Assembly: GCA_032358255.1 (NCBI GenBank)
Contig: JAULBX010032367.1
Location: 98,548 to 162,547, forward strand
Length of the DNA stretch: 64,000 nucleotides
Origin: Heterotrichella gracilis
Lineage: Eukaryota > Sar > Xanthophyceae > Tribonematales > Xanthonemataceae
Direction of reading: 5' to 3'
Under the pieces are notes generated by a model, which had not been told where the DNA came from, ran no database searches, and saw only the letters and a list, made by a program, of their open reading frames with translations. Position numbers and translations under genes: made by a program. Each line of letters starts with the position of its first letter. Position 1 is the stretch's first letter. Positions 1 through 64,000 of the stretch are shown in pieces.

Positions 1-270
1 AGCAGGGCCGCAGGGTTTGCAGCTGGTGGTTCAGTTTCCTCGCGCCTTTTGTGTCCTCACAAGCCCACGCGAAGCGGTTCTCCAAAATGCAGCAGCTACT
101 CACCAACCCAGTTGCACTGAACAGATCATCAATGTAATAACCACTTACTATTGCACGATAGGGTTGCAGGACACCTGCTATAGGGGTGAGCTATAGGGTT
201 GCACTACAGGGTTGCAGGACACAACAGCGCTTCAAGTGGTGCTTCAGTGGACACTTATGGTCCTACGCAC

Positions 271-903
271 CTTGGAGGCGACCCCTGCTGCATACCCCAG
301 CAGACCACTGAACCCCAGCTTTGACAGGAAAGGCCACGCTGAGGCCACAACCTTGTCAGTGAAGCCTTCCACGTCTGCTGACTTGGCTGACTTAGCTGCC
401 CATGCGGGGGCGGAGCTGCACGCCATCAGCAAGTTGCCAGCTGCCAACATGGCCCACAGCGGAAGAGTTGGGCCACCTGGCAGCAGCCACACCGTGTTTG
501 TCAAATACAACGGGTTTTTAAACCAAGGAATTGCACAAGGTAACTGCATCAGTGGGGGCATGAACACACCATCAAAGTCTTCGTTGTTGTCACCCCATCT
601 GTTCCACCAGTTGCCACCACCGCCACCGTGACCACTGTTACCGCCACCTGTGTTGCCACTGGCCGTATACCTGGTAGTTACATTGCTGTTGCGACCATTG
701 GGGTGATACGAAACCTTGCCGCGGTACAGGCTGGTCACACCTGCGAGCCAACAAAAGTTACAGTTTGGAAGCAAGATCTTGGACCGCAAACCAACCAGTT
801 GCAACTTACCTTTTGTACGGTCCCGAGGCAATCTCCTGTTGCTGTTGAGAGGTCTGAACGTGCCACCGGGCCGGTGCAGTTCGCAGCTCACAGCCCTCAT
901 CAT
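271..903 (-). CDS. FUN14-like plastid-targeted membrane protein, 5' part (partial)
   Basis: The frame starts at ATG 903. It has a basic N-terminus, a Gly/Asn-rich linker (GGGNSGHGGGGG), a hydrophobic stretch ending in an AxA-type site (SSAPAWA) and then a Gly-rich segment (SKLGFSGLLGYAAG) that resembles the start of a FUN14 domain. FUN14-family proteins are small membrane proteins of mitochondria and plastids; the transit-like N-terminus plus AxA site suggests plastid or thylakoid delivery (inference). Two segments look like introns although they are open in frame: a strong donor GTAAGT after RDRTK with acceptor gctcgcag, and GTGTGT to ctgccag before GGPTLPLW. Both have lengths divisible by three. 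The exon ends at donor AAG|GTGCGT (265-270). The next exon should lie left of 100 or outside the window; an open frame at 1-95 (minus) does not look like FUN14. The family call is moderate because the domain is incomplete. Confidence 0.55.
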
Positions 904-1610
904 TGGCCCTCGTGGGAATTTGTCCAGTTCAAGGGTATCCTTTGTTTTGGCAGCCTGATGGAAAAGGTTGTGACGATAATGTACCTTGCAGAGTGCCCAG
1001 TTTGGAATTCCTAGTAAAGCTTGTCTACGCGTAGCAATTTACCGTTCCGGAGGTGGACACCGTGGACTCGCTCCAGCGGTTGAGCAGTCGACAAGGTGGG
1101 TGAAGAAGGTTGTAGGCTTGGCACACCATATGCGTTGTTGTGCCACGCTCTCTATTACCGTGGATGCAAGCCCAAAAGATGACAAGCTATGCACAACGGG
1201 GTTTGACTCAAATGTTCATTGACTGTATGCATATGGAATGCATGCATGCATGTGGGAAGTGGGGAATGCAAAGGGCAAAGTGGGTCCTTGCGCAAGGTGC
1301 CTTGTGCTTAGCAGTGTTTAGCATTCGTATGATCGGACTTTTATTGGGAAACCACAAGGAACTGCTCGGAGCATGGAGGTGTGTCCTCAGCGTCTGACAA
1401 TTTTGGCCAAGTGCCACACTAGCTTGGCTTCGCCTTCCAGCAAGCTGCTGATGGAGCTTCAATGCAAAGAACCAACAGGAATACTTCACAGGCAGATCAG
1501 CGTTGGTGACGTACAACCGTTTGCCGGAAAAGCACAGGAACCATAACGAGTTTGCTGAAAGGCACCAAAGGCACACTTTCCGGTGCACCAGCTTGGAACT
1601 GGTGATCGAG
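904..1610. other. Intergenic: separase 3' region and FUN14-like upstream region
   Basis: This 0.7 kb lies between two minus-strand genes in tandem, so it must hold the separase 3' UTR and the promoter of the FUN14-like gene. Short open frames on both strands show no domain or splice logic. A (TGCA)-rich patch occurs near 1240-1255. Confidence 0.5.
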
Positions 1611-4600
1611 CTATCCACTTGAAGAGCGCTGCACTGTCACCGGTATCCCGTAGCACACTGGCGCTGCGCCGATCAGGTGCCTCAGCCTGCACGCTGACCT
1701 GCAGCGTGCCACTGTTGCTCCCACGCACCGGCCCCCTTCCTGCTCCCCCTCCCCAGCCACCTCCAGCCAATTCTCCAGCACAGAACGGCTGAAGCGGTCG
1801 ATGTCCCGGTCAGTCACATCCCACAGGTTGGCCACCGCCACTGGGCAACCTGCACAAACACGCCAACAAGCACGTGTTTAGCGCTCCGCAGCAAGCAACA
1901 AGCATGGCGGACACATGGTGCTTCCTTGACAACAGTGCACAGTAGGAGTTGCGTGCAGACTAGTATCAGGCTTGCAATCGTACCGCCCAGCAGGTAGGCC
2001 AGCACCGCCCCCGACGGCTCGTACACGCCCTGCACCTTGAGCCGTCCGCTGCTGCAGCCCATGAGCAGGGCGGTGGAGCAGCGGTCCAGGTGGCACAGCA
2101 TGCGTGCGGGGATGTATTGCTCCCCCCCGCCGTGCCCAAAATAGATGAACAGCTGGTGGTGCTCAAGTGCAGTGGCCAGGGACCTAGGGGGTGGCGCACT
2201 GCCTGCCTCACCCTGGGTGACATCAAACGTGTCAACATGCATGATGGCGCACACCACAAGGTCAGAATGAAGATGGTGCATATACCATACTCATCCAGCA
2301 TGCACGGTGGAGCAGAAGCATTTGACAGGATGCATGGTGGCTTGGGCATGGCAATAGGCAAGCTGCCCAATGCGATGCAAATGTGGGGATTCGGTGGGTG
2401 ACAGAGTCACAAGGAGCTGCAGGGCAGAATGGTGGGCAGGTGAAGCAAAACCAGCGCATGCCGACTTGCCTGCCACGTCTTCTGTGCCTTGAACCACTCC
2501 TCAAAGGTGGTCTGCGTGGTCTTCAAGTCCCCGCTAGGGTTAATGACGTAGAAGGTGGAGGCAAGGTCTACTGCCCCAGACTCCCCACTCTCATCCCCAT
2601 GCTGCGAGCGCCAAGCCGTGGCAGCAGCACAGGCCAGGGACTGGATGCGGTACACAGCTTGCCCTGCCAAGCTCGGCGCGCTCTCCCATGGCAGCGGCTG
2701 CAGGTGTGCATCCAGCGCTAGCAGCACGGGGCTGCGTTGGGGGGCATGGGTCTCCTGGGGTTGAGGCGGAGCTGGCGCGTGGGTGGCGTCAGCACCCACA
2801 GGCATGTGCTGGATCTTGGCAGCGGGTTGCCCTAGCACAGCGCATGGTGTGCCGGAGGCAACGCTGCTCATCGCCCCCATCCTGCAGCAAGTACAGCAGT
2901 CAAGATCACCCAAATGGTGTGCCAATGGCAGAAACCAACCAGATGCAGCATGCAATGCAGGACAGAAAGCATGCCGCCCCAGCTCACCTCGATTTCCCCC
3001 TGCCAGTAGCACGTTGGGTGGCCGCCACACCCTCCGCTTCTTGCTGCTGCTGATGGCTTGCTGCCTGCGTGGCATCGGCGCTGGTACTGGCTTTCCCTGC
3101 GCCCCCGCCTCTCCTGGACCTGGCCCCACCATCCGGCGCACCATCACCTCCCGGTGCCGGGTCAGCGGCCTGCTTCCCCCGTGTGCTCCTCCGGGCGGCG
3201 CCAGCTGTCGCAGCGGCAGCTGGGGTGGCGACGGTGGTGGCGCGCTGCCTGCTGCTCTGCGCCTTGGCCCGGGCAGGTTTGGGCTGAGTGGCAGGCGGAG
3301 CACCTTCCTCCATGCGCATGGCTGCAAATTGCGCTGCCAGCTGTTTGGAGACTGTGGCCGGGGCAGCAGCGGCGGGTGTGTGGCCCGGTAACACAAGCGT
3401 CTCTAACGCCTCCCTGCAGCAATTGACATGCCGCTGCCTCAACTGGCAGTCGACGAGCATCTGAACATGACTGACAGGCAGGCACTGAAGCCGCGCACAT
3501 CTTCCCCAGGATGCAACATGAGTCTACTGATGATAATAAAGTAGTTGCAAATATATTGGAAACACACAAATGTTTGTGTATAAGATTATCCCTCACCTGA
3601 TGCATGCAGCCGCACCAGACAGCGCTGCTGTGCTGGCAGAGCCCACTGCAGCCCTGAGCAGCACCTGCATGTCGTCACCCGCAACCTGGGCACCTGCCTG
3701 CACCAGTGCTTGCACCAGCGGCCGCAGGGTAGCGCCTGCACCCTCTTCGGCAGGCAATCCCAGCGCTGCATGGACCTCCTGCACCAGCTGCTCCAGCACA
3801 CCATCCGCCGCCTGCAAGGCCTTCGCATCCGCCGGCGGACCCAGAAGGAATACCCTGCACCCCACACACGCACCAGCCTCAATTAGGTGTAGATGCATGT
3901 GCCATGCCAGTGCTGAATTTCAGATCGCAGGGGCATGGCGTTGGGACTGGTCTGGGCTGCTTCCCCGTTGATGATTATCTTATCATCCCTTGTCCCACTG
4001 AGTAGGTGGCCAGGGCTATACCTAGAAAACGCTCGGTTGCATTAATTTGGTGTCGCTGCCACAGCTGGGATTACCACCTCGTCAGACCCATGGGGGCATA
4101 TGCATGCAAACCATGATGTTGATTTGCACCAAAATGGTGCTTTCCCCTGGACACAATGCCACCACCTCACCTCCACGGCCCCAGCACACTGCTGTCCAGA
4201 TCCCCCAGCATGCGCCCCACCCGCTCATCCAGGCTGATACGCCTGGCCCACCACTGGCTGCGCTGCTCCTGCGTCTCAACGGGCCCAGCGGCACGCATGC
4301 TCTCAGTGCTGGCGCACAGAATGGCGCCCAGCTCCTGCAGGATGGGCTTGGCACCGCCAGGTGGCAGCGGCACAGCGGCTACCAGGGGGGGCTGGGATGG
4401 GGTGCAGCGCGTGAGGAGAAGGTGGGTGGCGGCGCCGGGCGGCGCGCTGGCGGGCAGCAGGGAGATTGAGCACAGGGTGCTGGACCCTGGGGTGAGCTCC
4501 ATGAGGCGGGCCAGCTTCTGCTTGGCAACCTCCTGCACAGGCATTGAATGGTTGGATTGAGGAGGAGCGGATGCATTCAGCCACAGCTGCAGCAGGCAGG

Positions 4601-7600
4601 GGAGTCTGTGTGCAAGGTAGATTTGCTGCATTGGTCGCACCTCCAGCTGCAGCGCTGACTCCATGGTGCACCGCTTTTTGTCCACCTCCATGAAAGGGTA
4701 CGCTGCCATCAGCACCTCCTTGGCCCCAGCTACACACACATCCTACATATGGCACACAACAGGTGAGCAGCAGTGATTGCGCAGCAGCGGGAGGATGACA
4801 ATCATGCCACAGGGATCATGCATCACGTGCGTATGAGGAGATCTAGCAACTGACCTCATTCGTGCCACTGGATTGTTTGCGCATGTTCTCTGCTTTGGAC
4901 TCCAGAACAGCTGCGTACTGCACTGTGAGCGAGGTGCCGATGCTTGCATGCGCATACAGGCAGGCCGCATGCAGCAGCCCCAGCTGGCCGCACAACGGGG
5001 CCAGCATGCTGCAGATCTCCCTGCACGCAACACCAGTCGAGACTCAACGTCCACAGGCAGCACCCATGGTTCAGTGCCTGGGGGCCTGCCTGTACCCCTA
5101 GCTAGTCGCCTCTGCAATGGAAATGCATTGCAATCACCTTTGCAAGAGAGGCATCTGCTGGGCCTGCGAGGCTGCAAACAGCAGCACCCCCAGCTGCTGC
5201 AGGCACTCCGACTGGCCAGGCGCTGAGGTGGCAGCCCCTACAGACCCAGCCTTGGGTTGCCGCCTGCCTTTGATCGGCTTGGCGCTGGTGGCAGCTGGGG
5301 TCCCATGTGGCGCAGGGCTGAAGATGCAAGCAGAGCCGATGGCGGGTGACGCAGCTGGGGCTGATGTGCTCTGCGCCTGCATCAGGCTAGCCTTGCAGGC
5401 CAGCACCTGTGCATGGAGGCAGGGCAGGCTGCCTGGCGCTTCGCCCAGGCGGTCCATGGCTGACTGGATGGCAACAGTTGCGCCGCGGAAATCACCCTGG
5501 GGATAAGCAACACATGTAAATATTTGAGTGATAGTTGTGCCGGGGAAGACAGCCAGGGCTTAAAAGCAAGACAGTGAAGTACAAGAAATCCTGTTGCTGA
5601 TCATATGGATGCTCTGGGTACCTGCTGTGCCAGTAGTTTTGACTGCAGAACGAGGTTGCGGCAGCTCAGCTCCAGCGCCTTGAGTCCATATGCATCAGCC
5701 ATGTGCTCCTGGGCTGTGGACTGCAGCAACATGAGGGCCTCATCGGGCTGTGCTTGTGCCACCAGAACTGCAGCCTCCAACAACACAGCCTCCCCTTCAA
5801 GAATGCTGCCCTTGGCGGTATCTGCCACGACAGAGTAATGTGTTCAGAGCTGGGCTGAAAACCCTTAGCACGGGTTTGTGTGGCAATCCATGGCTCAGGG
5901 AAGCTTCCCACTTGTAAGGGCCCCCAGGCGCCCCATCAGGGGAGCCTGTGTGGGTTGTAGGGAATCAGCACGGTCCCCACGCAGATCATTCTGCGTACCT
6001 GTGTACTTCTGTGCCTCTTGCAGTTCTCGATGCGCCTGGTCTACAGCCCCTTGCCTGGCATGCACCGAAGCCACCTTGAGCGTCGCCAGGGTGAGGAAGC
6101 ACTGGGAGTCCATCATGGTAGCCTGGACGGGCAGGGTAAAAGGTCACATAGGGGACATGCACTGGTGATTGAATCCCACCTGGAGGACTTCAAGAAGGAA
6201 GTACATGTGACTGGATGTTGTTGTGATGGTGGATGCGCCAGTACATGCTTTCTGGGGCATGTTCTGTGTGCTTTGCATCAGCAAGATCATGTGAATGCTG
6301 ACCACGCACCAGCCGTGTGGCTTGTCGCAGAACCACAAGCCCATCCTCAGCAGCACCCGAGGCCTCAAACACATCCCCGGCCTTCATGAGGCATGTGAAG
6401 CACATGGTTGCCACCCGCCAGAACATCACCCCGCTGGTGGCGTCTCCACTGCCACCTCCTGCCTCAGGCCCAGCACTGTGCAGCGCTGACAGCAGGTTGC
6501 AATCAAGCTTCTGCAGCAGCCTGAGCGCCTCAGCGACATCATATAGAGCCGATGCAACATCACCTGCGGCATGTGCAAATTTTGATTACATTTACAAAGG
6601 GTAGCGTATATGGATGGGTCGAAGAAACACGATGCATCGATTTGCTCATGCAACAGTGACATGGGTGGAACATTGCGGCCTGCATAGTCAAAAACCCATG
6701 TGATATACTGGTATAACGTCATTTGACCAACATGCCCACCTTGCAAATGAAAAGCATCTGCTGCCATGATGTGCAGCGTGCTCCTTATGACGTATGACAG
6801 CTGTCGCCATTCGTTCCCAGCCGCCAGTTCATCCAGCTTGGCTGCTGCTCGGAGTGCATGCCCAATCCATTGCTCTGATTCATCATTGAGTTCTCTGCAT
6901 CACAGCGTAAACAGTTACAATTACATGCAGGCCCCATGTGGGATGCATCGCACAGAAATCCCGAGAAAAATGCTGCAATGCTGTGAATGTGATACAGATG
7001 TGGGTAGGATGATCCACTTGCACAAACTGCAAAATATATGGCAAATCACCTGGCATGCTGCAGGACCGATTCCAAAGTGAATGGCAAGCAGCTCGCGACA
7101 TCATTGGCCACGCCTTCCACAGCTTCCAAAAGAGATTGCCTGATTGTTGACGGCATGCAGATGTGTTCCAAGCTGTGGATGTCTGCTGCTGAAGCAAACA
7201 TGCTAGCCAAGTCTGTTGTCAGGCTGTCAGTTGCGGCTGCCAAGCTTGCTGCTGTCATCCACGCTTGCTGCTGCAGCAGCCAAGACCCTGTGCGCAAAAT
7301 TGGCACCAGTGATGCAGTGTACAACATGGCAGAAATGGTGGAAGGCCTGCCAAGACAGAGCTGGGTGGAAAGTTTTATGCAAGGGTTCATGCCTAACCTG
7401 CCTGTGAACACCGCTGCAATGCATGTACATAACAACAGTGCAACCCATGGCAACGGCAACGGCATGTGTGGTGTATAGCACGTTCACCTTGCGCAGACGC
7501 CAAATCCGCCAGTTGCAGCAACAGCATCACACTGCTAATGGTGGGGTCCGCAGCATCTGCGCCTGCTTGCAAGCTGTCCAAGGCAGCCTGCCAGTGGGCC

Positions 7601-10600
7601 ACAGCAGTCTGTGCATGCTTCAGAGCCGCTGTGCTCGCCTGCAGATGAGCCATGCAAGTTAGTGACATTTATGGTGGAGTGGGGATGCTTGTATGCTCCT
7701 TGGGTACAACGCATGGAGGTTGGGATGCATGACGTGGGTTTGCAGTACTTACATCACCAAATTGCGCCTGCCTTTTGCCATCTTCTTTGGAGTCAGACCT
7801 ACATCAACAGGGAACCAGTCAGCACGTGTACATCTGTAAAACTTCAATGCCTTACATTGAAAAGTAGCACCAAATGCAGGTCGTGGACTGTGGCTTACCG
7901 TGCTCCAGCTGCTGCCCTGGGGGCTGCGCATGCAAGTGCAAGCATTGCCGCGGCAGTGGCTGCCTGATCCAGTGTCACAAAGGAAGCCGTGGAACTGCTT
8001 TCAGCCAACAAGGCCGCATACATCTCCGTGGCCTGAGTCAGGGACACCATCTCAAACTGCCTAGCTTCTGCTGGATGGTCACACAGGATTGTGCTGCAAA
8101 GCGCTTGCTGTACGAGCGCCCAGGCATGCTTGGAAGAATGCTCCACAGGGCTGCAGTTGCTCAGCAGGAGTTTCAGGCAGTGGCGGCAGTTGAGCTGGGC
8201 AATCTGACTGTCAATTTCTTCCTTTTGCACAGCTGACCGCCACGCCTCCAGCTCCTGAACAAGTAGCTGAGCCATGGCATCGCTGTCACAGCTGCTGCTG
8301 GGCAGCAAATCCTCCATGTGGGTCGAGGCCAGCTGCAGTGGACGGGTGTTCGTCTTTGCTAGGCGCTTGCCAGGCTTGGGTTTCACAGGTGCAGCCTCTG
8401 CTGGCATGGCTGCCTTGGTGGCCACATACAGCTGCATCAGCGGTGCCATGGGTTCGAAAGACACCAGATCCAGGTGGATGGCTGCAGTGAGCAATCGCGC
8501 GTAGCTGCTGAGCCAGCATGTCGGGTCATCAGCCTGCAGTGCGCACTCTGCCAGCACCTGGCAGCGCTTGCAGCATTCCTCCATCCGCTTACAGTCGATC
8601 TACACGAAAAGGACACCTCATTACTTCTTCACACATGCTGCAATGTAACATGCAGAATCCAGCGCCCTGTAATGCGCATAGACGCACCTGTGCATCTCCT
8701 GAGCTTGAACATGCCAAACATGCCAGAGAGGCATCAAATGCCAGCTTGAACGCCTGGTATGCCTCGGATCGCCGCTGTTCGCCATGCATCTCCACCCCAA
8801 TATTGTACAGTGAAGTGGCCATCCACTGGAACTGGTCTGCTGCCAGTATAGGTTGCGCTTCATCACCCCTACAGACACCCATGACCCCTTCAGCACCGAT
8901 CTTTCTGCAGCGTTGCATTTCCCAAGCTGCATGGATCCTGGGCATAGAAGACCCACCTGCATGGGAGTAGATCGCCGCCCCATTGGGTTGCGTATGCTGC
9001 TGCCTGAACCACATCCTGGTACTGGTCTGACGTGCGCGCCAGGGCCAACCTAAGCTGTGTTGAGGTGACCATACAGGCGGCTGTAGAGCTCCCAAAACGC
9101 CCAACGACAGTGTTTTGCTGCTCGCTGCTGGGATCAGCTTCCCATATCGCCTTCAGCATGACAGCACTGAGCTCCAAATGAGCAGCAACCCACAGCAAAC
9201 CCTCCTCACCCAGCAACTCCAGTCCTATAGCCATGAAATGGTTTAGATCTATGCAAACGTCAACGAGGATAAAGTGCATTGAGTTGGAATAATATGACAA
9301 CTTACCTGTGCGCTCATTGCACTTCAGCATGCCTGCTGTGTGTTTCCGCAAGACGGCCAACAGTGGAAACATGCCACGCAGGAATGAAATGTCCTGCTGA
9401 CTTGGAGCGCTGCAGCTGTCTCTCAGGTATGCCAGGCTTTGCTGGGCGTGTGCTGCCCATTGCAGCGAGTCAAACTCGCTTGTAGATGGCCCTGCATAGC
9501 ATGCTGTGTGCTCACTGGTGGTCACAGATTAATGTGGGTGCTGCAGCTTGAAAGCATCGACGAGAAACAATCAATACCTGTCTGACTTGTTGCCGCCATT
9601 AGACAGGCAGCTATGGCCAAATCCAAGACAGTGCGAGCACTCTTTGGCATTGCTGCCCCACCCCTGAAGCATGAGTATGAAGGTGCAAGGTGAGTAAGGG
9701 CGCACCGGGGCGGATGCACATGGATGATCATCGTAGCACCAGTATCAGCAGTATGGCACCAGATACTCACCTTTCCAGTGTGTCCTGGAAGTGCTGGAGG
9801 ATGGTCCATGCGCATGTGCTGTTCTGGACCAGGCCCTCAATCACTGCCAACAGCAACGCATCGCACTGCGGTCCTGCAGATGCCCACAGAGTAAGATACA
9901 AATGAGTTGCAAATAAGAGCGTGTGAGACACCAGCAGGTTGTTTTGGCGTACCATGCCTGACGAGGGCGTCTGAGATAGTGAGCTGGAACTGGACGCTTT
10001 CCTCAGCTGGCAGTGTTTTCTGGAGCTTCTTCACCAATCCTAACACCTACAGGCACGAGTTCATTATGCCCAGTGGCTTGATGCAAGTGCACAGCATACC
10101 CTAAACCCTAAATTTTAAACAGAGTGTGTTGCAGGTGCTTGGCAAGGGCGTGAACACAAACAACAAACGGAAAAAACATACTTGTGACTGGCTGATGATG
10201 TTCTTGGGCATCCCAATGGCGACCAGCGCAGCCAGGAGGTCCCCTAGCAACACCCCTGACATGGTGTTTGAGGTCTGCACGCATGCTGTAGCTACTGCCT
10301 GCAGGTGCACAGAGACAGGGATAAGGTTGGGTAAGACCTCACACAGTGTTGGATTGATTGATGTTGCATATAACCAAGTAACGGCGCCTACCTTATGAAT
10401 GCACTTGAAGATAGTGTCGCAGTGCTTTGAAGCTTCAGCCTCTGGCACCGTCCTGCAGGTGTAATGCACAAGTAATTCATGGCGTGTATACAAGGTGTGC
10501 TGATATGGAAGTATTAAGAAAGCTTCATTCATACCTGAGCCACGGAATGACCTGCAAGGCAAGCTTGTAGGACTTGCTGAGGGGGCCAAAGTCGCCCTCC

Positions 10601-11178
10601 TTGCAAAACAGCTCAGCTGCTGAGAGGGTCACAACAATGACGGAACCCACCACCAAGCTGGCTGTATCTTTGGTAATTGAGCTGCTCTCTGGACTGACAA
10701 GCTCGTATCTATCTGCAACTGGCTGCAGAGCCCTGTGTTCCTGGCCCTCCAGCAGGTGTGACCGTAAAGTATATAGCAAGATCCACCCCTGCTTCCATGC
10801 TTCGCGGTACATCTGACTGGACAGCAGCTTCTTGACCAGTGAGTAGCGCTGGAGAACGATGTCCAAAGGCTTTGCTGCAGCTGAAACCTCCACCAGCTGC
10901 AGACACGCTGTTGCAAGACGACAGATCTTCTCACAGCTAGCTGCAGAGACCCCATCTTTCGAGAGTGCTGCCAGGCTGAGTTTCGCTGCTTTTTGCAAAG
11001 CTGCTGCGGAGACAGACGACACTTGCACACATTCTTTGGACAAGTGCTCCCCGGTCAAGCTCTTCAACAGCTTGCTCGGCAGGACCTTTTGCAGCTGTTG
11101 AGAGTACTCCCCCAAACTGGTGTCGGTTGTGCAGCTGGAGACTAGCAGCACCAAGCTGTCAGCGCCTGTCTGACCCAT
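1611..11178 (-). CDS. ESP1: Separase (ESP1-type cysteine protease)
   Basis: Separase cleaves the cohesin kleisin to release sister chromatids. The C-terminal protease half is unmistakable: LLALDAHLQPLPWE, then DLASTFYVINPSGDL, catalytic His in IYFGHGGGEQY (codon 2132-2134), catalytic Cys in LLMGCSSG (codon 2054-2056), VANLWDVTDRDIDRF and the terminal LIGAAPVCYG. The long helical N-terminal half is typical of the family. Exons (5' to 3', minus; those marked ~ approximate): 11178-10535, 10452-10392, ~10301-10189, ~10049-9954, ~9873-9771, ~9667-9594, ~9504-9307, ~9222-8960, ~8868-8688, 8599-7899, 7798-7753, 7638-7488, 7413-7398, 7346-7050, 6894-6740, 6563-6310, 6122-5999, 5821-5622, 5496-5138, 5020-4855, 4742-4641, 4532-4171, 3854-3597, 3413-2988, 2863-2470, 2212-1984, 1849-1611. 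Phases close throughout, giving about 2,070 residues, a usual plant-separase size. Oddities are a 16-nt microexon, one GC-AG intron (donor at 2464-2469) and a low-complexity Ala/Arg/Gly insert around 3000-3400. Confidence 0.95.
10099..10112. repeat. Telomere-like repeat in a separase intron
   Basis: Two CCCTAAA units followed by an A/T tail. Relative to separase transcription this is the G-rich (TTTAGGG) orientation, opposite to the other intronic copies in the window. Confidence 0.8.
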
Positions 11179-11887
11179 AACGCCAACCTTATCCACTCAA
11201 CAAGCGACAGAGTCTGGGACGCCAACGCAGCAAGCAACCGCAGGTGGCTGCATACCGTTCACCATGGTCGAGCATGAGCTAGGGGTGTTTTATATGCATG
11301 CAGTGTCAAGAAGTCTTCGTCTTCAAGTGAAAAGAAACTACATCACAGGAGAATGACAAGGCGTGTCTTCTGTTGGCTTCATACTGTCCATCTTCGTCAA
11401 TGACCGCTTTACTTTTGAACAAAAATGACAGCGGTAGGAAAAGATAAGAAAAGGGGTGGTATTGTATTTGTTGACAGGGGACCCTCCCAATGCATGCCCA
11501 AACTAGGTGACACACACCGTTTCAGACGGAGGCCGATGTTACCCAACACTCTGTACAAAGCCACTGAACCAGGCACATCAAGGTGTGCAGATTATGACAA
11601 GGCACGCCAGGGTGCCAGGCAGCACTGCATAGGTGGTGCCATCAAAGCACACATGCATGCATTCCTTTTTTGGGCTCGTGATGCTCCTGTTGTACCCCAC
11701 TCTTAACTTCAATACCCAGCAAAGCATGGCGCATGTACCCTCTCACAGCCTGGGCAGTCGTGCCAAACACTGCATGCAGTGTTAGGAACCACCTTGTACA
11801 TACGCAGCATAACCCAACACTACTGGGTCCATGCATGCTATCCCTTGACCACACAGTACCAATGTTGGAACAGCCGGAAATAGCGGT
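11179..11887. promoter_or_regulatory. Divergent promoter region, separase / EGF-GT47 gene
   Basis: About 0.7 kb separates the start codons of two divergently transcribed genes, so both core promoters and 5' UTRs must lie here. I see no clear TATA box or conserved element. Short open frames on both strands look non-coding. Confidence 0.5.
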
Positions 11888-14800
11888 ATGGGGACGAAAG
11901 TGAGAAACTGGTTCGCCGGCGCAATGGCCCAGAAACCAAGGAGGCCTGCAAAAGCCCGGGCACTCCTTGCCACCGCAGCCTGTGCTGCATTGGTCCTGGG
12001 CCTCCTGCTTGTGTACCAGTTCAGACAGGTAGGCCTTCACCCTCCCTTTGGGCGACAGCTGATTTAGCAACCTGTACCATTGTGTATTTTGCAGTGGTGC
12101 ACTGTGAGACAGGGGTTGCCAGTGCAGGGTTTGACAGGGACGAGCCAGGTGCTCTCTATGCGGTCCGTAGTGCCTGTGGAAATAGCCGAGCGCTGTGGTG
12201 GCACCCGGGGCACGTGGTGTGCAAGCTTCCTAAGCCAAAGAACCTTGCCTTGGAAGGTAGAGCCCGCCCACAAAGTGCAGTGTTGGACCCATCTCCGCAT
12301 GTGCCACGCCCACACACCTGTGACATTAGGGTTTAGCCTGCGCCTGCCTGCGGCAAGGGTTTCTGCTGCTGGCGCAACGCACTGCAGATATTACGCCAAG
12401 GGGGGGGTTACCGTGGTAATAGTCAGTAGCTACACCGAGGGCCTCTCCATCACTTTGAATCCAGTGTACTTGCGTTGGGCAAACCTGTAATTTCAAGCGC
12501 TTGAGGGGTTGCAGTTAAGGCACAGTACACATTACCACCCAAGCAATGCTTTTCAGCTGACCCATGCCCGCGTCCTGCAGCCAGTTCCCCGGGGCTCCAA
12601 GCGCTGCCCAGGGGATTGCAACGGCAACGGCGTGTGTGATGCAGACCATGGAATCTGCATGTGCCCAGCAGGTGAGTTGCAGATCTCTGCTCACGCACTT
12701 CCATGTGAAAGTTTCCTCCACCCTATTTCATTACATGCAGGCCGCTGGAGGGATTTATCCACAAAATTACATGGCCCACATACCCCTAGTACTGCATACA
12801 TGTGAATTAGTCACTATGATTCAGTCACCATCTCAGTTAATTACATGGTCATACTATTTCAGTTTGTTGTTTATTTTGACAACGATGACCATGTACCACC
12901 CAATGAGATTCGCCACATGTGGCCAAGATTGCTGCTGGTGCATGCAGGCTTCACGGGAGACAGCTGCTCTGAAGTGCAGGAGCGGCCATGCACACACCGA
13001 CACCGCACCACAGGCGCAATCCCCGCACGCCACCCCAAGGATCCCTACAGTGAACCCGGCATGACGGAGTCTAGCTGTGGAGGTGGGCGCATGGTCGTAA
13101 CCATCCTTGCCTGGTTTCAGGATTTGAAATTTAATGGCCATATTATCATTTTTGTTGTTATTTATTATTATAAATATTATATGAATTCATTAATGTAATC
13201 AATACTGTCGTCAGTTACGTGCGATCCAGCAATACAGCAAGGTAGGCAGCGTGCCGTACATGCCCCCCGCCAGCCAGCCCTGTCCTGGCACGGTATTTCA
13301 AGCGCTGTTTGCAAATCGCCATGCAGGTGTGTGCGACAATGACATTGCAGCCTGTTTCTGCAACGGGACTTATGGCAGGGTCACCGAGGAGGGCTCAAAT
13401 GTGGTGCAGCGGCGGGGGCGCCCTATGATCGGCAGGTGCAATCCCAAACATGTAAGTGCAGCGCATGGAGGTCTAGTGTTGTAATTGGAGCCTGATTGCT
13501 CAGGAATAGCAGCTGAAGCAACAAAGCACGTGCATCTCATCAGCATGTGTGGTTCCTTGACCTCGTTGTATATATATGCGTCCACGGGCCAAGTTGGATT
13601 ACGCATCTCACACTTGATCAATTGCAATCCCACACAAAATTGCCCACATCTCAATACTGACACACAATGAAATAATTGCTGGCATGTGCCCCACAAAATC
13701 CCGGCGTAATGCACATCGCCATCATGCCATGCCATGCCTCCTGCTGGTCTGATCCTCCTCTCAACTGCCTGCCAGGCGCCCGACGGCAGGGAGATGCACT
13801 GGGGCGGCCTCAGTTATGACGACCTGTTTGGGCCCCAGGGATGGTGCATGTCGGACCAGCCGGTGCATAAGTGCGTGACCCTAAACCCTAAACGGAACCC
13901 AACACCCAAATCCTGAGCAGTGCATGGCAGGGCACTAGTGCATGTGCCTGTTGCAGCACCTGGTACCATGGCTTCACTCAACTGACATGTGGCGCGCATG
14001 TTGCCACCTCTAAAGCTGTCCACTCAAATGCAATTGTTTATACAATGAGTCCGTTCCCAAATTGAAGGTAAAAATTAATCTTATGTGGCAATGTTTACAT
14101 GTATCTGCAGGTGTGAGTGCATACTTGACGGCTACCACGGCGAGCTGTGCGACGTGCTGTCTGAGCAGGTGTGCATGAACCAGTGCACGGGGCACGGGGA
14201 GTGCAACCTGGGGTTCTGCCAGTGCCACAAGGGGTGGTACGGTACGGACTGCTCACGCAAGGTGGCGGGGCAGCCCATGGAGCCAGGTGGGGTGGGGATT
14301 GTGGGGATTAATGGGTGGGCGGTGGGTGGCTGTAGTTGCCAACGCCGTGGTTTCTAAAGCGTTTGGCGTAGTGATGGTGTTGCACTGTGCGCCTTGGCAT
14401 AAAACCAATGGTTGCTATGAGTGCATGTGCAAGGATGTGCTTCAAGTGCGTGCGCATTTGCCCACATGTACATTCCAGCAGAGTGCCTACCATGTCACTA
14501 AGGTGGGGGGTATTGTGCACAGGAGGGTGTTGCCCCCTCCTCTTTGGCGCATTCCTCCTCAAAGACCGGCAGACAGGATGTTGTAATGTTATATACTTTA
14601 CCGACTGTTATATAATATGATGTATTTTATTATTTTTCCAATATTCTGATCTGCTGAGGAAGATTGCCTATTTGGCCGCAGGGCTGCATGAGGAAGCCCG
14701 CCCCTGGCTGCGTGACGTGGTGCGCAACCCCGCTGAGGTGGCGAGGGAGGCGGGGGCCAAGCGGCAGCGCCCCCTGGTGTATGTGTACGACATGCCGCCG

Positions 14801-17800
14801 GAATTCAACTCGCAGCTGCTGCAGTACAGGTGGGTAATGCGGAGCTTGAAGTGCAAGTAGGCTTGGTGTCGTCTTTCTTTGGCAGCTCTTCTGGGTGATT
14901 GTTATCATAACTGTGATGTAATTGTAGATTGGTGTTGATATTGGTACTGGTATTGGTATTAATGTCCTCCTATGATGTACTTGTTTTATTTGGATTGGTG
15001 ATTGTGATATTTCTGACAGCACGCCCACACCGCACGCCAGCTAAAACCCTACTGCTGCCAACAAGCCATTACAGCGGGTTTTTGTTGACAGGCCTTTACC
15101 CTGTTCCTCCTCTGCCCGCAGGATCCTGGGTTACGAGTGCACGCACCGCCAGTACGGCGCCGAGAACGACACCAACTTCATGTACACCAGCTATGCGCTG
15201 GAGACGCACCTGCACGAGGCAATGCTGCAGGTGGGGAGGTGTGGGGGATGCTGCATGGTTAAAGGGCATGTTGCAGCTGTGGAGGGAGGGGTAGGGGGTA
15301 GTTCCAGCCTCTTGGTCTGGGTGCCTTTTGTATTGTGCAATCGCAACCCTGTGTGGAATGGAGGCAGTGGCTTGATGATGCTGAATTGTGGTGAGGCATA
15401 GGCAGCAATAAAGAGCACATTACATACCCTAGCATAAACCCTAACAGAGAAGCCGTGCGCAGAGCGACCACCGCACCTTTGACCCCTCTGAGGCCGACTT
15501 CTTCTACGTGCCTGTGTACATGGCGTGCCTCATCAACCCGGTGCTGGGATGGGCAGACTACCCGTGGTACTACGCACCGGGAGGTAAGCGGCACACAGGG
15601 GCCAGGATGTTGAAGGTTGGCTAAGGAAGTAATACATTCGTTTCATTTTTGTTACTCTTAGGATGAATCGTCTTCTAAGCACGGGCAGGCCTATATGGGT
15701 GTGGAGGAAAAATGCCTTTTAAATGGTGTATCTCACAGGGTGAACCATCTTTGACCATGTCCTGCCAATGCGCGCCACATGGCCCCCATCGATATAGGAC
15801 CCACCCACATGGCCCCCACATGTTCCCCCCATTTGTGCAGTATTTGAGGGTCCCCGCTCCATGCACGCCTCCAACCTGCTGTATGAGGCGCAGCGCTGGA
15901 TCAGCACACAGCACCCCTGGTGGAACCGGCGGGGAGGCAGGGACCACATCTGGTATATGCCGCACGATGAGGGCCCATGCTATGCACCAGCCGTCATTCG
16001 CCCCTCAATCATCCTGTCGCACTGGGGCAGGTAGGCTGGGTTTTGCGTGCTTTGGGGTGGGGTGGGGGGTGGGGGTGGAGGTGGGTGCCTTGGAGTGGTG
16101 TAAATGTACAATAATATATTATTGTTGTCAGGAGGACTTTGATATATCATAGTAATATATTAAAGTCCTCCTGTTGTTGTGTTGTAATCCCAAGGAAATA
16201 CTACATTCCTTACTTTCAATAGGGAAATCCCACGATATATATCAGAACCGTTAGGGGCAATTGATACTTAGTTAAAATACTTATATTCCATGGCAGGGCA
16301 GTTTCACAAGCTCATGAACACACTTGCATTGCCCCCTCAGGAAGGAGCTTGACCACCACTCCGACACCGGCTACTGGCTGGACAAGTACGACTGGGAGTA
16401 CCAGAGCGAGGAGTACGAGCCGCAGGGATGGAGGCAGCGCCTGGGCAGGTTCCCGTGCTATGACCCGGTCAAGGTGAGGCCAGGCAGTCACGATCACATG
16501 AGGGGCTGAGTGCTGGGGTTTTGGGTCATACATGGGTGCGCATGTAGTCCCGCATGTGCGCTGCACATTGTCAACGGTAATAAGATAATACTATTTGTCA
16601 TGTTCGTACCCTTGGCACCATGTGCTGGCAGCAGGCGCCCTAATCGGTGGCCATTAATCTGTCATAATAACTTATTGGCCCCTAGCGGGAGGATACAATA
16701 ACCAGCAAAATGTTGTCGTGATGCATGGATCCCAAACTCTTTGCATCATTTCCTATATGAAGTATATAGTCGTGCACACTTGTTGTCCCCGCCCATTGGG
16801 CAGGAGCTCATCACCACAAACCTCAACCCACCCCACCCCTACCTCCACAGCATGCGCATGGGCCCATTGTCGTCGCATTGTACATAAAACTGTTCACATG
16901 CGGTATTCCCCACAATGGTGCGAGCGTCAAAACTCCTCTCAGATATTTAATCTCGTTCCTTTTCCCCTTGCCAGGACCTCATCATCCCGGGCTTCAAACC
17001 CCCCTACCACTACGCCCACAGCGTGCTCATGGGGTCAGCAGGCAGCCCCGAGGACTATGACCCCAGCCGCACCATACTGCTGTTCCTGCGGGGCGACGTG
17101 GGCAAGGGGCGCAAGTGGCCCTACAGCAGGCGCATCCGCCAGCGCCTGGTTGAGCTGTCGCAGACGCACAACTGGACCGGGAAGTACAACATTCAGGTAG
17201 GTGGGAACCCTGTGGCAGCGGCATGCTTGCGTCAAGGGTCACCCCACATTTCCAGGAGTGGTTATTAAACGAGCTGTGGCGCATGCTGTGTGAGTGTGAA
17301 GTGCTTCAGATGCACAGGTAAGAAACAGTAGGAAGAAGGACCTTGCCATCAGAGGGTTGCACTGGCGCCTGACAGGGACTTGGGAACAAGAGGAGTGCAC
17401 GGCGTGCGTTGTCATTGAGGATGTGTCCCACCAGGGACGCGCAAGTGACTGTGACTGTGCCGTGCAGGTGGGCGAGACTGAGGATGTTCCTGGTGACTAC
17501 AGCGTGCTGCTGAGCAACTCACTGTTCTGCGCTGTGGTGCCAGGTGCGAGTGAATCTGCGGCAAAGTTGCAACTCAAAACCCCTAAACGTGACCAGTGGT
17601 GACCTTAAAATTTCTGATGCGTTGAAATTCTGACGAATCGTGCATGGCCTGGGGATGGAGGCCCGGAGATTGGTGGGCTGGGGAGGGTGACATGCGGAAT
17701 TATCTACAGGTCCCTTGTGCACATCAACAGCCAGCGGGTCCGGCCATGGTGCAGGTGACGGTTTCAGCATGCGGCTGGAGGACGCCATGCTGCACGGGTG

Positions 17801-18347
17801 CCTGCCAGTCATCATCATGGACCAGGTGGATGCGGTTTTTGAGACGATCTTGGACTTTGATTCCTTTGCAGTGCGGGTGGCGGAGGGGGAGCTGACTCGC
17901 CTGCCTGAGATACTGCTGGGCGTGCCCTACCGGCGGCTGAGGGACATGCAGCGGGCCATGACCAAAGTCTGGCACAGGTGGGGTGGGGGCGGGAAGGCAG
18001 CATGGCAGTAGGGTGGGAAGGCAGCATGGCACAACGTTGTACTTTTGCGATGCTGGAACTGGTGGATTTCTCACCATTATGTAGCACTGCTGGCCGCCAT
18101 TGCAGGCTAGTGCATTGGAGGCTTTCCTTGGATGAGTTTTAATCGGTGGCAATTTTACTCTTGCAGGTTCCTGTACGCAACCACACCAGGGCTGCAGAAT
18201 GCACTCAAGGAAGCACAGAGTGCCAAGCGGCGGCCTCCCAACTCGTGGCCCGAGGTTCAGAAGCGGTTTGAGGGAGATTTTGCAGCTGATGATGCCTTCC
18301 ACACCATCATGCAATGGCTGCACAGTAGGATATCCGCCACACGGTGA
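11888..18347 (+). CDS. Exostosin-family (GT47) glycosyltransferase with EGF-like repeats
   Basis: A predicted Golgi type II membrane enzyme of 743 residues. Exons: 11888-12028, 12557-12671, 12948-13082, 13215-13241, 13327-13451, 13776-13870, 14111-14286, 14682-14829, 15122-15230, 15448-15583, 15841-16030, 16341-16473, 16975-17196, 17468-17543, 17755-17977, 18167-18347; all phases close. The N-terminus has basic residues then a signal-anchor (LVLGLLLVYQF). Next come Cys-rich EGF-like modules: CPGDCNGNGVCD...CMCPAGFTGDSC, GVCDNDIAACFCNGTYG, and CMNQCTGHGECNLGFCQCHKGWYG. The exostosin domain follows, from RPLVYVYDMPPEFN through DFFYVPVYM, DHIWYMPHDEG, RTILLFLRGDVG, and FSMRLEDAMLHGCLPVIIMD to the C-terminus. 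GT47 enzymes transfer sugars to cell-wall or matrix glycans; the substrate cannot be told from sequence. EGF-exostosin fusions are known in green algae. ATG 11888 was chosen; an in-frame ATG at 11924 would also keep the anchor. Confidence 0.93.
13879..13893. repeat. Telomere-like repeat just inside a GT47 intron
   Basis: Two CCCTAAA units begin about nine bases after the donor at 13871, in the C-rich orientation relative to the gene. Confidence 0.8.
16129..16173. repeat. Intronic inverted repeat (hairpin)
   Basis: The 12-base arm at 16129-16140 (CAGGAGGACTTT) is repeated as its exact reverse complement at 16162-16173, and the AT-rich interior (ATATAT on both sides) can extend the stem to about 18 pairs. 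It lies in the GT47 intron 16031-16340. It could be a hairpin, a degenerate MITE or a small-RNA precursor. Confidence 0.85.
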
Positions 18348-19418
18348 CTGCAACACTTGCAGCAGTTACTGTCAGCCTGAGCCGGGCTGCCAACTGTTGT
18401 TGCTTGCCCGTCCATGGTGTATTATACTTATTATTAGACTTACTATTATTAAGCTAAGTACTCGTTCTGACATTTATATATTCAGTTGTTCAACGTTGCA
18501 CATCTGAGATTTATAAAGGTTCATTAATCTTTATGAATTTTGGTGTGACATTCCAGTTGAAGTTTGGTTTCATATTGAAAATGGCATAGTTTCAAACTTT
18601 GAGAGCCTTATTAGCGTCTGCGTTTTTTGCTGCCACTGGCACTCGCGCTCGCTATCAAAATGTTCAACAATAAATGTCATTGCCAACGGTACAACAGTAG
18701 TTGATATTATCTTCGTACTATCATTTGCTTCCCAGTGGTCCTTAGCAACTTCAATGAGACAGTATTACATTGTGGGCACAGTGACTGTGACGTGCATTTA
18801 CCCATTAATTTCAAATTAGTAATGGGTAAGGGGCACAGGCATAAGTCAATCTGTTTACTGCGCGAGTGCTGAGTCTAACTTGGTGAACTGTACCCTGGGG
18901 CCAATGCGTTACCCAGCTGCTGCATTATGCAATAAAAATTACGATGATTTATGTCATTTTTCATACACCGTCTGAATCGTCAAAAACGTACTGTAACGAA
19001 CAACAGCAAGGCCTGACATACAGCAATCTGCCTGTAGCCCAGTTAGCATGCTCTTGAAAGTGGCTCAGAAATGATATCCAAACTCTGACAAAGCCACAAA
19101 TGTCATAATGCAGCACGGCGCGGGATTGCAAAATGGCTAGGGACGGTAGAAAGACGGCCAAATGACCAGCTCATAAAGCGATGACAGCATGGCTGGAGTT
19201 GCCTTTCTCTGTAACTGTAGATCATACCGGGAAGCAGATATGCGTAACACATAGAAGAAGACAAAGCATGCTGGTTGCTTGGCAAGTGACTTTGAGGAAA
19301 AATGGCAACCAGCAGTTTGAAACCGGTGATACCACTATGCCTGGACACTCAGCATGTTGCTCTTCACAAACTCCATGCACAGTGCCAGCTGGTAGGCGCT
19401 GCACTGTAGCCCTTCAAT
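18348..19418. other. Convergent 3' intergenic region
   Basis: About 1.1 kb between the ends of two convergent genes. It is AT-richer than its surroundings (for example 18415-18545) and has no coding signal I trust. It should contain both 3' UTRs. Confidence 0.5.
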
Positions 19419-21296
19419 CTAATAATTGCCCACGCTGAATCGCTCATTCAGGGTGGGCTTGCGAGCTGAGCGGTTGGGGTTGTGCCCTGTCTCGTAGTCC
19501 ATACGCAGCTGCAAAGGCACCCCAGCAGTCAGCAAACCAACAACCACAACGCACAAGGTCAATCCTCCGCAACAGTGGATGGACCAAACGAACAAACGAA
19601 GGGCAAGCTGCCATGCATCCGGCAAATGAGAACACAACACGGCAGCTGCTCACCAGTCCAGGTGCATTCCCTGCAGTTGGCATGACGGGTTGGGCTGGTC
19701 GCTGCTGGCCCCGTCCTCTGCCTTGGTTAGCCCCGCCCTGCACACACGCACTGCGCTTGAGCTTGTGCCATTCCCAACTCCCAACTTGACAACTGACATG
19801 CAGCACACGCGATAATGGCTGTACAAGTCAGAACAACAGGCAGTGCCAACTGGCCCAGAGCAAGGCCATGCAAGACCTACCGTGCGTGGCGGCTCATTGG
19901 GTATCGTCACAAGAACCTCTGGCTGGAAAAATGTGGCGGCATTATCACGGGGGGCATATCCCCCTCGCGTCGCCCCCCTGCCGGACGCCATGCCGCCGCG
20001 CGCTGGCCCCCGCCCGGCTGCAGGCCTCCCGCGGGCCACGGCCGGCGCTTGCACCCTGCCATAGTCCACAGCTGGCCCTTGGCCCCTCCCACGGCCGCGC
20101 ACTGCCTGCACCGGCCGCACTGCCTGGACAGGCCGCACCTGCACCGGCCTGGCCCTGCACAAGGGTTTAGGGTTGGGTTAGGGTAAGAGACAGGGTCATG
20201 GTTGGGGTTTGTTGTGTGATGTGACGGTGGGCAGCACGCCCGCTCTAGCAAAGAGCAGCATATGACGTACAACAAGCGCTGTGTTGATTGTCGTGCAGGC
20301 ACAGGTGACATGTGTTGACCTGCAGGTGGAACTGCACGCCAACAGGAAAAGCAGACCAGGCAGGCCATGCACGACAGTGGGCTCACCCTGCAGCTCCAGC
20401 TCGCTTGGAGACGCCTCCACCCCTGGTTGCCAGCTTGTTCCCTGGCCTCACTGCCAGTGGCCTGGTGGCGCCCCGCCTGGCGGCCAGTGGCCTGCCGCCC
20501 CTTTGAACCGGCACTGCCTGCTGCACACAAGACACAGGTGGTGTTTCAAGGCAATGAAACACAAAAGCAGTTTTAAAATCCATGTTACAAGCGCAGAATG
20601 CAGAGGTGAGCGCAGCCAAATGCCAAACACGTGCTGCAATGGACCTTCAGTGCTACCCATCTTGTATTGCCCCTCCACCGCTGCAGAGAAAGCTGGCCAT
20701 TCCTGCCAACTGATGCGTACCTGTTTGGTTTGCTGGGGTTGAGTTCTGCCACCACGGCCTGCCTTGAGCCCTCCTCGTGCAGGTTTGGTCTGCCAGTAAG
20801 AACCCCATGTCAGATATTTCAGTGTATCCCATCAAAGCTCCACAGGCATGCAGGAAAGCGCTGGCAGGAGCTCCAGTCCGCTCCCCACAACAAGGTGCGT
20901 GTGGTGACTCCTTTCACTGGCTGTGCTATGTCTGAGGTGTCTGACAACGCCCTCAAAAGGGAAGACAAACAATGCAACAGACACTTTTTGGATGGGGGTA
21001 GGTCACCCTTGAATGGGCTTGCAAGCCTACTTCAACCTTGCTGCTACGCTAGAGTTCAAAGCGGAATTGAGGATACTGAACTGGAGAAGGTTGGATGGTG
21101 GCCCACAAAACAAGCCCTCCGAGCTTGATAGGTGGAGCTATTCCGAAACATTCTGCTGGAAGGGGGAACATACCGCAGCTGTGCGTCCTCCGGCCGGCTT
21201 AGCTCCAGACCCTTTGCTCCTGTTGGCTTTAATTATGTCGTCAAGAGACATTTCGAGCTTTTTGTCTGTAACATCCACCACCATTGCTGTCGCCAT
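19419..21296 (-). CDS. RGG-rich mRNA export adaptor with UAP56-binding motif (UIEF/ALY-type)
   Basis: The 256-residue model has exons 21296-21174, 20789-20721, 20517-20387, 20154-19881, 19737-19654 and 19508-19419, with all phases closing. Near the N-terminus is KLEMSLDDIIKANR, the UAP56-binding motif found in ALY/REF, UIF and plant UIEF export adaptors. The middle is rich in Arg/Gly (TKPARGGLKAGRGG, GRPAAGRGPARGG), typical of RNA binding. There is no RRM, which argues against ALY itself and for a UIF/UIEF-like adaptor linking mRNP to the TREX helicase UAP56 (inference from family knowledge). The C-terminus is distinctive: MDYETGHNPNRS then TLNERFSVGNY. An in-frame upstream ATG exists at 21455 without support. 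It shares a divergent promoter with the next gene. Confidence 0.75.
20161..20187. repeat. Telomere-like repeat abutting a 3' splice site
   Basis: A degenerate GGGTTTAGGG/GGGTTAGGG tract. In the sense of the minus-strand gene it reads CCCTAACCC..CCCTAAACCC and runs straight into the acceptor ttgtgcag of the exon starting at 20154, so it forms the polypyrimidine tract. Confidence 0.8.
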
Positions 21297-21920
21297 GTTT
21301 GGTGGAGAGGAAACGTCCCCCCCAAACCAGCCCTTGATGAACTGTAGGAGGGCTGAACCCACGAGGCTTTTCAAGCAAGCCTGGCTTCGGAGGTGGTTAC
21401 TTTCAAACAAAACAAGCCCCTTTTGACCTTCCCTCTGTGTTTGAAAGCAAGGCAATGCGTTGTTGTTTCTGGAATGGTCTACCAGTGGTGGGGACCGATT
21501 TCAAACCGACGCGAGGACGCAGTGTTTAACAAGCTGCCGGCACAGACCTTTGCCAAATTTGGCGGTTTTAAACCTCGTTGCTTTGGATGTTCTGTTGGGC
21601 CAACAAGTGCACTAGAGTACGAAATAGATTTCAAACATGGAATTTCAAATTTGTAATATTTACATAGTACCTGGTTGAAAACCAGCATTCTTCCAACCAA
21701 CACAACAACGGTTAAACAACCATCTTCGTCGCAGCTTATTGCTACCAGCTAACTGGTAGCACGTCCGGATATTCAGGGCCGCACAACAGGGAGCAGCAGT
21801 GCTTGCATCTCGTGACATAGCACTGGTGCCTGAGTCGTTATAGTGACTATCTGGTGGGGCTGGTGCACGTTTTGGAGTGCAACAACCGTCCCCTTGGGCT
21901 AGTGGTGGAGCTACGGTGTC
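21297..21920. promoter_or_regulatory. Divergent promoter region, export adaptor / CCDC174-like
   Basis: A 624-base gap between two divergent start codons. No TATA box or element is evident; the open frames here lack splice support. Confidence 0.45.
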
Positions 21921-23657
21921 ATGGCAGACAGCACAAAACTTCCCAGGAGTGGAGCAGAGTCATTGGGATGGCTCGCACAAAGCGCCGTCCCTGGGAAGAA
22001 GCAAAAGCTGATAGATGGTAAAGGCCATATGTCCTTGGTTATCAAGTCGTTTTCTGATAAACATAGTGTTGATTACTAGTGACTCAGATCAATCATGCAT
22101 ATATGCGTGCATTTGCTCAAAACCCTTGGTGTCGTCCCTTGTGTCCAAGACCCAGCTGTAGCATAATGCAGCTGCAGCACAGTGCCCGTATATGTTGGTA
22201 CGACTGCAACAAGGAGGTTCTGGTGAAGTGTGCGTATTGTGACCAAAGTACTGTTGTGCACACCCACTTGCAGGCGTTAGTGCGGGCAGCCTTGTGGAGA
22301 TGAAGGCACAGCTGTACAGGAAGCAGGAGGAAGCCAGGCTGGCCAAGGACGGCAGTGATCCACACGACAGCTCCAGGCAACGAGCCGGGCTGGAGATTGC
22401 TGGCACCAGCGGTCAGCGCAACAAGGGGGTGGAAGAGCGAGACAAACGAGACAGGCTGCAGCTCAAGGTACCTCCCACTCAAATAGACCTTACCCCTTGG
22501 CTGCGCCAACAACCCATCATCACTCTATTCCATTCTGTGCACCACTTCTGCGTGCTTCCCTCCGTGCGGGTGTGCGGGTGTTCCTTAAACCCTAAACCCT
22601 AAACTCCTCATGCGGCCCTGTTGCTCCTGCAGCCCACAGGCACGGACCGCACCGCTGAGTGCTACGCGGCCCTGGAGCGCAAGGCAGCCCTGTACGAGAA
22701 GCTGGCCAGGGGGCAGTTGGAGGACGATGATGAGAAGTATGACGTGGACTTCTTCCGCAAGGGGTACCTGGAGGACGAGGCGGGGCCTGGTCCGGGGTCT
22801 GTGCCCAGGCACGAGGTGGACAGCACAGGGGACGTGCTTGGAGGCTCAGGTAGGCAGGGACTATGCGTGATATATAGTATTGGGTGGTTGGTGCATGCAC
22901 TGCAATTGGTGGGTGGGTGCACGCATTCTTGTCCGGGATGGCCATGATCATGGGCGTTCAGGCAACACAGATCAGGCGTTTTGTCTTGCGTGCAAAGCGC
23001 CGCCCCTGCTGTCACCCCAGCATGGTATATGTGATGTGACGCATGTGATGATGCAAGTCACGGGATATCAATTGCTTGCGTGGTGTGTGCCGCAGGTGGC
23101 ATGATGTCATCTGACATGGCGCGTGAGCGCGAGCGGCGCGATTGGGAGGAGAGGGAGCGAGAGGAGCTGAGAGGGGCGGAGGAGCGGGAGAGGGAGCAGG
23201 ACAGGCGGATAGAGGTCGGTGGAGGTGCCGGCAGGGGAACAGGCAGACATGTGCATGGTAGAAACCATGGCACTGACATGTGGCAGCTGGCGCGACACAT
23301 TCATTTTGCCAAATGCTGTGGTGCAGGGGTACATGGCGTGTGGGCACAAGCGGATGCATTCCAGCTTGGCCACGCATGTAACAAATCACCATACGGCAAA
23401 CCATACCATCTGGACACGCATGTAACTGTGACCATGCTGCGCTGCAGGCTTTTGACCGTCTGGCCGAGGAAACGCGCGCTGCCAGGGAGCAGGCTGCTGC
23501 CCAGCGGCAGCGCACAGGGCAGGCGGAGGCAAAGAAGAGGGAGCGGCTGAAGAAGGAGTTTCTGAAGCAGCAGCTGGCACTGCTGGTACCCATGAGGGAG
23601 GGGAGGGGGCGCAAGGGCAAGGGCAAGGGGAAAGCGGTTGCGGCACCCGAGGGCTGA
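21921..23657 (+). CDS. CCDC174-like coiled-coil protein
   Basis: The 278-residue model has exons 21921-22017, 22274-22467, 22633-22849, 23096-23214 and 23448-23657; phases close. Features in order are a short N-terminus ending GWLAQSAVPGKKQK, a helix with VEMKAQLYRKQEEA, the family-like block ALERKAALYEKLARG with EKYDVDFFRKGYLEDE, a highly charged RERERRDWEEREREE helix, and a Lys-rich tail (KGKGKGK) that could be a nuclear signal. This arrangement resembles eukaryotic CCDC174 proteins (nuclear, linked to the exon-junction complex in animals). The assignment rests on motif resemblance, so the function is inferred. Confidence 0.65.
22585..22604. repeat. Telomere-like repeat near a 3' splice site
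   Basis: About 2.5 CCCTAAA units in the C-rich sense orientation, ending roughly 30 bases before the acceptor at 22632 of the CCDC174-like gene. Confidence 0.85.
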
Positions 23658-24036
23658 AGGGGCTGGACGCATCGGGGGTTGCATATAATGTTATCAAGCC
23701 TGTGGTTGCATGGCAGTTGATGCACGCAAATTGAAGATAGGATTTTGTATGGTCTTATGTTGACGTATTGCTTTGAAATTTTTATTGGCTTTGGCCATTG
23801 CCAAACAGTCTGGATGGCCCTGCTGGATGGCTATGAAATTGATTCAATAATAAATTAGAAGCCTTAGGCATGCCTGTCATTGGCAGGGGGTGTTCACTGG
23901 TGAACTCAACATTGAAATTGTAACAACTACCGTTCCCCAGCCACACCACACACACGGCCCTGGCTGCACAATGAACTCTGCCCCTCAACCCAGTCACAAT
24001 CACACATGCCTTCTGCCGCATGGATGCGTACGTTCG
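23658..24036. other. Convergent 3' intergenic region
   Basis: Holds the 3' UTRs of two convergent genes. I see nothing else in it. Confidence 0.4.
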
Positions 24037-26866
24037 TCACCCTAACCGCGCCACATAGATGTTGCCCGATGAGCACAGCCCCGCCACCACGTCGCTCTCC
24101 GCTGCACGCGCCAACCCAAGCCAGCGCGCATCGCCCCGGAACGACACGCCACGTGGCGCACCCTCGGGTGCCCCACTGTAAGGGGGGGGGTTCATGTGCG
24201 GTCAGCGGGGCAGGTGTGGGGTCATTGGAGGCGGTGATGGGTGCAGGGATGTCATCTCATCGAAAGGCAGTGGCTGTGGAGGGATTGGCACAATGCGTCC
24301 AATGTTGCTGAATGATCTTATCACACGATAGGGGCATGTGGTGGTACTGGCCATACAATATGCCAAACATACCTACCATTGGCTAATATGGGATTGCACT
24401 CCTGATGCTCACAACGCACACACTGGCCCACTGCCCACGCGGCCCATCCCATTGCGATGCATCCAGTGGCTAAAGACATGGGCTGCAAAACCGCACCACC
24501 AAATACCCCTCCTGCCCCCACCTGTCCCCTGGCCCCTCCTCTTTGCTGCCAGTTCCCCCCTTGGCAGGCGAGTCCCACCGCCCGCACAGCACCTCGTAGT
24601 CCCACCCCGCCACGTAGGCGTAGTGCGGGTTGGCCACCGAGAAGTTGAGGCTGGTGACCTCGTACTTGAGGCAGTTGGTCCAGCGGTGCACCACGCACCA
24701 CTTGCGCGGCTCCCACGCAAAGACCGTGCGATCCGACCCGGTGGCGCCTGCGTGGGTGGGGTTAGGTTGGTGTGGTACGACATGCTGTGTGGTTTGTTAA
24801 AGGGTAACTTGGCCCTAGAGTTTGTGACAAGGGGAGGAGTTGGCATGTCCCAGTGGTGGTATCAGACCCTTGCAGATGGGTGCAAGGGGGAGCAGGCATT
24901 GCTGTGGGAAAAGCAATATACCTGCAAAAGCAAGTAAATGCAATGGATCCGTGAACAGTCGGGAGCCGTCAGGAGCAGCACTGGGCCGCGCAGCAGCGTA
25001 CCTAGCGCCAAACTGGTGGGGCAGTAGCTGAGCGCAAACAGGCGGTCCACCGCAGGTCCCCCCCTCAGCCGCTGCACTAGCCCCCCACGCTCCCCCGCCC
25101 GCGCATCCCACAGCGTGACCTGACCCCCCTCGGCCAGCGCCAGCAGCTGCGCGCCCCCCCCAGCAAACTCCGGCGGCAGGAACGTAAGCGCAAATGGGTT
25201 GTTTGTAGTGTGGAAGGTGCGCACCGGCACCTCCTGGTCGTACAGGGTCATGTCGCGCGCGAAGCAGCGCGCGGCGGCGGCAAAGGCGGGCTGCTGCTGG
25301 CAGATGGAGATGCCCGCCCACCCGGCCTCCCTGCACACACAGCAGGTGCTGATTTACCAATTGTTATCTTATAATTTATTTTTTAATAATGAAATCTACT
25401 AAAAAAGATATCTACCGTATATATCCGTTTGAATATTTTTTGTCTATTTTCCCGCCTATTAATTTGAGAAATCTCCGTCTTTTCCTTATATGCATGGAAT
25501 GCATTTATGGACCCACATGGGCATAGACGCATACATGAGTCATATAACATGAGCAATAATCCCAATCACGCAACGCTGTAACTCTCACCCGCCATTCCTT
25601 GCCTGAAAATGTCTGTCGGGTGGATGGAGTATGATGGGCCTGGCTGCCCTGGCCCCTCGCCAGCATCCCCGTCCAGGTGCGACACAACGGCGCGGCCATA
25701 CGAGTCAATGGTTGCCAGCACATGGCCATCTGCAAGGGGCAGCAAGCACCGGTATGGTCAGCACTGTACATCTAGCAGAGGCCCTATACTATTCATTCAT
25801 TCTAGCAGAGGCCCTATACAACACTTATAATGAACAATGATAAACTATAATTGTTATTTGCCCGTGCTTTTCAATTTCCAATTTTCGAGGCGTCCTGTTG
25901 CCAAGCCATTGCTAGCAATGCTCAACAACAGGAGCTGTAGCTCATTAATGATGCAATGTGAGCTTGGTTGCAGATGACACATAATTGTAGGCAAATGGCG
26001 CGCCAAGCAGGGTGCGAGTCCTTGAATATTTGCCACACACACGTGTTCCTGTGCGCTTGCCATGCCCACCTCCTGCTTGTGCCAGCACCACGTCCTGCAC
26101 CTCCCCCCGATGAGCTATGTGCTCCAGACGCACACCAGGCGTGTCCTGCATGGCCAAGCAAACATCTTTTGTATGTCCGTAGAGGCGCGCAGGAATGTTG
26201 TAGAATGACGCAATGCCATGACTGTTGAGTCAAAATCCAATGGCCAACAGTCCCTCAAGGCCCAGGGCAACAGGTGCACCCCCAAGGCTCTGCCAGTGGC
26301 ACAGGCGGCGCTACCACTGCTCACATTGTCGTCCATTACCCCAGTCAAGGCCCTACCTGCACCGCTGATGGCAGGTACACCCCCTCCTTGCCCAGGCTGA
26401 TGGCCCCCGCACCCGCACCCAGGTCCACAGGCAATGCGTACACAGAGGGACCGCTGGCAGCGTACACCGTGCAGGAATCGCCACTGCCATGCGCCTGAAG
26501 GCACATAGGAACCCACACATCGCCTTGGAATATGCGGGGAAAGCAGTCTCCAGGCACGCATATCCGCATATGCATGCATATGCCAATCCATGCATGTAAC
26601 GCATGCGACGCATGGCAACAAATGATGCATGCATTCGCTGTTGCCATCATCCATGTGAGCTCGACATGGCTTTGCGTTTACGGTGTATATGCTCCAGTAA
26701 GGGCTAGTACAAAGGTTGTGTGCCTTGCCTGTACTGCCACATGGCAGCTGTGGGCAGCGCCGGGTGTGGTTGGTGTGCCAGCCAGTCCGGTTGCTTTGAC
26801 TAGACACTGGAGCTCTGGAGGGTTGCCCACGTCCTCTCCTGCGCGGGCCTTCTTATGTGCAGACAT
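24037..26866 (-). CDS. WD40-repeat protein
   Basis: The 390-residue model has exons 26866-26729, 26494-26357, 26145-26070, 25729-25603, 25330-25002, 24747-24522 and 24175-24037, with all phases closing. WD-like blades are seen as AHGSGDSCTVYAASGPSVY, HRGEVQDVVLAQAGDGHVL with IDSYGRAVV, LLALAEGGQVTLWDARAG, GATGSDRTVFAWEP, YVAGWDYEVLCGRWD and a final CSSGNIYVARLG. Such proteins are beta-propeller scaffolds; I cannot name the subfamily. Two introns use GC-AG ends (donors after CAG at 26729 and after AG at 25603, both GCAAGG), needed to keep frame. An additional exon in the 26200-26340 interval is possible but not required. Confidence 0.75.
25781..25820. repeat. Short direct repeat in a WD40 intron
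   Basis: The string tctagcagaggccctata occurs twice within about 30 bases. Confidence 0.7.
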
Positions 26867-27426
26867 GTTGAGTGCCAGTGGTGGTACAGTATCTGGTAGT
26901 ACAAATACTGGGCGCACGTGTATTTTACAAGGATGCTCTAGACTGTTTGCACCATACACACAGCTAGCAGCAATACTTGAAGCTGAGAACACAATGCTGG
27001 GTAGGATAAAGGCAGAAGGGTAGCGGAGTACAAGATTTTGGCCTAGCTTTGTGTTTCACGTGTGCTGCAGCAAGTGGTCCAAGAATGCCACCAGCAGTTG
27101 TTGAACCAAGTTTGAAGGCAGTATGGAACCAGCACTGGTTTATGAAGGGACTTACGTCTATGAAGCATTCTAATGCCGTTTATACAGAGGACAATTTGTC
27201 TCATGTCAAAGTGTTTCCCGCCATCCACCCACTTTTTCCCAGCTTTTTTCATGCCTATTATACTCCCGTGACTGCGCAGCCACGAAACATCTATAGAAAC
27301 ACACACGAGTTTCCTAGCCACAACCTCGAGTGCATGCGCCCAACGGACCACTGCCAAACTCGCGTTCAAGCACACCTGTTTGTCCACCAGAGCTTTTGAA
27401 TAGCAACTTGCCAGTGGCGTTCCAGC
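26867..27426. promoter_or_regulatory. Divergent promoter region, WD40 gene / CPN20
   Basis: A 560-base gap between divergent start codons. A minus-strand frame across 27040-27669 is the shadow of the CPN20 first exon, not a gene. Confidence 0.5.
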
Positions 27427-30015
27427 ATGGCATCCAGCAGCATGTTGCACACGCAGAAGCACAGCTTTGTCAACAGCCAAATCCGGCCCTCCAGGGCGAA
27501 TGCATCGGTCAGGGCAAAGACTTTGACGAGGGCAGCAGCCACCATCCCTTTGCCTAAGTCCATCACAAAGGTATGGGGTGGGATGTGCAGTACTATGGGT
27601 GGGTTTGATACCACATTCTAGAACCTGGCTGCAGTACTCTGGCTCCTCCCCCCTACCTGTACTGCCCAAGTATTGCCCTCCTTTCTATATAACTACCATT
27701 AGCATATCTAACTACTGGCTGTGACTTGGTCTGCTGTACAGTGTGTGCAACGATGCATATGCAAGGCGTTCTAGTACTCTGCCTAGTAGTGGCGCACGCT
27801 GTCTCTGCACCGTTCTGCCTCTCCTTGCGCACCGGTGTGGACAGATATTGACTGGTTTGGCCAAGTGGGTGCACCGCCACTGGGGAATAGATATGAACTG
27901 CCCGCTGCTTGCTAACCATCAGCTGCTGTGCGCAGCTTGAGCCCAAGGCCGACCTGGTGCTGTGCAAAGTGGCCAGTGCAGAGGAGAAGACAGTGAGTGG
28001 GATTCTGCTGCCAGTCTCCGCACAAAAAAAGCCCACCTCAGGTACCCTCATTCACCTAAGTGCACAGCTGTCGCCCTCCCAGGGCTGCCCTGCATATAGT
28101 AACAGCCAAAACAAGATTAGTGTGTCTTTTTGCAACAGCGCATTGCAAGCCACCTCCATGTCTTTTTGCAACAGCGCATTGCAAGCCACGTATGTTGCAA
28201 GACAGGGACACTGATAATGGGTCTACAGGGCCCACCAGCACACCTCATCCGCACATGGCATCGCCAGCCTGTGCATCCACGCCACACTCTCCACACACAC
28301 CCCTCGTCGACCCCACCCCGCCCCCCGCAGGCGACGTGGTGGCCCTGGGAGACGGCCGCGTGCCAGGTGGCAAGCTGCACCCCTTCCAGCTGTCTGTGGG
28401 CCAAACCGTGCTGTACAGCAAGTGGGGGCTAGGCACCACTGAGGTGGCGCTGCAGGACGAGGAGTACATCCTGATCAGGGAGGACGACCTCATCGGCATC
28501 ATGCCGCACAGCAACGCCATCGCGGACGACATCCCCGAGATGCAGCCTATGGGTGACAGGGTGCTGATGAAGGTGGGTGGGTAGTAGGGTGGGGCTTGGG
28601 TGCAGGGGAGGGGCTTCTTTGGCACCCATTAGTCTGCCCAACTTTTATGTTTGGTCGAAGCCTGTCAAATGCATACTCCGGATGGCGGGTGTGCATGTAC
28701 AATTTGCACAACCCCGCCATGCTCCACGGCGCATGTGCATGAAACCATCCATGGCCATGGCTGTGTGTGGGGTCCAACAGCATGCACACGTGGCGGTGGT
28801 CGGGGTGCTGCGACTGTGCAGCCTGCTGCTGCAAACACATTTTCAGCCCACTTACCGCCTGTAAACGGACTTGCATGTGCAGGCCCTCCCATGCTGCACA
28901 CCGCTGCTGCCGCATGCACCCACCCCTCCCATGCCGCATACACCCACCCACCCATGCGCCATGCACCTGACGCCGCGCCGTGGCTGCTGCTGTGCCCCAG
29001 GTCCAAGAGGAGGCTGACGTGACTGTGGGGGGTGTGATGCTGCCCGCCAGCGCCAAGGAGCGGCCCAACATGGCGGTGGTGGTGCGCACCGGGCCCGGCA
29101 AGATCAAGGACGGGGAGCGGGTGGCCCCCAAGGTATGCGGACGTGTAGGGGTGGGGTTCTACGGGAACTGGTGTGCATGTGTGTGGTGAGGGGGTTACGG
29201 GGGTTGGTGTGCATGACGTGCACATGAGGCATGTGCAATTCAGGCAGGTATGCGGTTGCAAGTGGGGCCCTGGCAAGATCAAGGACTGGGAGCGGGTGGC
29301 GCATAAGGTGTGTGCATGTACACCGTTGAGGGTTTGGCGTCTGGCAACATCAGCATGTACACCGTAGGATTCAGATCATGTAGATTTGTGCAATGCATGG
29401 CTGATGTGGACCAGAATGATGACTTCAGCAACAACTTTTGAGTTTTACAGTGATTTTCCACACGAGATTTCTGACTGGTCCACTGTCCTTACGCCCGGTA
29501 AAACAGCACGCTGCCAGTGAATAGCTGATACTTTCAGGTTAGGCATGAAATCTACCATTAGGGGCAGCTGGATGCATGCCATGCAGGTCCCCGTTACCCT
29601 ACCTGGGTCCAGGTAAAAGAGGTTGCATGATTAGCAAACCTCACCCAAGGTACTACTGCAGGCCTGCACCTGGCTCATGCTCTTCCCTCCCTTGCCACCA
29701 CACAACGGGGACTATCATGGTAATTGTTATCCCCCGAGCCTCGGTTCGTGGACTGGGGTGAGGCATACCCAGGCATGCTCATCTGGCTTCAACGCTGGAA
29801 AATGCATATGGGTAAACCACCTGACTGCACCCCATTTCCCCCCACACACACACATACCACCATCACCCACCCACCCACCACCACACCGCCACGTGCAGGT
29901 CAAGGCGGGGGACAAGGTGCTCTACTTCAAGTACGCGGGCGACGCCATGCAGACGCCAGACGGCACACCCTACGTCGTGGTGCACGAGAGCGACATCCTG
30001 TGCAAGACAAACTAG
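27427..30015 (+). CDS. CPN20: Chloroplast co-chaperonin CPN20 (double GroES)
   Basis: CPN20 caps the plastid Cpn60 chaperonin, which folds Rubisco and other stromal proteins. Exons: 27427-27570, 27936-28041, 28331-28572, 29001-29132 and 29899-30015; 246 residues with all phases closing. Exon 1 is a Ser/Arg/Ala-rich transit peptide (MASSSMLHTQKHSF). Two tandem GroES modules follow. Module 1: KADLVLCKVASAEEKTVSG, GILLP, GDVVALGDG, VGQTVLYSKWG, EYILIREDDLIGIM. Module 2: MGDRVLMKVQEEADVTVGG, VMLPASAKERP, KAGDKVLYFKYAGD, YVVVHESDILC. The length and two-module layout match plant and algal CPN20. Intron 2 carries a tandem repeat and intron 4 carries a stray copy of the end of exon 4. Confidence 0.95.
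28125..28195 (+). repeat. Two-copy tandem repeat in CPN20 intron 2
   Basis: A unit of about 35 bases (tgtctttttgcaacagcgca, then ttgcaagccac) occurs twice in tandem. Each copy holds a pyrimidine tract plus a caacag acceptor-like site. Confidence 0.85.
29263..29315 (+). repeat. Copy of the 3' end of CPN20 exon 4 inside intron 4
   Basis: The segment gccctggcaagatcaaggac followed by a diverged GGAGCGGGTGG...AAGGTGTG matches the end of exon 4 and its donor (about 29089-29140). The copy keeps a donor-like AAG|GTGTGT. It is a partial direct duplication within the intron. Confidence 0.85.
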
Positions 30016-30964
30016 GGTTTTAGGGCGCGGGCGTGGAGTCTTCCTGGGGAAGGCGTCGCGTGGTACACTGTGGGGGCAGTTGTCGAAGGATTGGAAGGAG
30101 GGGAAGGGCAATTGCTGTTACATTGATGGTGCAGCATTGGGGGTTATTGGCGGCAATCACGGTGGTGCAATAGCGCCAGGGCCAGGCAAAGCATACAGAG
30201 CGGGCTCGAGCAGGGCTCAGCATTAAGGGCCTGGCTGGAAGTAGGCAGGCAAATCAAATGCGAATCAATGCAAGGCAGAGGTCAAGCGCCTTGGGGTGCG
30301 GCATGTCAAGGTGGCATGCAGGCCACCTTAGTGTCCAGAATTGTCTACATCGTTGCATAACAGTTGTTGATTTGACAAATGACGTAATGAGGGGGAGTGG
30401 GGCCGCCCCAGGCTGTGGAGAGGGGGTGATTAATGGAAAGGGGGAAGTCAGCAACATTCCGCGGTGGCATTGCTGATGGGTGCACTGCAGAGTCTTTGCT
30501 AAGCAAGTGGCGCCCTCAGCGCCAAATGCGACAACCTGCCGGGGCACGTATGGGCACAGGTTTGAACACTGGCGCAATGCGTCATGCCATTAATGTAACC
30601 GTTACACGGAGCAATTTGAAATGCCAATGACTGTTCAATAGTGAACTGTGCTGCCCATTGCCTCCAGGCACAAACAAACAACCAAACAAAGGTCAGGATA
30701 TTGCTGATGTGCATTCAGCAACTGCAATGCAGGACCCGCCCAGCTCCCCCGCCATGTACTAGGTCAAGTGGCTTGCATATGGACACACTCACTTGCACAT
30801 GCACCACCCCCCTTGCGCCCGCCACCCACCAGGTTGAATGGGTTGCACATGGACACCGCGGCCTGCAGCGGCGTGCGGTCCTCCTCCTCCCCCACAACGA
30901 ACGAAGCAATTACCCCCGCCCCCTAGGTACCCTGCTCCAGTCGTCTCATCACCTGCTCGTGCGT
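30016..30964. other. Convergent 3' region with orphan gene fragment
   Basis: Between the CPN20 stop and the stop of the two-TM gene. Apart from the hydrolase fragment at 30706-30895 I see no coding signal. Confidence 0.45.
30706..30895 (-). pseudogene. Orphan fragment of EMB8-like hydrolase exon 3 plus donor repeat
   Basis: In the minus sense this encodes GEEEDRTPLQAAVSMCNPFNL, then donor GTGGGTGGCGGGCGCAAG. That is nearly identical to the 3' half of exon 3 of the hydrolase (35528-35590) and to its flanking intron. A second, diverged donor copy (GCCACTTGACCTAGTACATGG) follows, as in the parent locus, and both loci share a gcattcagcaac stretch further downstream in the minus sense. There is no surrounding gene for it, so it is a duplicated fragment. 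Confidence 0.8.
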
Positions 30965-32286
30965 CTATGCTTGAGGGCGCTTGACGTCACCACCCCGGGT
31001 GGGCGAGTAGACAATGGTACAGGCCCAGCCCATGGTGGCCAGCATCATCAGGAAGATCACTGCCGTTTCAGCATCGTCAGCAATGATGGCCTGCGCCTGG
31101 ACAAGGGAGTGGGCTTGAATATGATTGCGACATCAGAGTTTATTTGACACATGTATAGCAGGGTACCAAATATCACAAGCATATAAAGGTGCACTACCCA
31201 GCACAGCTCACCCTCGCCTTGGCGGCCTTGAGCTTCTCAAGCGCTGCCTCCTTGGCCTGATGCTCCGTCTCAAGCTCTCGGCGAAGCGCCCTTATCTCTG
31301 GCGTCTCTGATACCTCTGACATGGTTGTAAGTCCTGCACACAACCACACGGTGCACTGCTTGTGTTTGCACTTTGTACATTTTGTGAGGGTGTCCCATGT
31401 CAAATAACACACAAGCCAACGAGACGCAGATGACAATAGGGCAAAGGGTGGACTGCCGATATGGCTTTGAAGTCCACCTGTCTCACATGCACAATTCTGA
31501 CATACTTACAGAGAGCCTCCTAGGCCCAAACTATGTACCCACCAATCGCGCCCGCCCTGGCCGTAGCAGGGCGCGTGCCCGCCCACACCCCACACCCGTA
31601 CACCAGTACCACCGCGACCAACACCCTTTGTAGCGGGGGACCACCAGGCGGCACCACCGACTGCTGCGCAACACACACTGGCGTGAGCACAGCTGGACAC
31701 AACCAGCTGGAATCTACAGGGCACACACCACAAGGCAACCACTCTATTCTTGCAATAATCCATTCCATGTCACTCACCACTTGCACCGCCTCCCTTTCAG
31801 TCATGCCAGCTGAGATGCTGGCTGAGGTGCTGGCTTGAGCTGCAGTATTTGGCCCCTGCACAGATTGGCCCCAAGTGCTGAGAGCAGGGTATTTTGTGCA
31901 CTCAACAGAGGGGTTTTCAAGGACTTTTCAAAGGGTAGTCCCAGGGTCAAGGACAATCACCTGCAGCTGTGCCTCACACTTCGAGCCACGTGTCCTCCTT
32001 GCTACTTCCCATCTGCAATACTACTTTGCTGTGATAGGTTGCTAGTACACTGAGTCACTGCTGCATAAGGACAGCCTGTGGCACACCAAACCGTAGTGAC
32101 CAGCCCATAGCCACCAGTACCTGGCACAGCGATGGAACCAGCACTTCGCCAGCGGCCGTTTGAGTGTGCACCCACAGGGCATGACGGCGCCCTCATCCCA
32201 GCTTTAAGCGTTGTGGTGATGCCCAGAAACATTTGGGCGCCTTCAGACTCAAAGAACCTGCGCTGTGCCAGCTGGGTAACGGACAT
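30965..32286 (-). CDS. Small membrane protein with two TM helices and coiled-coil loop
   Basis: Not recognised. The 187-residue model joins exons 32286-32176, 31855-31778, 31663-31543, 31333-31212 and 31096-30965, and all phases close. Seen in order: a short N-terminus, a Ser/Ala-rich linker, a first TM segment (LVAVVLVYGCGVWAG), a charged helix (IRALRRELETEHQAKEAALE), a second TM segment (AVIFLMMLATMGWACTIVY), and a short basic tail (GGDVKRPQA). An organelle or ER membrane location is possible but not shown. The first exon is the least certain; ATG 31322 inside exon 4 could start a shorter one-TM protein. The orphan hydrolase fragment lies just beyond its 3' end. Confidence 0.5.
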
Positions 32287-33575
32287 GTACCTCAAGTGCT
32301 CAGTGTTTTCGCTGCTTGTTGGAACGTCGGTGTTCAGATAAGCCCACTTTTAGGAAAGCCGGAGGACACGGAAGCGAGGTCCACGCGAGTACAGGTGAAG
32401 GTAGCAACATCTATGTACCGACCAAAGAGATATACCTTCACATGCATGCATTAGGGTTTCAAGGCCGTGGATAGGGTTTCGGGTGCATGCAGTAGCACTG
32501 GGCAGAATACACAATAACACGCTGTTGATGAACAGCCCAGATAGATGGTCTCCCAATTTGTTCTCGCCCATGTCATTACATTAAAGCATGTGTATTTAAC
32601 CCCAGGAAGATCCAGATTGAACCCCCCCATGCTTGCACCGCACACCTCGCTGCCAATCACCACACCACATGCCACACCGTGCTCCCAGCCGAGCGCAGTG
32701 CACCCACCGCTGTCAAGGACTCAACAGCACACAAAAGCCTCAAGTTGATTGAACCCCTGTACTACACTGCACGCCACTGCAACTCAACCTTCAGAAGCCG
32801 CTCCCAACACTGATGAATTACCCTGGGTCGCGCAGGGTTTCTCCAAAACTTGGAACCCTACACTCTGGAACCTCGGCATGTGGCACCTCTGCCCCTTCCC
32901 AGCAGTGACATCACAAGCCTTCTATCGGAAACCCTAAACTCAAAACCCTACACACTGCCGACACGTCGTGCCACAATTGATAGAAGGGACTAAAACGCTC
33001 TGCAAGCTTGTTCAGCACAAAGGGCAAGGCAAGGGCAATAGCATTCTTTAAAGGAAAACGTTGCCGACCCAGGATTGAAACAGATGTGGGTGGCAAGGAT
33101 GCCGGGGACGGTGAAGTAACAAACAGAATAATGGGATGCTGCATGTTCTTGCACACACTCAACGAGGGCTGTGCGGCCGTCGCTTCCTGTGCCATGCATT
33201 GTCAGAATGTACAGCCAGATGGTGACATTGCGACAATGCATGCCTGGTTATGGCAAAGCACTGCCCATTCATGTTGGTCAGATACGTGGTAATCTATGGT
33301 AGCTAGGAAAAAAATCCCAAATGTCATTGCAAATCTCAGTGCTCTATGGTTCACATGCAATTCATCGCAAGTCTGGCCACGCAGTGGACTGCCAGCATTC
33401 AAAAAATACTGTACCTTCCGGCAAAGCCCCGGCACTGGCATATCAACACCACCCAGTACACGCCAAACCCCAGCCCCCTCAACAAATCGCATATCCCAGC
33501 TCAGCAGCCCCTGCCCCCCTGCCCCCCACCCGCCTGCTGCTGCAGCTACTGCGTGACTCCCCCGTAGAGGGCCTA
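32287..33575. other. Unassigned stretch between two minus-strand genes
   Basis: Open frames on the minus strand at about 32911-33195 and 33202-33579 contain protein-like stretches (for example NAIALALPFVLNKLAERF) but I could not join them by splice phase or match a family. A degenerate telomere-like tract lies at 32930-32950. The region should include the 3' UTR of the hydrolase and the promoter of the two-TM gene. Confidence 0.35.
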
Positions 33576-36500
33576 TCACGCGTTCACCTTCTCCGAGCTC
33601 AGGTGCCTCTGCCCCTGGTCAGGCTCCACTGGCCCCTGGCTGGCAGTGCGCAGCCGGCCCTCGGCCTGCAGCTGCCGCAGGGCACCGTGCACGTACTCCA
33701 TCACCGCCTCATTGGTCCAGGGGGCGCCTGAGGGATGGGGAGATGAGTGGGTGGGTGGGATCGGGCGTGTGGGGAGGGGAGAGGCATAGGGCGTTGGTTG
33801 ATGAAGCCGGTGAGAGCCCTTATTGGTGAAGGTCAGGGTGCTCTGTGCTAATGGTGGGTTGCCCGGCCAAGTCCATGTTGGCCATCAGTAGTGTGGCACC
33901 ATGCTTGCTCAGGTTGTAAAGGGGTGAGAAAGCATTGTCGGGTATCGCATTGAAACCACACCTACAGTAAGCGCTGCCAGGCCGACTACGTTGCGCACTG
34001 CAGCTACTGCAACAGGCAACTCTTTAAACCCTCATGTGGTTGCGTACCGAATGGTGCGTTGGGTCCCGACACCCATCCCAGGTGGCCGCCATAGGGTGTG
34101 GTGACCAGTATACAGTTAGGGTTTGCCTTCAGCTCCTCGTAGGGTATGGCTTCCTTGGGCGCAATGGGGTCGTCCTCAGCCTGCCAAAAAACACAAATGA
34201 ATAATTACAGAAAAGGGACGAAAACAGAGAGAAACAAATATGCGTGAACATCTCCTGCGTATGAGCTCCGCGAGTCAGAGAGGGTGCACATGCGTCAAGC
34301 GTGGCGTGTGGCCAGAATGAGTGTGCATGGCGTGCACCAGCAAGGAGATATCACTGCGCATTTTCTAAGGTAACATGCGCAGGGGCATGACTGTGACAAA
34401 CTATGCAGGGGTTGGCAGGTGCTGAGTACGCCATAGCGAACGACGAAAGAAAATAGTAAACGCAGATTTTGACTTCACGTTGTTGCCATGCCAGCAATCT
34501 ATTTGCAGCTTGTGCATGTGGTGCTGCTGGTGATGGTTAACCCATGCACGCCACCTCTGTCAACCAGATGGAGTCCCAAGCACCCACCTGAATGCACAGC
34601 AGCGGTATCCTGACCTTTGGCACAGACAGGTGGCTGCCTGACCCGGCATAGTAGGCATCCACGCTGGGCCACCCTGCACACAAGGCACAAACACCACAAT
34701 TTAGAAAAATGGATTTATTGTATATGTGTTTTATATAAGAATGAATACATTGATTTTACATAGGCTGGGCCACTCGGTACACCGGCGCAAACCCTGGTGC
34801 AGCATCACATCATGTACATCGCCAATGCATCCAGACCGCACCACCTGTGATTCAGCACAAGCAACAAAGGGATCTCAACAGCAGTCCTCATCTCTGCTGC
34901 AACCCGCACCGAATGACACGCGTGTGATCGCGTCATCGAAATCGCGGATGGTCCTGGACGTCATGGCCACATCCGGCCGGTATTCCCCCCCGATGCCCTC
35001 AAACAGGTGCGCGTGGGCGCGGAAGATGCGGCGCAGGCCATAGCCCAGGTTCCAGTTGTAGATCTGGTTGAAGCCCTTCTGGAAGTTCTGGTCCGAGATG
35101 GTCTGTGCACACCGGAAACTGATTTTAAATCTTCTACTTCATTATTACAAGATTTACAAGATTTATTTGACAGTCACATTCAGGGAGCCAACCCAGACTC
35201 GCAAGACTGTTGGGGGCGCTTAAAGAAGTCACCCCGCAGTATTCTATTTTATAGTATTGGATTTTTTACCAGTTTTTTACTATCGACTCCGCAGGTGAGT
35301 GGGCCTACTATAATTGGAGCATGCATTCAGCAACAGAATTGCAGTACCATCCCCATTGGACTTGCAACATGTGGTCAACGGCACGCCACCTCCTGCTCGC
35401 CACCCCCACTTCACCCGCCATCCACCAGCTCAAATAGGTTGCACAAGGACCACACCCCATGCGCCCTCCACCCACCGAATTCTCAATAAATTGCACAAGC
35501 ACCACCCCCCTTGCGCCCGCCACCCACCAGGTTGAATGGGTTGCACATGGACACAGCTGCCTGCAGTGGCGTGCAGTCCTCCTCCTCCCCCAGGTAGCGC
35601 ACCAGGATGTTGGCTCCCAGGGACCAGCCAGCGGCAAGCAGCGGCGCATCCGGGAACTTCTTCTGGACATGCGCCACCACCGCCCTGCACATGGGTGGTT
35701 AGGGTTTAGGGTTTTTGCCTGGACGTGCGACACCACCGCCCTGCGCATGGGTGAGTAGGGTTTAGGGTTTTTCGCCTGGATGTGCGCCACCACCGCCCTG
35801 CGCATGGGTGTCTAAGGTTTAGGGTTTTGCGTGGGCGTGCGCCACCACCGCTCTGCGCATGGGTGTTTAGGGGTTAGGGTTTTGCCTGGACGTGCGCCGC
35901 CACCGCCCTGCGCATGGGTGTCTAGGGGTTGGGGTTTTGCATGGGCATGGGTGCAGGACGTGCGTAGCCACTGCCCTGTGCATGGGTGTTTAGCGTGTAG
36001 GGTTTTGCCTGGGTATGGGTGCAGGCCAGTCGGCAGAACAACCATGAGGATCTTGCTTGGGCAAGCATGCGCGCATCGAGTTCCTCATGTGGCACCCCCA
36101 TCGCCCTTGTTCTAGACTGGGGCATGGGCCAGGGCTGGGTTTTGCTGGACGGTGGTGGCAGTCTAGAACCCAGGTTGCTCAACCCGCGCAAGGGCGCACA
36201 TGGCTGAGCACCTAAGGGTGCTGGCAGACCCTAAGGGTGCTGGCTGACCCTAAGGGTGCTGGCTGACCTGAGGTCTCCTGTGAACGACGCGGAGTATAAC
36301 TGCGGGGATGTGACGGGGCCGTCGCTGGTCCCCCTGCTGTTGAACACCACCGGCCGGATGCCGTCCTGCCGCGCGCGCTGCACCATGTGCTGCACGTAGG
36401 TGTCGTGGCTGCCCCCCGTCAGTCCCGGGAGCAGGATGAGCACGGTGGCGGTGCTGGGGAGGGCCTGGGGAACGAAAAGGAAAATTTGTCAGTAGTGTAA

Positions 36501-37340
36501 ATAGGTATGAAAGGTTTCCCTGGCCTTGCAGCAGGATGCGCACTGTGCTGGGGAGGGCCTGGGGAATCCACCAGTAGTCAGCAAGGAGTGCACCTGTTGC
36601 CCAACTGGCAGTGCCGCAGCAACGCATGGAATGGGATGGTGCGGTGCTTGGCAATGGGTTTGTGCCATCAAAAAACAAGAGGAGAGAAAAAGAAGAAGAA
36701 AAACGTGACCGGCAATGCATGTGTGGCCAGGAGGTGATCTGAGCCCCACTGCTTCTGCGCACAAAGATACACTTCTGATTCGTGACCATAGAAAAGATGA
36801 ATATAGTCCCCAGTGTTTCCTGGGGATTGTGCTGGTGCCCACCTCGTCATCGCCTTCAAGGTAGTCAATGGCCACCGTGCCCTTGTCTGGCATGGACAGC
36901 AGCTCCCGTTCGTACACCACACCGGGAGCCGTCCTCGTCCTTGCGGCGAAGATGGTCTCTATGTGGGGATTCGTGAGGATGAAGCTGTAGGGGACATAGG
37001 GCTCGGAGAACAGCGGGCAGCCCTCTAGGATCGTGCTGTTGCGCTCTGTGGCCTTGAAGAACACCTTTGGGTTGCTTGCCTTGGCGTTCCACAGCATCTT
37101 GGTTCCAATCGCAGCCGAGGCCAGGACCACTGCCGCTGCAACGTACGGGTGGCCCAGGCTCGCTGAAACTCGCACGCCTTTCCCACTGCTGCTGCTGAAA
37201 TGCCTAGGTCTGCTCACTAGCGTTCGCACCCCATATACAACTGCACGGTGCTGCAGTGCCACTCTCCCACTGTGACTTGCGATCTGGCTGCAACGGTTGG
37301 ATCCAGACAACCCAACTGACTGCATGCAGGCCAGCTTCAT
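33576..37340 (-). CDS. EMB8/ABHD-type alpha/beta hydrolase
   Basis: The 471-residue model has exons 37340-36843, 36464-36268, 35684-35528, 35102-34910, 34673-34588, 34180-34048 and 33727-33576; all phases close. It matches the YheT/EMB8/ABHD1-3 family: an N-terminal hydrophobic segment (VAAAVVLASAAIG) after a basic presequence, NPHIETIFAARTR, the oxyanion region LILLPGLTGGSHDTYV, RPVVFNSRGTSDGPV, the nucleophile elbow AAGWSLGANIL, GFNQIYNWNLGYGL, FDDAITRVSFGWPSVDAYY, an acid site in AEDDPIAP and the catalytic His in PYGGHLGWV. Members are membrane-associated esterases or lipases; the substrate is unknown. Three splice boundaries of this gene are embedded in tandem repeats and its start codon lies in a dispersed repeat. 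Confidence 0.92.
35386..35530 (-). repeat. Tandem copies of the exon-3 donor boundary
   Basis: Three diverged units of about 55-60 bases. In the gene sense each reads (C)TTGTGCAA.. or ATGTGCAACC.. followed by a donor: CTG|GTGGGTGGCGGG (the real one), TCG|GTGGGTGGAGGG and CTG|GTGGATGGCGGG. The 3' end of exon 3 with its splice donor has been duplicated downstream into the intron. Confidence 0.85.
35675..36025 (-). repeat. Tandem copies of the exon-3 acceptor boundary with telomere-like core
   Basis: Six units of about 56-68 bases. Each, in the gene sense, carries CCCTAAAC-like sequence, ACCCATGCGCAG and then GGCGGTGGTGGCGCACGTCC, the first bases of exon 3. The innermost unit is the functional boundary at 35684; the outer five lie in the intron and diverge progressively. 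Confidence 0.9.
36206..36268 (-). repeat. Minisatellite spanning the exon-2 splice donor
   Basis: Three units of about 19 bases (cctaagggtgctggctgac). In the gene sense each unit begins GTCAGCC or GTCTGCC, so the donor of exon 2 (GTCAGC) is reiterated twice downstream. Confidence 0.85.
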
Positions 37341-37653
37341 AGTCTGTCAACACTCCTGCTTTGGGTGTCTGCGCACCCCAGGATGGCAGTGCGCTAGCTC
37401 CCTGGAAGTTGCGAGAGGGCGGACCGGCACAGCACAAGGGTGTCGGTTTGTGAAGCGGCACACCAAGTTTTTTTAGCAATGACACAGGAGTGCGGCGCTT
37501 TGGGACCCCTGTATTCCTTTTGCAACAGCGATGCATGCATTGCAGCTTTTCTGTGGCTTATGATCATCAGGGCCCTGAGTAATCAATGGCCCCGTTTCGA
37601 CTAATACATTTTGGTTTTACCCCTTCAGTTGACCCATTCTTTTGTGTGACTTG
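37309..37653 (+). repeat. Dispersed repeat A, copy 1
   Basis: Shared blocks with copies 2 and 3 include aacccaactgactgc, gcggaccggcaca, a CACACCAAGTTT stretch, TGCATGCATTG, ccctgagtaatca and GGCCCCGTTTC. It overlaps the hydrolase start codon at 37340. Confidence 0.85.
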
Positions 37654-37749
37654 AAACAGACAGAGGGTGGGGGTGAAGCTGATGCTTGCGTGCGTGCAAG
37701 TATTACTGTCCAGCGCAGCGCATAGGTACGACATGGGTTGCTCAGTGCT

Positions 37750-37985
37750 GGGGGAGGGTGTGGGGGGGGGATTGACGCTGCTAGCCGAGAGTGAATGCAT
37801 TGCACAAAATTTATTCCATTCTTGCAGTACAGCGCATGGAAAGATGTGGATTGTGCAGTGCTTGGTATAATTGGAGGAGGGTGGCGTGTTAAAGTTTCAT
37901 GCGCATTTTATTTCATGCACATCACTGTGCATGGGAATGGAGGGGGGGGCAGCAGCGCTTTGTGAGGGTGTGGGGGATTAAGGGC
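37750..37985 (+). repeat. Dispersed repeat B, copy 1
   Basis: Shares with 42003-42245 a G-rich start, attgacgctgct, ttgcagtacagcgcatgg, GGATTGTGCAGTGCTT, a gcacagtgcatgggaatgg-like block and a closing GTGTGGGG.ATTA. I recognise no coding or TIR structure. Confidence 0.75.
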
Positions 37986-38575
37986 TGATACTTCCCGCAC
38001 CTGATTCACGCATTGCATATGATATAAGCACACTACACATGCAGCATATGGTAATGGGTGGGTTCGGCAGGCTTTGGGAGGTGACGCCGGTGCTTTGCAT
38101 GTGCGCAATCCATTCATGCGCATAGCACAGGGCATGGGAAAGGTATGGAATTACAAGGCAACCTGCTGAAGCAGTTTCTCTACAAGCATGTCCCTGTGCC
38201 GCAGCAGTAATGCAATGCCAAAGGTTGCAGTCACCAGTGCGGCGCAGCGACATACCAACACTCCTGATGGTGTGCGTGTGCCCCTGCATGCCTCTGGTAT
38301 GCCTAGCCTCCAGCAACAGCTCGGCACAAACAGCGCAGAGGCTCTGCTGTCCTGCGGCTTTCACAGTAGGCCCCGCACCCCCCTCCACACTAGCCCCATG
38401 CTCGGCAACGCCGCCTCTACATACAGCCCCACCAAGCCAAGGTCCCAAAAGCCTAGCTAGTGCTTGTGCTGTTTCCCCATGGCATGGCATAGATTGCATC
38501 GAATTGCGTTGATGTATCGAACGCTGCCAGGGCTGTAGGCACTTTGCCGCCCGTCGAGTGCAGGACTGGCGTGGG
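37986..38575. other. Non-assigned region downstream of the tail-anchored gene
   Basis: Open frames exist on both strands (minus 37978-38499; plus 38188-38460) with mixed composition and no recognisable domain. I cannot tell whether either is real. Confidence 0.3.
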
Positions 38576-40661
38576 TCATGGGGTCAAGCTGGCTGGCGGG
38601 GTAATTGGTGAAGCCATCAGGATTATGGCAAAGACGAGCACAATGCCAATGAAAACCCATCCTGGCTGGAAGGGTACCCTCCTGGCTAGATTCCCTGCAC
38701 CAGAAAAGGAAATGAGGTCAGTGGGTGCATGGATTGAGCTTTATGTGCAGCCCAGTTCACTGGCCTTCTTCATGAGGGGTCCGGCACATTCTGTATGCAT
38801 CCTTGAAGTACACTAGTATCTGCTTTACCAAGAAAATGGCAGCTTACACCATGGCAAGCTTACCTGGATGTGCATTCAATTCCTGTCTCAGTTCCTCCAG
38901 GCGGCTTTGGTATATGCCTTCCAGAACCAATTTCTGGTCCCTGAGAACCAGGTTCTGGTCCCTGAGTTCATCAAGATGTGCCCTCAGGTTTTGGTACTTG
39001 ACCTGCCGATTAGCTACTTGTGCTTGAGCATCATCTGCAGCGGCAGTAGGCCCTGTTAAAAGGACATAATCACTGACATCTTAGCCACTGATAAGGACGT
39101 CGCAGTGCTCAAGCATCCTTGTCCATATCTACATGTAATGGTTTGTTACAACCAGCTGCAACAGCAAAATACCATTGCTGCATGGACTATAACATCCCAT
39201 GTTGGTGGTGAAGTACTTGAAGTCAAGGACACACACTGTATGGCAAACATACTTGAGCACTGCAACGCCCTGTTGGTGGCAATCCATTGGTGCATGGACT
39301 AATGCATCATATGTTGGGGTACTTGAAATTAAGGACACAAACTGTATGGCCTTTATCTTCAAGCAGAGTTAGCAATGCGGCACGAATCGCTAGCAGCACA
39401 GAACAGTTGGCACAATGGCATAATGGCATAACTTACCATTTGCCTGCCCCACATGCAGCATTTCTGCGTTGTCTTGCATGACTCCTGACTGGTAAAATAC
39501 CGTACTGGTCCAGGAGAATGGGGGGCCAAATGGGTCTTCTGCTACAACTGTGAAACACCGCCGCCCTGTGACAAGTTCAAGAGGATACGTGCATGCCATT
39601 GACAAGAAAACTTTGTGCGACCAGTGTGCATGCATGGTGAAGTGGGCAGCGATATGCTGTTAAAAACAACTCTCACCTTTTCTTGACACCCTATCCAAAG
39701 CTCCTTGTTCTCTGTCCCGCCCAACTGCAGCTTCCAGATGGTCTGCAATGGGGTGTAAGGTTGCTGGTAATAGAGAAGCAGGCAGAGCAGTTCACAGAGA
39801 TACAAGTCATTCCTTCGAATGGGTTGCTATTTTTAAGAACTTCCTTCAAGGCGGAAGTGGGGTCAGAGCAGGTACGCCATAAGAAGAGGGTTCACGACAG
39901 CAATGTCAGCAATGTCATTTGATACCTGATGGAGGCGACGACAGCTTCCTCTCGCTATGTTTCTTGAGGGTATGCCAGAATGGCGTCAGCTGTAGATGGG
40001 TTCTTAGTAACTCAGCTCAAAGTTCCCCGTAATGACCACTCGCCAAAAATGGTTGGGGGCTGTATACTTCTGGAGGTCTACAGGCAGGCCTTCATTTTAA
40101 TGTCAATATTGTCACAAATTTTATGGGCTTTTTGCTGAATGCGCAGCAATCCTGGCAAGGGTAGGACATTCAAGCGCACAAGTTAACAGGTGATAAGTGG
40201 GTTTCAAGCTGTTGTGGTGGTTCAAGAAGTTGCTGACGGTTGGCCACCGTCGCCGAAAACACACATGCCACCACCCACATGCATGCATGCATGCATGCAT
40301 AAACCAGCCGTTTTGAGCCTCAGTTTTCCCGCAGACATTCATATATATATGCCCGATTTTAGGAATGTAACAATATGCTATTATTGATATGGGTCAGCTG
40401 CAACACTTCCAGAGCGATATGTGTATCGATATATGTATATACAGCCCAAGTTGACCACTCGGCTGCAACAACCTTGCCACGAAACAGCAGTGCATGGTTA
40501 ATACGGAGTGTTGTTGAGAACGCAAGCGTCTGATAGCGTCAACCGGTAATAGGGCCCTTTTTAGGAACTGCACCTGCGCAAGTACAGTCTGGCAGTGGTG
40601 GGCCCAGTTGCCATGCATGGGTTCTATCAAAGGCCCCATTACAACCACATGCAAGGGGGAC
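38576..40661 (-). CDS. Tail-anchored coiled-coil protein (5' end unresolved)
   Basis: Not recognised. Exons 40661-40574 (tentative), 39843-39804, 39742-39677, 39547-39437, 39052-38864 and 38694-38576 join with matching phases. Seen in order: EVLKNSNPFEGM, a charged helix (AAVGRDREQGALDRVSRK), EDPFGPPFSW, then a long coiled coil (VKYQNLRAHLDELRDQNL, LRDQKLVLEGIYQSRLEEL) containing an internal LVLRDQ repeat. A single C-terminal TM segment (WVFIGIVLVFAIILMA) and an 11-residue tail follow. This is the topology of a tail-anchored ER, mitochondrial or vesicle protein such as a tether or SNARE-like factor, but no SNARE layer or MSP domain is evident. The start codon was not found and may lie beyond 40661. 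Confidence 0.5.
40279..40300. repeat. (TGCA)n simple repeat
   Basis: Five to six tandem ATGC units forming a self-complementary tract. Confidence 0.95.
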
Positions 40662-42002
40662 CTGCGCAATAGGTATATCGAGGCCGAAGAAGCAGGGTGT
40701 ATTGAAGTACTATGTGTTAAGATTCCAAGCTGTTGCTGGTTTGTTTTCAAGTCAGAGAGTCAACTGTGGAGTTTTGCTGGTTCTTGGGTCATCGTGAAAC
40801 TAGTACACCTAAAGCTCCGGGGGCTCAGGTGCCGAGGTTGGCACTAAACTGCATTGCCAATTGCATGCTGCATATGAATTGCAGCATGTGCTTGCTGCGC
40901 GCGTCGTGTAGGGCATGGTGCATCATGTATGTCGCCGTGCGCCACCAGACAGAGACCCAGCTGGACACTGGTGCCAGCCAGGGCTGCAAGTTGCAGGTTG
41001 AACCTGGCCAGCATTTGGTGTGTGACTGAAAAGCATGATCCGATTGTGCCAGGCATCCATTGTACATTGTATTAAGGAGTAGCGCTTCACTGTTTAGGTT
41101 GCGTCATCAACACCAAGCCGGTCTGAAGCTGTTGCTGAGCGGGGAGCATGGGCAAGGCAAGTTTCCACCAGTTGCAGAATTTGATGATCGGATGGCCACA
41201 TCCAGCTGTAAAGGGTACCACCTGCACATGTAAACCACAAGGGAATGCTGGCAAATGAAAATAGATTTACACGAAAAATGCATGTGCCATAAGCCTATGC
41301 ACCATCTGCAGCGGGTATGGAAAGACCAGGGGCACACCACCACCCTTGGTCCACGTGCGCAGTACTGCGATCTGCAAGGCACTAGATGTTGCAAATCACA
41401 CTAACAAATGGCCAACTCGAATTGTACTGTGGTGTGCATGTGCGGGTGGTCAGGCTGGGCGATGTTGGCTTCACACAGGTTCAAGCAGTCGCACAGCCAC
41501 TCTCTGTGCCTACCACTCCAGTCCCACCATTGGCGCAACTACCTGGGCAGCCTGCACCGGCCACCAGCCCCAAATTCCACGGCGGCCCATCCACACGTCT
41601 GGCACAGGCTCCGCAGGCAGTGCATGGGACAGACAGTCAGCTAGCCAAACAGGATTGGTGCTGTTCTGAACCAAGAAGCAGCATATGCAGCAGCCGCCAC
41701 CATCATCGCGGTCATTGGCCCAGTCACATTCGGCAGGCGGCAGGTTCATAGCTGGTCTACTCAACAGCCTGACACAGTATGGACCCATGTAAGGTCCCCC
41801 ATGGTGTCCTTTACTCCTCTGTCAGACACCCCACCCGCCACCCATTTGAGGCAACCCCCACCATCCTCTACAGCGCAGTGCCCCACCACCACCACGCCAC
41901 CACCACCCTACACAGTACAGTGCCCCCACCCTCCACAGTGGCGTCATTATCCACATCTGTGAGGCTGTCGCTGGCGCTGCAGCCCTTGGCGTTGCGCAAT
42001 TT

Positions 42003-42245
42003 TGGGAGAGGGTGAGGGGGTGACGCTACTAACTGAATTGCAACCTGCATGGCACGCACCATGCCCTTCTTTCCAATTTTGCAGTACAGTGCATGGGTGG
42101 ATGTTGGTTGTGCAGGGCTTAAGAAGGATGGGAGAGTTTTGGTGCTTGAGTTGCATGTGCAATTCAATTCACGCACAGCACAGTGCACGGGAATGGGGGG
42201 GTGAAAGTAGCGCTTGGTGACGCACCTGGGGTGTGGGGAATTAGA
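42003..42245 (+). repeat. Dispersed repeat B, copy 2
   Basis: Direct-orientation homologue of 37750-37985, sharing tgacgctact, ttgcagtacagtgcatgg, a TTGTGCAGGGCTT block and the GTGCACGGGAATGG block. Confidence 0.75.
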
Positions 42246-42825
42246 GGCTTTTGTGAATTTAGAGGCTTCTGTGCGCATGGCATGTCATGTCAGCCCATCA
42301 TCACACAGCCATAGCATGCCGCATGGGGGCGGCCACGGTGGATCTCATGCCGTGAATGAAGGTTGCAACCATGACGGGTGGCAGGACGCCACATGAAGGT
42401 TGTTTTATCCATGGGCATGTGCAGTGGCATGGAGCATGGATGCCGACAGAAAGAAGAAGAAAGAAACAGAACGCCCCCACACACGGCGGCAAACCACAAC
42501 CAGCAATGTTGAAAAACACAGACAAGCCGGGCAGCAACCAGTGGAACATGGCGTGGGACATAAAAGTGCAATTTGCAACCTTCATGACGTGGCGGACATG
42601 AGTGCATGTCTTGCATGTGCTCCATCCCATTTCCCCTCAACTTGCAATCAGCTGTGTCCCACAAGTTCTTTCTTTGCATTGCAAATAGAAAGGCTCTTGA
42701 TTAAAGAACAACATTTGCACAAACCCGTACACCCGCTGAGGCTCACTGCATTCAAGGACTAGGCACTGGAACGTTACATACTTGATTTGGCTGGCTCCTG
42801 CACAGGCACGTGAGATGGGTTCAAG

Positions 42826-42860
42826 GTTCAGGGTTTAGGGAAACCCTAAATCCCTAAACA
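42826..42860. repeat. Degenerate inverted telomere-like tract
   Basis: GGGTTTAGGG is followed directly by AAACCCTAAATCCCTAAAC, so telomere-type units meet head to head. Confidence 0.75.
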
Positions 42861-43482
42861 CCCTGCTGACCTGGATCATATCCAATCCGCGCCGCCCAAT
42901 CACAAACAGGCACGATCCGAGGGTGGTATAATACTTAGACTGAAGCCCTACGAGTCCCACAGTGGCACCCCCATATAAAGAGGCGCATGGACAGAGTGGT
43001 TGCTGACAGCCAGTGTAAAGCCTTCAGGTTGCTGGTCAGTCAGTCACTGTGCGCAGCAACAACCTGCCTTGTTGTTCTGATCTCAGCTTCCAGTAGGGCT
43101 ACAGAGTGTCGGGCTATGTCATGTCATTGATTTCAAGCTTCTGGTGCACTGGCTTGCTTCACGGTGGACATAGGTGGCGCACTTGGTTCAAGCAAGAGGC
43201 GTTTGCCAGCGGCATACTGAACTGAACGTCCCCGACCAACCAGGCACTGCCATAGCCTCAAAAGTTATGCTGCGGAGCCTGCTCTAACCATGCTGCGGAG
43301 CCTGCTCTACCCTTGAGGTCTTACTCCTGTGTGGCGCTGCCTAGTAGCCCAGATGCGTGTGGCACCACGACCACGCCCCTCTGTGCCAGGCTTTCGGAGC
43401 AGGCTCAGCTGACACAGCGTGGCTTCGCAGCCTGGTGCCAACCGCATATGGTTCACTGCCCAGCCCCAGGCAGCGCCCAAAC

Positions 43483-44189
43483 ATGAAGTCTGATTCTGAC
43501 TCACTCAGGGCCTGGACTGGCTCTGGCTTGAACTTCAAGGTACAGTGTCAACGACCTTGTCAGTGGGTACTTGCTTGCATGCACTGCATACAGTGCAAAC
43601 CATGCACAGCCACAGTGCAAGCCATGCACAGCCACCATTCAACTATGCGCTTCCAAAATCCAAGGACTTTATTTACACTGTCAGTGAGGAGACACTGACT
43701 CAGAGACTAATGGCTCCTGAAGTAGCCATTGCCAATGGGCCATGCACCAGACTTGCTGCAGTTTTGAATTCCCCTGATCTCATTGCGGCAGCCGAAGCAT
43801 GCAGGGTGCATGGAACACAGACAGCATGAGCAGTTGCTGGCCACTGCTGGCAACCATGGTCTGCTCATGCGCTGCATGCTGTCAACCCTGTCACCGGCAG
43901 TGGCTGTATGGCCCACGCGGCATCGTACTGAAACACGACATGTCGCCCGCCATCACGAACTTTGTGCACGCTGTACGTGCATGATGCAGATGATCTGCTG
44001 ACAGCCATGACACCCCACAAATTTGCAGTCTGGAAGCACAAGAAGGGGCACCCGAGCCAGGTCTATGTCTGCGTGCCATCACAAGCCATGGCTTACCCTG
44101 CCGTGAGTACCCTTTCCCCCTTCTTCCCATTGACCTGTCTGCCCTTCCCGCCCCTGTAGGGTGAGCTGGACCGCATCCACCTCCTCTGA
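43483..44189 (+). pseudogene. Small unassigned gene, apparently frameshifted
   Basis: Exons 43483-43539, 43632 to about 43806, about 43901-44103 and 44160-44189 join in phase to a protein with LNFKPPFNYALPKSKDFIYT, VAIANGPCTRLAAVLNSPDL, WLYGPRGIVLKHDMSPAITNF and a terminal GELDRIHLL. Between FVHAV and DADDLLTAMTPHKFAVW the frame must shift by one base (near 43968-43980), since the first frame stops at once and the second stays open to a good donor. This indicates a broken gene or a sequence error. A weak resemblance of the FVHAV...PHKFAVW part to stress-responsive A/B-barrel (Dabb) proteins is not enough to name it. Confidence 0.4.
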
Positions 44190-44325
44190 AAATATATGGA
44201 CACCCAACCACTTTAGTTTTTCACCACTGTTGTTGGTGCCTAAACCCCAACGTCACGGACAGACCGGTCTGCGACGAAAGAGTATAAACAACGGGGCCGA
44301 AAGTCGGCTAGTATCGCACAATGAA

Positions 44326-44650
44326 AACCCAACTGACTGCCCGCAGGCCCATAGTCTGTCAACCCTTTGTCTGCACCTCCACTATTCTAGCTCCCTGGAA
44401 GTGCGCAAAGGCGGACCGGCACAGCAAAGCTGTCGGTCTGGGAAAGTACACCAACGTTTGAGCGGTGACACAGGGTTTGCGGTGCGTTGGAAACCTGTTT
44501 GCCTTTCAACAAGAATGCATGCATGCATTGTCACAATGATTGTGTAATGATCAGTGCCCTGAGTAATCAGCGAGTGATCATTGGCCCCGTTTCAAATGAT
44601 AATCATTCTTGGGGTTTACCCCTGATGTAATTTTACTGGCCTTTTCAACT
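44326..44650 (+). repeat. Dispersed repeat A, copy 2
   Basis: Aligns along its whole length with copy 1, beginning aacccaactgactgc and including agtctgtcaac, agctccctggaagt, GCGGACCGGCACAGCA, tgcatgcattg and gccctgagtaatcag. Confidence 0.85.
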
Positions 44651-45049
44651 AAGTTCAAACTGAATCCCCTGGTTGTCCCTATTCTAGTCCCTGTTATACT
44701 TCAATTGTTCCCCCAAGCCTGCCCACCTCCCTACTGTTGTACAAATCCTACCCCATTATAAGCCATGCTAGCACAGGAGTGTGTCCCCTCAACACACAAG
44801 TGACCCCTCAATAGACGATCTGTCCCACATATTGCAAACAACTGGCTCCATGTGAGTTGGAATGCATGCCTCAAGTTTCCAAGATGCACTGTCACTTCAT
44901 CTTCTTCTCCAAGTCAACCTCAGCCTTGACTAGGCCATTGCACCTCCGACTCCCCCAGTACACCTTCCCACCACCTGAAAACAAACAAAGCGCACAGGTT
45001 AGGATAAGCCACGTGTGTCTCTCATCGTTCAGCAACAGCTGCATATCAG

Positions 45050-45345
45050 TACTCGGTGTCTGCATCCCTGGATTGACACTATTCTACCTCCCTGTGGTAG
45101 TGCGCAAAGGGGGACCGGCACATCACAGAAATTGGTCTGTGAAGCACACCAAGTTTTGAGCGACGACGCAGGGTTTGCGGCGAGATGGGACCCCTGTTCT
45201 CCCTTTTCAGCGAAGATGCATGCATGCATTGCAGCACTGCCTCTGATCAGGTGCCCCCTGAGTAATCATTGGTCCCGTTTCAATTGATGATTATTTGGAT
45301 TTTACCCCCTGTTCCCTTTTGACCACTGTTTTCGTTTGACTTGGT
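45050..45345 (+). repeat. Dispersed repeat A, copy 3
   Basis: Lacks the first 40 bases seen in copies 1 and 2 but shares GGTGTCTGCATCCC, GGGGACCGGCACA, gaagcacaccaagtttt, tgcatgcattgcagc, ccctgagtaatcattgg and a TTTACCCC tail. Confidence 0.85.
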
Positions 45346-45713
45346 AAAACAGCTGAGCTTATCACACCTTGGTGGTTGCAAAGGCCCGTGATTCTGGCTT
45401 GCAGGGCCGCTGTGCTTTGTTTCGGAGTGACATCCAGCGCTGTACATCTTGCCAGCAGGTTGCACGACGGCTCGCAACCATGTCTCGTCTCGTCCGAGCC
45501 AGGTGGCCAAGCCCAAAAGCACCTGCGTAACAGGCCGTTGCAGCGCCGTTGTTGCTGTGATTTCTTCTTTCCTGGGCTTTGAAAGCACGTGTTCTGTGGT
45601 AGGGTGGGGGTTAAGGAGACTTTCGCGTGGCGAAGGACCTTGTTGGGCAGGGGTGTGCATCCACTCGCAGTAGTACACACCAGTGGCCAGTTCGGTATCG
45701 TCCGGTGGACACC

Positions 45714-48700
45714 ATGGGGCTGTTTGGCTTCAACTCTGGTGCTAAGGGAACAGCAGACGCTGAGAGGGTGCCTCAGGATGAGAACAACGTGTGCACCACG
45801 CCAGGCCCCAAGTCGGTTGCCAAGAGCCCCAGGAAGCTGCCGTTTGCTCAGCTTGACGCCAACCTCATGACCCCAGAGGTACTGAATAAGCTCAGGATAG
45901 CGTTTACAACTGCTCAACCTTGGCGGGGTGTGTTACTATTCTTGAGTTTGGCGCCACATCTTGTTTAATAGGCTTGCTGTTGCTCCCAATCTTGCATCCA
46001 GCACACCAGCTGTACAAGCAGGCCCCTTGCCATGCTATTGGGTCACATCCCTGTATGTCCTGCAGCCCAAGCGCCTTCACTTTCAAGGAGGACCAGCCAG
46101 GTTGAGCGTGGCTGTTCCAGCACACACTCCCTCCTCCCACCGCCTCCCAGACGAGGAGTGCAATGTAGACACAGAGGCAACCACAGAGGAGCTATCCACA
46201 GTACCTCTGGGTCAAGACGATGCTGTGAAGGTAACACTGTTGCCCATAGCAATAATACCTCTCATAGTGATGTCCAGGTTTGGTGCAAACCATAAGCACT
46301 GTCCTGATCATATCTAAACCCTGCGCACACAGGTGGTGGTGCGCATACGCCCTTTCAACGAGCGGGAACAGCAAAGTCAGCCAGGTATGCCCCTTCGCTC
46401 TCCTGCTCCCACCAGTTATGTGGCTACCTATTGATCGTGGATGGCCAACCGTGCATGTCTTGCAGGGCTCCGGAACTGCCTAGCGCAGGTTGGTGGCAAC
46501 ACTGTTCGCGTGGAGGCGTTCCCAGACAAGCAATACTTCACTTTTGACACTGTCGCTGGGCAAAACTCATCACAGGATTCCATCTTCAGAGGTGTGTGGT
46601 TTGCTTGCTGGGTGGGTGTGCTGCTGCAACTCTGGCTAGGCGTGGCTTACCCATACATGTTCCGCTGCAGCTGCCGGGAAGTCTGTGGTGGAGAACTGCC
46701 TTGCTGGATACAACTCCTGCATCTTTGCCTACGGCCAGACAGGAAGTGGCAAAACTTTTACCATGATGGGTCCCGGCACTGACGGACCTGGGGGGCATCA
46801 TGAGCAGGTGGGGAAGAATGCTTTCAAGCTTTGGCTCCTGTTGCTGACTTTACGCAGAAAACCCATCTGACTAGCGTCCTGTGGTGCAGCGTGGACTGAT
46901 TCCCAGGGTCTTCGAGCACCTCTTCAACAGTATTGCAGAGCAGCAGAGCAAGGTACTTGGCAGTACCTTGTACAGTACCTTTGTGCATACATGTTTGACG
47001 CAGATGATGTGCATTCGTGTGCAACGCATTGGCATTGCAGCGGTGTCACTCGCAATTCTTTGGTCTGCAGGCCAAGGGCAGCATCAAGTATGTATGCAAG
47101 TGCAGCTGCTTGGAGATCTACAATGAGCACGTCACAGACTTGCTCAACCCGTCCTCCAACTCCATGCAAATCAGGGAGGACATCAAGCAGGGCATCTATG
47201 TGGAGGGGTTGACCTTTGAGCAGGTGTTCTCAGGTACAGACCCCAAGCAGCCCTGCCTTTCTGCACAATTTCAGGGATTAGGGTTTCCAGGGTCTCGCTG
47301 GCTGACATCATGGGTGTCCTGCAGTCGATGATGCCCAGCGTCTCATGCAGAAGGGTGTTGCCAACCGCCGGGTTGGTGAGACCAACATGAACCGGGAGTC
47401 CAGCAGGTCTCACTCCGTGTTCACCATTGTGCTGGAGAGCAAATCCACTGATGAGAATGGGCTGACCAACATCCTGCGCTCACGGCTCAATCTGGTGGAC
47501 CTGGCAGGTGGGAAATACGGTTTAAATTTTTTTTTTCTTGGCGAAAGGAGCGAAACCTCAACATATTGTCACATCATAACGCATATTGTCACATTCCATG
47601 GCCATGGGAATTTATAAGTTATTATAACCATGCCATTATTCAAGGTTGGGTGCATGCCTAGGTGATTCCGGCTTGACAGTGCCTGTTTCGATCAGTCGTG
47701 CCATGCGCTGCAGGGAGTGAGCGCGCCAAGAGCTCTGGGGCTCAGGGCGAGCGGCTGAAGGAGGCGTCTGCCATCAACAAGTCCCTGACCACCCTTGGCC
47801 TGGTGATCAAAACCCTGGTGGAGGCGCAGCAGGGCCGGCCAAGGCACATCCCCTACCGCGATTCCAGGCTCACTTTCTTGCTGCAGGTGAGGAGCTCCTT
47901 TCTGGCATTATATCCATGCGTGTGCTACTTCCTGGGATGTGATTGTCATCCCATCATTCTGCATTTACCCTGGTGTTTCTCTCCTGTGCTAGAATACGCT
48001 GACGCGTGGATATTCCGTACAGGACTCGCTGGGTGGCAATGCCAAGACCATCATGGTGGCCAACGTCAGCCCTGCCTCTATGAACCTGGCAGAAACACTG
48101 AGCACCCTGCGCTTTGCACAGAGGGCCAAGTGCATCAAGAACAAGGTGCGCAGTGCGGCTGGCTGACGCACATGGTACCATGCTGACCATGAGGGTAGAG
48201 CATGCTCATTGTGCTGCTCGTGCTGTGCTGCAGGCTGTGGTGAACGAGGACACTGCGGGTGACGCTGCCTTGCTGCGCATTGAGATTCAGCGTCTGAAGG
48301 AGGAGCTGATGGCCTTCAAGGGGCAGGTACGCAGCCTGAAACCTTGCTGCCATGGGTTGCAAACTGTACAGTGAGTGTGTGGGAGATTGACTGCGTGTGA
48401 TTCCCCTGCAGCAGCAGATGGAGGATGGGCCAGCTGCGTCCATGCACATGCCAGCCGCTGCCAAGGAGTGGATGGAGCACACCAGCCAGCATGGCGGCCG
48501 CAACACGCCCATGGTAAGGTGTCAGTCCTTTAGAAACGCTGCTTTTGATGTGCTCGGTGCGTGCACCTCAACCCCTCGCTAATGCAAGGGAGATGTGCGG
48601 TGTGCATGCTCAACTCTTGCAGCTATGCTGCAGGAGTGTGAGATGAGTCCATGCACCTCAACCTGCATACCTCTGTGCTTGCAGGGGCTATATGCTCTGT

Positions 48701-51700
48701 CCGACGTGGCTCAGCATGCATGTATTCCCATGTGTGCAGGGTACCCGCAAGAACCTCATGGCCGCCCTCAAGCGCGAGCAGGTGTACAACAAGCAGCTGC
48801 AGGAGCGGGGACGCCAGCTGGCGGCGCTGCAGGACCTGCTGGTGGACCGCGACAAGGACATCCAGCGCACACGCATGATTGTCAAGTTCAGGGAGCAGAA
48901 CATCGCCAGGCTAGAGGTACACCCACCGCGCACTTGCACAGCTGTGGCGAGTGGGTGAATAGCTATAGCTATAAGACTGGAGTGGCTTGTCCCTTGTGTA
49001 GGGTTTGGAGTTCTATATATTATTAAACCCTCTTGTGCATTTGGCATGTGCGCCGGGGGCAGAGTCGAATGTTGATGTGCTGTGTGCACTTCTACAGGCA
49101 CGCCTCAAGAATGGCAACACCACAGCCAGCAGGGATGCCGAGGTGGAGGACCTCAAGGGGGAGATCGCAACGCTGCAAGACAAGCTGGAGAACCATCCAG
49201 AGGTCAAGCGCTTTGCAGGTACTATGAGCGCCACACCCTGAGTGGGAACGATCCACCAATCCATGTTTCAGTCAGTCACATGCATCATGTACAACAGCCA
49301 GATTGGCAGTCAGCCTTGAACATGCAGCGCCAAGCATTCCTCGCACAGATTTACTGCAACCAATGCGGCCATCCAATGGTGTCTGCTTGCATTACCCATT
49401 ACCAGGTGCCATTCACCCTCTGACCCTTTCCCCGTGGCTGCAGTGGACAACATGCACCTGAAGCAGGAGCTTGAGCACCTGCAGTCCATGACCGACCAGG
49501 ACCACACGCAGCAGATGGAGGAGGAGATAGCCAGCCTGCGGGTGCAGGTCAGCGACCTGGTGGATGAGCTGCAGCATGCGCAGGTACGCACCCACACACC
49601 CGCTGTCCTTGCCCCACAATTATCAGGTGGTATGGTTACTCAATTAAGCACATGCAGTTTGCCAGGCGGTCTTGCACAGCTACCGCCACCCAACTCTGTC
49701 TTGTTGGGGAGTGACAGAATGCAGTTCTAGGATTTATGAGGAACATACCATCCCACCAAGTCCATGGCAGGGTGTAGCGCCTACCTTTAAGGACCTGTGT
49801 CAGGGTGCACTGAGCCATTTGCTTTGGTGTGCAGCAAGGGCAGAAGGACCTGGCTGCCACTGTGGAGGAGGCGGTGATGCAGAGCACCAAGAAGCTGGAC
49901 AGCGTGTTCATGGACGCAACGCGGGCCAGGCAGTATCAGTCAGAGATGGAGGAGAGGGTACGTGCATGGACTGCAGCATGCATGCATTTATGAAGGGTCC
50001 GTGGCAATTTTACGGCGTCCACGCAAGTAAATGCACAACCATCTATCACCACATGCATAAATTGAAGCAGTATACGCGTGGGTTCATATGCAAGGCATGC
50101 ATAAGGCGCTGGAATCTTGTGCTGATGCATGTGTGGCCTTGTTTTATGCAGACCATCCAGATGCGGCAGCTTGAGGCCCTCCTGCAGGAGGAGTCCTCCC
50201 GTGCCCTGGCCGCCAGCGCGCGCAGCAGCCAGCTGGAGTCACAGGTGTCGGACCTGCAGTCAAAGCTGGTGGAGCTGCAGAGGTAGGAACACGCACCAAG
50301 CATGGTTGTGCAAAATTGGGTCATGCTCATGTAACAGGTGTTGCAACAATGTAGTGAGTAGACAAACAACTGCACATGTGTATGATAACTTCCCTTGTAG
50401 TTTTGTAGAGTAATAAATTCAACCTAGAAATTTTGTACGTACAATGTTAATATGTACGTACAAAATTAAAAACACATATGTCACAGAGTAATATATTTGG
50501 TTATTTTGCTTACGACGTGAACATGTACGCAAAGCAGCAGCTGGCTGCCGGTTGAACACCATGTTGTTGTGGTGGCGTGCAGTGACCAGCAGAGCGTGAA
50601 GCTGCAGCTGACTCCCATGCGCCAGAAGGCTGAGCGTATTATGGACATGGAGGCCGCCATGGAGGACGCGGAGCAGCGCGCGCAGGCCGTGCAGAGCCAG
50701 CTGGACGCACTCAAGGGGGAGCACACACAGGTGGGGTGTGCGGGGAGAAAGGGAATTTGCTCCGTCACAGTGTCCTGGCTGGGCGTTTGATCCCCGCCAT
50801 GCTGGCTTTGATGAGGCATTGGGGGTATGTGCATCCATGTCACCTATGGCTGGGGCAAGGACCATTTCTAAATCAGAGCTGTGAAACATGATAGTCGCCG
50901 TTTCCGCTGGCATGTAGAATGACCATGGTGTCACGTGGTGTGTGCAGGAAACTGACGAGATGGATCAGTTCCGTGGCACCATCTCCCAGCTTGAGGCCCA
51001 GGTGCAGGTGCTCCAGCGCGAGCTGCAGCGCGAGCAGTCCAAGGTTGATGAGGAGCAGGCCAAGCTGGACCCAGAGCTGGAGGAGCTGCGCAGGGAGGTG
51101 GAGGAGGCGCTAGAGGCAGCGGAGAGGCACAGGTGGGGTGGGGCAGGGTGGAGGGCAGCACTGGGGTTGCGCATCGCTGATTATTTTAAATGTCATGTAT
51201 GTAGATATCTGATGTGACTATGTGAAAACCCAGTAACACGAAGCATTTAATCAAAGAGATACGCAAGGGTTTTCTGCCATTAATTACATGTGAGTCTGAT
51301 ATTTGAATGTTCTGGAGGGAAAGACTACCTGCACGATGGGGGCTGCACCAGGCTTGGGTATCAATCCACTGCTGGGCCAGCTAAATGGAGCCAGAGCACA
51401 AACCCAATCTCTATCCATCTGTGCAGGTCCCAGAAAGACTCCCTGGAGGTGGAGATCTCCGCGATGCACGAGAAGCTGTTTGCTGCCGAGAACGCGCTTG
51501 AGGAGCGCGAGAACGACTACCTTGCGTCCCGCACCCAGGCCGCTGAGCACCTGGCCATCGCCAGCAAGCAGAAGGAGGACCTGGTGGCCAGGCTGGCGGA
51601 GCAGCAGCGGCGGGCAGACAGCCTGTGTGCACAGGTGGCGCAGCTGCAGCAGGAGGTGGAGGCAAATGTGGCGCTCAAGGTGAGGGATGCAGGGGCCTGT

Positions 51701-54700
51701 CTTGTGCATGAACACTTGGCACTGTCCAAGCCTGGTAATGTTGTTGTCATATGCATTTTGGCAGGCTGGTTAGTAGTCAGCCTTGCACAAGCGGTGCCAT
51801 TTGGGCTCAATTCTGACGCAGTTTTCTTAACATTTTGATTTTAGGTTTCTATTTTTTCATTACTTTCCATGCTAGTGTTTCAATAAGTATTAAAAAACAT
51901 TCCTGTCTGAATTAAAATGTAAATGTATGTTAATTATGTTGTGTGCAACCTGCAGGCTGACTTGGAGGCAAACCAGGCTCAGCTGGCTGACGCCGAAGCC
52001 CGCCTCGAGTCTGCAAATGAGCGCCTCACCAAGCTGCAGGCCATGGTCCAGGAGCACAGCACGCTTGCGGAGCAGCTCCAGCAGCACATCAATGCCCAGG
52101 AGGAGCAGCACATGGCCCACAAGGCGCAGGCAGAGGCCCAACTGGCCGACGCAGCTGCACTGTACGAGCAGCGGATTGCCAAGCTGCAGGCCACTGCCTC
52201 CGCCATGCAGACAGGCCACGGGCAGCAGCTGGCGGAGCTCCAGCAGGAGCATGCATCAGCGCACATTGCCTTCATGCAGCAGCTGCAGGCGGCTCGTGAC
52301 CAGGTGGCCAGCCAGGCAGAGGAGTATGAGGTCGCCACCGCGGCTGCAAGCGCCCAGCATGTTGGTGCTGTTGCAGAGCTGCAGGGCCAGCTGGCAGGCC
52401 TCCAGCAGCAGCTGGTCGGTGCTCGGGAGCAAGGTGCTGCACTCACCGAGGAGCACCAACGCACCATCCATGGCCTGGAAGCTCAGCTCGAGGAGGCAGC
52501 AACCAGCCTGCAAGCCACATTTGCCCAGCATGACCAGGCTGTGGCGGAGATGCAGGCGATGCATGCAGCCGCGCTGGCCAGCCTGGAGCAGCGGCTGGAG
52601 GGGGCGCAGCAGGAGGTGCGGGACGCCGTGGCGGCACATGAGGCGGAGGTTGCCCGCATGGCTGCTGAGTACGCTGCAGCGGTGGCTGCCCTGCGGGATG
52701 AGGTGGCCAGTCAGCACACAGCCATGGATCAGCTGGTGGCCCAGCATGCCGCCGATGTGGCGTCCAGGCAGGAGGCGCACGGCGATGCATTTGCCACGCT
52801 ACAGGAGGCCATGGACGGCGCATCAGCAGCGCATGCTGAGCAGCTGGCATCCCTCCAGCAGGAGCATGCGTGCACGCTTGCTGGCCTGCAGGAGCAGCAT
52901 GCTGAGGCCCTGGCGGCTAAGGAGGAAGAGCAAGAAGAGGCCCTGGCAGCTAAGGAGGAAGAGCTTGCTGAGGTGTGCGCCTGTCACGCTACTGCGGTGA
53001 AGCAGCTGCATCAGAAGGTGGAGTACGCTGAGAAGATGCTGCAGGAGGAGCAGGATGAGATGGAGGCGGAGATGGAGCGCACCGGGCTGGAGCAGCAGCA
53101 GCAGGTGGGCAGTGGTTATAAAATGTTACAGTATTGTTATCACAAAACTAGATTGGGAATGTCAGCCTTTTTGTTTTGCCACCTTTGTTATTTGGCCTTT
53201 TCCATACTATACTGTAAAAATCCTTGAGATGGTAGAGAAAAGTGCATTGTGCTATGACATTTTGGCTAATTTACATAAACAGTTGAGAAATCGTGTATCC
53301 ATTGCAGGTGGAGGCGCTGGAGGGCGACCTGGCCGCTGCAAAGGAGCACACCCAGGCGCTGCAGCATGCTATCGAGGAGGTGACCGCTGCGCTTGGTGCC
53401 AAGGAGGGGGAAGCTGATGAGCTGGCGCAGCAGCTGGCGGCGCACCAAGCCCAGCTCAACGAGGCGGCCACCAGCCTGGGTGCAGAGCAGGCAGCCAAAG
53501 CGCAGTTGGAGCTTGGTTTTCAAGAGGCGGAAGCCACACATGCTGATGCGGTGGCCCAGCTGGAGCAGCAGCTGGCAGAGGCTGGAGCGGTGCTGGATGC
53601 CAGCATGCGCACCATCGCTGAGCACGAGCTTGCGTTGGCTGCTGCGGGCGAGGAAGCGGTGCGCTTGGCGGCGCAGGTGGTTGAGGGTGAGGAGGCATGT
53701 GCAGCTTTGGAGGCCAGCATGGAGGCGCAGGCGGTGCAGCATGTAGCCCAGTTGGCTGGCGTCCAGGAGCAGCATGCGCAGGAGCTTGCTGCCCTCGGTG
53801 ACCAGCTGTCAGCCCTCAAGGCGCAGCATGCAGAGCAGGCAAAGGCTATGCAGGCGCGGCACGGCACTGAGTTGGTGGAGGCTCAGGAGCGGCATGCAGA
53901 GCTGGTGGCGGCTATGCAGGAGCAGCACGCCACAGAGTTGCGCAAGGCGCAGGAGGCTATGCAGGCGCGGCATGCCAGTGAGTTGGTGGATGCACAGGAG
54001 CGGCATGCAGAGCAGGTGGCTGCGGCTGAGGCGCATCTGCTGGCCACTAGGCATCAGCACGCTGAGCAGCTGGCAGCCATGCAGGAGCAGCATGCCAATG
54101 CACTGGCGGAGGCCGAGGGGCGCTTGGCTGAGGCCAGTGCACTGCATGTTGATGCACTGGCGGACGCCAAGTGGCGACTGGCGGAGGCAGGCACCCAGCA
54201 CGCTGCAGAGCTGGCGGACACTGGGGCAAAGCATGCACAGGCGGTGACTCGTCTGGAGTTGCAGCTCGTAGCTGCACAGGAGCAGCATGCCCGGGAGGCG
54301 GCTGAATTGCAATCGCAGCTAGAGGCAGCGCAGGAGCAGCATGCACAGGCGGTGGCTGGTCTCCGTTCCCAGCTGGCGGCAGCACAGGAGCAGCATGTGC
54401 AGGAGGCGGCTGAGTTGCAATCGCAGCTAGAGGCAGCGCGGGAGCAGCATGCTAAGGATGCAGCTGAGTTGCAGTCCCAGCTAGAGGCAGCACAGGAACA
54501 GCATGCACAGGAGGCGGCTGAATTGCAAGCGCAGCTAGACGCAGCGCAGGAGCAGCATGCACAGGCGGCGGCTGAATTGCAGTCACAGCTCCAGGCAGCA
54601 CAGGAGGAGCATGCACAGGAAACGGCTGAATTGCAAGCGCAGCTAGAGGCAGCGCAGGAGCAGCATGCCCTGCAAGTGGATCAGCTCGAGCAGCAGCTTG

Positions 54701-56653
54701 CGGGCGCCCTCGCAGCGCATGCCACTCAGGTCGCACAGCTTGAGGCCCAAGTGGAGGAAGTGGATGGGCAGCTGACCCTTGCCGAGGAGCAGCTGGAGCA
54801 GGCGGGGTTGCGCGCTGCGGAGGTGCAGGTGCAGCACGAGGCGGCCATGGGTGCGTGTGTGGAGCGGTTCCAGCTGTCCATGGAGCAGCTGCAAGACAAC
54901 CTGCACCAGACTGAGATGGGGCTGCGGGAGGAGCTGAGCGCTGCGCATGACGCCGCGGCGGAGGGCGCTGCAAGGTGAGCAGCACAAGTAGTATAAACTC
55001 TTCTGATTTGTCTAATCTTTTATTATGGAAACTGTCAACATTTATATAATTGGTGTTGAATTGAAATGAGATGTTGTTCAATTGACCTGCCATTCTGACA
55101 AATTGCATGAAGTGCATAGCCATGGATAGCGGTGGCATTGGATCAAGCAAAGTCATCTTGATTGAGTAAGGTGTTAGTTCTACAGTTGTCAAGATATGAG
55201 GTCGTGCAGGGCGCAAGAGTTGCAGACCGCGCTGGAGCAGGCGCAGGCCGCTGCTGGCGAGCTTGAGGCCATGCTGGCTGCCAGGGATGACCAGGAGCAG
55301 CTGCTAATGTAAGTGCATGGACTTTGGGAAAGCTGGATATTGTTTGCTGCAATGTTGACGCTATTATCTCCTGGAATGCATATCAATTCAACAAAGCACT
55401 GGGCTTATGTTGTATCATAGTGGTTAAAATATGCAGGTATCCAATTGAGAAATGTTCAACATTTGCAGGGAGGCCTCCACCCGTGCTGCTGAGCTGGAGT
55501 CCCAGCTGGGCGAGGCGCAAGCTGCCCGCCTGGACGAGGCCGGTGCTGCCCACCAGCAGGTGAAGGAGGCGCGGCAGGCGGCGCTGGACGCCAGGCGCAA
55601 GGCGGCGGCGCTGGAGAGCGCCATGCAGCGGCTGCGCAGCGAGCACGAGCAGGTGTCCAGCGCGTACCGCCAGGCGCAGAGGGAGCTGGCTGAGCTGCAT
55701 GACACACAGGAGCGGCTACAGCAGGCGGAGCACGTCATGGAGGCGGCTGAGGCAGCCAGGTGCGGAATAAATACATCAATAGAATGTCAAGGTGTATCAA
55801 TGTCATTAGGGTTTTTGGTTGTGTAGTTGGCTGAACCACTTGCAAGGTTGTCCTTGGTGGCCCTCAAAATGTGCTTTCTGGGACCTGTGTGCTCCACCAT
55901 TCAAACAGTGACCCGAGGAGCCCCAATATAGGCATTGCCAAATTCTTTCATGAACTCCTTCCCCCTTGCCCTCCAGGTCCCAGCTGTGCGCCCAGCTGGA
56001 CCAGTCGCTGGAGCTGCTGCAGGAGGCTGAGCAGAACCGCGAGGAGGGCGAGGCGGACAGGGCCAAGCTGCGCCTGCGCCTGGTGGAGACGCAGGAGCGG
56101 CTGCAGGAGGTGGAGCAGCGTAATGCAGAGCTGGCAGGTGAGTGGTGATGGAGCCACTGCATGCGGGGGTGCGGCAAGCAAGAGGGGGTGAAAGCGTTGT
56201 GAAAGGCAGTTGTGGGATGCATCACATTGGCTGCAAATGTGGATGAACGCCTAGGTTACATGGTGCATGCTATGGTAATGCATGTCACAATCCATATCAG
56301 CACGCAGGAAGTGAGTATTCGCTGCATGCATTCCATCAATACTGCCAGATTCGCAGAACCCTTGCTCAGCTTGCGCCAATCAGGATCAGGACGGTATGCA
56401 TGCTCTCCATGTCGCACGCCAATCTGCTGTTCAAAATTCAATAATTTTAATAATCATGCATGCCTCTCCATATGTTGCAGGTCACGCCAACCTGCAGCAG
56501 AAGATCCACATGCACCAAAAGATCAAGGAGGAGAACAACGTGCTCAAGGAGAACCTGCAGCGCACGCAGGACGAGTTTGTCAAGCTCAAGGCGCGGTACC
56601 ATAAGGCCGTCACGGACATGGCCAGGCTCAGGGGCAAGGCACAGGACCAGTAG
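45714..56653 (+). CDS. KIN-12 / KIF15-type kinesin
   Basis: A plus-end-type motor with a giant coiled coil, resembling plant phragmoplast-orienting and phragmoplast-associated KIN-12. The 26-exon model totals 6,363 bases (2,120 residues) with every phase closing; exon starts include 45714, 46066, 46333, 46466, 46671, 46890, 47071, 47325, 47714, 48023, 48234, 48412, 48740, 49098, 49444, 49835, 50152, 50583, 50948, 51427, 51956, 53308, 55210, 55469, 55977 and 56481. The motor shows [13 protein letters not shown]-loop [23 protein letters not shown]-like [11 protein letters not shown], switch [12 protein letters not shown], switch [27 protein letters not shown] and neck [16 protein letters not shown]-12 features beyond the motor are [10 protein letters not shown] and a C-terminal [15 protein letters not shown] helix. 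Two very large exons (1,149 and 1,667 bases) encode Ala/Gln/Glu-rich coiled coil including an 18-residue tandem repeat. Confidence 0.95.
54271..54702 (+). repeat. 54-base coding tandem repeat (18-residue helical unit)
   Basis: Eight consecutive units of consensus [18 protein letters not shown] within the kinesin rod. The unit length is exactly 54 bases and the frame is kept; units differ by a few substitutions. Confidence 0.95.
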
Positions 56654-57469
56654 CTTCACGCATTTGAGAAAGGCCTTGGTGTAGCCAGGCTGTTGTACGG
56701 TTAGTAGGGGCGCTGCCACAAGGCTATGGCCAGGCCGGGGGGCAAGCCACAGGGCCAGCAGAATGCCTAGCCTTGATGTAGCAGGGCGGAGCGCTGCGTA
56801 AAATCAGCGGCGCTAATTTAGCGCATGCGGTCGTGATCCAGACTGGGTGTAGTTGTTGCAAGTTGGCAGCTGCTGCATGCCAATGACAAGCTGCCACACC
56901 TTTCGTGATGAATTTTATGTGGTAACAGTTGTTGTTTTGGTGTTTCACATCATGATGTTGCAAGGCGCTGCCAGGCTGCAGCAGTTGTCCTCGATGAGGT
57001 GACGATGTACAGCAGCTACAGCTGCCATGGTCAACTTTGGGGGTAGATCTTCGTTGTATGAACAAAATTTTACAAGCAGTAGTTGTAGCACAAAACAAGC
57101 CAAAGCAGCCCTTTCCTGAAGGAGATTTGCAAAGCTTGCAACCTCAACCCTTGTCCTAGCCTACGGTATGGTACAACGTCTAACACTTTCCAGCAGTGCA
57201 GTCAGTTCTTGTTGTGTGACATGTCAAGCCACAAGCAATACACATACGTGCATCTCGAGTGTGTGCACTGCTTGCTATCAGTCAGTAGCTATCCTATCAG
57301 TCAGGTCAATACACTGGCTCCAGTTCCCTTGCATACATGTACACGCATCTCACTGTAGCTGTAAGGTCAATCGCAGACCCCAGCGAGCTTGGTGGCTGTC
57401 CCTGTGAGCTGTCTTACAGCCAGACACACGTACCCCCACTCCCCAGGAGGTCCTCCATTTCCACCACCC
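56654..57469. other. Convergent 3' intergenic region
   Basis: Separates the kinesin stop from the E2 stop on the other strand. I see only UTR-like sequence. Confidence 0.5.
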
Positions 57470-58540
57470 TCACTGCTCCTCCTCTTCCTCGTCGCTGCTT
57501 GACAGGAACCCATCGCTATCTGAGCCTTTGCTCACGTCATCGTCCTCGTTTTGCGCCCCACCATGGTCCAACTGGCCAATGTGCTCAGGTTTGGCATAGC
57601 GGTTCACATACTCTGCGCCCAGACAAGGTAGACGTCAGCTACACCCCAGCCAAACTGCAACAAGCAATAACAGCCTGCAACTGCACGTGGCTAACGAACT
57701 TGGACAGGCAGTGCCCATTTCTTTACCTGCAACCTTGGCCTTGTATGTTTCTGGCTCCCTCATGAGCAGAGCTGCTGCCTCGCCGTTGAGCGGGTCTGTA
57801 GGGTTTGGGTACAGCAGCAGCTGAGGCAGAAACGTCTCAAACACGTTCAGGAGGTCTGCAAGTACACAGCACCCCTTGTCAAGCACCTGTACAGCACTAC
57901 TGGCAGACTGCCTGTTCAGCTGGGCTCTAAAATACAGCGGGCTGGGCAGCAACGTACCAAACATTGGACTCCAGGTCTGGTTGATGACGTCCAGGCATAC
58001 AGAGCCAGAGCTGCAGAGGAGTGGCAAGCGTGTGAGCACCTCCTAGCAATTGCTACCACAAGGACAAGCAGGGTGACAAGGGGACAAGCCACGTACATTT
58101 CGTCCACATTCGGATGGTAGACCTTGTTGACAAACCCAATGGACGGGGACTTGTAGGGATATGCTTCTTGGAGTTCGACGCGGACCTTCCAGATCCCTCC
58201 TTCATATGGACCTGTGCCAAGGGGCCCAAGTTAAGGGGGGGGACTGGACAGCGTTTGGCACATTGAATGCTGGCCTTGTGGCAAGGAAGCGAGAGCAACA
58301 CAGCGATACTCACTGTCTGCTGGGCCCTTGAACATGACGTGGAACTCGTTGATGTTGTCGTCGATAAGCTCTACGTCCCAGTCACTCATCATCCTGGTGT
58401 ACAGAACCAGCCTCAGGATAAGAAGTCCACACGAGGACCCATTCCACGCATGCCACCATTCCACATTTGCAATGGCTTGCGACAAACACTTACAGTTTCA
58501 TGACGTCCATCTCCCTTCGTTTGTTCGGCGAGGCCGACAT
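57470..58540 (-). CDS. UBE2H-type ubiquitin-conjugating enzyme E2
   Basis: The 188-residue model has exons 58540-58494, 58393-58314, 58211-58097, 58010-57958, 57855-57727 and 57612-57470; all phases close. It follows the UBE2H (plant UBC4/5/6, yeast Ubc8) pattern: [54 protein letters not shown], the catalytic Cys in [33 protein letters not shown] and an acidic C-terminal tail (SSSDEEEEQ) as in human UBE2H. It accepts ubiquitin from E1 and acts with RING or CTLH-type E3 ligases. It diverges from the next gene. Confidence 0.95.
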
Positions 58541-59178
58541 TGTGCTGGTTGTGGTCAGGTTCGCTGTACAACTTGGAGCAGGGGTGTAGGTCCTGTTTTC
58601 AAGTCCACCTCCTTGCCAAGCTCACAGTTTTGACAGGGACGCCAACGCGCTCACCAGAAGCACCACTAAACTACGAATAGTTTACGCAGATACCCAAGAG
58701 TGCAGCGGTGCTAGTGTACGACGTTTTCCGGTCTGATAGCAGGTGAGCGAGAACAACCCCAAAGTGATCCCTTCTTGCAGCACAGACCACACAACCTCAA
58801 CACGCACGAGCTGCTGTGTCGGCTGACCGCGAGGAGACTTTTTACCTGCATATAGCTGGTTCTGGTTGTCTGTAGATAAAGGCATCGTAGCGACTAAGAA
58901 CTCATTCCAAGCCTAGGCCTGACTGACTAGGCTCGACACTCTCGTTCAGGAGACACCACGCACCCCCCTGGCGAGCACCTTGGCTCATGTACCGCTATCA
59001 GAGTGCCAGGTGTGTTGCGCCCCTAAGTGCAAATATGCGCCCACTACTCTTCTTTCTTGGGTTTGTATTGCGTGTTCTGCTGAGTCTTTTCTTTGAATGG
59101 AGGCCTACCTGCACCTCCATGCCTGGCGCCAGTGTCATGCCATTCAACTGAGGAGAAGTGTGTACCAACCCTGCTGAA
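58541..59178. promoter_or_regulatory. Divergent promoter region, E2 / putative organelle protein
   Basis: 0.64 kb between divergent start codons. No obvious motif. Confidence 0.45.
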
Positions 59179-60358
59179 ATGCTTCTCAACACAGGGCTAG
59201 CGTCCACAGGGTCCTGCCGTAACCCGCATTTGCGACACGCTTTCGCAGCATATTGGCCAGTCAGACACAGACTCTCCCACAGACATTCCTGCTCCCACAC
59301 CACCACGAGCACCCGCGCCCAGTACAGCGAAGGACGACCCAACAAGCCACATCAACTCTACAACCTGTGCGAAACGGTGCAACAGGCGTACTTCGAGGTA
59401 ACACCCACATCCACTAATGCAATGCATGCATATTGCACTCCATGCATGCATACACGATATGCACCCTCACCCGCCACAACGGCCCTACAGGTATGTATAC
59501 AGAACTTGGGCCGCCCCACTGCCACCGCCCTCCGGGACCTTGTGCGCGCCACCACTGCAGCCTTCCACGCAGGCTACAGCCTTGACCAGGTGGTACTTCA
59601 AATGGAATATGGATTAGGGGAGACTCGGGTGGACGCAGCGGGATACCGCCTCACCAACACTGACAGAGAGTACAGGATGCAGTGGCTCAACACGGCAAGT
59701 GCAGAACATGCATGCATGTGTTGATATGAGGCAAAGCATGCATGGCTGAACTTCAATGACATGGCGATTGCATCGGTGACGGGCAGGCATGGACTATTAT
59801 TATCGATGGTGATGCCCGTGGTGTGGACGGTGGCAGGTGTATGCAAGCCTGCAGCTTCTGGCGGGGCTTGAAGGGGGCGATGAAGGGGCGTGCAGCGTGG
59901 CGCACCTGCGTGTGTGGGAGGGGCACCACACGCCGCTGCTGGTGGTAGTCGAGACCACACTTCTGGGGCACCTGCAGGGGGGCGGGGTGTCGGGCGTGCA
60001 GCTGGATCAGGCGCTGTCTGGCAGCACAAGCGGTGAGTGGCAACGCACACATGAAGGCAAAAGCTGTGAAAATTTGAATTGTTGTATCGCTGGGCAAGGA
60101 CAAGCTTTGCATGGGCGGGGATACATGGCGCACGGCAGTACCGTAAATGAAATCGTCACGGCTTTGCAACCTGCGGACGCTGACATGGTATGGGATGGCC
60201 TTGGCAATGCGGCTGCCTGATGATTTTCTTATTTTCATGTAGGTTCTTCGGAGGCGTCTTGGGCCAGCAGCATGCGCGTGGTTGCACCGCAGTTCATCCC
60301 ACTTTCCCAGGTTGCGCTGCTCACCTTGATGGCACACATTGAGGCCAAGTCAGGGTAA
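59179..60358 (+). CDS. Putative organelle-targeted protein of unknown function
   Basis: Not recognised. The 244-residue model has exons 59179-59397, 59491-59694, 59837-60032 and 60243-60358 with all phases closing. The N-terminus is rich in Arg, His, Ser and Thr without acidic residues, like a plastid or mitochondrial presequence. The mature part is compact and helical: LYNLCETVQQAYFE, ALRDLVRATTAAFHAGYSL, VVLQMEYGLGET, VYASLQLLAGLEGG, LLVVVETTLLGHLQGG and a C-terminus ending VALLTLMAHIEAKSG. Intron 2 appears to be GC-AG (ACG|GCAAGT). It looks like a conserved, intact gene, but I cannot assign a pathway. Confidence 0.6.
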
Positions 60359-60942
60359 CAGTGCTCACCCTATTAGAGGTATAATTTGGTATATTATCAA
60401 CCCACATACCTGCCACATGCAAGAGTTTGCCCCTGATACAGTGCTCATGTTGTTACGCTCAGAATTGATTTCATCTCATTTTGCACAATTGCATCGGCAA
60501 TTGCTGTAAATCCATATAGCAACAGTGTGTGGGCAAGGTTGTTCACAGTATGGTGCACTGTGCTCATGAGCTCCAGCTACCTCAAATTGTTTTTCGCAGT
60601 GCTGCTCAACTATTTTATAGCCAGTCATTGAAATTGAGCCACTGCCAATCTATGGTCTACCGCAAAGCACTGTACACATATACTACACTAGGAGATTTTT
60701 GCAGCTGCTTCCAGAGGGGATAATGTATGCATAAAAGGGCCTCTAGTGACCAGAGAAGGTATGGTCCTTATCGCAATTTGCATTGATGCAGATTGAACAC
60801 GCCAGACAGTAATTGCGAATTCAAAGCCTGGTTGGGGGATTTCGGGGTTGTCCATATGTACAGTACCCCCCTATCAAATCCCTTTTAATGTCTGAATAGT
60901 TGAGAAAAGTACACGGTATGCTGCATATCCCATCCACCGCCA
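60359..60942. other. Intergenic
   Basis: Downstream of the organelle-protein gene; no coding signal seen. Confidence 0.4.
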
Positions 60943-62230
60943 TCACCCCCTATTCCTCTTGCCCCCTACCACTGCTGCCATCAGCGCGTCACACACCGCC
61001 GCCAGCGTCCCCGCCGCCCTGCACCACCATCCCACGCACCCCACCGGCACAGCCACTACCGCCTCCTGCACGTGCCGCGACACCCTGCCAGCTGGCAGCA
61101 TTGCAGCCACCACCACACTGGCACCCCACCCCAGCACCGCACACGCCAGCTGCACCCAGCCAGCACCACACACACGACCGTGTACACCACCCCCCCTTCT
61201 TGCTGTGCTGTCCTCCCCTTGTCGCCCCACCCACCCTCGACTTGTGCAGTCATGGTCTGGAGCTCGTGCAGGATCGCAGGTAGTGAGGCTGGCACATGCG
61301 CTGGCACGCCCCCGCCCAGTTGCAAGCCCTGGGGGGCAGTGGCTGGTCCTGTGAAGGGGGAAGCGCTTGTACCAATGCGTGTGGCAACCACCACCCTCAG
61401 CGCCGCCACTTGCTCGCTAGCTGCTGCATGTCAGTCATGTCCATGCCCCCTGCCGGGGCGCCACCTGGCGACAACCCACTGGGGCTGCCGGGGGCGCTTG
61501 CCACGTCAGCGGAGGCCAGGTAGTGCGACACAATGTCCTTTGCCCACGCCATGGGACCTGGGCGTGATGGTGCGATGGAGCAGGGGCTGCCTGGGTCTGG
61601 CGCACTTTCCCCTGCCACTAGAGACTTGTGGGGTGGGGCTGTGGTGTAGCTGGTAGGAGGGGTAGGACCTGAAAACCAGCGGGAAAGAATGCCATGCTTG
61701 GGTGATTCTATAGCATGGGCGGGACGGTTTGGAGGTTTGTCGATCCTTGAGCGCGTGGTGGAGTCTCCACTCTGGCTGCTGGTGGGGCAATGTTGCTTCA
61801 CTTTGTTCTTCAGAACATGCTCGTGCCGTGCGGTGGTGGGTGGTGGGTGGTGGCTGAGTCACATGCGCTGCCCCTCGAGCCCACATTGGCTACCCTTCCG
61901 AAGGGTTTCCTGCCTGGCAGGACCTGGTGAGGGTCTGTGAAGGGTGTTTCTGAGGCGTGGGAGTCCTGGAAGGGGCTGGAGGGTGCGGTGCCGTTGTAGC
62001 AGCTGGTGCCTGCTGCTGAGTGTTGATATCCTTGGTGAAGACGGCTTCCTCCGGATTCACAGAGCGGTTGTTCAGGCTGAAGAACCCCTTCGTGGTGGTA
62101 AAGGAAGGTAAAACCACGTTCCTGGCCCTTTGAAGGTTGCTGTGGCTATCTAGCACCACCAGGGCAAACCAACCAGCATTGTGGTGCAGCAACGTATCCA
62201 GGCTATGCCAGCAAGAGATCTCTGGTCTGC
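60943..62230 (-). other. Weak minus-strand coding signal, gene model not resolved
   Basis: Several long minus-strand open stretches could be exons: 61890-62230 (FTTTKGFFSLNNRSVNPEEA), about 61400-61830 (PMAWAKDIVSHYLASADV), about 61220-61410 (VPASLPAILHELQTMTAQV) and 60943-61200 (hydrophobic VLGWGASVVVAAMLP). They share a disordered, Pro/Ser/Thr-rich character and then an Ala/Val-rich end. I could not join them with consistent phases, and the first overlaps the proposed start of the next gene. Confidence 0.25.
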
Positions 62231-63925
62231 ATGGTTGCACTGTGCACGAATATTCTGGTGTTCAAGCAGTTTGCTTTTTTAACATATTCCGGTGACCTCT
62301 CACACATCTGAAGGCACAGAGTAGTCCTCTCCAACCCCTCTCCCCCCCCCACACACACACTCCACCATCCCCCGACTCCCCGGGTCCCGTCTCCTAAGGG
62401 CCAGCACCCGTTCTCACTGCCCACAGGCCTGGACGGCTACGTTGCACGTAGCGAAGACTCTGACTACTTTGCCCTGAGGGAGGAAATGAAGGACGTGTTG
62501 GCAAACCTCATGCGAGAAGAACTGCTGCCAGGCCTTGTGGAGTACGAGCGTACAAACGAAAACTGTGGCGTGGGCGCAGATGCTTCCCGGCCCGCAGTGG
62601 GTAACATGCTGCACCTGGTGCTCGTCTTTTCTCAGGCCGCCAAGGACACCGCACAACGCAAGCGCGAGGCTGCGCAGGGAGAGCTGCAAAACTTTTCGAT
62701 TTCGGTACGCTCTTTCTGTTCAAAAAGCTCTGGTACAGCGCGAAACGTTTTACCGTTTTCTAAAGGTCGTGACTCGCTCATTTAGAGCAAGTCAAAGTTA
62801 TATATTTTCCCCTGTCGTGCAGGCGTCAGTGGACGAGCCTGCAGCCCCGTCTACTGAGGGCATGGCTGTCAAGGAGGATCACGGGCAAGGGACATCCGTG
62901 TTCGAGGCTGCTGCGCAGACACATGACTCCAACGAGAGCGTGGCAAGCATCAAGCACCCCAAACTGGAGCACGAAGCACGGCTGGGAACCTGTAAGTGCA
63001 ACTTCATTGCCTACGCCCAGCGCCTATTTTCTGAGGCAGTGCTCAAAAAGGACCCCAAGAGGGGTTTTGACGTCGTGTCCCGCATGGCTTTCGAGGCGAA
63101 AGGTTCTAACACCCTAGACCAGGTAAGGACTTATGTCGCGCGTTCCCTTTTGGCTGCAGACTGCAGTACAGCTGTTGCCCATGTGCACGCCCGGATACGC
63201 AAACCCTAAACCCTATACCACGTAACTATAAATTGTGTCCTGTGTCCTGCAGAAGAGGTGGGAGAACAACGTCCTGTGGCAAGGAGCGGATTACACGGTG
63301 GTGATGGCACTCACCAACTTTCTGGCAGAGCAACACCCCGACCACCGACCATATAGAGAGGCTGTTCTTGGTGTGGCCAGCAATATCAACTATGCAGGTC
63401 TGCTGGTGTTTGTCCCAGACCGGTGTGGTCCTGTGGTTGCTGATGGCAAGACAAACCCGGAGATCAGTGACCCACTGGTAAGCCTGGAACGATCTACCTG
63501 TTGCCTGCATTGCATCCTTGATAGCTGCTCTAGTGCTGTTCTCAGCTTTGAGCCTCTGCGCTGGGAAAATGTATGGTTTGGGCCTTGCCAGCCTGTCTCT
63601 TCAGCAGATGCTGTTGCATAACTAGCACTTTGGACCAGGCCTGTAGTCAAGTTTTTGCTTTGCACGTTGCCATCTGGGTTGGACACGCTGCAACTTGGGG
63701 TTGGACGCAGCACTACAAGTTGTTGGCGCGTGGTAGTGGTAGGGAACAGTTGTTGTGCTGTTGAACCATTTTCAGGTCCGTTTTTGACGTCCTCCTGTGT
63801 TCCAGATTGCACGCAGGTTTGTCGCTTGGCAGGAGGCAGCTGTTGAGGCAACCGGTCTGGATGCTGACTCCGTGGTACTCCCTGCAGGGAAATATATGCC
63901 AGGCACACTGTATTATCACCCCAAG
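62231..63925 (+). CDS. Unrecognised protein, cut by the right edge (partial)
   Basis: Exons 62231-62291 (tentative), 62427-62704, 62823-63122, 63253-63477 and 63806-63925 join in phase and the last ends at a donor, so the gene continues beyond the window. Visible segments: YVARSEDSDYFALREEMKD, LMREELLPGLVEYERT, LEHEARLGTCKCNFIAYAQ, GADYTVVMALTNFLAE, VASNINYAGLLVFVPD and an end near GKYMPGTLYYHPK. I do not recognise the family. The intron 63123-63252 carries a telomere-like repeat before the acceptor. Confidence 0.5.
63204..63218. repeat. Telomere-like repeat upstream of a 3' splice site
   Basis: Two CCCTAAA-type units in sense C-rich orientation, about 35-45 bases before the acceptor at 63252. 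Confidence 0.85.
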
Positions 63926-64000
63926 GTAAGCAGGGATGTTGTTTACTGCTATTTGCTGACAGGATGCCATTGCACTGCTGTAGTGTGCTTTGCAATTCAC

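What the first reader, a model, noticed from the sequence alone, without database searches (positions are those of the whole stretch)
35386..36025. Both splice boundaries of one exon are tandemly duplicated into the flanking introns
Exon 3 of the EMB8-like hydrolase (35528-35684, minus) is flanked by arrays built from its own ends. Upstream, five extra units each repeat the acceptor (GCGCAG|GGCGGTGGTGGC) with the first ~20 exon bases. Downstream, two extra units repeat the last exon bases and the donor (GTGGGTGG/GTGGATGG). Introns therefore contain strings of decoy splice sites and mini-exons. This may show how introns lengthen by duplication of splice-site-bearing segments, and could generate alternative exons.
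Basis: seen in the sequence. Interest (0 to 1): 0.8.

Follow-up and report, generated by a model that had tools for sequence, protein, structure and literature searches.

The report
Exon-edge duplications with telomeric filler
In this genome, pieces of exon edge together with their splice sites are repeatedly duplicated into the neighbouring intron, often with a short piece of telomere-like sequence between the copies, which makes introns longer and suggests that sloppy repair of broken DNA helps to build introns.

Summary
Both ends of exon 3 of a minus-strand alpha/beta-hydrolase gene are duplicated into the flanking introns: five extra acceptor units upstream (plus a degenerate sixth), two extra donor units downstream. 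The gene's exon 2 acceptor is duplicated too.

It is not a one-off. In 264 kb with self-trained gene models, 41 of 836 splice boundaries have a same-intron copy spanning the boundary. Carrier introns are longer (median 357 vs 259 nt); minus the duplication offset the median is 264. A tandem paralogue shows largely single-copy sites.

In the sample 100 of 110 such tracts are intronic, 60 within 60 nt of an exon, 33 of those 60 flanked by direct repeats.

Best reading: repair of staggered breaks duplicates a segment of about 50 nt and adds filler; junction-spanning events survive because the duplicated splice site sends the insert into the intron. Why junctions are over-represented is unexplained, and one of my tests shows the excess at acceptors only. 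Decoy use at exon 3 gives premature stops, so alternative exons are unlikely there. No RNA data were available.

The parts
35528..35684 (-). Exon 3 of an EMB8-like alpha/beta hydrolase; real acceptor TGTGCAG|GG and real donor AACCTG|GTGGGT
   Evidence: Self-trained gene finder; Abhydrolase_1 at residues 169-406, E 1.1e-11; no gap at the exon 2/3 junction against 2fuk_A; acceptor 10.1 bits, donor 9.1 bits
35663..36025 (-). Upstream array: five extra units of core (13 intron + 22 exon nt) plus about 20 nt of telomere-type filler, period 55-68; a degenerate sixth at 36009
35699..35714 (-). Telomere-type stretch (CCCTAAA on the sense strand) next to the real acceptor; further exact stretches at 35756-35770, 35816-35827, 35874-35882
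35741..35741 (-). Nearest decoy acceptor (last intron base if used), 10.1 bits, equal to the real one; others at 35798, 35853, 35908, 35976, 36009 (4.5-8.4 bits)
35400..35552 (-). Downstream array: last exon bases plus donor, two extra units (decoy donors at 35475 and 35425, 6.7 and 5.1 bits), offsets 52 and 102, no telomere-type filler found
36545..36566 (-). Copy of the exon 2 acceptor (8 intron + 14 exon nt, identical) inside intron 1, 94 nt upstream of the real acceptor; decoy exon start at 36558, 5.9 bits vs 11.3 bits for the real site
36201..36268 (-). 19-nt x3.5 array that starts at the donor of intron 2 and repeats the GTCAGCC donor start
30802..30894 (-). Dispersed partial copy of the last half of exon 3, its donor and the start of intron 3, 96% over 93 bp; weaker similarity continues below 30802, with the second intron unit 32 nt shorter

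Best explanation
The arrays are products of local duplication-insertion events. A staggered break (two offset nicks, or a break with long overhangs) opens a gene near an exon edge; both overhangs are filled in, so the segment between the nicks (17-102 nt, median 48) is duplicated; filler is added between the copies, often a telomeric repeat of some 10-30 nt plausibly made by telomerase; the ends are joined. When the duplicated segment contains a splice site, the new material is read as intron, because the site next to the intact exon can still be used. The gene survives and the intron becomes longer, most often by about 80-120 nt. At exon 3 the first upstream event made a 35-nt core plus about 20 nt of telomeric filler, and this 55-nt unit then multiplied as a tandem array; the downstream array is a plain tandem duplication. 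Shown: the duplications, their number at splice junctions, telomere-type filler between many copies, the greater length of carrier introns, one paralogue comparison. Inferred: the break, the enzymes, the order of events, and that the exon-proximal site is the one used.
For: 41 distinct boundaries (22 acceptors, 19 donors; 39 of 418 introns) have a same-intron copy spanning the boundary. First-24-nt exon probes match their own upstream intron at score >=13 in 19 of 403 cases against 0.0 expected from random introns; probes 36 nt inside the exon in 3 of 378. Copies are separated by a gap, median 49 nt, 28 of 39 between 20 and 66 nt; 20 of 39 gaps hold a telomere-type stretch. Cleanest case, C46 acceptor 133363: 86-nt core and a 26-nt gap that is almost wholly telomeric. 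Telomere-type 9-mers: 485 in 133 kb of intron, 12 in 84 kb of exon, 14 in 47 kb intergenic; reversed-motif control 13 in introns. An exon-edge copy lies on the far side of the stretch in 12 of 33 acceptor-side and 16 of 34 donor-side arrays at p<=0.05. On eight loci from other contigs 17 of 32 arrays are flanked by direct repeats at p<=0.01, against random genomic segments. A tandem paralogue, flanking exons 80% identical, has a 304-nt intron that aligns with one copy of each core, where its sister has 557 nt with two of each; a second pair shows an empty site for a telomeric insert. Precedents: small tandem duplications at breaks with 3' overhangs made by CST-Pol alpha, which also fills in telomeres (PMC8355091, abstract and introduction); telomeric inserts at breaks, some with target duplications (PMC2246262 and PMC7215372, passages).
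Against: No RNA reads, no related species, no population data. In the 24-nt probe test exon ends (9 of 402) are no commoner than intron probes (middle 6, last 7, first 9 of 367 each), so there only acceptors stand out; counted as repeat pairs rather than introns, 36 pairs are purely intronic against 33 at acceptors and 24 at donors. 19 of 39 gaps hold no exact telomere-type stretch, so telomerase cannot be the general source of filler. In mammals duplications accompany few telomeric inserts (6 of 130 rodent and 4 of 25 primate loci, PMC2246262; 3 of 66 horse loci, PMC7215372; passages). The orientation test was inconclusive: TTTAGGG nearer the left copy in 8 of 10, CCCTAAA nearer the right copy in 8 of 17. 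Uniform breakage does not predict the excess at junctions, so a further cause is needed. In the paralogue test the exon-tail score of the longer intron (12) only equals the shuffle maximum, and the shorter intron holds a weak exon-head-like fragment (14 vs shuffle maximum 13). Events are unevenly spread: 17 of 39 carrier introns are in one predicted gene, and four other window genes have 0 of 88.
Confidence: 0.56

Rival explanations
1. Ordinary neutral tandem duplication and slippage occur everywhere in the gene; copies in exons are purged, those in introns or across junctions persist, and telomere-like stretches are incidental intron microsatellites.
For: Some pairs are plain tandems with M/T near 1 (C46 158999, 56666; the downstream array here). 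Constraint on the exon copy can make junction-spanning pairs visible for up to about twice as long. Exon-end probes are no commoner than intron probes.
Against: Median M/T is 0.51 over 56 pairs. Telomere-type stretches lie between copies and are rare between genes (6 of 110 arrays).
Confidence: 0.22
2. The copies are kept because they do something: decoy sites that tune splicing, for example unproductive splicing with nonsense-mediated decay, or telomere-like stretches acting as branch-site or intronic enhancer elements.
For: Decoy AG is intact in 15 of the 17 junction-spanning acceptor copies among the 20 best printed, and several decoys score as high as the real site. CCCTAAA lies upstream of acceptors (25 vs 6 arrays) and TTTAGGG after donors (17 vs 12). 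Decoy use at exon 3 gives premature stops.
Against: Copy number differs between the paralogous introns compared. CTAAA is not enriched near acceptors of introns without telomere-type heptamers (0.21-fold), whereas CTAAC and CTGAC are about three-fold enriched. Intact AGs are also expected of young neutral copies.
Confidence: 0.1
3. A mobile element (introner-like, or a miniature transposon carrying telomere-like ends) inserts at exon edges with long target duplications.
For: Gap plus flanking duplication looks like an insertion with target duplication, and the gap length is fairly tight. Ten of 17 matching intron pairs join different genes, by stretches of 29-85 nt, so some short dispersed sequences exist.
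Against: Over 38 gaps the 8-mers shared by three or more are telomere-like variants or simple C/G-rich words. No whole-intron family appears among 418 introns with telomere-type heptamers masked; the other 7 of 17 pairs lie within one tandem gene pair. Duplications of 17-102 nt are far longer than the 3-9 bp reported for introners (PMC9860276, passage). The sample is 0.4% of the genome, so a small family cannot be excluded.
Confidence: 0.07
4. Artefact of gene prediction or assembly: telomere-like stretches carry stops, so the gene finder is forced to end exons beside them.
For: All gene models are ab initio, and only two were checked by homology; some array-bearing predicted introns are short (58-165 nt).
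Against: Exon 3 here and the TPM-domain exon at C46 133363 lie inside homology matches. Of the 39 carrier introns only two (153 and 101 nt) are under 200 nt.
Confidence: 0.05

Closest known systems
[quoted passage not shown] passages seen)
   Same: A tandem duplication crosses an intron-exon (acceptor) boundary and the splice signals are inherited from the parental intron
   Different: There one event made a new intron with a donor from the exon copy; here existing introns lengthen, donors and acceptors are both affected, most copies are separated by filler, and 41 boundaries are hit in 264 kb
Interstitial telomeric sequences inserted during double-strand break repair in mammals (PMC2246262, PMC7215372; passages seen)
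   Same: Short telomeric inserts at non-terminal sites, sometimes with target duplications or random filler; none in human exons
   Different: Human inserts fit random placement (31% in introns) and duplications are uncommon (3 of 66 horse, 6 of 130 rodent, 4 of 25 primate loci); here 100 of 110 arrays are intronic, 60 within 60 nt of an exon, and 33 of those 60 have flanking repeats
Small tandem duplications from CST-guided Pol alpha-primase fill-in (PMC8355091; abstract and introduction read)
   Same: Duplications under about 100 bp at breaks with 3' overhangs, made by a complex that also serves telomeres
   Different: No telomeric filler is mentioned in the parts read; genetic dependence cannot be tested here
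Introners (PMC9860276; passages seen)
   Same: Rapid remodelling of introns in protists and algae, with target duplications
   Different: No whole-intron family found in the sample, and duplications are 17-102 nt rather than 3-9 bp
Intron gain by non-homologous end joining in Daphnia (as described in PMC3443670, sections 8 and 9 read)
   Same: Short direct repeats flanking inserts, ascribed to repair of staggered breaks
   Different: New introns there; longer introns with duplicated splice sites here

Membership tests
[quoted passage not shown]
   38 of 39 carrier introns exceed the outermost offset by 56 nt or more; one (C46 142241, 101 nt, offset 91) comes close to the model. AGGT content was not tested
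[quoted passage not shown]
   41 of 836 boundaries; exon 3 units carry the acceptor plus 22 exon nt
[quoted passage not shown]
   No RNA; decoy use at exon 3 would give premature stops
Telomeric inserts from break repair | Short telomeric repeat at a non-terminal site | tested here: met
   3052 exact 16-mers genome-wide (contig ends included) vs 1 for the reversed pattern; 110 arrays in the 264-kb sample
Telomeric inserts from break repair | Empty site in a relative | tested here: inconclusive
   One intron-interior insert has an empty site in a tandem paralogue; no other genome of this lineage was available
Telomeric inserts from break repair | Target duplication at the insert (optional in mammals) | tested here: met
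   Flanking direct repeats at p<=0.05 at 33 of 60 near-exon and 17 of 40 other intron arrays, 0 of 6 intergenic, 0 of 4 exonic
CST-Pol alpha tandem duplication | Duplication size under about 100 bp | tested here: met
   Core lengths 17-102 nt, median 48, in 39 pairs
CST-Pol alpha tandem duplication | Dependence on CST, 53BP1 and Shieldin | not testable with these tools
   Needs mutants
Introner | Intron sequence family shared among many genes | tested here: inconclusive
   17 matching pairs among 418 introns: 7 in one tandem gene pair, 10 short matches (29-85 nt) between genes; largest linked group 7 introns; no whole-intron family, but only 0.4% of the genome was sampled

The most novel reading that the evidence does not exclude
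In this lineage a break-repair route that uses the telomere machinery is focused on exon edges, through transcription, splicing or chromatin, and is a main engine of intron growth: roughly one intron in ten of the sample (39 of 418) carries a recognisable copy of its own splice junction, often separated by telomeric filler.
Probability: 0.35. Interest if true: 0.85.

Novelty: new variant of a known kind. Interest (0 to 1): 0.68.

Why it matters
How introns change length is mostly inferred from old, eroded sequence. Here intermediate steps are visible: single duplications with clean filler, multiplied arrays, eroded copies and a paralogue with near-empty sites. It links three separately studied things (small tandem duplications, telomeric inserts, splice-site evolution) and makes predictions that RNA reads and resequenced strains can test. 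It also suggests that a strong decoy acceptor 50-100 nt upstream can be tolerated, which bears on how splice sites are chosen.

Tried and rejected
Alternative exons at exon 3: rejected, because each of the eight decoys tested gives a premature stop; use of the exon 2 decoy would shift the frame, with a stop 183 codons after the junction. Mobile element: no shared filler beyond telomere-like or simple words, no whole-intron family. Intron-length periodicity near 117 nt: power 8.0 against a null 95% of 6.8, too weak to use. Orientation rule (TTTAGGG at the left copy, CCCTAAA at the right): inconclusive. Simple branch-site explanation of CCCTAAA: not supported. Uniform duplication as a full account: rejected by the intron-level count. 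Naming the giant C46 gene: no Pfam match for its first 350 residues. Print: the listings (10 to 20 rows each at most) showed no title on telomeric repeats concentrated at splice junctions, and one search found no paper with four of its six terms; the library lacks most subscription papers, so this is no proof of absence.

Rows dropped: 44 candidate boundaries (the 41 plus three donors suggested) went into the pair script and 39 came out; the five lost are this gene's exon 3 acceptor, C46 acceptors 128197 and 158831, and C46 donors 57586 and 86323. Exon 3's core and filler lengths are therefore read from the sequence. L016 (overlaps L015) was not analysed; L015 was predicted but left out.

Full report
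WHAT IS THERE. The window is C903:98548-162547 of a 68.5-Mb genome in 903 contigs. Exon 3 is 35528-35684, found independently by a gene finder that trained itself on the sequence. Upstream lie five extra units, plus a degenerate sixth, that repeat about 13 intron and 22 exon nt; downstream lie two extra units of exon end and donor. In 200 shuffles no array scores above 55, against 411 and 199 here. The exon 2 acceptor has a copy 94 nt upstream, and a 19-nt array starts at the donor of intron 2.

DECOYS. The nearest decoy acceptor scores as high as the real one (10.1 bits each); the other five score 4.5 to 8.4. Decoy donors score 6.7 and 5.1 against 9.1. Each of the six acceptors and two donors leads to a stop 6 to 90 codons after the junction. 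The real acceptor has a CTAAC about 15 nt upstream (seen in the sequence); CTAAC and CTGAC are about three-fold enriched near acceptors of introns without telomere-type heptamers. 2fuk_A aligns across the exon 2/3 junction with no gap there.

IS IT GENERAL? I fetched 200 kb of contig C46 and wrote a hidden Markov gene finder that trains itself: 32 genes, 450 exons, 418 introns, donor CAG|GTGAGT, acceptor TGCAG|G. Exon-start probes of 24 nt match their own upstream intron at score >=13 in 19 of 403 cases and exon-end probes their own downstream intron in 9 of 402, against 0.0 expected from random introns; probes 36 nt inside the exon match in 3 of 378 and 2 of 373. Intron probes match elsewhere in the same intron in 6 (middle), 7 (last 24 nt) and 9 (first 24 nt) of 367. 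By this test only the acceptor side stands out from the introns themselves. By BLAST self-comparison, 22 acceptors and 19 donors have a same-intron copy spanning the junction, in 39 of 418 introns. Purely intronic local repeats are found in 14 introns, 6 of them without a junction copy. Placing duplications uniformly predicts an acceptor share of 0.10-0.19, or up to 0.31 if exon constraint doubles visibility; counting each intron once, 22 of 36 are observed (P 2e-4 to 1e-13), and for donors 19 of 33 (P 2e-3 to 3e-11). Counted as repeat pairs the picture is milder: 36 intron-intron, 33 acceptor-intron, 24 donor-intron. The spread among genes is uneven (permutation P 0.005): 17 of 85 introns of one predicted C46 gene, 7 of 23 of another, 3 of 12 in the merged prediction that holds the window gene, 0 of 88 in four other window genes. 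The sample is 0.4% of the genome.

INTRONS GROW. Introns with a junction copy have median length 357 nt, others 259 (P 2.7e-6); subtracting the outermost offset gives 264. In a tandem pair of paralogous genes on C46, the intron at 187744 (557 nt) carries a donor and an acceptor duplication, while its counterpart at 181083 (304 nt) aligns with a single copy of each core; the flanking exons are 80% identical. Two results temper this: in the longer intron the exon-tail score (12) only equals the shuffle maximum, and the shorter intron holds a weak exon-head-like fragment (14 vs shuffle maximum 13), perhaps an older event; with a 79-nt core as probe the scores are 41 and 18. A second pair (186819/180417) shows a telomeric insert in the intron interior against an empty site, although its acceptor sides do not align well. 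The dispersed copy of the end of exon 3 (30802-30894) continues into a diverged intron start whose second unit is 32 nt shorter.

TELOMERIC FILLER. Many pairs have a similar core separated by unrelated sequence rather than being a plain tandem: median M/T is 0.51 over 56 pairs, core median 48 nt, gap median 49 nt in 39 pairs (39 of 44 candidates were usable). A telomere-type stretch lies in the gap in 20 of 39. The clearest is C46 133363: 86-nt core, 26-nt gap almost wholly CCTAAACCCTAAACCCTAAACC, in a TPM-domain gene whose domain match spans the junction. Of 110 telomere-type arrays in the sample 60 lie within 60 nt of an exon, 40 elsewhere in introns, 6 between genes and 4 in exons; 33, 17, 0 and 0 of them are flanked by direct repeats at p<=0.05. 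By eye most of the 17 lie in introns that already carry a junction copy. Densities per kb are 1.25 within 60 nt of exons (0.85 in introns without junction copies), 0.23 in the interior of introns without junction copies, 0.13 intergenic and 0.05 exonic. Looking outward from the array, an exon-edge copy is found in 12 of 33 acceptor-side and 16 of 34 donor-side arrays at p<=0.05 (some introns count twice). Eight loci from seven or more other contigs, chosen only for holding four tandem telomere repeats, show flanking repeats at p<=0.01 for 17 of 32 arrays, tested against random genomic segments; one of the 17 is in a stretch predicted intergenic and one in a stretch predicted exonic. Genome-wide the 16-mer CCCTAAACCCTAAACC occurs 3052 times against 1 for the reversed pattern; a few 28-mer matches lie at contig starts.

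MECHANISM. Small tandem duplications at breaks with 3' overhangs depend on CST-guided Pol alpha-primase, the complex that also fills in telomeres (PMC8355091, abstract and introduction). Telomeric repeats are inserted at breaks in mammals, sometimes with target duplication ascribed to staggered breaks (PMC2246262; PMC7215372; passages). Combined, these give core-filler-core. A telomere-type stretch of 24 nt holds a stop in every frame in both orientations, so an exonic insert breaks the gene unless a duplicated splice site places it in the intron. That would explain why exonic ones are nearly absent, and why the exon part copied never exceeds 55 nt in the 56 pairs. It does not by itself explain why intron interiors and intergenic DNA have so few; an excess of breaks in or near exons, or selection, must be added. 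The direction test of the model was inconclusive, and repeat-flanked intronic arrays are mostly CCCTAAA on the sense strand (40 of 50, multi-copy arrays counted several times), which I cannot explain.

COMPARISON AND VERDICT. The nearest precedent for the splice part is a potato gene in which a tandem duplication crossed an acceptor boundary (PMC4974935, passages); for the filler, mammalian telomeric inserts, which in human fit random placement and have plain duplications at 3 of 66 horse loci (PMC7215372), 6 of 130 rodent and 4 of 25 primate loci (PMC2246262). The combination, its concentration at splice junctions and its frequency did not appear in the listings of my searches. I call it a new variant of known kinds. 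Limits: ab initio models, no RNA, no relatives, one genome, 0.4% of it sampled, and the gene finder, the placement null and the flank tests are my own scripts.

Noticed in passing
window 30802-30894 (minus): Dispersed partial copy of the last half of exon 3 plus donor and intron start, 4.7 kb from its source, 96% over 93 bp.
   Followed up: partly
window 36201-36268: 19-nt x3.5 tandem array starting exactly at the donor of intron 2.
   Followed up: partly
window intron 35527-35103 (minus), intron positions 291-366: Short stretches match introns of two C46 genes (86% over 50 nt, inverted; 94% over 35 nt): a dispersed short repeat of unknown kind.
   Followed up: no
L022-L027 (C46:47283-91699, plus): Predicted giant gene, 85 introns and 5887 residues, with 17 introns carrying junction copies; no Pfam match in its first 350 residues; may be several merged genes.
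   Followed up: no
L035-L037 (C46:177616-190165, minus): Tandem pair of paralogous genes (merged by the gene finder) with alignable introns, useful for before/after comparison of intron insertions.
   Followed up: partly
L010:1495-1681: Array of about 62 nt with a telomere-type repeat and a short exon-edge copy in each unit, like the array of the window gene.
   Followed up: partly
264-kb sample: Telomere-type arrays near donors without flanking repeats are all TTTAGGG on the sense strand (10 of 10), whereas repeat-flanked arrays are mostly CCCTAAA (40 of 50).
   Followed up: no
window 54230-54668: Tandem repeat of 54/108 nt inside a predicted gene (45714-56651, plus), probably a coding repeat.
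   Followed up: no
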